From Acanthacorydalis orientalis (lineage: Eukaryota > Arthropoda > Insecta > Megaloptera > Corydalidae): DNA of 64,000 nt. The notes beneath the pieces were generated by a model that saw only the letters and a program-made list of their open reading frames with translations, searched no databases and was not told where the DNA came from. The stretch is taken from positions 4,103,446 to 4,167,445 of the forward strand of contig CM068325.1 in NCBI GenBank assembly GCA_034766995.1. Direction: 5' to 3'. This document shows positions 1 to 64,000 of this stretch, piece by piece. Position 1 is the first letter of the stretch, and every line of letters starts with the position of its first letter. Position numbers and translations under genes: made by a program.

Positions 1-650
1 GAATAACATTTCACAGAAAACCCCTACGTCAGGACAATCTCTTCTTGTTTAAATCTACTTACTATTTTACCCTTAAAACCTAACTCAATCGACACAAAAG
101 TCCTTATAAATAGAACCTACATCACTCTCAATCTTTTTCAAAACAATTCTTAATCATCGATTCTACGTCCATCCAGTCTCCTTTCTTCAAATTTACTCAC
201 AAGATTTCACTTCGGACCTAACGGAAAACTTATAAAGTCCCTGTACATCGAGCTTACATTCCATTCTACAAGAATTCAGAATACAGAATTCTCATAAAAC
301 TCTCTACAATTCGATACTTAATCAGTGTAGTCTATTTTTCTTTAAATCTACTTGCAGGCCTGTCCTTAAAATTAAAAATAATTCTTATAAAAAGTCCCAG
401 GATTCGATTCTAAATCAGTGCAGTATTTTTTTCTTTAAATCTACTCAAGGCCTGGCTTGATATCCTTGCAGAATTCTCACAATAACGATCAAAAAACTGA
501 TTCTGCGTCAAGAATCGACTCTAGTGTAAATACACTCACGGGTTTGGCCACAAAAACGGACACACATTTCATAAAAAGGCTTGCAGTTTGATTCTTTGTC
601 AGTGTAATAATTTTTTCTTTAAATCGACTTACAGGTCTGGCTTTAGAATA
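1..650. repeat. AT-rich degenerate tandem repeat
   Basis: Gene-free. A block like TTCTTTAAATCTACTTGCAG recurs near 46, 188, 336, 430 and 616, usually preceded by a GATTCGATNCTAAATCAGTG-like block. Spacings are about 95, 145 and 186 bases, so copies have been lost or partly deleted. No reading frame of note. Confidence 0.6.
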
Positions 651-675
651 TGAAAAAGTATGGCGAATTCACCCT

Positions 676-680
<5 letters not shown>

Positions 681-724
<44 letters not shown>
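681..724. repeat. (TA)n microsatellite
   Basis: Uninterrupted TA dinucleotide run separating the first AT-rich repeat block from a more GC-rich stretch. Confidence 0.95.
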
Positions 725-727
<3 letters not shown>

Positions 728-1205
728 GTATGTAAAGCACGAGTGTATGTTCAAGGGTATAAACGAGCCACCCTCCTCTCAAACTGTACGCATTGATGGG
801 TTGATTCGTGCAATTCGCGAAATAAGCGAAAAAAAACAGTCTGTCCGCGTTGCGAGCTGCTCTTCACGATTTTTTATTCGTGTGTTTCTCTGTGTGTGTG
901 TGTGTGTACGAGCGAGACGAGACCATACCTGTGTGTAAAAAGGCATTGCATGCGAACAGGCTACAATTCAGAGACGGTAAGTATCCGCACTGTAACCGGA
1001 AACGTGGGAAATGGGCCACGATTTAATAGTAGGTGTCTGGGTGCCGGTGCGGTTTTCGCAGAGAATGTCCGCGGGGAAAATGACGCGAGTCGCGATGTCT
1101 TAGCGAGTCGCGATGTGTTCGCGAGTCCGCGGGGATTTTTACGCGAATCGCGAACGGACAAGTCGTACAGATCGAAGAATAGTTTGGTCGTCGAGGAGCT
1201 GTAGC
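725..1205. other. gene-free, mixed composition
   Basis: Contains a (TG)n run near 891-907 and a short local duplication around 1083-1135 in which GCGAGTCGCGATGT is repeated. Short open frames are present on both strands but none shows a recognisable domain or splice structure. Confidence 0.6.
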
Positions 1206-1209
1206 CGAG

Positions 1210-2175
1210 TTCGATGCTGTGATCTTTACAGGAATTAGTTGTCAGTTTCTAAACATCGACTATACAAAAATAAAGAGGCCTGTACTGACACTTTAACCAT
1301 TTTTGTATCTTTTCTCAAACAGTATCTAAAGTATATAGCACTTTCTTTGCAAATAACTCGTTAGAACAATTTTTAATCTTAAAATTGAATACACCATGGG
1401 AAAGACTGATCAATTTTGAATATATGTTATCACTTTTATTCTTTTCTAAAAATAAATATGCCCGTATTGACGCTTTGAACATTTTCGAATATTTTCTCAA
1501 ATTACACTAAAGTGTATATTCATTTTCTTACAAATAACTTATCAGAAAAAAATCAAAACTGAAAACTGAGTACAGTTTTATAAAGACCAAAAAAATTTAT
1601 ACATTTGCCATTCATTTTATTCTGTTTTAAAAATAAACAGGTCTGTACTAACACTTTAAACATTTTCGAAAATTTTCTCACATCACACTTAAGTATTTTT
1701 CCTTGAAAATAACTAACCAGAAAAATTACAGCCTCGAAATTGTGTCTACCGTCAAAAAGATAAATAAATTTTGTACACTATCGATTAATTTCAATCTCCT
1801 TAAAAAATAAGTAGGCCCGTAATGACACTTTGAACATTTTCGAATATTTTCTCAAGCCACACTAAAGTCTACATCAATTTTTTGCAAATAACTTATCAAA
1901 AAAAAATCAGAACTTAAAACTGAGTACATATTTAGAAATACAAATAAATTTAATATACTACACATAAATTTCGTCCCGTTTTAAAAACAAACAGGCGCGT
2001 ACTACACATTTCCGTATCTATTCACAAATATCGTCAACGATCATGTTCGTCCTTTTTATCAAATTACACGGTCACTAATCTCTCTAACTTAAAAACCGAA
2101 CAGATTATCGAAAAGGGCATTATATTCTGTACTTTTCATATAAATTTCAGTCTAGTTCGAAATCGGACAGGTCCG
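1210..2175 (+). repeat. ~180 bp tandem array (diverged member of the main family)
   Basis: Six copies of a block like AGGCCCGTAATGACACTTTG occur near 1274, 1457, 1637, 1812, 1990 and 2168, about 180 bases apart. Each is followed by an ATTTTCGAATATTTTCTCAA-like block and by TTTGCAAATAACTT. The order of blocks matches the arrays at 32.9-34, 36.4-37.7 and 40.5-41.8 kb, so this is probably an old array of the same family. Confidence 0.75.
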
Positions 2176-2449
2176 TATTAACACTCAGAACAATGGACAT
2201 TTTATCAAAACTTGTACAGTTTTTTCTTACAAGAATGGTTGATGTTTCTGATCGTTTCCGATGCTTCCGAGCACCTTTTATAGATCTGTACAAGAATTTA
2301 TATTGAAAGTAGATATTCATAAATCAATTTATGGTTTACTGACCATCAGTGACCGCTTTTCTCGAGTCGTTTTCTCGAAAGAAACTCTTCAATTCAATCA
2401 AATCTAACACTAGCGTTCTATAATACAATTAGTGATACAACTCCCTCTT

Positions 2450-2456
<7 letters not shown>

Positions 2457-2514
<58 letters not shown>

Positions 2515-2515
2515 T
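2457..2515. repeat. (TA)n microsatellite
   Basis: Long TA run with a few G interruptions at its 3' end. Confidence 0.95.
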
Positions 2516-3087
2516 TGATCACGGTACCAATTTCGATCGTCTCTAAACCGAAACACACCTGAAGAAGAGGAATCTCTCCTCGCTTCGACGCCGTCGACGC
2601 CGACAACAATAATAATAATAATATCTCGTCGTCACGCTCGAACAGTTCGAGATCGTCTTCCGTGTACGAGATCTCTAGATCGAATCCATCCGTGCGCGAA
2701 CACGTCGGAATGAGTAGCGAATATACGACGACTTGATAACGCGGAATTCAAAAGTGGCGCGCGTCGACGCGGAAGAGATCTGCATTGCAGATAAAGGCGG
2801 CTCTGTTCGTACGTGTGTGTGTGTGTGTGTGTGTGCGGATGAGTTTGAATCCCGGCGGCTGTACGTGTATGCGAAAATCCGTACTTGTATGGGGTTTCGC
2901 TCGTCGCGCCGGGACGCGGATGGACCGACAGTGCGAGACGGGGGTTGGTTTTTCTTTTCTAATGATTATTCGATTGGACAGACGCCTGTTTCGGTTAAAA
3001 AGACACACTGTAGTAATATCAAATGATTAGGCCCGAATCTGGGCTGATAATCTCATTTATTAAGAACTAACGCTGAGATTGTTACAC

Positions 3088-3175
3088 AGAAAGGACGGAT
3101 TTTATATTTCAAGGACCCGTCTCGACTGAATACGGACACGGACTTGAGTTATGAAGCAGGGACGTTCGCGTGTGA
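3088..3175 (+). repeat. dispersed repeat copy 1 (pair with 5013-5095)
   Basis: Both copies start with CAGAAAGGACGGRTTTTATATTT and end with GAGTTATGAAGCARGG, with a diverged middle. They are direct repeats about 1.9 kb apart. Confidence 0.7.
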
Positions 3176-5012
3176 AGAGATTCTGTTATATTCCAGTGAG
3201 GTTGGATCCAGATCTAGTCTAACGATCCCTTTTTTTCTAAAAAAAAAACTATAAGTCCGGAGATTGTCATAGGAGGAACGTACCGGAGACTGACAATCGA
3301 TTGAAATCGTTTCCTTTCGATCAGGAACCAACTTCGTAAGCGTTAAAGCTCACTCCGTGTGCCTGGACTCGATTCGACGCGCCGCGATCTCGACTCCGGA
3401 CGAAACCTGTCAGGAAATTGGGAACAGGACCCGGATCGAGAGAGATCCGGACACGACATCGATTTGTCTCAGACTGTTCCGAGAACTGTCCGAGACAAAT
3501 AAAGAGTATCACTTTTCGATGACAAAATAGATGGGAACGGAGAGCTCGTCCTGGAAACGAACCGGTCCGCGTTTCGAACGAAATCCGCACCGGCTCGAAC
3601 GCGCGCGCCGGTCTGATAAATCGCTCGATATCATTTTATATCCGTGATAATTATGTGTGTGTGTGTGTGTGTGTGAAGGGCGGCGCGTGTGCATGAGAGT
3701 ACGGGGTGGGCGCGCAAACGTGACCGTACGATGGGACCGCAGGCGACCGCACGCCGTAGCGTATGGACGGCGATAAGGCCAATTTAGCATTTCGCCGATG
3801 GTCATCAGTTCGTACCTGGCAGCGGTCCTCAATCAACTCGAACCGCCGATCCATCACACTGTTTCGAATAGAGGTCAGGCCGTCTCGTGCGGACGGTGGC
3901 CGCGTTCACAACACGCCCGGCGCGGCGCGGCGCCGGTCATGTGCGTGCGTCGGCCGGTCGCGCGCGTCCGGCATCGAAACGACGGTCCGGTGTTCGACTC
4001 TCGGTCCGCACGCCTCGGAGATTGCGATCGAGACGTCCGTATCGAACGCGAGGAACGCCTCTCTCTCTATATCTAACGAGATAGACAGAGAGAGAGAGAG
4101 ACAGGCTTTCAGAAGATAACCGGCCAGTTCGATCAAAAGTCGGTCCTGTCCCGCGTTAAGTGTTTCGGCGAGAGAAAAGCCTCCTACCGCCTCCTGTCGA
4201 CTTCGACAGATCGGAATCTCCCTTCGAGCGCATTCCAGTCGCAGTGCGAGTGCAGGCCCGGACGGCGGCCCCGGCGCCGCGCGTGCGACAGCGACGACGA
4301 CTCGAAGAGGGAGACGGACGCGTCGCAGTCGGCAATCCGATCACGAGAATTCCACGTCTTCTGATTGATCGCTAAGAAGCAGGTGTTCGAACCTCGTTCG
4401 TCGCACTTTATTAACGGGAATATCTGTCTGCGTGTCAGTCAACGGAGCCACAGTTCGATACTGTTGACTTGTAAACGCCGTATAAGTCAATTTGTTCATG
4501 GACGTGCACGCGCGCGCGCGCAGGGCGCGAGAGCGGGACGAAGGGGCGGGGGCGTAGAACGAAAATCGATCGTGGAGAAACGTACGGACGTGTTAATCGA
4601 ATCAATCCGTTCGACCGATTCCGATACATTTCCGGCATCGAAAAAATGACCGGTACGTTCCTGTACAACTAAGTGCTGTCCGCACGAGATCGCCGGTTCG
4701 AAAACGCAGAGTCGTGATGACGGACGACGGACGGGACGACCGGAACACAGAGATCACGGAATCCTGGACGACGGTCTTCGATCAGAACGGAGAGACGGAG
4801 TGATTCGCGTACAGAGACTCGAAAGTATCGAAAAATATGAACGGGAAATCGTGTCGGAACGATCGGAGAGACGGTGACCTCCTGGAGATACCGGACTCGA
4901 AGCGGGGACGAAGAAATGTCCGCGAAAGAAGATGCTCGGCCGTAAGATCGAGATCGAACTTGAATCGGGGCTCGCAGTCGCTTGAAATAGGGATCCGTGC
5001 AGTGATTTTGTC

Positions 5013-5095
5013 CCAGAAAGGACGGGTTTTATATTTTGAGCACTTTCCTTGACCGAACGCACGCATAGACGTGAGTTATGAAGCAAGGGTAATCA
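5013..5095 (+). repeat. dispersed repeat copy 2 (pair with 3088-3175)
   Basis: Direct repeat of 3088-3175. The flanks outside the shared block do not match. Confidence 0.7.
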
Positions 5096-5266
5096 GAAAA
5101 CCGAACCCGGATCTCGAATATCAATTAACAAGAGAGACAGGTCTCGATTCGAACATGGTATTTTACAAAATGTCCAAGTTCGACGCCCAGAACGCGATTC
5201 ATAGCTATTCTATGGACTGTTTAGAAGTGTTCCGATCCGTTTAGTCGCTCGGAACGATTCTTTATA

Positions 5267-5311
<45 letters not shown>

Positions 5312-7664
5312 GTTTTCAGAGAAAACATCGACCGGAAACGCATGTTCGGGAGATCAGGACAGGACATGTCGTGACATCTTTCGTGCAGTCGTCGAACGCT
5401 ACACGGTTCGGTTCGAACTTAATTCGGATTCGCTTCTCGGCAAGCGAGCTTTTCTTCCACCCACGCAGTTACGTTCTAGCGTCCGTTCTTTTGTATAAAA
5501 ATACGGTTCGGTTCTATTCCTGGATGGATGAGTAAGCGATTATCGATAGAGGCCTCTTGTGTAGATTGTATATTCGCTAGAGTTCCTCTTTTGAATCGGT
5601 TCTTTTCTACGATACGGGGGATGAAGACGACTCGTTCGATTTTCCATAGATTCTTTTCAAATGGGAACAAGGTCGGTCTCAGCGTCGATATCTTAAGTCG
5701 TTTGTCTGAGACAGGGGGCTGGAAATGGAACGAGTGCGCGTTTTCCTGTCGAAAAGACTGAAATGAGGAGATTTTTTGTACGGTTTGTGCTGTCCGCGCT
5801 GAAGTGATGGAATCTATTCGCGAAAACGGATAAAAATCCAGCTGATTCTTCGGTCTTTCACTTTAGATTCGTCTACGATGATGCTTTCCCGTTAAAAAGC
5901 CCCGCGCTCGGACATCGTTTCTATAGAGTGAAACAATTCAAAGTGTCAATTGTTACAGTTAATTTTTATTCTGCAAGTTGCCAACTTGTTATGTTTCTAT
6001 GGTGATAACAATTTTTGTTGTTTGTTTATAGCGACGACAACAAAATGCATTTGTTAATCTGTTATCTGTCATGTGTTAACACGGTTCGCGTTCGCTAATA
6101 AATCATCAGACGAGTCGTTTTGCAGAAAGGGAGTTCGTTTTTTCTCTAGATCGCCCGGCACGGTTCATCCCGATCCGCGCCTCTGACAATCTCGAGCCGG
6201 TCCCGACGTTTCGGACACTTCCCAGTGCGTGAAATCGAACGCGGACCGTTCGGTCCGCACGAAAATCCGTACAGAATTCGCGGCCGTTTCGAATATTCCC
6301 ATTCTCGTATAAGGACGAGCGCGAGCGCGACTCGTATGTCGATCTCGCTCCGTCTCGACGGTGCGCCGGTGCGCGCCGCTCGCTCGCACTGTCAATCGAT
6401 ACGCTGCCGCCGCCATCGGAACGGACCGCTCGCTCCGTCTCTCGTCCGCGCGCGCGACGCCGATACGTCCGTCCGCGTCCGCCGATCCGACGCCCGCCAC
6501 CGAGTTCGCAGCTCGTCCTTTCTCTCGTACGCCGCCGTATCTGTCGCACGGTGGTCCGAGCACGGGTCGAAAAAGTATACGCGACCGCTCGTCAGTCCGT
6601 TCCAGTGTGCACTTCGAGTGTGTCGTTTCGTCTAGTGCGTGCCTGTGTGATTTTTCATCAACGGTGTACATAACAAATCCACCATTCCGTCGTTAAACGA
6701 GAGCCAGCCTTTTGGGTGGCCAACAAAGGTCAGACAGCGCTGCCGTTTACTCTTATTTTCATACACTTATCACGTTTCGCGGCCCGGTTCGACGCTCGCG
6801 TGAGTCACCCGGGTTTTCACGCGAGCGCGTCTCGTCGTGGCGCTCGCACGGGTTCCGTGCGGCCGGCACGGAGGCGTTGTCACCGCTGCGTGACATTTCA
6901 CCCGGCCGACGTTATCGATTCGCGGACGTTCGAGTCGATTGCGTTTCGTTTCCGTGCCGTTAACCTAAAATCCGTGCATGTTTTATGACGAGGAGACGCT
7001 CGCGTCCGAGGCGTACGCGGATTCGCGACGGCGCGACCGCTCCGAATCGACGTGGAGCGTGATAAGTGTCCGAACGCATGCCTATCTATAGTTTTTAAGG
7101 ACGAAAACCGTGTCGAAATCGCGGAAACCGATCCGCAATGACGTTGAAGAATGTCAACATATGTTACGGCGCGGCGGCGCCGTGTCGGCAATCCGACCGC
7201 CGCCCGCTCCGGCCGTGACGTTCGTCGGTCTTTCCGACCGCCGCGTCCAAAGTTCAAGTTCAGTGTGTGCACACGTACACGCGCCGTCGGCAACGTGACG
7301 TGCGGACAATGAGATACCCCGTCGAATACGCTGATCGTTATCGAATCCACGCGATTGCGTCGTGCGCTGAGTCGGACTCTCGACACGTCCGTGCGCGTTT
7401 TTTGTCTCGTCTCCTCCTCCTCACCGCTGCCGCTTTCGTTCGAACGCACGACGTCAGAGTCGGTTCGGTCAGCGATCGGACACGGCCACGTCTTGTTCTA
7501 TTCGCAGCGTGCAGCCGTTGCTTTCTCTTTATTTCCGACGAGAAATCGTACAATGTTTACGAAATTAATGGGTCAGTGCCAGAGCCGGAATCGGCCCGTG
7601 CGGCCGTTCCGTTTCATTCTCGCGCGTGACGCCGCGCATGACGCCCTCTCTTTCAGGCCCCGCT

Positions 7665-7796
7665 GTAAGTGTAGCGTCGTGAAATGGCGTCGAGCGCGTC
7701 CTATACCCTCGCTCGTTCGCACGACACACAATCGCAATGACCTCTTCTCCTTTTAACCGAACATACGACGTGCCGTGCACAGATGTTTGTGTGCAG
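7665..7796 (+). other. probable 5'UTR intron of the CCDC59-like gene
   Basis: A good donor (CGCT|GTAAGTG) at 7665 and an acceptor (TTGTGTGCAG|G) ending at 7796 bracket 132 bases. The acceptor lies 59 bases before the chosen AUG. If used, the upstream exon carries an AUG at 7638 that meets a stop soon after the junction, so it would be a short upstream frame. Inferred from splice signals only. Confidence 0.45.
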
Positions 7797-7855
7797 GGAA
7801 TTTCTTTCTGACGTTTCGGCCATTAATGTCTGAAAAACGTTCTGTTCGAGCGAAA

Positions 7856-8616
7856 ATGGTCAAGAACAGGGTGCATCCTGTGGGAGACGCGGACGGGAAC
7901 GAGCCCGACAAGAGGCCGAATCTGTTCGAGGCGAGTTACAAGAAGTTCAGCGAGCACGTCGACGGAATCAGGCCGGGACGAGGCCGTGCGAAATTCAAAA
8001 ACAAACAGTGGCAGACGGACACGTCGTCGAACGGCCCGAAGAAACCGTTCGACAAGAAGACGTGGAGACTGAAAACGTACAGTAACAAGTACAAGCTCGA
8101 TAAGTGGGAAGAGAGGCGGAAGAAGCAAGTCCTGAAGGACTACTACAGGAACGTGAAGGGCGATAGTGGCGGAGCGGGCGCCGACGTTCGTCGGCTGTAC
8201 GACGAGGAGGCCCGACGAGGTAAACGCGGCGCCGACGTCGATCCGGCCGGGCCCGCGCGTCACGCTCCTTTTCTTTTCCAGACGGCGACGTCGCGACGAC
8301 GAGGATCAACTACGTCGTCCATCCGGACGTGCTCGAGCGGTTGACGGGCGGCGCGCCGGCGCCGCACGGCAGAGTGTCCGCGCTGAAAGCGGCGCAGGCC
8401 GAGTACGAACGGCTCAAACGGGAAAAACGCGACAGGAAGAGCGACTACCTCCGGCGCAAGGCCGAAAAGGAGAGCGCGCTCGCCGAGTACAGGACGAAGA
8501 AGGCCGAGAAGTTCAAAAAGCTGAGCAGGAGGACGACGAGGGGACAGCCGGTCATGAAGGGACGGATCGAGCTGATGCTCGAGAAGATACAGGCGAGCGT
8601 GAACGGCGACGTCTGA
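7856..8616 (+). CDS. CCDC59: CCDC59 / TAP26 homologue (FYV7-like rRNA-processing factor)
   Basis: Two exons, 7856-8219 and 8282-8616, joined across a 62-base intron (GAG|GTAAAC ... TTTTCCAG|AC), encode 232 residues. The human protein is about 241. The N-terminal half is basic and contains NLFEASYKKFSEHVDG and a KDYYRN stretch. The C-terminal exon is a highly charged coiled coil (AAQAEYERLKREKRDRKSDY) followed by EKFKKLSRRTTRGQPVMKGR and LMLEKIQ, which is the family's diagnostic end. Known role of the family: nucleolar protein of small-subunit rRNA processing; in vertebrates also described as a partner of thyroid transcription factor 1. I chose the AUG at 7856 because its context (GCGAAAATGG) is much better than that of the in-frame AUG at 7826, which would add ten residues. 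Same strand as the two growth genes downstream. Confidence 0.85.
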
Positions 8617-8731
8617 TCGAAGGATACGCGGATCGTCCGTGGACGTGTCCTGTTCGGACGGCGGGGAAGCGGAGTACTTTACGGTTTTGTTTTCGTATAC
8701 GGATCGACTTTTTTGTTATGTAAAACTTTGT

Positions 8732-8737
8732 AATAAA
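8732..8737 (+). terminator. polyadenylation signal, CCDC59-like gene
   Basis: AATAAA 116 bases after the stop codon, giving a short 3'UTR. Confidence 0.8.
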
Positions 8738-8769
8738 GCGATCGTCACGTAGCGTACGTGTTTTCATTC

Positions 8770-9930
8770 CGGATCTGTTTCGTAGTGTTTCGGATCGTCT
8801 TACGGGACCGTGAAAGCGGTTCGGTGACCGTCTGTCGGTTCTCGAATAAGTTTCAGTCGACCGGCCGGTCCCGGGTGACCGTGGTCGTCGAGTATTTAGG
8901 TACCGGGAGACCGTCCGCTGTCTGAAGCTTCGAAGAGTTTCTGCAGAACAGAAACGATATTTTATCTAGGTCGCAGGTCACTCGATTCGGACGGGCGTCG
9001 GTTCAGTGACGCCGACCGTCTCGTCTCGTTCCACGGTTTTTTTTCCTTTTTTTTTTTTTTTTAGGTCAACGGCACAGTTTCGGGCCCGATAAGAACGGTC
9101 GTTTTTTTTCCTCTTCCTCCCCCGCACGCGGAACTGTCGAGCGCAGCCCGGCGTGTTGTTTATTTATTTCGCAATTGTTGTCTCCGGTCGTTCGTTTACG
9201 AAACGCGAGCCAGCTCGATCTACAGGTCGGCGTTTTTTTTCCCCGAACCGATTTTCTGCCGACGACCACGGAACTTATCAGCGCCTGCCCGTATCGCTGC
9301 GGTCATGTGTCACGGATATTTGTTTGCGTTCGTTTAGATAAACGTTACGGGCATCTGATACGCCGCACACACTGATGTTCGGGCGGGGGAAAAAAAACGC
9401 GCGGCCGAGACGAAAACAAACCTGTACAAAGTCGAAAGTCAGGGTCACGGGATCGACGTTTCGTCATCGACCGTTTTTCCGTGTCGAAATTCGTTCCAGC
9501 ATCGAATTCGTTTCGAAGAAACGCGTCGGCGCGGCCGGTTCGTTTTCGTCGCGGTTTTCCCCGTGCGGGGCGCGCAAAAAATCCTAATTACGCCCCTGAG
9601 GCACGCGAATACCCCGACGTAAGCGAGCAACTCGGTCCGATTTACCAGGAAACGGCCGTTCCGTTTGTCTCTGCAACGTTTTTCCCGTGAAGAGTGCGTC
9701 ACACCGCTCGCGGTCTAATCGGTTCGGTCCGGTTTCGGTCAAGGTTGACATCGCACGCACAGACTTGCTGGCATTGCGATTTTGTACGCGCACGGTTGTA
9801 AAGTTAGCGAGCGAGCCTGTTGAGGACTGCGTTTGATAAATCTAATCGGACTTCCAGTAAACGCGGACCGAGGAAGTCGAGGAAGACAAGAAAGACGGGC
9901 CGAGGTCTCGATCCACGCTGAAAAAACGGC
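8770..9930. other. gene-free intergenic, GC-rich
   Basis: Between the CCDC59-like gene and the 9941 repeat. Poly-T runs at about 9038-9062 and several T-runs after 9100. No supported coding exon. Confidence 0.5.
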
Positions 9931-9940
9931 TTTTTTCGAT

Positions 9941-10320
9941 GAAATTCGGGCTGTAATTCGGTTCATCGAATCGACAAATGCATACACTTGACAAGAATCG
10001 ATTCGATTGTCCCGGAAACGCGGAAAATCGAAACGGCAGAAGCGGGGAAATCTCGAAAAACGGTTCGGCGCGGACTCGTTCAACTCTCATGCGCCGAAAT
10101 CGCAATCTCCCCTGAAAACGGTTATTTTCGGTTAAATTCGGGTCGTAATTCGGTTCATCGGATTACCGAACGCATACACTTGACAAAAATCGATTCGGTT
10201 TTCCCGGAAACGCGGTCGGAACGCGGAAAATCGAAACGACAGGAGCGGGGAAATCTCGAAAAACGGTTCGGCGCGGACTCGTTCAACTCTCATGCGCCGA
10301 AATCTCGATCTCCCCTGAAA
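9941..10320 (+). repeat. two-copy ~195-205 bp direct repeat
   Basis: Copy 1 (about 9941-10133) and copy 2 (about 10134-10320) share long nearly identical segments, including GCGGGGAAATCTCGAAAAAC and CGCGGACTCGTTCAACTCTC. Copy 2 has a 12-base insertion (CGGTCGGAACGC). A third, more diverged and more GC-rich copy is visible at about 10778-10855. Confidence 0.85.
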
Positions 10321-10379
10321 CGTTCTATTCTTTCATTGAAATTTCGACGGAATTATAATATCTTTCAATTAATTTAAAT

Positions 10380-10650
10380 ATCCGACTGTACATTTAACTC
10401 TTCATTTATCTAACTATTGATCTATCTGTCTGTCTCTGTATTTGTCTATTATTCGATTTATCGCCTAACTTATCTATCTATATATTTCCCTGTCTGTCTA
10501 ACTTTCTATTAATCGCCATATCTGTCTTTCTATTGATCTCTTCATTTATCTACCTGATGATTTATCTGTCTATTTATGTATCCATCAATCTCTGTATTTG
10601 TCTATTATTCGATTTGTCGCCAAACTTATCTATCTGTGTATTTATTTAAA
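10380..10650 (+). repeat. degenerate TCTA/TCTG tetranucleotide tract
   Basis: Loosely repeated TCTATCTGTCTG-like units mixed with ATTTATC. Two longer similar blocks (TATTTGTCTATTATTCGATT near 10439 and 10597) suggest a secondary ~158-base duplication. A much longer tract of the same type lies at 38.5-39.2 kb. Confidence 0.8.
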
Positions 10651-11114
10651 ACGATAAAACCCGTAATTATTTTCTCACCAATCCAACAGACGTATGAGTT
10701 GGATCGGTGGGTCGATAAGAGCCGACATTCGATACGAATGTGCCATGAAAACGATAGGCCGCGAAACGATCTCGCCGAGCGGGGAAGTTCCGAGAGACGA
10801 TCCGGCGCGGACTCGTTACACCCGCCCGGGCCGGAATCCGTATCTCCCCCGGACCCGATTCAGCCGGTCTCGCGGTTTTCGGTTCGGGCAAATCAACGGC
10901 CGCTCGCGAATTAACGCCGGCCGCGGGGCGACCGCGGCACGGAAACGGTACATTCTGAGTGTAGGAAGAGAGTCGCGCGATGATGGCGCGGTCCCCACCG
11001 TCCGACCGGACGGGTGGGAGGCGGCCGTCGCGCGAAATCTGTGCGGGTCGCGGCGCGGCAGCCGCGCCGGCCCCCGTCGACAGATCCGACCGAATCGGCG
11101 TTCCGCGGGACCTG

Positions 11115-11151
11115 TATAAAAAGCCGAGCCGGCCGCGACGGTGGGTCATTC
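11115..11151 (+). promoter_or_regulatory. core promoter of ornithine decarboxylase (TATA + initiator)
   Basis: TATAAAAAG at 11115-11123 is followed by TCATTC at 11146-11151, an exact fit to the arthropod initiator TCAKTY, with its A 33 bases after the first T of the TATA box. That is the usual TATA-to-start spacing. The surroundings are very GC-rich. The main AUG is about 810 genomic bases downstream, after two leader introns or one, so the assignment depends on leader splicing. Confidence 0.6.
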
Positions 11152-11589
11152 GCGGTCTGTCTGGTGGCGATATCGTACGGAGGCTCGTTGACGCGTCGGG
11201 GTGTCCCGTCGCGCGCCACCCCGTCTGAGAGTATACGCGGCGCGAAGGCAGTCGACGAGGAGTTCAGAGCCGGCCGCGCGGGTGTACCGAACCGTGGACG
11301 ATACGGAAAACGTAGATCTCATGGGTACGTTGGAAATCCGTCGTCGAGTGAATCGTTCGTGTCTCGGGCGGATACTCTGCACTCTCTCTCCGTCTTTCGA
11401 ACTGTGTAGAACGCCGCAGTTCACAAAGAAACCGTGTTGTCTCTAATCTCGACAAAAAAAAACGCGCGCGAGGAGAGATAACGTCGATAGAATTGTCTCC
11501 GTTATCTGTTGAGTGGATATCGAGGTCGTCGCCGACGCGAGCGTGCGCGCGACTACGTGTATCCGGTTTTAACCGGCGCTCTTTTGCAG

Positions 11590-11691
11590 GGTTGTGCTAG
11601 CAGCTGCGCTCACGCCCTCTTCGACGCGGCAGGGCTTCCGCCGAGCCCCAACTGGAGACAGAGCCTTAACGTGGAACCTCCGTGGTGGTAG
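11590..11691 (+). CDS. non-AUG upstream reading frame in the ODC leader (uCC-like, ends Pro-Pro-Trp-Trp)
   Basis: The frame begins right after an acceptor (CTCTTTTGCAG, ending at 11589) and runs 33 codons to TAG at 11689-11691. Its end reads NWRQSLNVEPPWW. There is no AUG in it, nor anywhere in the predicted leader exons 11590-11781 and 11867-11961. If the sequence upstream is not removed as an intron, the frame stays open back to 11491, after a TAG at 11488, and offers adjacent CTG (11506) and TTG (11509) codons as near-cognate starts. Established knowledge: ornithine decarboxylase and antizyme-inhibitor mRNAs of many eukaryotes carry a conserved upstream frame that starts at a non-AUG codon, often AUU. 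In the vertebrate antizyme-inhibitor mRNA a terminal Pro-Pro-Trp slows ribosomes when polyamines are high and represses the main frame. The ending here fits that class. The 5' end of the frame is unknown, so the coordinates mark only the conserved part. Confidence 0.75.
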   Translation, partial: GCASSCAHALFDAAGLPPSPNWRQSLNVEPPWW

Positions 11692-11781
11692 CATCGCCCG
11701 AAGTAGGCCTCGATCGCTTTGTCGCTCTCCCCCTAGCCCGCAGACAAATCTAAACTGATCAAATTGAGCGCGGGCTGCCTT

Positions 11782-11866
11782 GTGAGTATTCCGCACGCCG
11801 TCGTCGTCATCGACGGAACGACGACCACCGCGACACACGCGTGACCGTCCGTCCCGCCCGTTTCAG
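11782..11866 (+). other. second leader intron of ODC
   Basis: Donor CTT|GTGAGTAT at 11782 and acceptor CGCCCGTTTCAG|TTT ending at 11866 define an 85-base intron between the upstream-frame exon (11590-11781) and the exon that carries the main AUG (11867-12172). After splicing about 185 bases separate the upstream stop codon from the main AUG. Confidence 0.75.
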
Positions 11867-11961
11867 TTTGCTTACGACGACAACGACTGTTCCTAACCGA
11901 TCCACCGATAATACCGCGACTGTTACGACTCTACTACTGCGCCAGCGGACACGGTAGCGAA

Positions 11962-13608
11962 ATGAAGATCCAGGAGCGTGCGCCCGTCCTAGACATGTCC
12001 GAGGACCGGATCAACGCCGTGCTCGGCCCGATGCGCAGCGCGATGGGCGTCGTCCGCTCGGTCGCCGAGTCGAGGGAGCGCGAGGACGCGTTCTACGTGT
12101 GCGACGTCGGCGACATCGTGCGGAAGCACGAGGTGTTCAAGGGCGCGATGCCGCGCGTCGAGCCGCACTACGGTGAGTCGAGACGGCGCGGCGCGTCCCC
12201 GGCCGAGTACGAAACGTCCGCTTCCCGGTTTCAGCCGTCAAGTGCAACGACAGCTGCACGGTCCTGTCGGTGCTCGCGTCGCTCGGCACCGGGTTCGACT
12301 GCGCGTCGCGCGCCGAGATCGACGCGGTGCTGTCGCTCGGCGTCGACCCGGACCGGATAATCTTCGCGAATCCGGCGAAGCCGCGCTCGCACGTGGTGCA
12401 CGCGCTCGCCGCCGGCGTCGACCTCATGACGTTCGACTGCGAGAACGAGCTGCAGAAGATCAAGAAGGCGTGCAAGAGGACCGGAGCGAGCGCGCCGAGG
12501 CTCGTGCTGCGCATCCGGTGCGACGCCGTCGTCGCGCAGTGCCCGCTCGGGCTCAAGTTCGGATGCGACCCGATCGAAGGTGCGTCGGATCCGGCCGCCG
12601 GACCGCCCGGACGGTCGGATGATAATATCTCTCTCTCTATCTCTTGCAGAAGCCCCGCGGCTGCTCCGTATCGCGCGGTCGCTCGACCTGAGCGTCGTCG
12701 GCGTGAGTTTCCACGTCGGGTCCGGGTGCGGCGAGCCGCCGGTGTTCCGCAGGGCGATCTCGGCCGCGCGCGACATCTTCGACTACGGCGCGACGCTCGG
12801 CTACTCGATGGACTTGCTCGACATCGGCGGCGGCTTCCCCGGCGACGCCGGCACGTCTATCCTGCCGATCGCCGAGGTCGTCAACAGGGCGCTCGACGAG
12901 TTCTTCCCGGAGTCGTGCGGCGCGCGCGTCATCGCCGAGCCGGGCCGGTTCTACGTCGCTTCGGCGTACACCCTGGCCACGCACATCCACTCGAAGCGGG
13001 TCGTCGACTCGAAAGTCACGGCCGAGCGCCACTTCATGTACTACATCGACGACGGCGTCTACGGCAGTTTCAACTGCATCCTCTACGACCACCAGGTCGT
13101 CAAGCCGATAGTCCTCAAGGTGAGCGTAGCGTCGGACCGACCGACCGACCGAATCCCTCTCTGATCGTAATCGTCTCTCTACTTCCAGCCGATCTACGGG
13201 AAGCTGTATCCGTCGAGCGTGTGGGGCCCGTCGTGCGACAGTTTGGACCGCGTGCTCGACGACGTGCTCCTCCCGGAGCTCGACATCGGCGACTGGCTCG
13301 TGTTCGAGAACATGGGCGCGTACACGATCCCGGTCGCGTCCCCGTTCAACGGGTTTCCGGTCCCGCGCGTGTTCTACGTCGCCGACGTCGAGACGCTGTC
13401 GTCGCTCAGCGACGGCGTCCGCGCGCCCGTCGCGCGCCGCACGTTCGACTTCGAGAACATCAAGAACGAGCTGACCGCGTGGGCGAACGCCGAGCCGGTC
13501 CTCGTCGACCTGCCGCTGTTCGCGACCGCGCCGGCCGGCCACTGCGGCGTCGACCAGGCCAAGTCCGAGGTGTACGAGTACGTCGAAGCGATCGGGACGA
13601 TGAATTGA
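11962..13608 (+). CDS. Odc: ornithine decarboxylase
   Basis: Four coding exons, 11962-12172, 12235-12579, 12650-13119 and 13189-13608, with introns of 62, 70 and 69 bases. They give 481 residues, against 461 in mammals. The enzyme is PLP-dependent and cytosolic and converts ornithine to putrescine, the first step of polyamine synthesis. Visible landmarks in family order: HYAVKCND with the PLP lysine at 73; GFDCAS (Asp92); SFHVGSGC (His207, Ser210); DIGGGFPG (Gly245-247); [10 protein letters not shown] (Glu282, Arg285); [22 protein letters not shown] with the catalytic cysteine at 358 and Asp359/Asp362; ENMGAYT (Tyr387). All positions that are replaced in antizyme inhibitors are intact, so this should be an active enzyme. 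[13 protein letters not shown] lies where the antizyme-binding element sits in mammals. The C-terminus ends in [10 protein letters not shown] and lacks the mammalian degron end. The AUG has a purine at -3. Confidence 0.97.
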
Positions 13609-14149
13609 CGCCGGTGCCGGGTGCTGATCCGGACCGTGCGGACGGGACCGCCGGACGGCGGCCTCTGAACGCGCACGGTCCGGCGCGGTTCCGGATCGGA
13701 TCCGGCGGCGACGGCACGGACCCGAGGCGGCGTTCGCGGTCCGTGCCGTCGCCGTCCGAGGGTGTCGGTTCTCTCTTAAGCGGCGGAAGGAACTCGGTCT
13801 ACGCGCGAGGACGAGCGCGGTCGGTGACGTCCGATACGAAAATCATTCCGTACGTCGTACGGGCGAGCGGGCGGTGGACGCGTCGTGCGTGCGAACGAAA
13901 CGCGGTACGTCGCCCGTCGTCCGGGTGTCGGGACGGGCGACGCGTTGTCGTCCGAAAGCAAGAAGGCAGCTGAGAAGCTTTTGAAAAACGGATATCTAGG
14001 TTCGACGTGGACGTCGGGCGGCCGTGCGCCGGCCGGACGACGGACGCGTCCTATTATTTAAATATTTTATCTCACTAGTTATGCTGCATTGATAAAACAA
14101 AAAAAAAATGTGTAATAATTAGATATGTTTTAATCGCTTTTATATGTGC
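13609..14149 (+). other. ODC 3'UTR
   Basis: GC-rich for about 430 bases, then abruptly AT-rich before the polyadenylation signal. The large frame that runs through the exons and into this stretch is out of frame with the enzyme. Confidence 0.6.
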
Positions 14150-14155
14150 AATAAA
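14150..14155 (+). terminator. polyadenylation signal, ODC
   Basis: AATAAA followed by a T/G-rich stretch. It gives a 3'UTR of roughly 560-570 bases. Confidence 0.75.
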
Positions 14156-14179
14156 GTACTTATTCGAGGTTAGACCGTC

Positions 14180-15190
14180 TCGTCGGTTATTATCCTACAC
14201 CGAATACTCCCTTTCCTGACCCGAGTGCCTCTCTACGGCGTGCCGCCTATAAAGTCGAGCCGTAAAGCGAGCTCTAGTACTCCCAGGGGCACGGAATCAG
14301 GTGCGAACACCTGAATCGGTTCCCATGTATCGAGTGGGAACCGATTGGAACTCGATCGTATCCAGGAAACGATCTACGTATTTTTATACGGCATACAAGG
14401 GAGATTCGATAAGGTTTGATCTTTTGAATTGCGGGGCGATTTTCTATGTTTCTCTAGCTTAGTTTGTTTGGTTATAAAGTAAGTAAGGTTATGTGACTGA
14501 TACGAAGGAATAAATGTTTTAATTCTTAATATTCGATCGTGTTAGAAATTGAATCGGGTACATTTCTCGTACAGCGGTGCATAAATCCATCTGGAGGGGT
14601 CCTGACGCGAGGACGGCTTTATCTATATGTAAAATCTTTGAGAATATAGGTTATTAGCTGTGCGTGTTATTCTGCACGCGTAAGAAGTTAAACAGGCTAA
14701 ATCGAGGCTGAAAGTGAATAATAATGGTATTTAAATGCTCGTTTTGTGTGTCTAATCGAGGATCGAACACCCGTGCATAAATAAACAGAACCAGCTTGGA
14801 AATAAACAGAGATTTTCAGTAGTTGTGTCTGATCTAACCTCACAATCGATTGTTTGTGCTCACAGATTCCAAGTTAATTGATTGTAATGCCTGGAAAGGC
14901 ATAGGTCGAGTAGTAGAATTGAAAACCGTAGACCGTGCTTATTTCAATCGATCAAATATCGATTTGGTGTTCGTTTCAGGCTTTTTATTGGGTAGTCTTT
15001 CACCGTTACATAAGCCGAACATGTTATTTTTTGTAAATGAACGCTTTGTAGCTTGTATATTTCCTTAGAAACTGTTGATAAATTAATATCGAATATTATT
15101 CGATGATCGGAATGTATTTATGTAAAACTAACGATAGATTTACTTTTCTAATAACCTCGAATGTTGATTTCCATCGATCGTACCGCTTCT
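14180..15190 (+). other. intergenic and probable 5' region of LTV1
   Basis: About 1 kb with moderate AT content, no tandem repeat seen and no supported exon. It must hold the LTV1 promoter. AUG codons followed by possible donors occur at 14724 (ATG|GTATTT, weak) and 14887 (ATGCCTGGAAAG|GC, which would need a GC-AG intron). See the LTV1 start question. Confidence 0.5.
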
Positions 15191-15191
15191 C

Positions 15192-16873
15192 ATGTACTGT
15201 AACGCTTTTCAGCCGAAGAGGAAAAAGTTTATCGACAAGAAGAACTCGGTGACGTTCCACCTCGTGCACAGGAGCCAGCAGGATCCGCTGATCACCGACG
15301 AAACAGCGCCGAAACACGTATTGCTCGAGGTCGGCGATAAACAGGCTAAGGTGTTATTCGGATATCTTAAGACTCTAGAGACGAAACGGTCTGTCGCGCC
15401 CGTCCACGATTGTTTCAGAACAATGCGAAGCGATCGAAGGAGGAGCAGGTCAAGTACGGAATATACTACGACGATAACTACGACTACATGCAGCACCTGC
15501 GCGACGGCTCGGACGTGCGCCAGGTCGGCTGGGAGAAGGTCGAGCACCGGACGGCCGCGAGACCGGACACGAACCGAAAGACGATCGAGTACGAGTTCGC
15601 CGACGACGTCGAGAAACGGTACAAGATACAGCTGCCGAGTTCCGTGTTCGCGTCGGAGGTCGAAGAGAAAGTAGGGCTGTTGAATAAGGCGGCGCCGAGT
15701 TCCGGCCTCCGTCTCGATCTCGATCCGGACATCGTCGCGGCCATGGACGAGGATTTCGATTACGACGACCCGGACAACCGGCTCGAGGACGATTTCATGG
15801 AGCTCGCGAACGCCGAGCCGGGCTCGGACGACGACGACGGCCGTTCCGATAGCGGCGGCTACTCTTCCGAGGAGAGAGACGACGTCGCGAGTCTCGACGG
15901 CCCGCAGTACAGTTTCAGGGACGAAGAGACGAAGTCGCGGTTTACGGATTACTCGATGTCGAGCTCGGTGATGAGACGGAACGAACAGTTGTCCCTGCTC
16001 GACGATAGATTCGAAAAGGTAAGTCGCCGGGTAAGTGATCCGGTCGCGAAGTGTTCATTTCGATCGTCTGCCTCTTAGATGTACGCCGATTACGACGAGA
16101 ACGAGACGGGCGCGCTCGACACGGACGAAATCGAAGGACACGTAGATCCGACGGTCGACGTACTGAAACAATGCTTGGACGAATTCGAAAAATCGCGACG
16201 GAAAGATACGATCGACACGGACGCGGTCGTCGAAAAAGTCAAGTCGTACGCGGAACGAGAAGTGAGTACGTCCGAAGCGCCGGTCGGTCTCGATTTTCAA
16301 CCGTCGTTTCTTACAGGAATCGTCGGACGAAGATCTCGTACCGTTCGATATAACCGAGAAGACCGCCGACAAGTGGGACTGCGAGAGTATACTTTCGACG
16401 TACTCGAATCTGTACAATCATCCGAAACTCATAACCGAACCGAAAGTGAGCGAACGCGTGTGCACGAAAAACTCGCACGGCCTGTATCGTTAATTTTTTC
16501 GTTTCGACAGGGCCCGCCGAAAATCAAAGTCAGCGCGAAAACGGGAATTCCTCTCGGCGTCCTAGGGAAGGACAACAAGCTCACGGCGAAAGCCCTCGCG
16601 CGGTTCGACGCCGAGAACGAGAGCCGGGCCGGCAGAAACGGGCCGAAGTCGTGCGCCGAATCGATCGTGTCGACTCTGAGCGCTCTGTCGATCCGGCCGA
16701 AGGACGAGACTCCCGAGGGGAGGCACGAGAGGAAGAGACTGCTGAGAGAGTACCGGAAGGAGAGACGGCTCGAGAGGAAAGCGAACGCCGAGGCGTTCAA
16801 AGAAGAGAAGAAGAGACAGGAGAAGATAGCGATGAATAACAGGAATAACGTACAAGGGAATAGGATCTTGTGA
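15192..16873 (+). CDS. LTV1: LTV1, 40S ribosomal subunit biogenesis/export factor
   Basis: Five exons: 15192-15350, 15419-16018, 16079-16261, 16317-16445 and 16511-16873. All junctions are phase 0 and introns are 55-68 bases. The product is 477 residues from the in-frame AUG at 15192, and the human protein is 475. The order of conserved blocks matches LTV1 throughout: KKFIDKKNSVTFHLVHRSQ at the N-terminus, YGIYYDDNYDYMQHL, KIQLPSSVFASE, GLLNKAAPSSG, LDLDPDIVAAMDEDFDYDDP, an acidic Asp/Ser-rich stretch, SRFTDYSMSSSVMRRNEQL, KWDCESILSTYSNLYNHPKL, SAKTGIPLGVL and a basic C-terminal coiled coil. Known role: non-ribosomal factor of pre-40S particles. The exact start is uncertain. The sequence just before CCGAAG at 15213 (CTGTAACGCTTTTCAG) also looks like a splice acceptor, in which case the first codons come from an upstream exon. 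Confidence 0.95.
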
Positions 16874-16916
16874 AATGTTTATACTCGTTTTTGTTCTGTG
16901 AAATGTATAGAGCGTA

Positions 16917-16922
16917 AATAAA
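16917..16922 (+). terminator. polyadenylation signal, LTV1
   Basis: AATAAA 44 bases after the stop codon; very short 3'UTR. Repeat copies of the main family begin within about 60 bases. Confidence 0.8.
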
Positions 16923-16984
16923 TTATGTATGTTTTCTACTCGTCTTTGTTTTTTTCCCTTTTTTCGATAGGTGCGGGATACACG

Positions 16985-17480
16985 ACGCGAGCTTTTCGCG
17001 AACGTCTCGACGAACCTTTAAAGTAAACCCGACAAATCGTATATCGTCGGAACGAGCGTTAAATTCTCTATAAGATATGTTTTTTTCGAAATCTATAAAC
17101 GACAGGCACGTATGCAGTTACGCCTCGAACGAGAGGGATGATCTCTCGGCACGTGCAGTACGTGCCGTGCTTTTCTCACAAATATCTCAGAGGAATTTCG
17201 ATTTAATTCCGACGAATCGCATACCGTTCGAAAGGGCGTTAAATCCTCTACAAGGTGTAATTTTTTGAAAATTTTCGAGCACCCCGCGCGCCTCGGACTG
17301 CGATTTCAAGTGAACCGTCCGACTTTTCAACAGTCCATAGACGCGCGTCGCGCTTTTCCTGCGAATATCTCGGCCAACTTCGACCCAAATCTGAAAATTC
17401 GCGTGCCGCTCGAAAGCGCGTTAAATTCTCTATAAAATATATTTTTTTCGAAATTTATCGTCCGGGAATACGTCCGCGGC
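16985..17480 (+). repeat. GC-rich copies of the ~184 bp family
   Basis: Three partial copies with the core TTCGAAAGGGCGTTAAATYC TCTATAA near 17062, 17229 and 17409, each followed by a T-run and CGAAATTT. Preceding blocks (CTTTTCTCACAAATATCTCAG, CTTTTCCTGCGAATATCTCGG) match TTTTCTGCAAATATCTCAG of the AT-rich arrays. They are much richer in C and G than the copies elsewhere. Confidence 0.8.
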
Positions 17481-18180
17481 TGCGTCATGAAAACGCAGAT
17501 ATATAATCGACAGATTCGTTCCCGAAACCAGGCCGCCGGTCTCCAGCTCGATGCCCGATTTCGCCAGAGACTCGAACCGATCAGAGAACTATATTCGAGT
17601 CCTCGGTCGACTGCGACGTGGAGCTGACGGATCACGCAGTCCGCTCGGATTGAAGGGGGCGGACGCGCGCGTTCGTGTACAGCGAGTGCTCGGTTATAGC
17701 GTCCGTATAGATTTTCATTCGCGTCGATGCAGGCTCGTGTGTACATCTCCGCACGAGCACTTACCGTTATTAAAAACTGAATCGAGAAAAATGGATGAAA
17801 CGTCCGCTACTTTACAATTATTCAAATGTTGAATCCTTATCGGATTCGAGCGCGGTCCTCGTTTATCATTGTTTCAGTTACTTACAAGCGAATACGTGCT
17901 TTAGAATCGATGAAAAAAATCAGCCGATTGTTACCTGAACGTGGTACAACTACCCTCTTTCGCCCTATGTTTAGACATTTGATACAGACTGAGAGAGATT
18001 TTCGAACGGATGCATCGATTTCTCTCCTCAGATTCGATTCATCGAATGCAAATACTGAAACCTCAACCCCTCAGAGTTCAATAAATCAGCCTAAATGCTC
18101 AGATTCCTGTCTTTAGAGTGTATGGACACTCGAATCCCTCTGCTACTTTTTCAGAACAACGGTTTCAGTGTAGCTGGGCG
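17480..18180. other. gene-free
   Basis: Open frames of up to 96 codons without recognisable features, splice structure or repeats. Confidence 0.5.
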
Positions 18181-19010
18181 AACGATTGATCAGTATTTTT
18201 CAGGTTTAATTTCAATTAAAATTAAAAGATATATACATCGTTGAAAACATAATTGAATTTTCTATAACATGTCTTTTTTTAAAAATTTCAGACTTATAAA
18301 TACACCCCTAGTCATTTTTCAAAAAAGAATACTGTTTTTCAGATAAGCATAGAATGTAAGTCACTCGTTTTATGCAAATATCTTTGCGAATTCTAACTTA
18401 AATTTCAAAAATCGTTAGGCTGATCGAAAGACTATTAAATTATATATAATATACATTTTTTTCAAATTTTTAAATGTACGAATATGCCCGCAGTCATTTT
18501 CCAAAAAGAATACTGTTTTTCCGATAAGCATGGAATGTAAGTCACTCGTTTTATGCAAATATCTTTGCGAATTCTAACTTAAATTTGATAAATGTTCATA
18601 TCGATCGAAACAGAATTAAATTCTCTACAACAAACATCCGTGTTGAAAAAAAATAAATTTACAGGTACGCCTCCAGTGATGGTTAAACAAAAACACTGTC
18701 TCCCATACAAGAGTGGAATGCAAGTCGTGCTTTTTACATAGATATGTCTGTAAACTCTAACCAGATTTCGAAAAACTGCACGCCGTTCGAAAGAAAATTA
18801 AATTTGCTTTAAGAAATATTTTTTTCACATTTTAAAAATCACAATTGCGCTCGCGGTGATGCCCTAAACAGGGCTCCGTTTCATTGACAGGCGTTGTGCG
18901 CCAACCGCACGTTTTTCACAGAAGTTTCAGGAAAACACACACCGTTAGAAACGGCTTGAAAGCGTCCACAACATACATTTTTTTCGAATCTTCCAACTCA
19001 CAAGCACGCC
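18180..19010 (+). repeat. ~181 bp tandem array, main family
   Basis: About four copies. Copies at 18361 and 18542 share TCACTCGTTTTATGCAAATA and TCTTTGCGAATTCTAACTTA almost without change, 181 bases apart. The core TCGAAAGAN(N)ATTAAAT is present in each. Confidence 0.85.
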
Positions 19011-20393
19011 GACGGCGCGTCCCGACAATTCCAGACGGGGCACGTTTCGGCAAGCTCGGCCGTTCTCTGGAATTCCAGACAAGACGACCGAACTCGTTTG
19101 TGTAAGTATGACTCGACTCTGTAAGTGTTCCTCGACCATTCACCCGAAAACGAGACCAGAAATTCATTCGAGGGGCGGTGTTTGTTTGATTCGGATTCAG
19201 TTGAAAGATAGAAGACTAGTTCACAGTTGTGATGAAAACGTGGAAGTTCGGAGGAGTATTGAGCGCTTAATGTCCTTATGGATTGCCTGAAACGTTGTTT
19301 TAGATATTTTGTTTGGAATCCGGCAACGTCTCGATGATTGTAGATGGAGCTCCTTATGAAAAAGTGTCTGAGGATGACTTGTGGGGCCGAAACTGGTTTC
19401 AGTAGACTAGACAGCATGTCTGTCGATTTGAAATGGGGGCTGAAGGGGATTCTATCTAGATTGTCCTGGCCGAACGATCGCTATATGAAAATCGGCTGAT
19501 GTCTCCGCACATCCGAACGAACCGGCCGTCCGTCTCGGCCGGACCTTTCGCGCCAGGGCCGTATTACAGAACGTCCCCGTACTATAATGCAATCACGCAT
19601 ATCACAACAATAATACGTGGAATTAGCTCCATTAGACGTACAGTCGGACGCGCGACAGAGACACGAACCGCGGCCGCCGCGCCGGACAGAGACCGAGCGC
19701 GCGGCGCCGACCGCGCATGTTCGGTGGATGCGCGATTGTTTGCGACACAGAACATCAGCGCGAGTCAGGTGCTCGGCACATCAGTCAGGATCGGAACGAG
19801 ATCGGAGACACGTGCGCGCGCGGTCACCGGTCCACACGTGCGTCGATCGAATCCGGCCGTTCTAGTATCGCGCCGTTCGCATAGAAACAGACACACACAC
19901 ACACACACGGACAGACAGACGCGTCGGCTGGTCCGCAGTTCGACGCGAGCGGACGTCGAACGCGTGTTCGAATCCGGACGAGTGCGGCGGTCCGGCGACG
20001 CGACCGGAAAAACGCACCCGGAGGACGTGTTCGCGCCTCGGTCCGGACATCGTTCGCGGATCGTACGACAGATGTCATCCGCGCGCGTGTCGCGACGATC
20101 CTCAACCGTTTTCGTCGTCCATTGTTGTGCGGATTGTTGACGAAATTCCGGTCGATCCGGTGTGAATTTCGACAGATAAGACGGACCGATAAGTGAATAT
20201 TTTATATACATACACACATATAGCGGGAGAGACGGAGACAGATAAATAATAGACGTACGGACAGAGTGAGAGACAACTAACGACGGTTCGAATTGTGAAA
20301 AATGAGATGTGATACGTTGTGCGTTTGTGGTGCGTTCGAATGTGGAAGATCCGTGCACGAGCAACGATTACAGGTAGAGATCTTTTTTGTACG

Positions 20394-20395
<2 letters not shown>
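19010..20395. other. gene-free, GC-rich island in the second half
   Basis: From about 19500 to 20130 the DNA is CpG-rich with a (CA)n run at 19889-19909. A 213-codon open frame there has low-complexity, Arg-rich content and no domain. A promoter or regulatory island is possible but nothing in the sequence proves it. Confidence 0.45.

Positions 20396-20397
<2 letters not shown>

Positions 20398-20456
<59 letters not shown>
20398..20456. repeat. (TA)n microsatellite
   Basis: About 29 TA units. Confidence 0.95.
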
Positions 20457-20459
<3 letters not shown>

Positions 20460-20589
20460 AGGGACGATCCTCGAGTGTACGGGTTTCGGGAACGTACTCG
20501 GTTCGCTCCCCGATTCGAAAAAAATGAATAAAAGATGTGAAAATCAGAATCGGTGCGGTTTAGTTGCGTACGCACACGGCGCATCCTGG

Positions 20590-21400
20590 ATTGTGACTGA
20601 ATGCTGCATTAATTCCTTGTTTTACATCAATATATATATATATATATATGTATTCGAAATGATCTCAAATCCACTCCCTACATAACCACCCCAGTTTGTG
20701 TCCCAATCCGAAAAAATGAACGAAACAAATAAGGTTTTAAGCAGAACGCTAAGTTGAATTCATACCTGAAGATTGATACGTTTCCCTGTATGAAATTCGA
20801 GCTCTGCAGTGCAAGTACCTAATTTCATATCTTATAGACACATTTCGAAACATCCGACACATGTGTCTCCTTTATAATCGTCCCGAGTTGATTTTTCAAT
20901 CTAAAAAATAGTGAAAAAAATCAAAATCACGTTCGCTTCCACACTTAAAGATACAAAAACATTTTTCGCATGAAATCCTGACCCTGCAGTACGAAAGCTG
21001 CATCAGTTCCATGCGTTGTATATAAATATCGATATGTATCTGTACAAGTACCTGTTTTCTGAACGTCCTCGGTTCGTATCTGAATATGAAAAAACCGTAA
21101 ATCGAATTCGGTGTGGCGTGTACGTTGTGCGGCATCCATAATATAGATTCATTTTTTCATCCCAGGACTGCAGTACAAGTCCTCGTTTCATATCAATCTG
21201 ACTACACAGCTATGTACTAGGAACGTTCTCAAATCCAGTACCGTGTCTGATAGTCCTCAGTCGGTTCATTAATCTGAAAAAAAAAACGATCCAGGTGTTA
21301 GATTCGCCGGAAACATATCGAGCCGCATGCATATAAGAATAATTTTATATTTTCATGCATGAAATTCTGTACTGACTCCGCGCATGAACTGAAAACACGA
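20590..21400 (+). repeat. ~182 bp tandem array
   Basis: Blocks like CTGCAGTNCAAGTNCYTNRTTTCATATC occur near 20603, 20805, 20985, 21168 and (diverged) 21361. A short (TA)n run sits inside the first copy. Confidence 0.7.
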
Positions 21401-21414
21401 AGGAATACTGTGCG

Positions 21415-22300
21415 AGGTGTCTAATTTTCTGGAAATCAAATCCGTCCGTGTGTGTACAGGCACGGCTCAACCGTGCGTGCCGTGTTCGCGCTCTATGTTG
21501 ATTTCGGGCTTAATTGAGCGAACAAGTCGAACATGTTGCGTACGGTCGGAAAGAGAAGAGAATATGCTATCCGAGTGTCAGTTTTCAGAAACTGAAAAGT
21601 TCTGGTACGCCTTCAGTGGTTTTTAAGAGAAACAGTTGTTTATTTTGTCGAGCACCGACCGCCATGTTTACGGTTTCAGTTGATTTCAGGCTTGATTGAG
21701 ACAATAACTCGAACGTATTGTATATGGTTGGACAGAGAAAACAACACTTTATCTAAAATTCAGTTATAAAAAAACTAAAAAGTTCTAATATGCCTTCGAC
21801 GAGCTTTTAAAAGAAACAGTTATTTATTGAATCGAACACCGATCGCCATGTTTTCGGTTTCGGTTGATTTCAGGTTTGATTGAGACAATAAATCGAACAT
21901 ATTGTATATGGTTGGAAAGATAAAATAATGTTCTATCTAATTACAAATTTTCAGGAACTAAAAAGTTCTCATATGCCTTCGATGAGCCTTTAAAAAGAAA
22001 CAGTTATTTATTGAATCAAACACCGACTGCCATGTTTTCGGTTTCAGTTGATTTCAGGTTTGATTGTGATAATAACTGGAACATATTGTACATCGTCGGA
22101 CAGAGAAAACAATATTTTATCTAAAATTCAGTTTTAAAAAAAACTAACAAGTTCTAATACTCCTTCAGTGATTTTTTTTAAAAAACAGTTATTTTATTTA
22201 ATCAAACACCGACCGCCATGATTACGGTTTATTTTTATTTAAGGTTTAATTGAGATAATAAATCGAACATATTGATCGACATATTGTTGGAATTAATTGT
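21415..22300 (+). repeat. ~184 bp tandem array with GCCATG block
   Basis: Five copies. The block GCCATGTTTTCGGTTTCAGT lies at 21661, 21845, 22029 and 22215, with a more diverged copy near 21480. Between these are GGTTTGATTGAGACAATAA and AAAAGTTCTAATATGCCTTC. The layout is like the main family (TTGGAAAGA ... TCTATCTA), so it may be an old branch of it. Confidence 0.85.
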
Positions 22301-22339
22301 TAAAATACTCAGATAATTTGTTATCAGATTGAAATACTA

Positions 22340-22790
22340 GGATTCGATCAGGACGACCAGGATTCGAACTGAAACTCTTAAATACATGCCTGGAAATCGA
22401 CAAGATTTGTACTGGGAGACCGTGTCGATATCTCAAGCCTTTTTCAAGACCGGAAATGTATTCAGAGAAGAGTGAAATATCGAAATAGATATTAAAATCC
22501 TTCTAAAACACTTAATTCAGATCAGAATGACCAGGATTCGAACTGAAACCGTGAAATACATGCTTGGAAATCGACAAGATTTGTACTGACAGACCGTGTC
22601 GATCTCTGAAGCATTTTTCAAGACCGGAAACGTATTCAGAGAAGATTCAACTATCAGAATAGATCCTGGGATCATCTTATAATGCCTGACTTCGATCACA
22701 ACTACCGGGATTCGAACTGAAACTTCTAAGTACATGCTTGTAAATCGATAAGATTTCTACCGGGGATCGTGTCGATCCGTGAACCCTTTT
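22340..22790 (+). repeat. ~174 bp tandem array, family C (5' part)
   Basis: The block CCAGGATTCGAACTGAAAC starts at 22358, 22531 and 22705 (spacing 173 and 174), each followed by an AAATACATGCYTGGAAATCGAC-like block and GACCGTGTCGAT. On the minus strand the block reads like a tRNA T-arm (AGTTCGAATCCTGG). Confidence 0.85.
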
Positions 22791-23300
22791 TCAGGCAGAC
22801 CCGGCCTCACGGTCCGCGCCCGTTCCGTCGACGTACCCGTACCGTTAAATCAGGTCTCGCGCAGCGCCGAAAAAAAACACAACAATTTATTATTATTATT
22901 CATACACTGTTTTATATGAATCCGTCCGATGAATTTTTCATCCGTTCCATTAGGAACCATTTTATTATTTCACTAGATAATAAAAGCGTGCAGCGCGTAC
23001 GAGACGTTCGCGCGCGTGTGTGTGTGTGTGTGGGTGCGTGCGAGAGAGCGAGCGAGCGCGGCGGACGTGGGGGTCGGTGTCGGCCGGATGCCGTTACCTG
23101 CGCGGCCGCGCGGCGAACGAACCGGCTGGCGGGCGCGCGTTTCGAATCGTGCGGCACGGCCGGCGCGGGGGCGCGCGACGCGGGCCGCGCGGTCCTACGT
23201 GTAGAACGTAACCGTAACATGCTCCAGCATGTTCGTTTCATCCACCTACCTACCTACCTACCGGTGCCGTGCGAGCCGCCGCGCCGGGTATAACGGGATT
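22790..23300. other. GC-rich island with (TG)n, gene-free
   Basis: CpG-rich island with (GT)n at 23016-23032 and a (CTAC)n stretch near 23245-23262. Long open frames here are compositional. Confidence 0.5.
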
Positions 23301-23880
23301 ATTGCATAATTCAGTTTAATTTTATCTCGCTAGAACGGCGAATTACATATGAATAACTTATAAATCGGCCAAATTTCCCTTGATAATATATGTTATGTAT
23401 CTACCCTTTCCGTTGTACGTACTTGCGCGCACACACACACACACACGTACACATAAATATGAGGGGTTGTATTACATCCACCCGCCTGTATATTCCATAA
23501 TAGCACACACACACACACATTCCAGAGGAATGTAACTCGTGCGTGTGTGCGCGCGCGCGCACGATGTCGACAGACGTCGTGTCGGCGCTCCCGACGATAA
23601 TTTATAGTCGGTGCAAGCGTGACGGGACATTCCCGGACGCTCCCGGATCAGAATTCGAAGAATCTGGGATGTTTTCGCGCGACTGGCCGGTCGCAATCGA
23701 TTAACACCGCCGCGTGCCCGACGGACGGACCGGGTCCGACGCTCGGTTATTTTTTTCTCCGCAGGGAAGAAATTCAGTCCGGGTTGAGATTCGGGTTCGA
23801 ATAACAGTCGGCCGAATCGAGGAACTGGTTCGAACGGCCCGTGAGCCGAAAGCGAGGGACCTGTCGACACTCGGTGCCGT
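23300..23880. other. gene-free, possible regulatory DNA
   Basis: An AT-rich stretch at 23285-23400 contains ATTATTGCATAATTCAG (octamer-like) and several homeodomain-type AATTA cores. Two (CA)n runs follow (23428-23448 and 23503-23520). Confidence 0.35.
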
Positions 23881-23889
23881 TCTAAAGAT

Positions 23890-23985
23890 CGGCGAGGCAT
23901 TCAAGGAAGTGTTAGAGACCTGTGCGGCATTCAGGGAAGAGTGCCGGATCGGTGGGGCATTCAGGGAAGAGTGTTACGTCAGATC
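23890..23985 (+). repeat. short local minisatellite
   Basis: GGCATTCAGGGAAGAGTG occurs twice exactly (near 23922 and 23958) and once diverged (near 23896). Confidence 0.75.
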
Positions 23986-23994
23986 AAATCGTGA

Positions 23995-24260
23995 GATCCA
24001 TATTCAATACACTGATTTGATCAGGACAGCCGAGATTCGATCCGAAACTGCGAAATCGTTGCTTGGAACTTTTAAAGGTTTTTTCTGAATGATTTAATGA
24101 ACTCCTGTGTCTTGTTCGAGATCAATAAAGTATTGAAAGAAGATTTAAATGTCTGAGTAGACCCTAGAATCCTTTTCCAATACTACAGTTTGATCAGGAC
24201 TACCTGGATTCGATCTGAGACTTCGAAATCGCTACCAATGTCTTGAAATATGTCTTATAA
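23995..24260 (+). repeat. family C repeat copies upstream of the discoidin receptor
   Basis: Two copies with CCGAGATTCGATCCGAAAC at 24030 and CCTGGATTCGATCTGAGAC at 24203, 173 bases apart. Confidence 0.8.
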
Positions 24261-24439
24261 ATCACTGGGATGCTTTTCAACAGATATAAGATGTTAAGTG
24301 AGGGTGATGGAATGTCCTCGGAGGGTGTTTTTTTTTTTGATTTCGATCCTAGCATAAATTCTAGAAGATCTACTAAAGTCTCGTCGCACGATCTGTATGG
24401 TTTTCCTCTCCGGCGACGACCGCGACCGAACGTGCCTAA

Positions 24440-24723
24440 TCCGTCCCCTCGATTTCTGTTCCAGATATGCGGCGCCCGCGCGCCCTGCCCACCGTACGTT
24501 TAAGCTCGACGCGGTCGCGCGCCCGCTCCCCATCGAGATGATGACGATCCGCTGCGGTCCACCGTCTGCACAGTTCGTCGACTGAACGTTCGCGCGGGTG
24601 TGCGCGAGTGTGTGTACGGGACATGTGCGCGTAACGCACGTGCGTGCGTGTGCGTGTTCGAATCCATATTATTCACATATCGTCAGCGTACCGACCGACC
24701 GACCGAGCCGGACCGGAACGAGG
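24440..24723 (+). promoter_or_regulatory. GC-rich 5' region of the discoidin receptor
   Basis: GC-rich leader/promoter area. A short AUG-initiated upstream frame of 15 codons lies at 24538-24585. A (CCGA)n stretch precedes the coding start. No TATA box is evident. Confidence 0.4.
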
Positions 24724-25026
24724 ATGGCGCCGATCGGCGATCTCGTCGTGTGGATCGCGGTCGGCGTGTGCGTCGCCGCGTGCTCGGCGGGTCGCGCTCA
24801 CGCGACGGATAACGGTGAGTACCGCGGCCGGGTCCGGCGTCGGTCCGGCGCACGACGCGTCGTGCGCCGGACCGGCCGGCCGGCCGGAACGCAAACACGA
24901 GCGCTGTTCGAACATTGCAGGCGAATGCCGGAGCGCTCTGGGCATGGAGGCGGGTCGGATACCGGATCATGCGATCTCTGCGAGCTCCTCGTACGAGGCG
25001 AAGAGTGTCGGGCCGCAGAACGCAAG
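24724..25026 (+). CDS. Ddr: discoidin domain receptor, N-terminal exons (partial)
   Basis: Exon 1 (24724-24814) encodes a signal peptide: MAPIGDLVVWIAVGVCVAAC followed by a short Ala/Gly-rich stretch that fits signal-peptidase cleavage. It ends at ACG|GTGAGT. Exon 2 (24921-25026, after CATTGCAG) starts the F5/8-type discoidin domain: ECRSALGMEAGRIPDHAISA, then SSSYEAKSVGPQNAR. The reading frame is continuous across the 106-base intron and stops at the donor AAG|GTAAGA at 25027. In the family this N-terminal lobe binds collagen, followed by a second lobe, a transmembrane helix and a tyrosine kinase. None of those later exons was found downstream. The AUG has A at -3 and G at +4. Other secreted discoidin proteins cannot be excluded from 65 residues, but the Cys-x3-Leu-Gly-Met start and Val-Gly-Pro-x-Asn-Ala-Arg favour a DDR. 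Confidence 0.72.
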
Positions 25027-25079
25027 GTAAGACTTCCAGTTTATCTATCCGTACACGCTTATTAGCAACAGGCCGGTTT

Positions 25080-25780
25080 TGTGAGACCTAAAGGTTTGTG
25101 GATCGTAAAGATCCGATTATTTTTAAAAAAAATTTAAGTCAAAATATCTGAAACGTTCGTATATCTCCCACGATTCATCGTTGAAACAGAAAGATCTCCT
25201 CTGGGAGATCAGTTTTCACACATTTTCCACGGATCAACTCCGAATTCACACGCAGACAAGACATGGGCTGGTATCGGGGATATTTCATCCCTGAGAGACA
25301 GTCGACACATATAAGAACACGAACACTCTAACAACACGAACACTTTTCTAGAAATTCATAGAGAAAAAAAACTCTGGAAGATCGTGCAGATCTCTGAGAT
25401 CCTTTAAGAAACAGGAGTGTTGTAAAATTTAGAGTATTTTCTGACGCTTAGATTCGAAGCCAGGATGTTAGAACGAGTTGCACTATTGAAAAGATCTTCG
25501 ATAGAGAAGATCAGGGATCTAAACAGTTATATATCGATCTATGAGTCCTTTTTTGAGCACCTTCATTAAAACAAGAGTCAACTGTTGGCACAACTTGTAA
25601 TATTATGAATTATTCCAGAAAAAAACTGAAGATTTCGAAATCTTCGCACGAAGCCTTGGTAGAAATCTTCTAGAAGATTTTTCAGATCTCTCGAGTCTTT
25701 TTAAAAACAGATAACGGATTTGTAGACAAGCCGAGTGTTGTGAAACATCGTTAGGTTATTTTATAACGTTCCTATTTGAC
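25080..25780 (+). other. gene-free, diverged family C sequence
   Basis: Contains scattered blocks related to family C (GATTCGAAGCCAGG near 25451, GATCTCTGAGATCCTTT near 25389) but no clean register. No gene seen. Confidence 0.45.
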
Positions 25781-26360
25781 CGAAACGACTGGGATTCGTT
25801 CTAAACTTTCGAAATCGTTCCCGGAAACCTTGAAAGACTTGTTATGAAGGTTCGTGCGGATCCCCGAGACCTTTTTAAATATAAATATAGTACACAGAGA
25901 AGAGTAGGGCGATGGAATGTCTCGTAAAACAGTTTCCGCGGACCGTGACTCGGTTACGAAACCCGGGATTCGATCCGAGACTTCTAAATCGTTGCCTGAA
26001 ACTTGAAATTATTTATCTTGAGAGACTGTGTCTCTCTTCGACGCCTGTTTAAAAAATTAAAAAAGGTTTTTGTAGATGAGTTGTGGCTAGAAATGTTCGA
26101 AGAGATCATTTTTCATATAGTAGTTCGGTCAGAAATACCAAGATTCGACCTAAGACTTCTGAATCTTTGCTTGAAACATGTAAGGATTTATTCAAAGAGT
26201 CCTCGTGACTCCTTGAGGCCTGTTTAAAAACGAAAAAGGCATTTGTTGATAAGACAAGGCCCTGAATATTCGATTAAATAATTTTACAAACAGTAGTTCG
26301 CTCAAAAATACCGAGATTCGATCCACGCCCTCGGAATCGTTGTTCAGAGCACTTTCATAA
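25780..26360 (+). repeat. ~174 bp tandem array, family C (3' part)
   Basis: Copies of the GATTCGATCCGAGACTTC-like block at about 25789, 25963, 26138 and 26311, 173-175 bases apart. This is the same family as at 22.3-22.8 and 24.0-24.3 kb, so the receptor's first exons are embedded between its arrays. Confidence 0.85.
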
Positions 26361-26571
26361 GAAAATCGAACGAGATCGAAATTTAGGAATCAAGGAATTT
26401 GGATTAGTCTTCATTCTGTTAGGCGTTTCGGTTCTAGAGAATCGCTCATCGATCAAGCATGTCGTCACTCGTCAGGTCTTACGGGATGTATGATTTTTTT
26501 TTTTAAAAAAAAACCTTTAACTGCTGTAAGCGGATTCGCCCGTCCGTCGCGTATACAAAAATCATCGGCAC

Positions 26572-26589
26572 AGATCAAAGCTAATTAAG
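26572..26589 (+). promoter_or_regulatory. TCF/LEF-type site next to a homeodomain core
   Basis: AGATCAAAG (reverse complement CTTTGATCT, the TCF consensus) is followed at once by CTAATTAAG. The segment lies in a non-repetitive patch of the putative intron. Motif match only. Confidence 0.3.
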
Positions 26590-26836
26590 TCCGACGGAAA
26601 ACATTACAGCGTCGAGTACACACACACACACACGCGCGCACAGAGATAGAGATAGAGAGACAGAGAGAGAGATCGCGCGCTCTGCGAGAGATGAAAGCGT
26701 TCGGTGTGTCGCGCGTCCCTTAACAAAAACGAACCGATCCGGTTACAAAAGCTGCTTAGCGTACGGGAGTGAGTGCGGGCGCGCTCTGCGATCCGCCCCG
26801 CCGTATCTAACCGGGCGCACGAAACTGTGGTCAGCG

Positions 26837-26894
26837 CGTTCGACGGCGGCGACGACGACGTGTCGTTTTAACGAAACGACGCCGCCGTCGAACG
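26837..26894. other. long imperfect inverted repeat in a GC-rich island
   Basis: CGTTCGACGGCGGCG pairs with CGCCGCCGTCGAACG, and inside it GTCGTTT pairs with AAACGAC. An 11-base run unpaired on the left arm forms a bulge. The 58 bases can fold into one hairpin. Confidence 0.6.
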
Positions 26895-27164
26895 TCGACT
26901 TCAAAGACACGACGACACCGAAACTCGACGTTGAGCTTTTTCCGGCGGCCGGCCGTACGTTCGCGGACGTCGCACGAAACTTACGAGAGAAAGAGAGAGA
27001 CACGCATAAGGTTCGATTGATGTTCTCTCGCATTGTCTTTCGCGCTACGTCGTCGGGTTCGTTCGACAAGTAGTGTCAGTCGAGAAGATTGAGATTTTGT
27101 TAACAGGAGTGTCGGTTTCTGAAAGAGACGTTTCTTCAGGTTTCTTTTCTTCAACGCCCGGTAT

Positions 27165-27545
27165 TAATGTCTGAATTAAGGCTTTAGAGATTCGAAAATA
27201 GATAGAATGAGGAGTAGAAGTGAAATATAGGAAGTTAAACAGCAATTTTCAAAAAATCACGTACAACGCTCGATAAACCTAACTATCTTCGTTAATCCTG
27301 ATATTAATACCAGAATTCAGGATATAGAGATTCGAAAATAGATAGAATTAGGAGAAGAAGTGAAATAGAGGAAGAGAAAACAGCGATTTTCCAAAAATCA
27401 TGTACAAAGCTTGATAAACCTAACTTCTTATAAATCCTGATATTAATATCAAAATTCAGGTTTTAGAGATTCGAAAATAGATAGAATGAGAAGAAAAAAT
27501 GAAATATAGGAAGAGGAAATAAGAATTTTCAAAAAATCAAGTATA
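27165..27545 (+). repeat. ~139 bp tandem repeat, three copies
   Basis: TAGAGATTCGAAAATAGATA starts at 27185, 27325 and 27464, followed in each copy by a GAAATATAGGAAG-like block and TTTTCMAAAAATCA. Confidence 0.85.
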
Positions 27546-29040
27546 ACGCTTGATTTTTCCAACTATCTTTATATTATTTTCATTCTAATTCTAATTCTTC
27601 GTCCGATCGGTCCGCGCGTCCTCCATTCGAACTCTGACCACTCGAGAGAAAAAAACCGTTATAGCTCTGCGTCCGCCCGGAACGGGCCGCCCGACTCTAC
27701 CCGACGCTTCCACCGTCCGTCGGCCGGTCGCTCCTTTATCTATTTCCTGCTTTCAAACTCGGCCTCTATTAATATCCGTTTATTAACCGTTCCATTTATC
27801 CCTCATCCCTGTCAGAATCGTCCCCGCGTCTGTGTACGTACAGGGGATGTTTCGAAAATGCGCGTCGGGTACGCGCGCCTCTAATACCGGATCGGTCACT
27901 CACACATAAGACTTTTTTTTTGAAGGGAAATAATTTTATAACATGTTATCGAACCCGCACCGTCGATGAATAAGAAATGTTTCAAGATCAGTATCCAGAA
28001 AGAAAATAATTAATTTCGAAAACCCTTTCCTGTATTTCCTTCTTCGCGTTTTCCGACAAGCGAAACTATTTTCTAACGCCGGTCGGGTGTAGACACGGAC
28101 GGGGGTGGGTGGAAATAAAGAAAAAAATCACCCCAATTACGTACATATGTAATAATACCATCTACAGCGTACCGGAGATCAATCTCACCCCTGTTCCAGC
28201 TCGAGGACGCTTCCGCACAGACACACTTGCGGAGAGTGGTTGCGCGTAGGGGTTGTACCGTGTGATACTTTTCATATACATCTATTTTTGTGCACAGGAC
28301 CGGATCTGGCACTGGGAACGAATCGAAACATCAGATCAAGGAACGTCGAGTTTTCTATTTCTGACCAGAACTGTTTTTCACTCGTCTCAGATTTCACCCA
28401 CTAGTTAGACAAAGCGGGCCTAAAGCTGTCTATTTGTTTAAAAATAAAAAACCTAAGCCTCATCGAATAACTCAGTCGATTCGAATCACATGCCTGATAT
28501 TTATATGAAATTCTGATACATGATTTCCGGATATCTGATCTGATATCCGAATATCTCGTCATAGCGACCGGACTTGATGATTTCTGAACACGGGATCGAA
28601 TCGAACAGTGATCGCAGTCACTGATCCGAGTCTCAGATCGACGATCGGGCGCGGCCGCGTCGAAAGCTCGGCCTGTTCGAACGATTTCGAGCGCGGTCGT
28701 ACGTCCCTGTGCCCGACGTGTCGACTTATAACGGCGACGCGATTCGAACAAGTACCTGCACACAGAAGTATCGGGGAAAGCACTCAGACACACTGTCAAC
28801 GGGGTGTTGAGTTGCTACTTGCAGTGTGGCGCTAGTTCGACTCGCTTAACAAGCGGATACCGTCCTCAAGATATGAACTGATGCACACACATATACACAC
28901 ACATACACATACACACACGCACGTGTTACATTTTAATGATGTGCAGAGATTCATCTTAAACGAGCCGATTGCATCGCCCACACACTTGACAAGAGATTTC
29001 GTTCCTTTTTTCACGGTACAAAGATCGGATTTAGATCCAA
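27545..29040. other. gene-free
   Basis: Mixed composition, with a (CA)n run at about 28883-28920. No repeat array or supported exon was recognised. Confidence 0.45.
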
Positions 29041-29059
29041 TCGATTGAAATAGAACCTT

Positions 29060-29920
29060 AACACTTTGACCGCCATGCTGTGTTTATTAAAAGTCTTATC
29101 AGGTCCGGTTTGAGGACACTTGTAGCGATTGTTCCGACTGTGCAATTTTATAAAAAATTCGAGAATTCAGAACGAGTCACCGTTCTGTATTCTGTACGAA
29201 TCTGCGATTAAGTGTTCGTTTGAAAAACGATTGCCTTTAGGTTAGTTTATCTTAATAGATGAATTTTATAAGAGTTATAGAGAATTTAAAGTTCTTTCTA
29301 ACCGTGTACGATACATTGAATTTCGGGTGAAACGTGTGTCGGGTATTTGCAAAAGAAGATGTGATGTGTTTTTCGTGCATTCTCAAAATCAGCGTCGTTA
29401 TTAAGAGATCATAACGGGTGTGTCGGCGTGTGGAAAAATTGAAAAAGAAATACACTTTATAGAGGATTTGATGCCCTTTCGAACAGTGTATAATTTGTTG
29501 AATTTGAATGAAAATTCATGGAAGATATTTGTAAAAAAGCAGTTACTTGTATTTTGTAGTCTGTTGAAAAAACAGTCTCGTATTCAGGACGACACTGTGA
29601 GCGTAGATATTTTTTTAAAATTGTGAAAAAAATAAATCTTATATAAAATTTAACACTCTTTCGAACGGTATGTACATTTATTAATTTTAAATTGAATTCA
29701 GCTAAGACATGCCATAAAGCTCATCAGCTTGTATTCTACCGTTTTGCTGAAAAATCAATGTAGTTTTTTCCCGAGACCGCCACTGCCGGCCAAGACATTT
29801 TCTTTAAGTTCCGAACAAAGCGCACACCATAGAAAACTTAACGCTCTATCGAGTGGCATGCAAGTCTATAAACTTTTAATCAAATCTCTCCGAGATATTC
29901 ACTGAACAACTCACGGCACG
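29060..29920 (-). repeat. main ~184 bp family, minus orientation
   Basis: On the + strand the copies read CTTTATAGAGGATTTGATGC CCTTTCGAA, near 29455, 29638 and 29830, which is the reverse complement of the core. GACCGCCATG near 29069 corresponds to the inverted ATGGCGG block. Confidence 0.75.
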
Positions 29921-29939
29921 CATTCGCCGGATATTAAAA

Positions 29940-30360
29940 AGGGAAAAAATCGACGTCCCGGCGCGGTTCGTCCGACTGCGACGGCCGCGCCGGCCGTCGT
30001 CGCACGACCGACGCCCGCTCTCGCTCGCGCGTCGGCACGCGGACCAGGACGGGAGCGATCGAGTCGAAAGCTCAGACCTGTAATAAATTACGTCGCCGAC
30101 AACTCGTTAATTCTCCGGTTCGTCCGAATCGAATCAGGCCGTGTTGCTTACATAAACACGCGCGGACGAACAGTCGTCGAACAACAATCTCGTAGACGGA
30201 ACGTGGTTCGGTTCCCGTAAGAGAGGTACGCTACGTCGATCGGAACGGTTATGTTGCCATAGCGACACGATTGACACCGTTCTCGTGCGGAGCTTTTTTC
30301 GGCGAAGCCGGAACGGGAGAACGGCTTTCGCTTGAGTGATACAGTAGGTTTATTCTTTCT
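29940..30360. other. GC-rich gene-free island
   Basis: Includes an inverted repeat (GCGACGGCC ... GGCCGTCG at about 29978-29999) and an RFX X-box-like sequence GTTGCCATAGCGAC at 30253-30266. No coding exon seen. Confidence 0.4.
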
Positions 30361-30399
30361 ATATATATATATATATAAATAGAGAGAGAGAGAAAGAGA

Positions 30400-30880
30400 G
30401 TTGATAAGCCATAAATTGATATCTGACTAAAAGTAAACCTGTATTACATTCCGTTGAGAGTCAAACCGTTCATTGGTGGGTCATAAATGTAAACTGGATG
30501 AATAGAAAACTTGGATTTTTACATCTTGAGGTTATTAGAATCGTCTATTGGCCAGAAACATGAATCCTACGATTAGTAAACCGGTATAGCAATGCGTTAG
30601 GACAGAAATTCATATCTGGCGAACAGTAAACCAGTATTTCGGTCAATTCAAGATCTGTACGTTGATCAGTCGGACGGGAGGTGGGATCTGGCCGATAGTA
30701 TACAACTCTTGCACCCGGTTAAGGATCCAGACGACGATTCAGTGGACAGAACTTGTGGATTTACCGAACAGTAAACCGGTGTTTCATTCTGTTCAGGATC
30801 TAAGCGTTTATTGTCCGGACTAGATTCGATTCTGACCGACAGTAAACCTGCACATCAATCCGTGAAAGATTTAAGTGTGG
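30400..30880 (+). repeat. ~70 bp degenerate tandem repeat
   Basis: AGTAAACCKGTAT-like blocks recur near 30432, 30489, 30573, 30628, 30691, 30768 and 30839. Neighbouring words such as CTGACCGACAGTAAACC and GGTTAAGGATCYR are shared between some copies only. Confidence 0.65.
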
Positions 30881-31690
30881 ATTGTGTGTATTGATACCGT
30901 TCTAAGATCGTCGCACGCGACCGGAACCGTCTCGCGTGTCGTCCCGGACCCGGAATCCATCACGACGGCGTCGCGTGCGTCTCGGCCGACGACGACGCGT
31001 CCCGCGCACGGGAGCGTGACGTATGATCGCACAGGTATACGTGTCGACGGGAGCGGCGCGGAGGGCTCGACGGGTGGGTGGGTACGTGCGGCGGGCGCGC
31101 GTGTCGTTTTTACGGGATGGGCGCGTGTGGGCGTGCAGGTACCGCATTCGACGCGGTAACCCCTAGAATCGACATACGTTCGTCTATCTGCCGGCCGTAC
31201 GGTAGCTACACACACACACGCGCGCACGCACGCGTGTGTGCGTGTGTGTGTAGAGGCGGGCCGGCACTGATGACGAGCAGGGTCGGACGAAGGGGGTGCG
31301 GGCGCGTCACGCCGCTACCGGAAAGGGATATATCCGACCGACTGCCGGGGGTCTAATTCGATAATGATTCTATTATTATTGTAGAGGCGCTACGTTCACG
31401 TCTGTAACTGTGTTTAATGCCACATTTTGTCCGGGTGTGTGCGCGCGCGCGCCGCACAACAAACGACGAACGACTCCGGTTAATACACAAACACACGTAC
31501 GGACGTGCGGTATATCTGTGTGTGTGTGTGTGTAGAGAAATATATGTGCGTTTGTGTATTTTTTGCGGCGCGGTGGGGTCGAACTCCCGGTACGGGTGAA
31601 TTGCCTGAGTTTATTTTTGTTGTTCCCGTTATTGTTTTGTTGCGGTCGTCGGTTTATTTCGTTCATTGTTAACGGAACGATCTCACATGT
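30880..31690. other. GC-rich gene-free island with (CA)n/(TG)n
   Basis: Strongly GC-rich to about 31350, then (TG)n runs near 31519-31534. Several frames of about 90 codons on both strands are compositional. Confidence 0.45.
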
Positions 31691-31694
31691 TCCA

Positions 31695-31698
<4 letters not shown>

Positions 31699-31761
<63 letters not shown>
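31699..31761. repeat. (TA)n microsatellite
   Basis: About 30 TA units with one ATTATA interruption near 31729. Confidence 0.95.
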
Positions 31762-31763
<2 letters not shown>

Positions 31764-32089
31764 GGTGTGTGTAAGATTCGAAGAGATGAGGATGTCCCGG
31801 AAACGTCTCAGGAGAAGTAATCGGTCGAAACTGCGAAATTAGAGTGTGAAAAAAGTGCAGCAGTTTCGTGCGAGAGAATTAGTTTCAAGAGCCGGAAGAT
31901 GGTTTTATTTTTTTTCTGGAAAGCTTTTTCCATTCTAGGCTCGAGAAGATGGTACGCCGATCGAGAGGACGTTACGTCTTGTTAACTGGAAACACCTTGA
32001 TCGGGATACTTTGTCCTTGTTAACCTCAGGACAACTTCTACATGCGAATGCGACACTTGTGATAAATTCAACGAGAACGAAAAATCGCG

Positions 32090-32230
32090 TAGAAAGTCTT
32101 ATGCAAATATCTTAAAGAATTTTTCGAAGAAATTTAAAAAATTATACACTCTCAGAAAGAGAGTTAAATTTTCTATAACATACATTTTTTTCGATTTTCT
32201 CTCATGAGAATTCCGATCGCAGTGGTGTAC
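32090..32230 (+). repeat. single copy of the main ~184 bp family
   Basis: Shows TTATGCAAATATCTTAAAGA, then CTCAGAAAGAGAGTTAAATT, TTCTATAACATACATTTTTT and ATTCCGATCGCAGTGG, in the family's order. Confidence 0.75.
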
Positions 32231-32859
32231 TGAACGACGATCCGATTCCTCGACAAGCGAATCGCAGGAATTCTGACGAAAAGCGTTCGAGCGCGAAGCG
32301 GCGGCCGGTTGAGCGAATTCCGGACCATCCTGTACGCGGTACACACACGTACACCTTTGCATAAAACACACAACTATCTGCAAAGTATATAAATACAAGT
32401 CGACGCGAAGAAGATGGTTTAAAGTCATCCGATACGATAACACATACACACACACGCGCGCCCTTGTGCGCGTTCAAAAACTTCTCGTGCAACGTTTCTG
32501 TATGAATGCGCGGGAACCGAACCCTGCGTTGAAAGTTTATCCGACGCTTTCATATCGTTTCGGAGGGCGCGGGTTCGACAATCGTCAGTTTGTTACGACG
32601 TCAAAAAGTTTTCAACAGAGTTTGTTGTCAAGTTTTAGCTAACACACACACACGAGTACCTATCTATCCTCACACACATATATATATATATATATAAATG
32701 TATAGTATATACAAGTTAGTCCGAGTTCGACTCCGTCATGGAATTTCTCGCCCGGATTGTGTTATCGGTGAGTTAAAGGAAAGAAAATCATCAAACTGAA
32801 CCGAACAATACACACACACGCTCGCTCGCTCGCACGAACCGGCTTTACTCGAAACTTCG

Positions 32860-34080
32860 AAAATCGGATATCGTCTGAAAGAGTGTTAAATTTTCTATAA
32901 CGGATAGCTTTTTTGAAACTCTACAGAAATAAATACGTCCGTAATGGCGGCTTAAAGAGGGAGCGGCGATTCTCAGGCAGTTCGGAATGACAAGTCGTCA
33001 GTTTCGTGCGGACATCAATCGACTGAATTTAGTTGGAGCTGAAAAATGTTGTACATGGTTTAAAAGGGAATCGAATTTCCTATAACATGTATTTTTTTCA
33101 AAACGTTTAAAGGACAGGCACGTCCGTGATGGCGGCTTGAACAGAGAACTAGGATTTTTGAATAGTTGCGAAACACACTTGTCGAGTTTTCTGCAAAAAT
33201 CTTCATTAATTTCAAGCAAAAATATAATGTATTAAATGTCATTCGAAGTAGGATTAAATTTTCTATAAGAAACATTTCCTTTAATAATTTTTATAAGACA
33301 AATACGTCTACAATGGCGGCCTGAACACACATCAACGATTTTCTAAAATCAGTGAAACACACTTCATCGATTTTCTTCGAGCATATCAGTCACTTCGAAC
33401 CCAAACTTAAATATTTACACATTTTTCAAAACAGAATAATATTTCACATACCATATATTTTTTTCAAAATTTTCTAAAAGCAAACACACCCGCAATGGCG
33501 GTTTAATCATAGACCGACGATTTTGCAACAGTTGCGAAACACACTTTGTCAGTTTTCTGCAAATATCTCCATTAATTTGACCCAAAACTATAAAGTGTTA
33601 CATATCGTTCGAAAGAGAATTGAATTTTCTATGAAATGTATTTTTAATAAAATTTTTAAAAAGGCAAACACGTCAAAAATGGCGGCCTGAACATGCACCA
33701 ACGATTTTCGAAAATTAGCGAAACACACTTTCTACAAACATCTCAGTCAATTCGAACCGAATCTTGAAAAAATTGTACATATTCCCAAACAGACTTAAGT
33801 CGTCTATAATATATATTTTTTTCAAAATTTTACAAAAGCGAACACACCCGCAATGGCGGCTGAAACACAGACCGACGATTTTCCATCACTTGCGAAACAC
33901 TCTTCGCCTATTTTCTACAAATATCTCAGCTAATTTCAATCCGAACTTAAATTTAATGCAGACGATTCGAAAGAGAATTAAATTTCCTATAAAGTACATT
34001 TTTTCAAATTTCGAAAACGGTCTCCACACTTCCACAGTGTTCAGACGGATGAATAAGTCAGATCCGACGAATAAGAAACG
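32860..34080 (+). repeat. main ~184 bp tandem array
   Basis: Six to seven copies. ATGGCGG starts at 32944, 33129, 33313, 33495, 33679 and 33853 (spacing 185, 184, 182, 184, 174). Each copy has, in order, GTTCGAAAGAGAATTAAATT, TTCTATAA, a T-run, AAA(C/T)ACRYCCGYAATGGCGG, a GAACGACGATTTTC-like block, GCGAAACACACTT and TTTTCTGCAAATATCTC. Confidence 0.93.
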
Positions 34081-34334
34081 ATTTCACTGAAGTGTTTGAT
34101 AACGAAATTTCGATTCAATCAATCAGAAAACAAATGTTTTTATTTCGAGTCCTGACCGAACTCTCTTCTCACTGCCTTTTTTTCAAAAAAAAAAAAAAAT
34201 CCTTATCAAAATGAGAGCTTAAATAGAGGCATCCAGTCGATCCGCCCGACTGAAACTTAGAAACTGAATACCGCGTTCGAACCACGACCACCTGGATAAC
34301 AAATCGACTCCGCCGTCGGCTATTATATAACCAA

Positions 34335-34375
34335 TGTACACACACACACACACACACACACCTGTGTGTGTGCGG
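34335..34375. repeat. (CA)n microsatellite turning into (TG)n
   Basis: CA run followed by CCTGTGTGTGTG, so the two halves form an inverted repeat. Confidence 0.9.
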
Positions 34376-34379
34376 ATGT

Positions 34380-35330
34380 GTACGGTGTTTGCGCCGCGCA
34401 CAATGGCACGTTTTCAAACATCTGGCGAGCGAGTTTTGCATCGCGCCGGAGCGAAAGATTAATGTGAGAGCCGGTTGAATGATGGCGTTACATGTTTCCG
34501 GGTGCATTCGGGCCGGTGGGTCGGGCGGCGGGTACGGGTTTTGACTCGAGTGACGGTTCTTCTAGTACGACGACGGTGGGCGGCGGCGTTAAGGACGGAT
34601 GGATGGATGGATGGACGGGCGGGAGGACGGGGGTGGGTCGGGTGTTCGGTTGCGCGAGGGTGCGCCATTCACTCGCACCCGATAACGTCGTACCGATGTA
34701 CGCAGCGCCCGGACTCAGTGCCGACCTCGTGTTCGCGCGGAAACGGCCCGACCGCCGGTTTCTTTTCTGTTTCGTGCGCCGTGGAAGCTGATAAGGAATT
34801 TCGGGGACGGGCACAGGGGTCTGCAACCCTTCAAGTACATAAGAATCGAGGAAGCGTTTCATATATCGACTGTGTGTTTTTTTTTGCAACGGCTCGAATG
34901 CTGGGACAGAATATCATTTCTATAACATTTAAATAAATGTTTCCAACAGTGTTATCCTTGCGTGCTGTCGTTTAAACTGTTTGAGTAGCACTCGTACAGT
35001 CGCCCGGAATCGCGACACGATTGTAGAACACCGATCCGTATTTTTCCAGGTCTTATCTCCAGTACTAATGCCGAAAACTTAAAGAAAAATGACCGGTTTA
35101 TGAAAAAGCCAGGTCTTTCGAAAGCTTTATCTGTTATTCGAAGGATTTATATCGAAAGATTTTAATCTGAGTGTGAAAATCTGTACAGAATTGAATTCTG
35201 TACAACGTGCCACTCGTTCACGGTTTTTTTCCTCTTTAGAAAATTAACATATTAGCAGGAATGTCTCAAGATGATTGAGAGAGGAACGTGGTGTGCTTTC
35301 TGTGACTGATTCGAGCGATTTTAGAAGAAG
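34380..35330. other. gene-free, GC-rich first half
   Basis: GGATGGATGGAT near 34599-34613 is a short (GGAT)n run. The open frames are not supported. Confidence 0.45.
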
Positions 35331-35560
35331 ACAAGTTAAAAATTTATCTATATTTCGAAAGAGTGTTGAATTTACTATGAAGTTTGATTTTTTCAAAATT
35401 TTCGAACGTACGCAATGGCGGTTGAAATGAGAACAATGATCTTGGAACGGATTCAAATCAGCTATCGACAGTTTTCTGTAAATATCTAAGCTGATTTTTA
35501 TTTAAAGTTCAAGCATTTGTATATCAGTCGAAAGGACATAAAATTCTCTCTCTCTCTCTA
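35330..35560 (+). repeat. single copy of the main ~184 bp family
   Basis: TTTCGAAAGAGTGTTGAATT, TACTATGAAG, CGTACGCAATGGCGGTTGAA and TTTTCTGTAAATATCTAAGC occur in order. Confidence 0.8.
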
Positions 35561-35579
35561 TATATATATACATATAAAT

Positions 35580-36340
35580 ATATAGAAGTTTTAAAGGAAT
35601 TACACTGTTAGAATGATTTAACATCGTTACCGAGTTTCTCAAAGATTCCACATTAACCGACAAAAACATGCTCCGTGTACACGTCCCCCGTCTCGCCCCC
35701 TCTCTCGCCGTGTATACAAGGGATGAAATTCGTGTCGAGCTTTCTGTCTGAACACCACTCTGGATTGTTCCCATAGCGACGCGTCCGTACAGTCAAAGGT
35801 TTCCTCTCGAGCAGCGGCACGAGCTCGACTTGTTTTTCTTTTTTTTCTCTTCTCCTCTCCCGTAGCCGACCGGAATGCATTTTCCCCGAGAAATACATCT
35901 GCATGTAATGGCGCACGACTGTACACAAGTGCAGTACGTATTCATACGTGCTGTATGTAGTTTTGGGTTTCGGTGCGGGTTCATCACATGTTCGGCTCCG
36001 GGTCAAGTGGCGCGGCGTGCGAGACCGCTGACTCTGTTTTCAGTTCGATTCGAGGTTACGAATTCAGTACACTGGACCGTGCGACGTTCGGTGTGTTCGC
36101 GACGATGGGTTTGTAAGAAGGATGTGTGGAGGTGTTGTCGGGAGACGCGTTCGAGCGTCTCTCTGTCGGCTCTTTTCCTGTCAAACGTCTCGATTATTTA
36201 TCTAAATAAATAAGCGAATTCGAGAAGAGATGATTTCTTGAAAAGAGAGACCTTGAAGAGATGGTTCGTGGGAGAGAGACCGTGATTATAAATGTGAATC
36301 GCTGCATCAGGTCGAGCCAATTCGAATCGAGACAAGACTG
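35580..36340. other. gene-free
   Basis: Moderately GC-rich. GTTCCCATAGCGAC at 35767-35780 matches the RFX X-box consensus. No supported exon. Confidence 0.4.
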
Positions 36341-36349
36341 GACATTTCT

Positions 36350-37740
36350 AGCAAGTTTTAAGCGAATTACTCAGACAATTTCAACCTAACCTCAAAAGTT
36401 TTATGTACCATTCGAAAGAAAATTGTATTATCCGTAAGGTTTATTTTTTTAGAAATTTTAATAAAATAAATACGGCCGTAATGAAGAGGGAGTGTTCTAC
36501 TAATAGTTGTATAATACATACTGCAAGTTTTATGCAAATTATTTAGTCAGTTTGAGGTTAACTCTAAATATATTATATATCGTTGGAAAGGGTATTGAAT
36601 TTTATAACAGAAATATTTTTTTAAAAATTCTCAATCGATAAATAAATCCGTAATGGCGGCTTAAATAGAGAACAGCGATTTTCGAACAGTTCTATAATAC
36701 ATATTGGAAGTTTTATGCAAATTACTGAATCAATTTTAGATTTAACTTAAAAGGTTTATATACAGTGCGAAATGGAATTAAATTTCATGTAAAAAATATT
36801 TCTTCGAAAATTTTTAACCGATAAATACATCCGCAATGGCGGCTTGAAGTGAGATCGACGATTTTTCAACAGGTCTCTAATACATATTGCAAGTTTTATG
36901 CAAATTACTCAATCAATTTTAGAATAAACGTACATTTTTTACATATCTTTTGAAAGGGAATAAAATTTTATATAAAAAGTATTTTTTTAAATTTTTAAAT
37001 CAATAAATATATCCGTAATGTTATTTTAAACAGAGGTCAACGTACTTTCATCAGTTTTATAATACACATTGCAAGTTTTATACGAATTACTCAACCAATT
37101 TTAGATTGAACTTGAAATTTTTATATATCATTTGAAAGAGAATATAATTTGATATAAAAATTATTTTTTTTTAAATTTTCAATCAATAAGTACATCCATA
37201 ATAGCGGCTTAAACAAGGTCAACGTTTTTCCAACAGATCTCTAATACATATTGCAAGTTTTATGCGAATCACTCAATCAATTCAAGACTAAACTTAATTT
37301 TTTTATATATCTTTTGAAAAGGAATTAAATTTGATATTAAAAGTATTTTTTTAAAATTTTTAAATCAATAAATATATCCGTAATGGTAGCTTAAACAGAT
37401 GTCAATGAACTTTCACCAGTTTCATAATACATACTGCAAGTTTTAATTAAATTACTCGACGAATTTTAGACTGAACTTAAATTTTTATACATCATTCTAA
37501 AGAGTATAAAATTTCATATAAGAAACATTTTTTTAAAAATTTTCAATCGGTAAGTACATCCGTAACGGCTGCTTTAACAGAGATCAACGACCTTGCAACA
37601 GTTGAATGACACACAGTGTAAGTTATACCCAAATTACACAATCAATTATGATCTAAACAAAAAAACTGTACACACCATTCGAAATAGAATTAAATTATAC
37701 ATCTGATGTAATTTATTCAAAATTTAATAACTGCAATCGC
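36350..37740 (+). repeat. main ~184 bp tandem array, AT-rich version
   Basis: Seven to eight copies about 182-184 bases apart, with AATACATATTGCAAGTTTTA, TGCGAATTACTCAATCAATT, TTTGAAAGAGAATATAATTT and CATCCGTAATGGCGGCTTAA. Copies from about 36700 to 37430 match 40770-41500 in the same order, at a constant offset of about 4070 bases. Confidence 0.93.
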
Positions 37741-38296
37741 ATCTCTGGCCGCGATTTAAATAACGATCGATTTTTATAAAGCTGCGAAACGATATCAATC
37801 GTACATAAAGCTGTTTTTACCGAAAAGGAAACGACTTGTACGCCTGTCTGTCCATCTGTTTAGACTCAGGTGTTCTGAAACCGATTTCAGATACCAGACT
37901 GGCGATCTCTGACCGAAAACATCGATTTTTGAACAACGAAAACAGATAAATTTATATAGACAATGCACGTTCATGTCTGGACATGAAAGTTCAAGTTTCT
38001 CGAATAAATTACAAAAGATCACACCTCCTGTAAAACTGACTCACTTTCTGATACCTCGAAACATGGACAGATAGACACATAATATCAACACACACACACA
38101 CAAACGCAGGCTTGTATATAAACGCGTACACACACACACACACACAGAGAGTAGATTTTAAATAAACCTCCGAGTCGTGAGCAAAAATCTCGAACATTTC
38201 CAGAAATTAATTAAGTGTGAAATTCAAAGAATTCTCAACTTTATACAACGCTCATCTTTTTAACACTCCGTCGAAATCCGGTCGTCTCATGTATAT

Positions 38297-38339
<43 letters not shown>

Positions 38340-38341
38340 CA
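38297..38341. repeat. (TA)n microsatellite
   Basis: TA run flanked by GTATATAC on both sides. Confidence 0.95.
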
Positions 38342-38509
38342 ACGTTGTAAGTTTAAATATCATTAAAAAAGTTTACTGACAATTCGTCCATTGCAAAAAT
38401 ATTGCATACAGATAAGAATCGTGCGGAAGAGACTAGAAGAAAACATCGTACAGGATCTCATTAAGAGATTTTTTTTAAAAAAATCGTTTTTCTCTCACTC
38501 GAATATATT

Positions 38510-38548
38510 GCTTCTTAACCTATTAATCTATCTATCCATCTATTTGTC

Positions 38549-38609
<61 letters not shown>

Positions 38610-39229
38610 ATTTCACTGTCTGCCTCTCCGTGCATCTCTTTGTCTATCCATCTGAAAGTCTTTTTGTCTACATATCTACATACAGCGAGATAAAAAAATA
38701 GATATTTTTCTATCTCCCTGTACGTCCTTCTATCAATTTATCTATTGACTTATCTGTCTACCTGTCAGTCTATCTATCGATTTATGAATCTATCTACCCG
38801 TTCGCTTATCGATCTATTGATCTATCTGCCTGTTTATTACAATGTACATTTCTCTGTCTATCTTTTTGATCATCCATCTCTATATTCATCTATCTATTTA
38901 TCGACCTATCTGTCTATCTATTCGTCCGTCTATCTGTTTATCTATCGACCTATCTCTCTGTCTATCTAACTATCTATCCATCTATTTATCTGTTTGTCTA
39001 TTTCTCTGCCTATCATTCCGTCCATCACTTTATTTGTCCATCCACTTGTAAATCTGACCGTATTTTTGTCAATCTATTTATTTTTTATCTTTCTGTCTAT
39101 TTCTCTATCAACTTATCTATCTGTCAATCTATCTATCTATCGATTTATCTATCTATCTATCCGCCTATTTATCTATATATCAATCAACCTATCGACACAT
39201 TCTATACACCTGTCTGTTCGTCTATCAAC

Positions 39230-39240
<11 letters not shown>
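38510..39240 (+). repeat. long degenerate TCTA/TCTG tetranucleotide tract
   Basis: About 730 bases of imperfect CTAT/CTGT units, interrupted by (TA)n at 38548-38608. The frames here read as Tyr-Leu-Ser-Ile repeats and are not genes. Confidence 0.92.

Positions 39241-39282
<42 letters not shown>
39233..39282. repeat. (TA)n microsatellite
   Basis: Directly follows the tetranucleotide tract. Confidence 0.95.
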
Positions 39283-39285
<3 letters not shown>

Positions 39286-39289
39286 ACAT

Positions 39290-40110
39290 AAATGTATGCG
39301 TGTCCTGGAACAAAGCGCCCGCACGCACCGCGCCGTCGTCGTCTTCGCCGCCCCCACAAAAGCGAACTGAGTAAAATCTCACGAGAGACTTTACAAAGAC
39401 ACAACGAACAGATAACAATTCACCGATAATGCCCATATCTGCCGCGCTTAAATATTCAAAGTGCCGTCAACGGTTTTTTTTCCTCCCGATGCCATCCGAC
39501 GCCGTCGACTCGACGTCTCGCGCCGCCCGCCCTCCCGCCCCACACTCGCCCGTTCGCCGTCGAGCTCTCTGCACACTTTTTTTCCGTCGCGTATTGGTTT
39601 CCTTTCGTCGCGGTTTCTTTTACACACGCACGCACGTGCGTGCGAGTGGATGGAGAGCGCCGACGTCTCGTCGTCCCGTATCGTGGAACCCGGTACCGCT
39701 GTACGGCGGCAGCGTCGTCGTCGTCGCAAAATGCCGCATTTCTCATAAACCGAATAGAATATCGTGTATAACGGGCGAAAAAGGCTTGTAATTTTTTTTT
39801 TACAGTACGCCGTACTCTTTCTACATCACAGCTTCTTCGTTTATGACGCATTGTACACACACACGTACACACAGTGTGTGTGTGTGTGTTTGTGTGTGTG
39901 TGTCTATAGAAAAATCTAACATTCTCTGTTCCGAAATGTTCAATGAACAAAAAACTTATTCGCATGGAAAAAACTATACTTAAATTCAACACTCAGTACT
40001 TGAAACATTTATTGTACACGGTTTCGAAACTGATATCTGTACTTGAAATCGACACTTGTCCGAAGAACGATAACAAATCGAATTCGGCACGAATAGATCC
40101 TCAACGTGTC
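39290..40110. other. gene-free, GC-rich first half
   Basis: CpG-rich to about 39760, then (CA)n/(TG)n near 39853-39902. No supported gene. Confidence 0.45.
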
Positions 40111-40118
40111 GTCTCTCT

Positions 40119-40198
40119 ACATGCCTAAATAGGCATGTATAAATATAAATATATCTAGTAATAAAATATAAATATATCCTGGATATAAATATATCCAG
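40119..40198. other. two adjacent short perfect palindromes
   Basis: TACATGCCTA-AA-TAGGCATGTA at about 40119-40140 and CTGGATATA-AA-TATATCCAG at 40179-40198. Each has 9-10 base arms and the same AA centre. Confidence 0.8.
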
Positions 40199-40214
40199 TA
40201 ACCGGAAAACGGTT

Positions 40215-40545
40215 GTATATTCAAGCACTGTGGCTCAAACAGGGATGCGTCAAGATGTCTTACACTGGGATTTAAACTGTTATAAAATACTCGGGCCTCT
40301 CTGATATGAACGAGTTTCGAACACTGGCGCTAGAATCGTCATGAAAGATTTGAGGCTCAAACAGGAATGCGTTGAGCTGTCTTAATCCGGGACTTAAACT
40401 GCGATAAAAAAATTCGAGGCTATTCTACAGGAAAGAGTTTCGAGCAGGGGGTCCATACAGTCACGAAAGACCTGATACTCTTCCACAGGACCGGTTTTAC
40501 AGCACCGGGTCGCCAATATTCGCGAAGGGTCTGACGTTCATATTC
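40215..40545 (+). repeat. ~118 bp repeat, two to three copies
   Basis: GGCTCAAACAGGRATGCGT occurs near 40231 and 40350, followed by GGGAYTTAAACTG and a TTCGAGGC/CTCGGGCC block. A third diverged copy follows. Confidence 0.75.
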
Positions 40546-41770
40546 TTATAATAATTTTTTAAGTTTTTTCAACAGTTTTGTAATACATATTGCAAGTTTT
40601 ATGGGAATCACTCAACCGATTTTAGATTGGGCTCGGAATTTTTATATATCGTTTGAAAGAAAATATAATTTTATATGAAAATAATTTTTTTTTTAATTTT
40701 CGATCAATAAATATATCAATAATGTTGGTTTAAACAGAGGTCAACGTACTTCCATCAGTTCTCTAATACATATTGGAAGTTTTATGCAAATTACTGAATC
40801 AATTTTAGACTGAACTTAAAAGTTTTATATACAGTACGAAATAGAATTAAATTTTATATAAAAAATATTTCTTTGAAAATTTTCAATCCATAAATACATC
40901 CGCAATGGCGGCTTGAAGTGAGATCAATGATTTTTCAACAGGTCTCTAATACATATTGTAAGTTTTATGCAAATTAATCAATCAATTTTAGAATAAACTT
41001 ACATTTTTTACATATCCTTTGAAAGGGAATAAACTTTTATATAAAAAGTATTTTTTTAAAATTTTTAAATCAATAAACATATCCGTAATGGTAGTTTAAA
41101 CAGAGGTCAACGTACTTTCATCAGTTTTATAATACATATTGCAAGTTTTATGCGAATTACTCAACCGATTTTAGATTGAACTTGAAATTTTTATACATCA
41201 TTTGAAATAGAATATAATTTGATATAAAAATTATTTTTTTTTAAATTTTCAATCAATAAGTACATCCATAATAGCGGCTTAAAGAAGGTCAACGTTTTCC
41301 CAACAGTTCTCTAATACATATTGCAAGTTTTATGCGAATCACTCAATCAATTCAAGACTAAACTAAAATTTTTTATATACATTTTGAAACGGAATAAAAT
41401 TTCATATAAAAAGTATTTTTTTTTAAATTTTAAATCAATAAACATATCCGTAATGGTGGTTTAAACAGAGGTCAACGTACTTTCATCAATTTTGTAATAC
41501 ATATTGCAAGTTTTATACGAATTACTCAACCGATTTTAGATTGCACTTAAATTTTTATATATCGTTCGAAAGAGAATATAATGTCATATAAAAATTATTT
41601 TTTTTTTAATTTTCAATCAATAAATAAATCCATAATGGCGGCTTAAACGGATAACAACGATTTTCCAACAGTTCTCTAATACATACTGCAAGTTTCATGC
41701 GAATCACTCAATCGATTCAAGACTAAACTTACATTTTTTATACATCTTTCGAAAGGGAATAAAATTTGTT
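40545..41770 (+). repeat. main ~184 bp tandem array, AT-rich version
   Basis: Six to seven copies. CATAATGGCGG-type blocks occur at about 40905, 41088, 41271, 41453 and 41634. It is collinear with 36.7-37.4 kb. Confidence 0.93.
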
Positions 41771-43640
41771 CACGCACTGGTTTTTATCACTGGGGCTGAG
41801 ACCTTCGCGAACGACTTGAGGTCCTCTTACAGGAACTAATTTTAAACGCTCGGTCTCTACGAATCTCGCAGACCGAACCGCCGGCCGGTTTCCTGTCTCA
41901 ATGTTATCAGAAACGGTCGTCCTGGTCGTCGAGATCACCGTTTATTTATTCTTCATCTTCCATCACCTGTAATGTCATCCTAACTTTCGTACTTACACTA
42001 CAGGTACTGTTCTACACCTTCAGATAGATTCGTTTCGATTGATTTCCATTCACTTTAATTGCCCGTGAGATCTAACCAGAGATCATGGAAGGATCGACGG
42101 ATTTTCCACGATCGTGTCTTATAATAAATCAACCGGATATCCAGGATATCAGACGAGCTCGACGCCTTCTCGTTCGAGCATACCGGACTACTGCACTCGC
42201 CGGAAACGATTGAAATCCGCATCTGTCTCTTTGAACGTCTTTCAAAAACGTTCGGACGATTCCAAAACAGAGACTCTGAGCCTATCAACCCGTCCTCGGC
42301 GGATACACGCGCTGACGGCGAGAAAACGATCACCCTGTACGTGCGCGCCCCTCGTTCCCGTGCGGAATGATCACATCTAGCCAATACAAATTAGCTTCCA
42401 TTGAGTGTTGTACAAGGGATACGTTTTTGATTCTTGTACACCTCTCTATACACACACACACTCACATTTATATATATATATATATATATATAAAGTGTAT
42501 GTGTGTGTGTGTGTTTGTGCAACGGTACTCAGTTCGTAAACCGACAATGGACGACGAGAGAATGGCTCTTCGGTGTGACGGAGCACGGTTGTGTGTGTGT
42601 GTGTGTGTGCAGCGTTTGTTACCGCTTGAATGCTTGGCCTTTTGTCGAATTGATTCGATACATGGATTTTCCATCAAGGTAAATTGTATGCCACATTCAA
42701 ACACACACACACACGTACACAATATATATATATATATAGAGAGAGAGAGAGGATTATACGTGCGCAGGAACACAAATAATACATAAATAAGATCATAAAA
42801 ATTAATTCAGAACGGTTGTAAAGGCGTACGATCGGAGAAAATGATTGAGTCAGTTTGTCTGTTCAAATATATATATATATAAGATCTGTGTCTTTATTCG
42901 TGTCTGTCGTTCGAGAATATCTCTAATCAAAAACATACAACAACTGATTATTTGTGTTTGAGATGTTTTTTAAACTTGAAAGTATGCCTGTCGTTCGAGA
43001 CAGTGCTCGAATTTGAACAGGAACGAAATCCTGTTCTTCCTTTAAGTCGAACTGAAGTGTGATGAAAATCGTACACAATCCGGTCGACAACTTCCGATCT
43101 GAACCCGCAAAGGTTACAAAGTGCTCGGCCGCACAAGTGTCTGTCGTTCTGTATCGCGCGTCAATCATATTTGACATGAGAGGACGGAACGATCGGTCGA
43201 GATCATTGTGTTTCGGTGCGGGGAACGTTCGTCAAGTCGCTCGAGTCACTCGTCTTAAAATTTCGACTGTCTGCACTGTTTTCTTCACGGTGACGAGTCT
43301 AGTTTTCTTGTGACTGTCGTCCGTTCGACGTCGAGTGGTCGTCGCGAGTTCAGGACGCGCGCTCGAAACGAACCTGTGTCTGTCTGACTGATACAACAAT
43401 GTTCGCCGATTGTTTTGTATTGTCTGTCGGTTTAAATGTGTTTTATTTGTGTATCGGCTACAGTGCGGGGTGTGTTCGTGATCGAGTGTGACGGATGATT
43501 CGTTATTATGAAAAGGAAATGTTCGAGAGCGTGTCGACGAGTTTGTGTTTTGGACTCGAGACGAGTTTAAGGTGGAAGTGACAGGCGTTCAGTTGCGATG
43601 ATTCGAGGATTCAAGTATACTGACGGTTCGACGGAGCGCA
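41770..43640. other. gene-free
   Basis: Mixed composition with (CA)n/(TA)n/(TG)n runs at 42450-42515, 42590-42612 and 42700-42750. No supported exon. Confidence 0.45.
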
Positions 43641-43649
43641 GGTCTCTAA

Positions 43650-44490
43650 GAGATGCGAGGCTGTACTTGATATCCATCAAGACTTGTTTCCCGGCTCGAA
43701 TTATTCAACAGAAATCGATATTTTCAATCGTAACCAACTTGAGTTTTGTCCCAATCGTGTATTAAATAGCACTGAAGTCTTAGTCAAACACTGATCTCTA
43801 AGATATGTCAGAATATCTTTAATCTCCATCAAGACTTGCTTCCCAGTTCGAACTATTTAACAGAAATCGATATTTTCAACTGTAATCAACTTAAATTGGT
43901 CCCAGTCGTGGATTAACTAGTCCTAAACGCTTTCATAAACACCGATGTCTGAGAAATACCGGACTATCCTCAACATCAATCAAGACTTGTTTCCTTGTTC
44001 GAATTCTTCAACTATATTCTTGATATTTTCAACTGTAACAATCATTGTGTTATCTTAATTGTGGATTAAAGAGCACTGACATCTTACTCAAGCACTTATC
44101 TCTAAGAAATATCAGACTATTCTCAATATTCTTCAAGAATTTCTTCCCTGTTGGAATCTTTCGACTGTATTCTCGATATTTTCGACTGTAATAATCATTA
44201 TATGATCCTAATTGTGGATTAAACAGCACTGACAGCTTACTCAAGCACTTATCTCTAAGAAATATCAGACTATTCTCAATATTCGTTATGAATTTCTTCC
44301 CTGTTAGAATTGTTCGACTGTATTCTTGACATTTTCGACTGTAATCGTTGTAAGTTCGTCCCAACCATGGATTAAAAAGCATTGAAGGCTTATTTAAGTA
44401 CTGATCTCTAAGAAATACCAGACTATCCATTAAGAATTGCTTCCCTGTTGATTTATTCAACTATTTTCTCGATATTTTTAATAAGGAGAC
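43650..44490 (+). repeat. ~152 bp tandem repeat, six copies
   Basis: The block GACTTGYTTCCCNGTTCGAA (later GAATTTCTTCCCTGTTRGAA) starts at 43681, 43833, 43984, 44137, 44290 and 44434. Each copy has TTGATATTTTCAACTGTAAY and AGCACTGANRTCTTACTCAA. Units of 153 bases leave a 136-codon frame open on the minus strand with no AUG start. Confidence 0.9.
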
Positions 44491-44499
44491 TCGAAATCG

Positions 44500-44815
44500 T
44501 TTCCAGATCGAATAAAAAAACGTCCTGAGTGATATCGCAAGTCCGACCGTACACCTCTTCGATTCTCGACGCGCCGACCTCACACTTTGGCAATTATGAA
44601 GGAACAAACAGTCGAGCCGAACGAGAACAAAGCTCGCAGGTTTGTTTTAAAGTCGAATTTTTAATCCCGGCCCGAATAAACATCCATCCGTGCCGGCTGT
44701 AGCAGCAGCAGCAGCGCGCTGATGAACGTCGATCGGATGTTCATTAACGGCCTCGTTGTTTTTTCCTCTTCCGCTCTACAAACGTCCATTCAGACATCGC
44801 GACGCTCTCTACTAC

Positions 44816-44848
<33 letters not shown>

Positions 44849-45310
44849 TATATATATATATATAATGTATGTATATGTATATGTATGTACATAAAGTTTT
44901 ATTTAGATTTTAGATTCACTTCATTACGGATTCGCGCCGAAGTTTATCCACGCTCCGTCGGTTGATTCTACAATGGGTGCGTTTCGATTCGATTGTAAAT
45001 TATTTATATAGCGCCGGAGTGGAAAGTTTGCGTACACGTGCCGCGAAAACTAATTATTTAACGTGCGGTTTTTAGCTCGGGAGCGACGTCTATCGCCCGT
45101 ACGGGGCGGCCGCCCGACGGAACGCCCGCACGGTTCCATTCGAAACTTTCTCTCCGGCGAACACCGTGCGACAGACAGACGGGCACACGTGCGCTTTTTT
45201 ACGACCGGAACACCGGATCGAGTCCGGTGCGACGGACCCCGATCGCGCGACGTGGCGGGCGTGTGCGTCTTCGAATTTACATGTCCGACGCGTGGTCTCG
45301 CGAGACGATT
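44500..45310. other. gene-free, partly GC-rich
   Basis: (AGC)n near 44700 and (TA)n/(CA)n at 44814-44868. CTAATTATTTAACGTGCGG near 45049 and TAAATTATTTATA near 44995 are homeodomain-type sequences. No exon supported. Confidence 0.4.
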
Positions 45311-46060
45311 TTTCGGTTAATTCGACGGTTTTATCGAAATATCTCGAAGAAATTTGATCGAAACTTAAAATTGGTGTACATAGTTCGAAAGGTCATTGAA
45401 TTCTCTATGACGTGTATTTTTTTTTAATTTTTTTTCGAGATAAACACGACCGTGGCGGTGTTTGAAAACCGGCATTGATTTTGTATGGAAAAAAAACAAT
45501 GAATTTTAGCAACATACTGTCAGTTTTTCACCTAAATTTTATAGAATTTTGACGTGAACTTCAAAACATTATACATCATTAGACAGAATATTAAATTTTA
45601 TATAAAATATATTTTTTTTAGAATTTTTGAAAAACAATAACTCCCACAACGAAGTCTCAAACGGAAACTGTTTATTATTTAAAAAAGAAACAATAAATTT
45701 TAGCAACATATTGTCAGTTTTTCGCCTAAATTTTATAGAATTCTGACGTGAACTTTAAAAAATTATACATCATTAGAAAGAGTATTAAATTTTATATAAA
45801 ATATATTTTTTTTAGAATTTTCAAAAAGCAAATATTCCCACAATGAAGTCTCAAACAAAAACTGATTATTCTTTCTTTAAAAAAAACAATGATCTTCAGA
45901 CAGAAATGAGATACACACCGACCTTTTTCTGCCAATATTCCAACGATTCTTTAACTCAAACTTGAATATTTATACATCATTAGATAGAGGATTAAATTTT
46001 CTACAACAGAGATGTTTTAATAAATTTTATAATCACAGATAAATTTATAAACAGGCATTG
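45310..46060 (+). repeat. main ~184-190 bp family, four copies
   Basis: Copies two and three share AGCAACATAYTGTCAGTTTT and CACCTAAATTTTATAGAATT-like words about 190 bases apart. Cores read CATTAGAAAGAGTATTAAAT followed by TTATATAAAATATATTTTTT. Confidence 0.85.
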
Positions 46061-47380
46061 ACTTATGACAAAGATGTTATATTTCAGAAATCGAGGTTTT
46101 ACTCTATCGATTTTCGGATTCCAGCAAAATCTTTTTGTTCTGGGGAACCCTTACTGGAAGTACTGACTGTATTTTTCTTAAAAAAAAAATAATAATCCCA
46201 ACATAAAACTTCTATCAAGTTTTTCTCAAACAATCGACGGCTCTTATTCGGAAAAAATCTCTACAAGAACTTGTCTGAAAGAGTCGACTTCCACGAGACG
46301 GTCCTGTTTTTTTTTAAAAAAGGAAAAATCAGCCAGACTTGTACACGACCTGAAATCGTCCGGGATCGATCGCTTACACACTGTATAAGGGTTCCGCGCC
46401 GGCAACTTCATCCCGATCCGATTCCTACAAATGAAACTTTATTGTTTTCTTGTTGCCGGTTTTCACTTATCCGCTTTTCCGATACCGGACAATGATTAAA
46501 AAAGTTCCGACCCGGCGCGACTTTAACTACTGTTTATTAAAAGTTCGTCGCGCGCCGTCCGTTTATTTATTTATTTATTTTTTTCTCTTCCGGCCCGATC
46601 TTCGTTCCGATATCGACTGATCCGCGTTCGCGTCTCGCCGACGATAATTCGTTCGGTCTGTCGGTCGACGTGCGAGAACACGGACAGGAGGGGGAAAAAA
46701 AACCGTCGTGAAAATAATTATTCGGATGACTTATAATTAACAGCTAATTGCCGGGACGCGCGAACATGAATAGATAGCGCGGCGTCGACGACGTCTCCCG
46801 AGCGCCGCCTTTTATCGTTCCGGTTTGTTTCCGGAATGCACAAGAAAACGACGGGATATCAGCCGATGAACGTCGGATGCGCTCGCATGAATACACGACG
46901 CATGATTGATGAGCGCGCCGTGTTACTCTCAAACGTTCTGGTATTTCTGATTAACGTGCGGACAGTTATTTATGGAACAATAATATATAACCGGAACGGG
47001 TGCGGGTGGGAGACCGGGAACACAATACTCGGATCGGTCGGCGTTTGCTGCGGCGGTACTTCAACGGGAACGGTGCGAGTCTTTCCCGAAGAACGGTTCC
47101 TAAAGTCTAATCTATTTTTCAGTCGATCTGGTCGTCCGAATCGATAAAGGAATATTTAAGTAAATATCACGGCTGTGAATCTGGCTGGAAACATCCCGAA
47201 AAAAATCACAGTACAGACGAACTGTTTTTCTATACAAATAAACATTTTCCACGCAGAAATCTTATTGATAAATAATTATTATTTCATTCTAAACCACTCG
47301 TTCCTAAATACTACAAAGTCCTTAAAGAAATGACCGGAAAAAAGTGAGCCTTATCCGTACATTTGAATAGCTTGTAAGGG
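46060..47380. other. gene-free, possible regulatory DNA
   Basis: 46700-47000 is non-repetitive, with homeodomain-type words (ATAATTATTCGG, ATAATTAACAGCTAATTG) beside a CpG-rich patch. A 103-codon frame at 46836-47147 has no recognisable feature. Confidence 0.35.
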
Positions 47381-47389
47381 AAGTTTGAC

Positions 47390-48090
47390 TCACGGTTATG
47401 GGAGTGGCTGTCAATTAAAAAAATTTCGAAAAAAATATATTTTATAGAGAATTTAACCCCCTTTCGAAAGGTATGTAAATTTTTGAAGATCGACTTAAAA
47501 TAAGTTGAGATATTTGGAAAAAACGCGAGGTGTGTGTTTCGTGCCTGTTCGAAAATCAGTCCTGTTTTTAAACTATCATCCCGGACTTGTCTATCTTTTT
47601 AAAATTTTGAAAAAAATATATGTTATAGAGAATTTAACGCCCTTTCGAACGATATATAAAATTATGAGTTTAAGTTAAAAAACAGATTAGATATTTGTAA
47701 AAAACAGACGAGCCAGCCAGCTATCAGCCAGTTTTCTTATCAGCTTTTTTTGAAAATCATCAATCTTTTTAAACTATCGTCGCTGAAACGTTTGTCAGTT
47801 CGAAAATTCAAAAAACAATTATTCTATAGAAAACTTGACGCTTTTTCGAACGATACATAGATTTTTTAAAATGAAATTCAGTTCAATCGAGATATTTATG
47901 GCGATATATACTTTTCCTTGTATGAAAATCAGTTCTGTTTGTGAATTACAATTATAGGCCTGTTTGTTTTTATAAAATTATGAGAAAAATACATCTTATA
48001 GAGAATTGAAGTGCTGTTTCGAACAATCTATAAGTTTATGGATTTAAGTCAACAATTTAATGAGATATTTGCAAGGAAACCGACGAGATT
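47390..48090 (-). repeat. main ~184 bp family, minus orientation
   Basis: Four copies read on the + strand as GAAAAAAATATATTTTATAG AGAATTTAACSCCCTTTCGAA, near 47428, 47605, 47815 and 47985. Confidence 0.88.
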
Positions 48091-48434
48091 AGTGAGATTT
48101 ATAGAGATTCTCCCACAATTACACTTAAATAGATTGACTAACGTATGAAGTTAATCATATTTTCAAATATCAAACCCCACGACTCAATTCTTAAGTGACT
48201 CATGCGACGTGTCTCTTCACAAGACTTGAAAAAACATCCCTCGAACGGCGAAACCGGTCGACCGATCTATCATAAACGATCATTAACTTGATAACCGGAT
48301 AAACAGATAGACGAGAATACAACAATCGTACAGAACAGTCCCGTCTCACTGTGTGCGTCTTCTCCGTCGTCGTCGTCGGGCGTCACTGCCTACCGGCTGC
48401 TCGTGTGTACACAAAACGACCCCTTCGCGACACA

Positions 48435-48515
48435 ACACAGCATTTTATTATTAATTATCGGCTGACGTGTTTCGATTAATTAATTCATTAACTAATTGGC
48501 ATCGGATATTCGTTG
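48435..48515. promoter_or_regulatory. dense homeodomain-site cluster
   Basis: Within 80 bases: ATTATTAATTATCGG, GATTAATTAATTCATTAACT and AACTAATTGGCATC. These are five or more TAAT/ATTA cores in a patch without tandem repeats. Motif-based only. Confidence 0.35.
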
Positions 48516-48939
48516 TAAACGAGACACGGACTGAAACGGAATCTAGACAGAGACGGCGCACGCACGTCTCCAGTATGTAAAATCCGTCCTATCGATCCAG
48601 GGGGTTTTCTTGAAGAGTTCGAGGACGGATTCGAAGCGAGTTTATTGAATCATCACTCAGATGTGAACAATCCGAAATGTGATTCTCAGAAACGATGCTT
48701 TTTTTTCAAACACGACCTACACAAGGTTGGCCAATCCTGATTAAACATAACTAGACCTGATTATAAATGACCGGACCTGATCTAATCTATCAGATACCTG
48801 AAGAAACTCTCTTTTAACTTCAGAACGACCAATTACCTCGAATTCACCTGACCTGAAATAATTACAAAGCTTCTATCTAAAATCCGATAGTTTTCAATCA
48901 TCTCCTCGAACTTGTATCCTTCAATATCTCTGCTGATTT

Positions 48940-50420
48940 TAATCCGAATTAAAAATATTTATATATGTTTCGAAACTGTGTTAAATTCTGTATATTGTGT
49001 ATTTTTTGATCGGTTTTTCGAAAAATAAACAGGCCCGTAATCAAAGTTTTAATCACAGTATTGATTTTCAGAAAGAGACGATTTTTCAATTGGTTAGAAA
49101 TACACGTCAGGCCCTTTGTGCAAATACCTCAATTATTTATGAGACAAATTCAAAATATGTGCATATTTTCTGAAAGGGTGTTGAATTTTTTATGAATTAG
49201 AATTTTTTCAGAATTTTTGAAAAATAAACAAGCCTGCAGTTGTTGTTCCAAAAAGAGTTGTCGATTTTTCGACATCTGTGAAATACACTTAATGAGTTTT
49301 CTTCAAATACTTTCACTAATTAGAACTTTACTTTAAAACATGTATATACTGTTGAAAAGAGAATTAAATTGTCTATAAGATATATTTTTTTCAAAATTTT
49401 TGAAGAACGAACAGGCCTGTACTTAGAGTTTTAATCAGGGTATTGATTTTCAGAAAGAACTGATTTTTCGATAGGTTAGAAATACACATCATGGGTTTAA
49501 TGGAAATGTCTCGTTTAATCAGGACACTAATTTACAACATATACATATCGTTTGAAAAGGCGTTAAGTTTTCTATATGATGCAATTTTTTCATAATTTTT
49601 GAAAAGCAAACAACTCCACGTTCTCCGTTTCAAAAACAGTATTGATTTTCCGACATGTTAGGAACACACATCATGGGTTTAATGCAAATGTCTCGTTTGA
49701 TCAGGACACAAATTTACAACATATATATATCACTTGAAAGGGCGTTAAGTTTTCTATAAGGAACAATTTGTTTAATAATTTTTGAAAACCAAACAAGTCT
49801 ACGTTTTTCGTTTCAACAGTATTGATTTTCCGATACGCGTGAAATACACATGAAGTGTTTTCTTTTCAAATATATTAACTAATTAGAATCTTACTTTAAA
49901 ACTTATATACACTGTCGAAAAGGGAATTAAATTACCTATAAGGTACATGTTTTTAATTTTTTTTTAAAAAAAATAAGCAGCACTTTTCAGAGTTGTAAAC
50001 ACTGTGTTGATTTTTGAAAAGAGCTGATTTTTCGATTCGTTAGAAATGCATTTCAGAAATGTTGTGCGAATATCTTATTCAATTAGAGAACGGATTTAAA
50101 ATATGCATAAATTATTTAAAATATGTATAAATTATTTAGAAGAGCGTTAAGTTTTCCATATGATACCTTTTTACAGATTTATTTCAAAAGACAGGTCCGT
50201 AATCACGGTTTAAAGAACAGAACCAATTCTTAGATTCTACCGATTTTCCGACACGCACAAAACGCACGTCACTGGGTTTCCTGCGAATATATCTCTATTA
50301 ATTTCCAATAAAAGCTCAAATTCTTACATACCGTTCTAAAGAATATAAAATTTTCTACAACAGATATTTTTTTCATAATCTTAGAACCGGAAATACGTCC
50401 GTGATCTCGGAATCTTTCCA
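48940..50420 (+). repeat. main ~184 bp tandem array
   Basis: Eight copies. Typical words are GAAAGGGTGTTGAATTTTTT, CGTTTGAAAAGGCGTTAAGT, TTTTCTATATGATGC, AAATAAACAGGCCYGTA, ATTGATTTTCAGAAAGA and AAATACACWTCAT. Neighbouring copies at 49.4-49.8 kb are very similar. Confidence 0.9.
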
Positions 50421-51163
50421 CACAAACGATTCTTTCTGGAAAAAACCGAAACGAAAAACGGTTCGCCGGTCACATTCATTTCCCGGTCCTGTGTTCGACT
50501 CTTTATCGGGAAAATCCACGATTCAATCGATTAAAGTGTTCGTTTGACATGACCGTTCGACAAGAGTGTATAATTAGGGTTGAACAAAAACGGGAGTGGT
50601 ATCTGGGTCTCGATTCGTTTCGACGATTTCGACCTGTCCGATTTTTCTCGCCGGTCGGCCGTAGTAGAACTCACAAGTTTAAACCGTGTACGATTAATAC
50701 GTCGAGACTCGAGACCGCGACCCGCCGATTCCGACTATTAATACTGATAAGTGGGCGAACGGGATGCGAACGTCTGTTCGATCGTTAAAAGGATTCACCG
50801 AACGAATGTCTGGATGACTGGCTCGATAGACCGGGACAGACGTGTTTTCGTTTCGAATCGCTCCGTCCGTCTCTCGCTCACACACACACACGCATCCCAC
50901 TCACACACACACACACACACAGTGTGTATACAGAGATAAGTGGATGTACACATTGTGCTCGTCTTAAATGAAATTCAATTTATATAAATTATATAAGGTC
51001 TGAAGGTAAACTGTACAATGGAGCTTTTTTCATCCCGGAGCTCGCAGCTTTTTTTCTTCAGTTACGAATTTAGATTAATATCGTTACGAAATATGTTCTC
51101 TGTGTGTACAAACGGTTTTTATACACAGCTTCTCTCTCCCGCTCTCCCGCTCTCTCACTCCCG

Positions 51164-51204
<41 letters not shown>

Positions 51205-51640
51205 AGTATCTGCTAACAGTAATTCAATATTTACAATTTGATTTTAATTGAAAAATATAGAATTGAAATAAAGTGAAAACAGGTCGATATGTAGACGACT
51301 CGTGAACGAATGGATGGTGCAGACGGACGGGGTTGGGGATGGGCGCGAGTCGATACCGACTATTCTTGCGACCGGCGCTTCCTTGAAGATCGGTCCGGGT
51401 GGAATGGAAGATCGAGCGGTGTTCTATTAGGAGGTGTGTGCAGTGATCTTAAGCGTTTTCTTCGATCTGACGTCTCAGATAATTACAATCTTTGCGCACG
51501 GTTCGACACGGCGTTCGGTTCTCTACAGAAAACGTTTTTTTTATAAAATTATCGTTCAGTGAATGGACCTACAGTAGTGGTTTAAGAAGACAGATGATTT
51601 TTAATAATCGTTGGTGTACAAAGAAGTGTTATATTTTCAC
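50420..51640. other. gene-free
   Basis: (CA)n at 50879-50922, (CTCC)n near 51126-51150 and (TA)n at 51167-51203. No supported exon. Confidence 0.45.
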
Positions 51641-51654
51641 TTAACATGTATATC

Positions 51655-52345
51655 AGGCTTTGCAAATCGAATAATTCGTATGAATGTTTGAGTAGAAGGT
51701 CTGTGCTTAATGGAAAAAAATCGTAGAGGTCAGGGTTGGAATCCAAGTCGAGTAATTCGTATGAATATGCGAGTACAAGGCCTGTGCTTCATGAAAAAAA
51801 TCTACTGGGTCAGGGTTGAAATCCAAGTCGAGTAATTAGTATGAATTTCTAAGCAGAAGGTCTGTGCTACAAGGAAAAAATTTAGAGGTAAGGGTTGGAA
51901 TGCAAGTCGAATAATTAGTATGAATTTCTTAGCAGAAGGCCCGTGTTTCAAGGAAAAAATCGTATAGGTTAGGGCTAGAATCCAAGTCGAGTAATTCGTA
52001 TGAATTATTCAAGTACAAGGCCTGTGCTTCATGAAAAAAAATCTAAAGGGTCAGGGTTGAAATCCAAGTCTAGTAATTCGCATGAATATCCAAGTACAAG
52101 GCCTGTGCTTTATGAAATAAAAATCTACTGGGTCAGGGTTGAAATCCAAGTCGAATAATTAGTATGAATTTCTAATGCGAAGGTCTGTACTTAAAGGAAA
52201 AAAATCAAAAGGGACAGGGTTGAAATCCAAGTCGAGTAATTCGCATGAATGTCCGAGCAGAAGACCTTTGTCTTCAGGAAAAAAATTGTAGGGGTTAGGG
52301 TTGTAATCCAAATCGACTAACTCGTTGAATGTCCAAGTGGGAGAT
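51655..52345 (+). repeat. 80 bp minisatellite, about nine copies
   Basis: TAATTCGTATGAAT (or TAATTAGTATGAAT) starts at 51672, 51753, 51833, 51912, 51992, 52074, 52156, 52237 and 52317, a spacing of 79-82 bases. Each unit has AGTACAAGGCCTGTGCTTCA, a run of seven or so A, then GGGTCAGGGTTGAAATCCAA. The unit is not a multiple of three, and frames close in most copies. Confidence 0.95.
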
Positions 52346-52349
52346 GTGG

Positions 52350-52947
52350 GCTTCAAGGGAAATAATGTTCAAAGCTCCAGCATGCATTCCAGTCAATCTT
52401 CCATCCGAACATCGATCTCGATATCCCGAACGGCAAGGAACCACCGCGGTAAACTCCACAAATCCGGTCCGCGCGTCCCCGAAGATCACCGCCCTCTATC
52501 CTCGTTCTGACATTTCGGTCGCGAACGAAAAAATAATAACAAAAAAACAGGAACAAACATTTTCCGCGCTTATCTCTCGTCCCGCCGTTATCTCCTGTTC
52601 GGAGGATAGCGCGCGCGTCCGGACCGTCATGGAACGTCGGATCGCGGATACCCGACGATATCGGTCCTTATCCCGACGGTCGCGCGTTCGACACGATCGG
52701 TCCGGCCGTCGCTTCGAACGCGCGGTCAGTCGGATCGACGATACGTGCGATCGAGCCGCCGCCGCTCGAACCGACCGGCCGCCACCCTTGTGTACAATAT
52801 AAATCAAATCCATCAATAACGCCATCCGGCCGCTTTCTCACGGCCCGACGTACAGAAATATTGCCTCTGAGGCCGAACAGACGTCGGTTTCATTACCGTC
52901 GCACGTGAGTTCGAAATTAAAAACCACAAATAAATTAATACATACAG

Positions 52948-52994
<47 letters not shown>

Positions 52995-53430
52995 CACGTT
53001 TCGATTTTCTGCAATATAGCAGCAGCCAATAATGTTTTCTCATTGTGCGAGCCATTATTTATCGTCCCTCTGTGTGTCGGGTGCGTTGTTTAAGAGGTGA
53101 AAGTATGAAAACGAGTTCTCGCTGCAGGAGATTTCATTGTTTGCTTTCTTTATGCGCGCACACACTTTCATATGGGACACCTGTAGTTTCGATTGTGTGT
53201 GACAGAGAGACGTACACGCGCACACACACACAAACGAATATAATTGGAAACGTATGACAGATGGTACATTTATGAGACGTGTTTGTATGTAAATTTATAG
53301 TTTGGACGGGCGACGTACAGGATGATACGGAAAAAACGAGACAGGTCCGTGCGTAGAACTGCTTTCGGGCAGAATTCGATCGTGCAAAATGTGAACGGCA
53401 CTGCGGTGACCGCGAACGGATCTTTCGGGC
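52350..53430. other. gene-free, GC-rich island at 52450-52800
   Basis: CpG-rich island, then (TA)n at 52952-52986 and (CA)n near 53217-53230. The open frames are not supported by splice sites or motifs. Confidence 0.45.
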
Positions 53431-53439
53431 CGATCCTGT

Positions 53440-54430
53440 CGAATTGAGAACGATAGAAGTCTCTGCGACTCGAATAGACGGACTTCGGTAGCTTTTCGAA
53501 TTCTCCCGGATCGAAATTTAAATGCTAGAAGGAATATATTGACGATATCTATACGAAATAAAAATAATAAAATGTTGATGGAAGCCGTAGAGGCTACAAA
53601 CAAATATTTCAGTTATCGATTCTCAAACGATAGAAGTCTCTGCGACTCGAACAGAGACTCTGCTTTAACTTTTAAATATCTCTAAAATTGATTTTCAAGT
53701 GCTCGAGGCTATAGATTGAGGATGTCTGCTCGAAAATAAAATAATAAGAATAAAATGAAAGAATAAAAATAAAACAATAAGAAATTAATAAGAACTGTAA
53801 AGCTTATGAATGAATATTTCAGGCATAAATACCGGATTTTCAAACGATAGAAGTCTCTGGACTTGAAGTGAATGCGAATGTGGTTAATATTCAAGATGAA
53901 ATTTGTGATTCTCAAAGGACTAAGGACTCTGTGTTCCAAGTGAACAGTTTGGTAGCTTATAATTTTCTTCAGAATCGACATTTAAGGCATCGAAGCTCTG
54001 AGACTCGGCCTTGTTGGATTTTCAATCGGTTTCCGGTTGAAATGAAAATGAATAAGTGTCGCGAAATCGACGAATGGGTCTTTAAGTCGATATTTTTTAT
54101 TTTTTTTTTGATAAACACAATTCGTTTTTAACAGAATTCGAATCTAAACAAAGCGGTTAAATGAAATAAAGCCGGGGAATAAGTCTCTCTATATGGTTCT
54201 TGGAGATTTCTGAGAAGAATTCAAGTCTTTGGAATTCAAACAGAGACTTGAATATCCTGAACGTGTGACTGCGAATTACTTTCATGATTTTTAAAGTACG
54301 AACCGAAGATCAAAAGGACGTTAGAACGGTTTTCATTCGGAATAAAAACCGAGAAATACAACCGAGCTGAGAAACAAGTCTCTGAAAGTTCGGGAACGAA
54401 TTTAAGACTACGAAGCTCGGGCAGACGCCT
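53440..54430 (+). repeat. ~180-215 bp tandem repeat, four to five copies
   Basis: CGATAGAAGTCTCTGCGACT lies at 53451 and 53629, and a diverged copy is at 53845. Shared words are TTTCAGNNATNNATTNTCAAACGATAG and GCTNGAGGCTATAGATTGAGG. More diverged units follow around 54190 and 54380. Confidence 0.75.
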
Positions 54431-55090
54431 TCGTTTCTTGTAGAAGTCGTCATAAACAAAATTCTAAGAAGAAAGCATCCCGTTTCTAAACCAAGTGCCG
54501 CCTGTTGATCTCGTCTAATCTGACAGACGGAATCGTCGACGTATCCAATCGATCGAGCGACCCCCCTGTAAAAAGAGTATTCGACACGGATTTGTCGAAG
54601 AGTGAGGAAAGGGCCGGATGTAAGCACCGAACGAATTAGGAAATGATTTTCTGTGTACGCACAGACACGTCGATCTGTGCGTGCGCGCGTGTGTGTGCGT
54701 ATTCATGTGTGTGCGTGTGAACGTCGGATCGGTTGCCGCACCGCAGATTCGCAGATAAGGGATGAGCGGATCGAGTGGCGCGCGCGGATAATGCGAGGAT
54801 CGCGTCTTATCGACGTGCGATCTGCGTAGGAATGCGTGTGCTCGAGATCGGCGGCCGAAGACGGCGACCGATTTGATCTGCGACGGTGGCGCGAATTGAT
54901 AACGTGTCGAACCCGTTGTCTCCCGTGTACGAAATACACGCACACACTGTATGATATCTGATCGAACGCGCTGTATTTGTTCGGACGAACGACACTCCGG
55001 CACGCAACCGTTCCCTAATTAGCGACGGATGAAGAGGTTCGCTCGTTCGTTTCTCCTGTCGTTGCTTGAAAGCTCGAGCCTGTCTTCAAG
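54430..55090. other. gene-free, GC-rich
   Basis: A (TG)n/(GCGT)n stretch near 54680-54720. No supported exon. Confidence 0.45.
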
Positions 55091-55094
55091 CTCT

Positions 55095-55760
55095 GAGTTC
55101 GACGTTCTATTTATACAAATTGGTAAAATTAGAGTCTAATTTCGACCTAGAAATATTTTTTCAAGACGTAGAAGAAAGTCCAGCTTGTTCATTTATCAGA
55201 ATTTTTAAAGTTAGAGCTAGTTTTCCATCTCTACGATTTTATATTGCATGTAGAACTGAAAGACTGGGTTCTATTTATATAAATTTCTAAAATTAGAGTC
55301 TAATTTCTACCTAAAAATTTTTTTCAAGACAGAAAAGAAAGTCCAGCTTGTTTATTTATCAGAACTTGTAAAGTTAGAGCTTGTTTTCAGCCCCTACGAT
55401 TTTATATTGCGTGTAAAACTGAAAGAATGTGTTCCATTTATATAATTTTCTAAAAGTAGAATCTAATTTCGACCTAAAACAATTTTTTCAAGGCAGGGAA
55501 GAAAGGCCAGCTTGTTAATTTATCAGAACTTGTAAAGTTAGAGCACATTTTCAATTTCTACGATTTTATTTTCTGTGTAAAACTGAAACACTGGATTTCT
55601 GTTCATACGAATTTCTACGATTTCCAATCTGAAACGTTTTTTCTAGACATAAATGAGAGCCAGTTTGTTTATCTATCAGAATTAGGAAACTAGCTGCCTG
55701 TTTTCGACCTCGACGGTTTTATTTTCCAGTTGAACTCGAGGAGCTCGTCTGTATTTATAA
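55095..55760 (+). repeat. ~163 bp tandem repeat, four copies
   Basis: CAGCTTGTTYATTTATCAGA starts at 55181, 55344, 55508 and (CAGTTTGTTTATCTATCAGA) 55661. Each copy has AAATTAGAGTCTAATTTCGA and a CTACGATTTTATATTGCRTG-like block. Confidence 0.9.
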
Positions 55761-55769
55761 GAATTTCGA

Positions 55770-56545
55770 CAGCTGTACTCTTTATTAACAAACAATCGAT
55801 ACAGCTTTTTCCCTAACACCGACGGCACTCATCCCTCTCTCCCGTACTGACTTTATAACGAAACGATCGACGTGTGTACACCGGAAGATAAGTTCCATAA
55901 AACGATCGAAACTGAAACGAGTCAGAAATGGATAAACGGCCGTGTACCGGGATCCGTCTCGGTCTATCCGTCCATCTATTTATTTATTTACACACAGGTT
56001 TCGATAACGGGACCGTTTCACACGACGGACCGGACAATGGGCTCCGTGAACCGATTCGAAAGACATGCAAAACGCGACGTACAATGGTCGACCGACGGAC
56101 CGGCCGTCCCCCGTTCAGACGGTCCATTATCGGCGGCTCGCACTTCTTCGACTGAATCTCGCATCGCGGGTAACACCGACCTTCGAGGCACAATCGCGAC
56201 AGTGCACGTATGTGTGAGTGTGTGTGTGTGTGTCACAACGACCGACGACCACCCTCGACCGCCGACACCCCGACGACGCGCACATCTTTCAGACATGGTA
56301 TTCGTCGTTGCGTCACGTCGTACCATCGACGCAGACGATCCTTCCTTAAGATGACACCATATGGTAGGTTATGTAACACACACATTATATGTATATATGT
56401 ATATATATATATATATATATACATAAAACTATTGTTGTGAAAGAGCGTCAGTTTCCCTTTTTCATGCTTACATAATGGCTCGAGTAATGGGCCATCATAA
56501 TGGCGGGCCATTGTTGTGATGATATCGTTTCTGATACACTGCACC

Positions 56546-56599
<54 letters not shown>

Positions 56600-56960
56600 G
56601 TATTGTGTGTGTGAGCGCGCGTTCGGTTCCTGGCCGGAAGACTTTGAAAGAAATGATAAATGAGTTGTCTCGCGCCGAACGAAAAAAGGATTGAAAATGA
56701 AGTTTTCGGTTAGCTTGAAGGGTCCGTGATCGACCGGTCGTCGGTTTGTACTCTTCGGCGAGTGATTTGTTATGTGATTTCTGTGAATAGATGTTTGAAA
56801 ATAGACCGGCGGCGTGCACGTCGACGTTTTCGGTTTTTTCTGTCTCTCGTTCCTGTTCGAATTCCGATTGAGTGCGAGACGATAAGTATGTTTATTATTA
56901 ACATATGTGGAAGGATTTCTAAAGACTGTCGTCGTCAATTTTCGAACAGTGCGATGATGA
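55770..56960. other. gene-free
   Basis: (TG)n near 56215-56232, (TA)n at 56396-56421 and 56549-56594. CATAATGGCTCGAGTAATGG and CCATCATAATGGCGGGCCAT form a small local repeat near 56470-56515. No supported exon. Confidence 0.45.
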
Positions 56961-57049
56961 TTAAGGCTCAGGATCTGAAACGTACGGTTTGGTCGATTGG
57001 AAACGTTTCCGGAATCGATTTTCAAGCACTGGAGGGTGTAAAACGAGGT

Positions 57050-57330
57050 CGAGGCATATCTTCGAACAGTTTGCGTGGAATAGAAATAGAAAAAGTAAAA
57101 AGCGAGGACTGTAGATTCGAGGGATGATATTTCAGTTATAGATTTTTAGATTTTCAGAAAATGGAAGCATTTAAGTTCGAAAAATAAGCTTTGGTTGGTT
57201 ATAAATCTTTCTGGATTCGATTTTCAAACACTTTAAGCTTTAAGTTCAAGCTAGAGAACATTTTCAGAGAACGTGTGTGGAATAGAAATAGAAAAAGTAA
57301 AAAGCAAGGACTGTAGATTTCTTTCAACCG
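57050..57330 (+). repeat. ~202 bp direct repeat pair
   Basis: GTGGAATAGAAATAGAAAAA followed by GTAAAAAGCRAGGACTGTAG occurs near 57074 and 57276. Flanking words partly match, so one full unit of about 200 bases is duplicated. Confidence 0.85.
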
Positions 57331-58200
57331 AAATGAACTTCTATTCGACTCGAGCTTTCGACCACCGCATGTTTCAATCATCCGCATCTTCCTGCCAATC
57401 AGATTTTTCCATTCGTTTCGAATTCCAGCTGATTGAGGAACGATTACTGACATATTGTTGGTCGATTCGTCGACAGAGAAAAACACAAGCTCCGACATCT
57501 GTTATAAAAGATATCAGACTATCGATTTAATTCGCGTCGATCGATTCCCGCAGGAACGTAACGCGATCTGTAAACAAACGGAGCGAGAGCCGACAGGAGG
57601 TACGACCGAACCTCCGCACCGATAATAACACGATAAGGAAATTTAATTCGGAACGATGTTATGAAAAATACGGCACGGGGCGCGAACGAAAAAAAAAAAA
57701 AAACGCGCACGGCGACGACGACGGCCGGGATGGGACGGGGACGCGCGCGTTCGTCGTCGCATCGTCGGTCGATCCGCTCGGATCCGGGCGGAGCGAGCGA
57801 GACGGAGCGACGCGGCACACGCCGGTGCGTTTTTTATTTCCGGTCGCGGACGGGGGGCCGGGAGACGGGCGGGCCGAGCACACCCGCGCCAATTTACTTC
57901 TAAATCACATTGACCGTAACGCAATTTGAAAACTTTGTGCCGGAGTCGGCCGCCGGACCGACGTTAAAGTTTCACAGGTCGTCGTGGCGTGCAGGTGACA
58001 CGCCGTCGTTCGAATCTCGGGTGTACGGCGTGCGCGCGAAACGGGAACGTCGATCCGCAATACGGATTCACTCCGATAATCGTCGGATCGTTCGGAATCG
58101 CCGTCTTTTTCAATGTTTTGGAACGTGTTGACGCGTTGTACAGGGTCGTCGTTCGAGATATATGGATACCATTCATCAAAACCGTGTTTAAACCGTTCCA
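57330..58200. other. gene-free, GC-rich island 57540-58050
   Basis: CpG-rich with an A-run at about 57690-57704. Arg-rich frames on both strands are compositional. Confidence 0.45.
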
Positions 58201-58204
58201 GAGT

Positions 58205-59945
58205 CCGTAATTGAGAATCAAAAATTATGAAAAAAATATATATTGAACAGAATTTAATTCTCTTTTCAATGATGTATAAAATTGTTAAATTTAGAACTTC
58301 ATTTTTCGAGAAATTCGTAAAAACTCCCAGAGTGTCTCTCACGATGAATAAAAATAAAACCTTTGTGTTTAAGTTACCTTTAAGTCCCTAATTGTAAATA
58401 AAAAAATACATTTCAAAGAAAATTTAACTCTCTTTTCAGTTATGTACACGTTTTATAAATTTAGGTTTGAATTTTTTGAAAAATTCGCAAGTAACGCACA
58501 GAGTGCATTCCAAGATCGGTGAAAATACAGCTCCGGGTTTAAAATATATCCGAGGCTGTAATTTTAGATAGAAAATTATGAAAAAAATATATATTAAAGA
58601 CAATTCGATTCACTTTTCAACGATCTATGAAATTTGTAAATTTAGGATTTAATTTTTTGAGAAATTTGCAAAAGCTCACAGAGTATATCTCACGATCACT
58701 GAAAATAAAATCTCTGTGTTTAAGTTATATCTGGGATCGTAATTTCGAATAAAAAAAATGACAAAATATATGTTAAAGAGAAATTAATTATCTTTTCAAC
58801 AGTGTACAAATATTTGTAATTTTCGTTTTAATTATTTAAGAAATTTGCAAGAAACGAAGTGTGTTTTAAAACTGTATTTTCACTGGTCGAGTGTAAATAC
58901 GGATCTGTGTTTAAATTTTTTCAAAGACTAATTGTAAATAAAAAATTATGAAAAAAATATATATTGAAGGAAATTTAATTTTCTTTTCAATGATGTACTC
59001 GGTTTATAAATTTTGGTTTGAATTTTTGAGAAATTTTCAAAAAACGCACAAAGTGTATTCCACAAATACAGCTCTGTATATAAGTCGTTACTACGACCAT
59101 AATTTAGAATAAGAAATTATGAAATAATGTGTATCGAAGTAAATTTAATACTCTTTTCAATTCTATGAGGATTTCTTACAATTTTATATCAATTTTTTGA
59201 GAAATTTGCAAAAAACACTCTGTTTATTTTAAATCTGTTTTTTAACTGGTCAAGTGAATATACAGCTCTGTATTTAAATCTTTTCTGAGACCGTAATTGT
59301 TAATAAAAAATTATGAAAAGAATACACGTTGAAGAAAATCGAATTCTCTTTCCAACAATATATAAATATTTGAAGTTTATATTTTAATCTATTGAGAAAT
59401 TTGCAAAAAGCTTACAAAGTGTATTTCAGAAGTATATTTCCACCGGTTGAGTGAAAATGCAGTTCCGCGTTTAATACATTTCTGAGTCCGTAATGTTAGT
59501 TGAAAAATTATTTAAAAAATATATATTGAAAGAATTTAATTCCTTTTCCAACGATACATTAATATTCGAAATTTTAATTCGTTGACGAATTTGCATAAAG
59601 AATTTAAGAAGTGTATTTCAAAGCTACATTTTCACTGGTCGAGTGAAAATACAGCTTTGTACTTGATCCGTTTCTAAGTCCGTAATTGTTAGTTAAAAAA
59701 TTATGAAAAAAATACAGATAGAACCGAATTCGATTCTCTTTACAACCGTATGCAAATTTTTTGAATTTTTACTTGACCCTTTCGAGAAATCCACAAGAAA
59801 CGCACAGACTGTATTACACGATCGGTGAAAAATTGCTCTGTGCTCAACCTCTCTGCTCTGTATTAAACCATATCCGAGTCAATAATTGCGAATAAAAAGC
59901 TCGTCGAATAAGTGCACACTGAAGACGATTTAACACTATTTCGTA
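58205..59945 (-). repeat. main ~180 bp family, minus orientation, longest array
   Basis: Nine to ten copies. AATTATGAAAAAAATATATATTGAA-like blocks (shown here as degenerate) followed by GAATTTAATTCTCTTTTCAA lie near 58222, 58396, 58573, 58756, 58944, 59116, 59300, 59490 and 59700. Each copy also has TTGAGAAATTTGCAAAAA and GTGTATTTCA. This is the inverted layout of the + arrays. Confidence 0.9.
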
Positions 59946-60751
59946 CAGAATAACATCGAAGGGAGAACCTCCCTCTGACCCGGTCCACGCTAGGCGAACC
60001 GATCGGTCCGGCCGCAAGGCGAGACATTACCTCAACAGCAGCTTCTCCTCCTCTTCCCGCCGGCACCGAATAATTGAAAATCGTTCCGGGACGAAAAAAG
60101 CGATCCGGCCTTGACGAAGCTCCGCCGAATGTCAGACGGCGGACGATTCGAGTTTTCAGTCGGCTGTGAAAAATACAGCGTGGCCGTCGACCGTTCCCCG
60201 AACCACGGACCGAGTACGGGGACTTCTCAACGTGCTTCAAGCGGACGCGACCGCACTCGTCGATCCTGGAAGAAAAACGAACAAGCGTAAACATGCCGGA
60301 CCGTACCCGTTCCGTCATTATTAATCCAGCAGTGGACCGACAGAAGCTGTATACACACTCATACATACATTCATACATTTTATATATACACACATATATA
60401 TATATATATATAATAAAATTTCTACATGAACAATACAATGCTTCAAAATTCATTGCCTGAAGGTAAACAACTGCGGTTTTCATTCAAAATGGATAAACTG
60501 GGATAGAGAAAGAGTGCGCGAGATAACGTATCCCTCCGTGTGTGCATTATACCACACGTGTGTGTGTGTGTACGTTCTCGTGTGAGTGAGTGAGCGAATC
60601 CGGCCTGTATCTTAGCTGTGTGACGTTATATAACGGTAGCCGAATGTATGAACCTGTGTCCGTGTGCTCCCGTTCTACCGCATCGACTCACACCAACTGC
60701 TCTTCACATACGGTTAGATGGAAACTGTGTACACCTAAAGGCACTTTATAC

Positions 60752-60783
<32 letters not shown>

Positions 60784-61100
60784 ATATGTGTGTGTGAACT
60801 TTGTCTGTAAAGGCCTGTGCTGTGCAAGCTCATCGCGATGTGCAAGTGTGGAACAAGAAAGGGTTGTCCGGATCTTATGTATTGCGCTTGACCGCTCGAG
60901 GCTACGGAGTAACTGCTTAATTTCTGACACTAATACATTTCGTACGAGTTGTGTTCAATCCGCGGAATCAGAGATGAAGATGTATGCGGAGGATGGTCGG
61001 GCGCGAGATGTGTTCGACTGCTGGCGCGTTCCGGTCAGCGCGATTGGACCCGAGACACGGGGCTGTAGTTTGCGGATATCGATAAAAATGAGAAGCAGAT
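59945..61100. other. gene-free
   Basis: GC-rich to about 60330, (TA)n at 60400-60412 and 60751-60787, (TG)n near 60557-60572. Frames of up to 206 codons without recognisable domains. Confidence 0.45.
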
Positions 61101-61104
61101 TTCA

Positions 61105-61400
61105 AAAATTATAAAACTAGTTTATGATAGGACCGGTCGTCGAATCGCTGCGAGAGTTTGAATTCATCATTTTTAATTTTTGATGTACGGACGACTTTTG
61201 TTAAATATGATAATAGTCAAAGCCTGACTGCTTACAAGCTTTTAAAGCTATGCGGTTGAGACTTATGGATATCGACAGACAATAGAATCAGCTTTCGAGA
61301 AGTATACAAGGATTTTAAACTAGGACCAGTCGTTTGATCGGTGTGTGAGTTTGAATTCATTCTTTTTAATTTTTGATGTATGGATGATGTATGGAAAAAC
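61105..61400 (+). repeat. ~193 bp direct repeat pair
   Basis: AGTTTGAATTCATCATTTTT AATTTTTGATGTACGG near 61154 is repeated with few changes near 61347. Both are preceded by AGGACCRGTCGT. Confidence 0.8.
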
Positions 61401-61612
61401 TAGCAGAACAGTGGAAGTGTTCGAAAATCTGACAGTGTCTGTCGATATCTCGATCCGGAGCGTGGTACGGTGATCGGGAGAGATGTGAATCGCCAGGATA
61501 TCGCCTGAAAGATTGGCTAAGAAATCGGTTCACTGCAGCTAATTGAACGGTGTCGTGGAAAGGAGACGATTTCTAATTAGAATGAGCACGGTAATGGATT
61601 ATTTTGTATGTG

Positions 61613-61643
<31 letters not shown>

Positions 61644-62440
61644 ATGAAATAAATCGACGCACGTACGTCGGCGCGTGTACGTCCTAAACTGTATTCGTGT
61701 TCGGTGCAGTATTAACACCGGCCGAATCGAAATTCATACACATAAAGAGCTTATCCGTACGCGAGATACAATCTTTTAATATCCGGTCGCCGTAATAATG
61801 CCCTTTCGGGCGGGCGGGCGGGCGCGCGCGGCGCTATGTGGCGGCGTCGGTCGCGCTCGCTCGCACCCGCCGTCGCGCGCGCTCGCTCCCGTCCCGAAAA
61901 ACTTTACGTCATAAATCATCCCGGTTCGAAAATCTGCCTGACATCCGAATAATCATTACAAATGATATTTCGCTGTTTATTCGCTGCGTCTTTGTGCGTG
62001 TGTGCGCGTGTACGACGTGGCGCCGGTCGCTCGTGCGGACGTGAAAGGGTTAATGCGCGACGCGAGGGGTTGGACCGCGTGCGGGGACGCAGGTGAAGTC
62101 AGGTAGGTTCGGACGGATTGAGAATTTCGAAGTGAGTGTATGTACGGGCTTGTATGTACGGATCTCTCTACTTCTCTTTTTCTTCATATATATATATATA
62201 TATATATTATATAAAGGGAGGGAGAGAGAGAGATATTAACGAGTAGCGACAAAATGACTGGTCAGTCGTTCTTAGAGATTAATCCATTCCTGCTTAACGA
62301 AACACAAAAATTCTCTAGTTTATAAAATTCCTCTTTAACCCTCTTAGATATCGAGCTATGTCCCTTTCCGAATTCTCCAGCAGGGGACATTTTTCGTCTA
62401 AGTACCTCGTTCTCTCTCTCATTTCATTTTTCTTTCTCTT
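61400..62440. other. gene-free
   Basis: (TA)n/(TG)n near 61612-61645, a (GGGC)n stretch near 61808-61824, (TA)n near 62188-62208 and (GA)n near 62217-62232. GTCATAAATCATCC and AATAATCATTACAAATGATA near 61908-61965 are homeodomain-like. Confidence 0.4.
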
Positions 62441-62449
62441 TCATCTGAT

Positions 62450-62740
62450 CAGGGCGTGGGCAGCCACGTCCTAATCTCTTCCCACGTCCTATCTCTTCAC
62501 AAGTCCTAATCTTTTTTTCACGTCCTAATCTTTTCCCAAGTCCTAATCTCTTCTCACGTTCTCTCTCTTCCCAAGCCCTATCTCTTCTCAAGTCCTAATC
62601 TTTTTTTCCACATCCCATCTCTTCCCATGTTCTATCTCTTCTCATGTCCTAATCTTTTTTTCCACGTGCTAATCTCTTCCCACGTCCTCTCTTTTCCCAT
62701 GTCCTACCTCTTCCCTCGTTACATCTCTTCCACTTTTGAC
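62450..62740 (+). repeat. polypyrimidine minisatellite, ~20-24 bp unit
   Basis: Variants of CACGTCCTAATCTCTTCCC recur about a dozen times, with CACGTCC/AAGTCCT/ATGTCCT and TATCTCTTCC/AATCTTTTTTT alternatives. One strand is almost entirely C and T. Confidence 0.88.
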
Positions 62741-63200
62741 CCCTCCTTCCTGCATCACCCTCCTATCGCTCCATCCTCGCCGATTTCCATCCCTTCCTCC
62801 ATACGTATAGACATGATAACCCGACTGTCCATCTTATCGTCCCGCTAGAGGAACCGACAGACAAACATCGATCAGTGTAAGGAGATCCCGCACGATTTTC
62901 AGCACACATCGAGTCCCGAAAAACGCGACCGGTCTGATCGGCAGGACCGTCGCACCTGCGTCCGCGTCGACCGGACGCCGGACCGTAAAATGTATATTAA
63001 ATAGAACATAATTAACAATTCTACCGAAATAATGCCGACCGAACGGCCGACCGAACAACAACAACCCTCCTCCCCACATCAATTATAATTTCAAAACGTA
63101 CCACTATTAAAAATAAAACACCGGGCCGTAAAAACATCCCCTTTTCCAAACAGCACCGCTTTCGAATAACAAATTTATATGCACATACGCGCGCACGTTC
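62740..63200. other. gene-free
   Basis: C/T-rich at first, then unremarkable. No gene or array was recognised. Confidence 0.45.
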
Positions 63201-63205
63201 ATACT

Positions 63206-63206
<1 letters not shown>

Positions 63207-63275
<69 letters not shown>
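63207..63275. repeat. (TA)n microsatellite, longest in the window
   Basis: About 34 uninterrupted TA units. Confidence 0.95.
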
Positions 63276-63278
<3 letters not shown>

Positions 63279-63279
63279 A

Positions 63280-63610
63280 CATTCGATAGATATTTAAATA
63301 TGAAGTATAGGAAATATGTAAGTACGTTAACTATTAATTTGCCTATAAATTACCTTTGTTTAAATACCTGGCATTATATTGGCATCATTTGAACACACAG
63401 ACTAGACACACAGGCATATTGCTTTAGATTTATATGAAGCGCGCGAGCAACAGGAGGGTAAAAGCTCTCTCTGTGTATATTGAAACGCACACACACACAC
63501 ACACACACGAACACGCATTCGTAGAGAGAGACATACACAAACTCGACGAAACACAAACATTCCCAGCTATGCATGCGTCCATATATTCATATAAATTCAT
63601 ATATATATAT

Positions 63611-63649
<39 letters not shown>

Positions 63650-64000
63650 TGTGTGTGTGTGTATGTATGTATGATATAGTGTTCGTCGTTATACGACAAA
63701 CGTTATATAACAGTAACGGCAGTCGTGTAACGGCGTCGAGCTTTCGGGTGCGGTCGGTTCTCTGTCGCCCACCCAATGTACTCTCTATTGATCGAACCCA
63801 CTTCCTGTCGTCTTCCGTCCATTTTATGGACGATTCTTTCATCTCTTTCTCGTACGTGTAACGTACACACACGTGCACGTACAGGGTGATCGGGAAAAGG
63901 CGACGCGGCCGTCGTCGAAGACGAAAAGCCTGTGTGTGTGTGTGTGCAGGGTAATTCGGATCGTTGTCAACTTCGAACGATCCGTGTCCGAGTACTGTCC
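63280..64000. other. gene-free end of window
   Basis: (CA)n at 63487-63509, (TA)n at 63599-63648 and (TG)n after it. A short repeat, ACAGGGTGATCGGGAAAAG and CAGGGTAATTCGGATCG, occurs near 63881 and 63947. No gene. Confidence 0.5.

Follow-up and report, generated by a model that had tools for sequence, protein, structure and literature searches.

In the window, by which we mean the whole 64,000-base stretch of DNA analysed here, the predicted 5' leader of an ornithine decarboxylase (ODC) gene carries a short upstream open reading frame (uORF) ending in Glu-Pro-Pro-Trp-Trp directly before its stop codon. We propose, with fairly good confidence, that this frame is a polyamine-sensing uORF of the uCC type, comparable to that of the antizyme inhibitor AZIN1. 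The enzyme encoded downstream retains its active-site motifs. The circuit itself would probably not be new, the insect frame being a further case of one already known.

The frame, its predicted leader and the downstream enzyme

The leader is known here from DNA alone, its splice model and transcription start being predictions. The start was placed by assumption at about 11146, at an initiator-like TCATTC 31 bases downstream of a TATA box, and donors were scored with a simple matrix. The features discussed below are as follows (a slash marks a splice junction).

11115..11121, + strand: TATA box, TATAAAA, read from the sequence
11146..11324, + strand: predicted leader exon 1, from splice-site scoring, with donor TGG/GTACGT
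11316..11318, + strand: candidate near-cognate start AUC in the context UAG AUC U, the only in-frame near-cognate before exon 2 in the best splice model
11321..11323, + strand: upstream AUG at the end of exon 1 (CTCATGG), out of frame with the donor at 11324
11590..11781, + strand: predicted leader exon 2, from the splice model
11590..11691, + strand: uORF body in leader exon 2, translating as GCASSCAHALFDAAGLPPSPNWRQSLNVEPPWW-stop
11677..11688, + strand: Pro-Pro-Trp-Trp codons CCT CCG TGG TGG, followed by TAG, read from the sequence; predicted stall site
11867..11961, + strand: predicted leader exon 3, from the splice model, without ATG, with acceptor CCCGTTTCAG
11962..13608, + strand: ornithine decarboxylase, 481 aa, in exons 11962-12172, 12235-12579, 12650-13119 and 13189-13608, from translation and database matches

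Translation of 11590-11691 confirmed the 33-codon frame reported by the first-pass annotation: 33 sense codons and a stop, ending NWRQSLNVEPPWW-stop. The frame opens exactly at a predicted 3' splice site (...CTCTTTTGCAG/GG, the AG lying at 11588-11589), and its only internal near-cognate codon is a GUG, six codons short of the stop. Its EPPWW-stop ending places Pro-Pro-Trp at the C-terminus beside the stop codon, as in uCC-type uORFs. The same annotation had put the uORF stop about 185 bases before the enzyme and described the last leader exons as free of AUG. Both statements hold: 185 spliced bases separate the uORF stop from the ODC AUG at 11962, and neither modelled exon 2 nor modelled exon 3 contains an ATG. 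The leader as a whole is AUG-less only after intron 1, because modelled exon 1 carries an AUG that is out of frame.

No RNA element was recognised in the leader. The leader folds no better than its shuffled versions (z of 1.15, with 88 of 100 shuffles at least as stable), and Rfam gave no match at the gathering threshold within the 64,000-base window. We therefore rejected RNA structure as a regulatory element, and count the lack of fold support as a point against the uCC reading.

Among solved structures, the ODC product matches human ODC best (418.8 bits), with antizyme inhibitor 1 at 299.7 bits. In the protein database, the best 120 of 7980 passing matches reach 65% identity, those with names being insect ODCs except for one mite protein. 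Judged from the proteins it encodes, the window is insect DNA. We aligned the window's ODC with the 112 of those 120 listed matches that are shorter than 520 aa, dropping the eight longer ones. Across these 113 rows the majority residue is present at 18 of 18 columns that we take to be the active site, from a list that may differ from the published list of 18. With these columns retained, the enzyme looks catalytically active, and the earlier claim of intact catalytic residues holds for them. Residue 286 is F, the residue found in 89 of the 113 rows; human ODC has Y at this position. NCBIfam returned no ODC family above its cut-off for this protein, its seven weak matches being related decarboxylases, and in a tree of 58 rows (the window's ODC and 57 of the 120 listed matches) the protein sits on a long branch without resolved placement.

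Both genes identified beside ODC are ribosome-biogenesis genes. Upstream, on the same strand, a two-exon gene at 7859-8613 encodes an rRNA-processing family protein (PF08524), with sense codons from 7859. The ribosome biogenesis factor LTV1 (PF04180) occupies 15213-16870, where five exons, the first not among them, were read; its best named matches are from Hymenoptera, at about 60% identity. Further along, tandem arrays at 33082-33991, 36505-37647 and 40565-41767 are built of units of about 182-184 bases and double units of 365-366 bases, resembling satellite-like higher-order repeats. Between 17000 and 64000 the stop-to-stop ORFs that reach 110 aa number at least 60, and inspection of the list revealed no obvious gene.

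Chance, coding signal and relatives of the peptide

The frame could be a neutral open stretch of leader that ends in Pro-Pro-Trp-Trp by accident, with ODC controlled in another way, for example by antizyme. We judge this unlikely, mainly from the ending itself. The window's 64,000 bases hold the pattern CCN-CCN-TGG (CCNCCNTGG) a single time on the + strand, at the end of the uORF, and not at all on the - strand. We shuffled the 466-base leader 20,000 times with dinucleotides preserved: a frame ending in either PPW-stop or PPWW-stop arose in 22 of these shuffles, and PPWW-stop in none. The ending thus exceeds chance expectation, with figures that are somewhat flattering because the motif was proposed after being noticed in the sequence. 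Pro-Pro-Trp at the end of a frame is, moreover, no arbitrary word: it is what characterises the AZIN1 element already described, and the gene downstream of the uORF belongs to the very family in which this motif is known. The absence of ATG from the last 287 leader bases adds a mild signal, matched by 1309 of the 20,000 shuffles.

Other properties of the frame favour the accidental explanation and count against the uCC reading. Its open length is ordinary: at this base composition a 32-codon stretch has a chance of about 36% of being open. Its codon usage resembles that of non-coding DNA: scored against the genome's CDS, the uORF reaches -0.91 bits per codon, compared with a minimum of +0.39 in windows of the ODC gene; the remaining two frames give similar values (-1.14 and -0.94). 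A score at least as high as that of the uORF frame was found in 71% of 3245 overlapping non-CDS windows, the leader itself included, and in 3018 of 5000 shuffled versions of the uORF frame. Codon usage was therefore tried as support for coding and came out negative. It argues mildly against coding, and the negative is a weak one: where selection acts on the residues of a short regulatory nascent peptide, its codons may well depart from the bias of the genome.

The searches made for relatives of the peptide found none, which also speaks for accident. No candidate in the protein database had three 5-residue words in common with the uORF peptide, a null that says little since short frames without an AUG rarely enter predicted protein sets, and no match was found among PDB chains. 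We also scanned viral and prokaryotic DNA collections. The long pattern gave 0 matches in viral contigs. The short pattern, N-[FLIMV]-[EQ]-PPWW followed by TRR (which admits TGG besides stop codons), gave one match in viral contigs and 12 in prokaryote genome contigs, six of the latter ending in a stop and six in a further W; about 15 would be expected by chance, according to our hand estimate with uniform bases. No ODC coding sequence was found within 3-8 kb around the 12 prokaryote matches (best E of 3.2). Among viral contigs, three stretches fitted a pattern for ODC relatives and 0 were confirmed.

Start codon and choice of first exon

In the best splice model, exon 1 ends at the donor at 11324, whose score of 5.67 is the highest among the GT sites ranked in 11147-11560. 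The in-frame codons ahead of exon 2 are then AUC-UCA-UGG. They directly follow an in-frame UAG, so the AUC at 11316 is the sole near-cognate start available before exon 2. Initiation at this codon would yield a uORF of 36 codons and would place the start 99 spliced bases, or 33 codons, from the second proline codon.

Three features of this arrangement weigh against the uCC reading. The context of the AUC is poor, with U at -3 and U at +4. Five bases downstream of it lies the AUG at 11321, which with the donor at 11324 opens a 4-codon out-of-frame uORF (MGLC-stop) overlapping the start of the PPWW frame. Finally, the other four donors of the gene model all outscore that of exon 1, ranging from 6.75 to 10.59.

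The poor AUC context, together with a first exon that is predicted only and has the weakest of the five donors, would fit a transcript with a different first exon, in which initiation falls on some other near-cognate codon, for instance AUU. The mechanism would otherwise be the one we favour, and the two explanations overlap. We regard a different first exon as quite unlikely, as the TATA box, the initiator-like TCATTC and the best-scoring donor all agree with the present model.

Alternatively, the uORF could be functional and start with AUG. A second donor, CGA/GTGAAT after 11347, lies 23 bases beyond the first and would bring the AUG at 11321 into frame; the stretch carrying that AUG stays open for 52 codons up to this donor. 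The product would be a uORF of 42 codons that keeps the PPWW ending (MGTLEIRRRGCASSC...PPWW), acting as a constitutive or splice-controlled repressor instead of a non-AUG sensor. This is very unlikely in our view: the donor scores 3.15 against 5.67 for that at 11324, and the AZIN1 uORF has a non-AUG start. A two-state switch set by splicing, in which the donor at 11324 gives a weak AUC-started polyamine sensor and that at 11347 an AUG-started stall peptide with near-constitutive repression of putrescine synthesis, is a far-fetched conjecture.

Comparison with known systems and a proposed circuit

We return to the reading that we favour, a uCC-type polyamine sensor. uORFs with unusual start codons reportedly occur on ODC homologues from yeast to mammals. 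In AZIN1, polyamines hinder the eIF5A-dependent synthesis of the Pro-Pro-Trp that closes a non-AUG uORF. Ribosomes queue behind the one that stalls there, and the queue increases initiation from the weak start, switching the main frame off (PMC9082881, PMC11550727, PMC11058473, PMC4458265). The weak start lies about 30 codons upstream of the stall (PMC9082881), and the uORF is about 50 codons long (PMC4458265).

The frame described here resembles the AZIN1 uCC (Ivanov et al. 2008, 2018, as described in later papers) in having no in-frame AUG in the best model, a C-terminal Pro-Pro-Trp and an ODC-family protein downstream. The distance from candidate start to predicted stall is also similar, 33 codons compared with about 30 in AZIN1. 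The two elements may be homologous. The insect frame differs in its candidate start (AUC instead of AUU), in its length (36 codons instead of the approximately 50 given in PMC4458265), in the second W that follows Pro-Pro-Trp and, in the best model, in the out-of-frame AUG overlapping its start. Unlike AZIN1, the protein downstream keeps its catalytic residues.

Other leaders offer looser parallels. The title of Ivanov et al. 2008, as cited in PMC9082881 and PMC4458265, places uORFs that have unusual start codons on 'eukaryotic ornithine decarboxylase homologs'; the frame studied here is likewise in the leader of an ODC homologue and likewise has an unusual candidate start, a comparison made by description and not by residues. 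In yeast HOL1, according to PMC11550727, the end of the uORF peptide also stalls ribosomes at high polyamine, although HOL1 is a polyamine importer gene and its motif is PS-stop. Polyamine-mediated regulation through uORFs is listed for AZIN1, AMD1, ODC1 and others, vertebrate ODC1 being among the mRNAs with published polyamine-responsive uORFs (PMC6067879). A single ODC-like gene is the rule among invertebrates, with mosquitoes among the exceptions (PMC5574924). Because uORFs of ODC homologues and the single invertebrate ODC-like gene are already in print, it would be expected, not startling, for an invertebrate ODC that is active to carry a uCC. Among the literature matches listed, none dealt with an insect ODC uCC by its title or the start of its abstract, a null of little weight with the primary papers of 2008 and 2018 lying outside this comparison, and the string PPWW had 0 occurrences in the 25 listed of 314 matching papers.

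The first-pass annotation had identified the frame as a uCC-type sensor and presented the circuit on an active enzyme as a novelty. The identification is partly supported and is the best explanation, given the position in the predicted leader of an ODC-family mRNA, the Pro-Pro-Trp beside the stop, the lack of an in-frame AUG in the best model and the near-cognate codon that precedes the predicted stall site by 33 codons. The intact active-site motifs likewise agree with an active enzyme as the target. The claim of special novelty is weak, given the published work on ODC1 and on ODC homologues.

By analogy with AZIN1, the circuit would operate as follows. At low polyamine concentration, most scanning ribosomes would bypass the weak start, which in the best splice model is the AUC, so that ODC would be translated. 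At high concentration, eIF5A-dependent synthesis of Pro-Pro-Trp would be hindered and the ribosome would stall at these codons, just before the stop. Trailing ribosomes would queue about 99 bases back to the weak start and promote further initiation there. Raised initiation on the uORF would in turn lower ODC translation, and putrescine synthesis would sense its own products.

If this reading is true, the committed step of polyamine synthesis in this insect would be under a nascent-peptide, eIF5A-linked sensor, alongside antizyme. It would provide an arthropod example in which the target is an enzyme, and not a catalytically dead inhibitor. The circuit itself is already known; the insect case would help to show which target was ancestral, ODC or the inhibitor.
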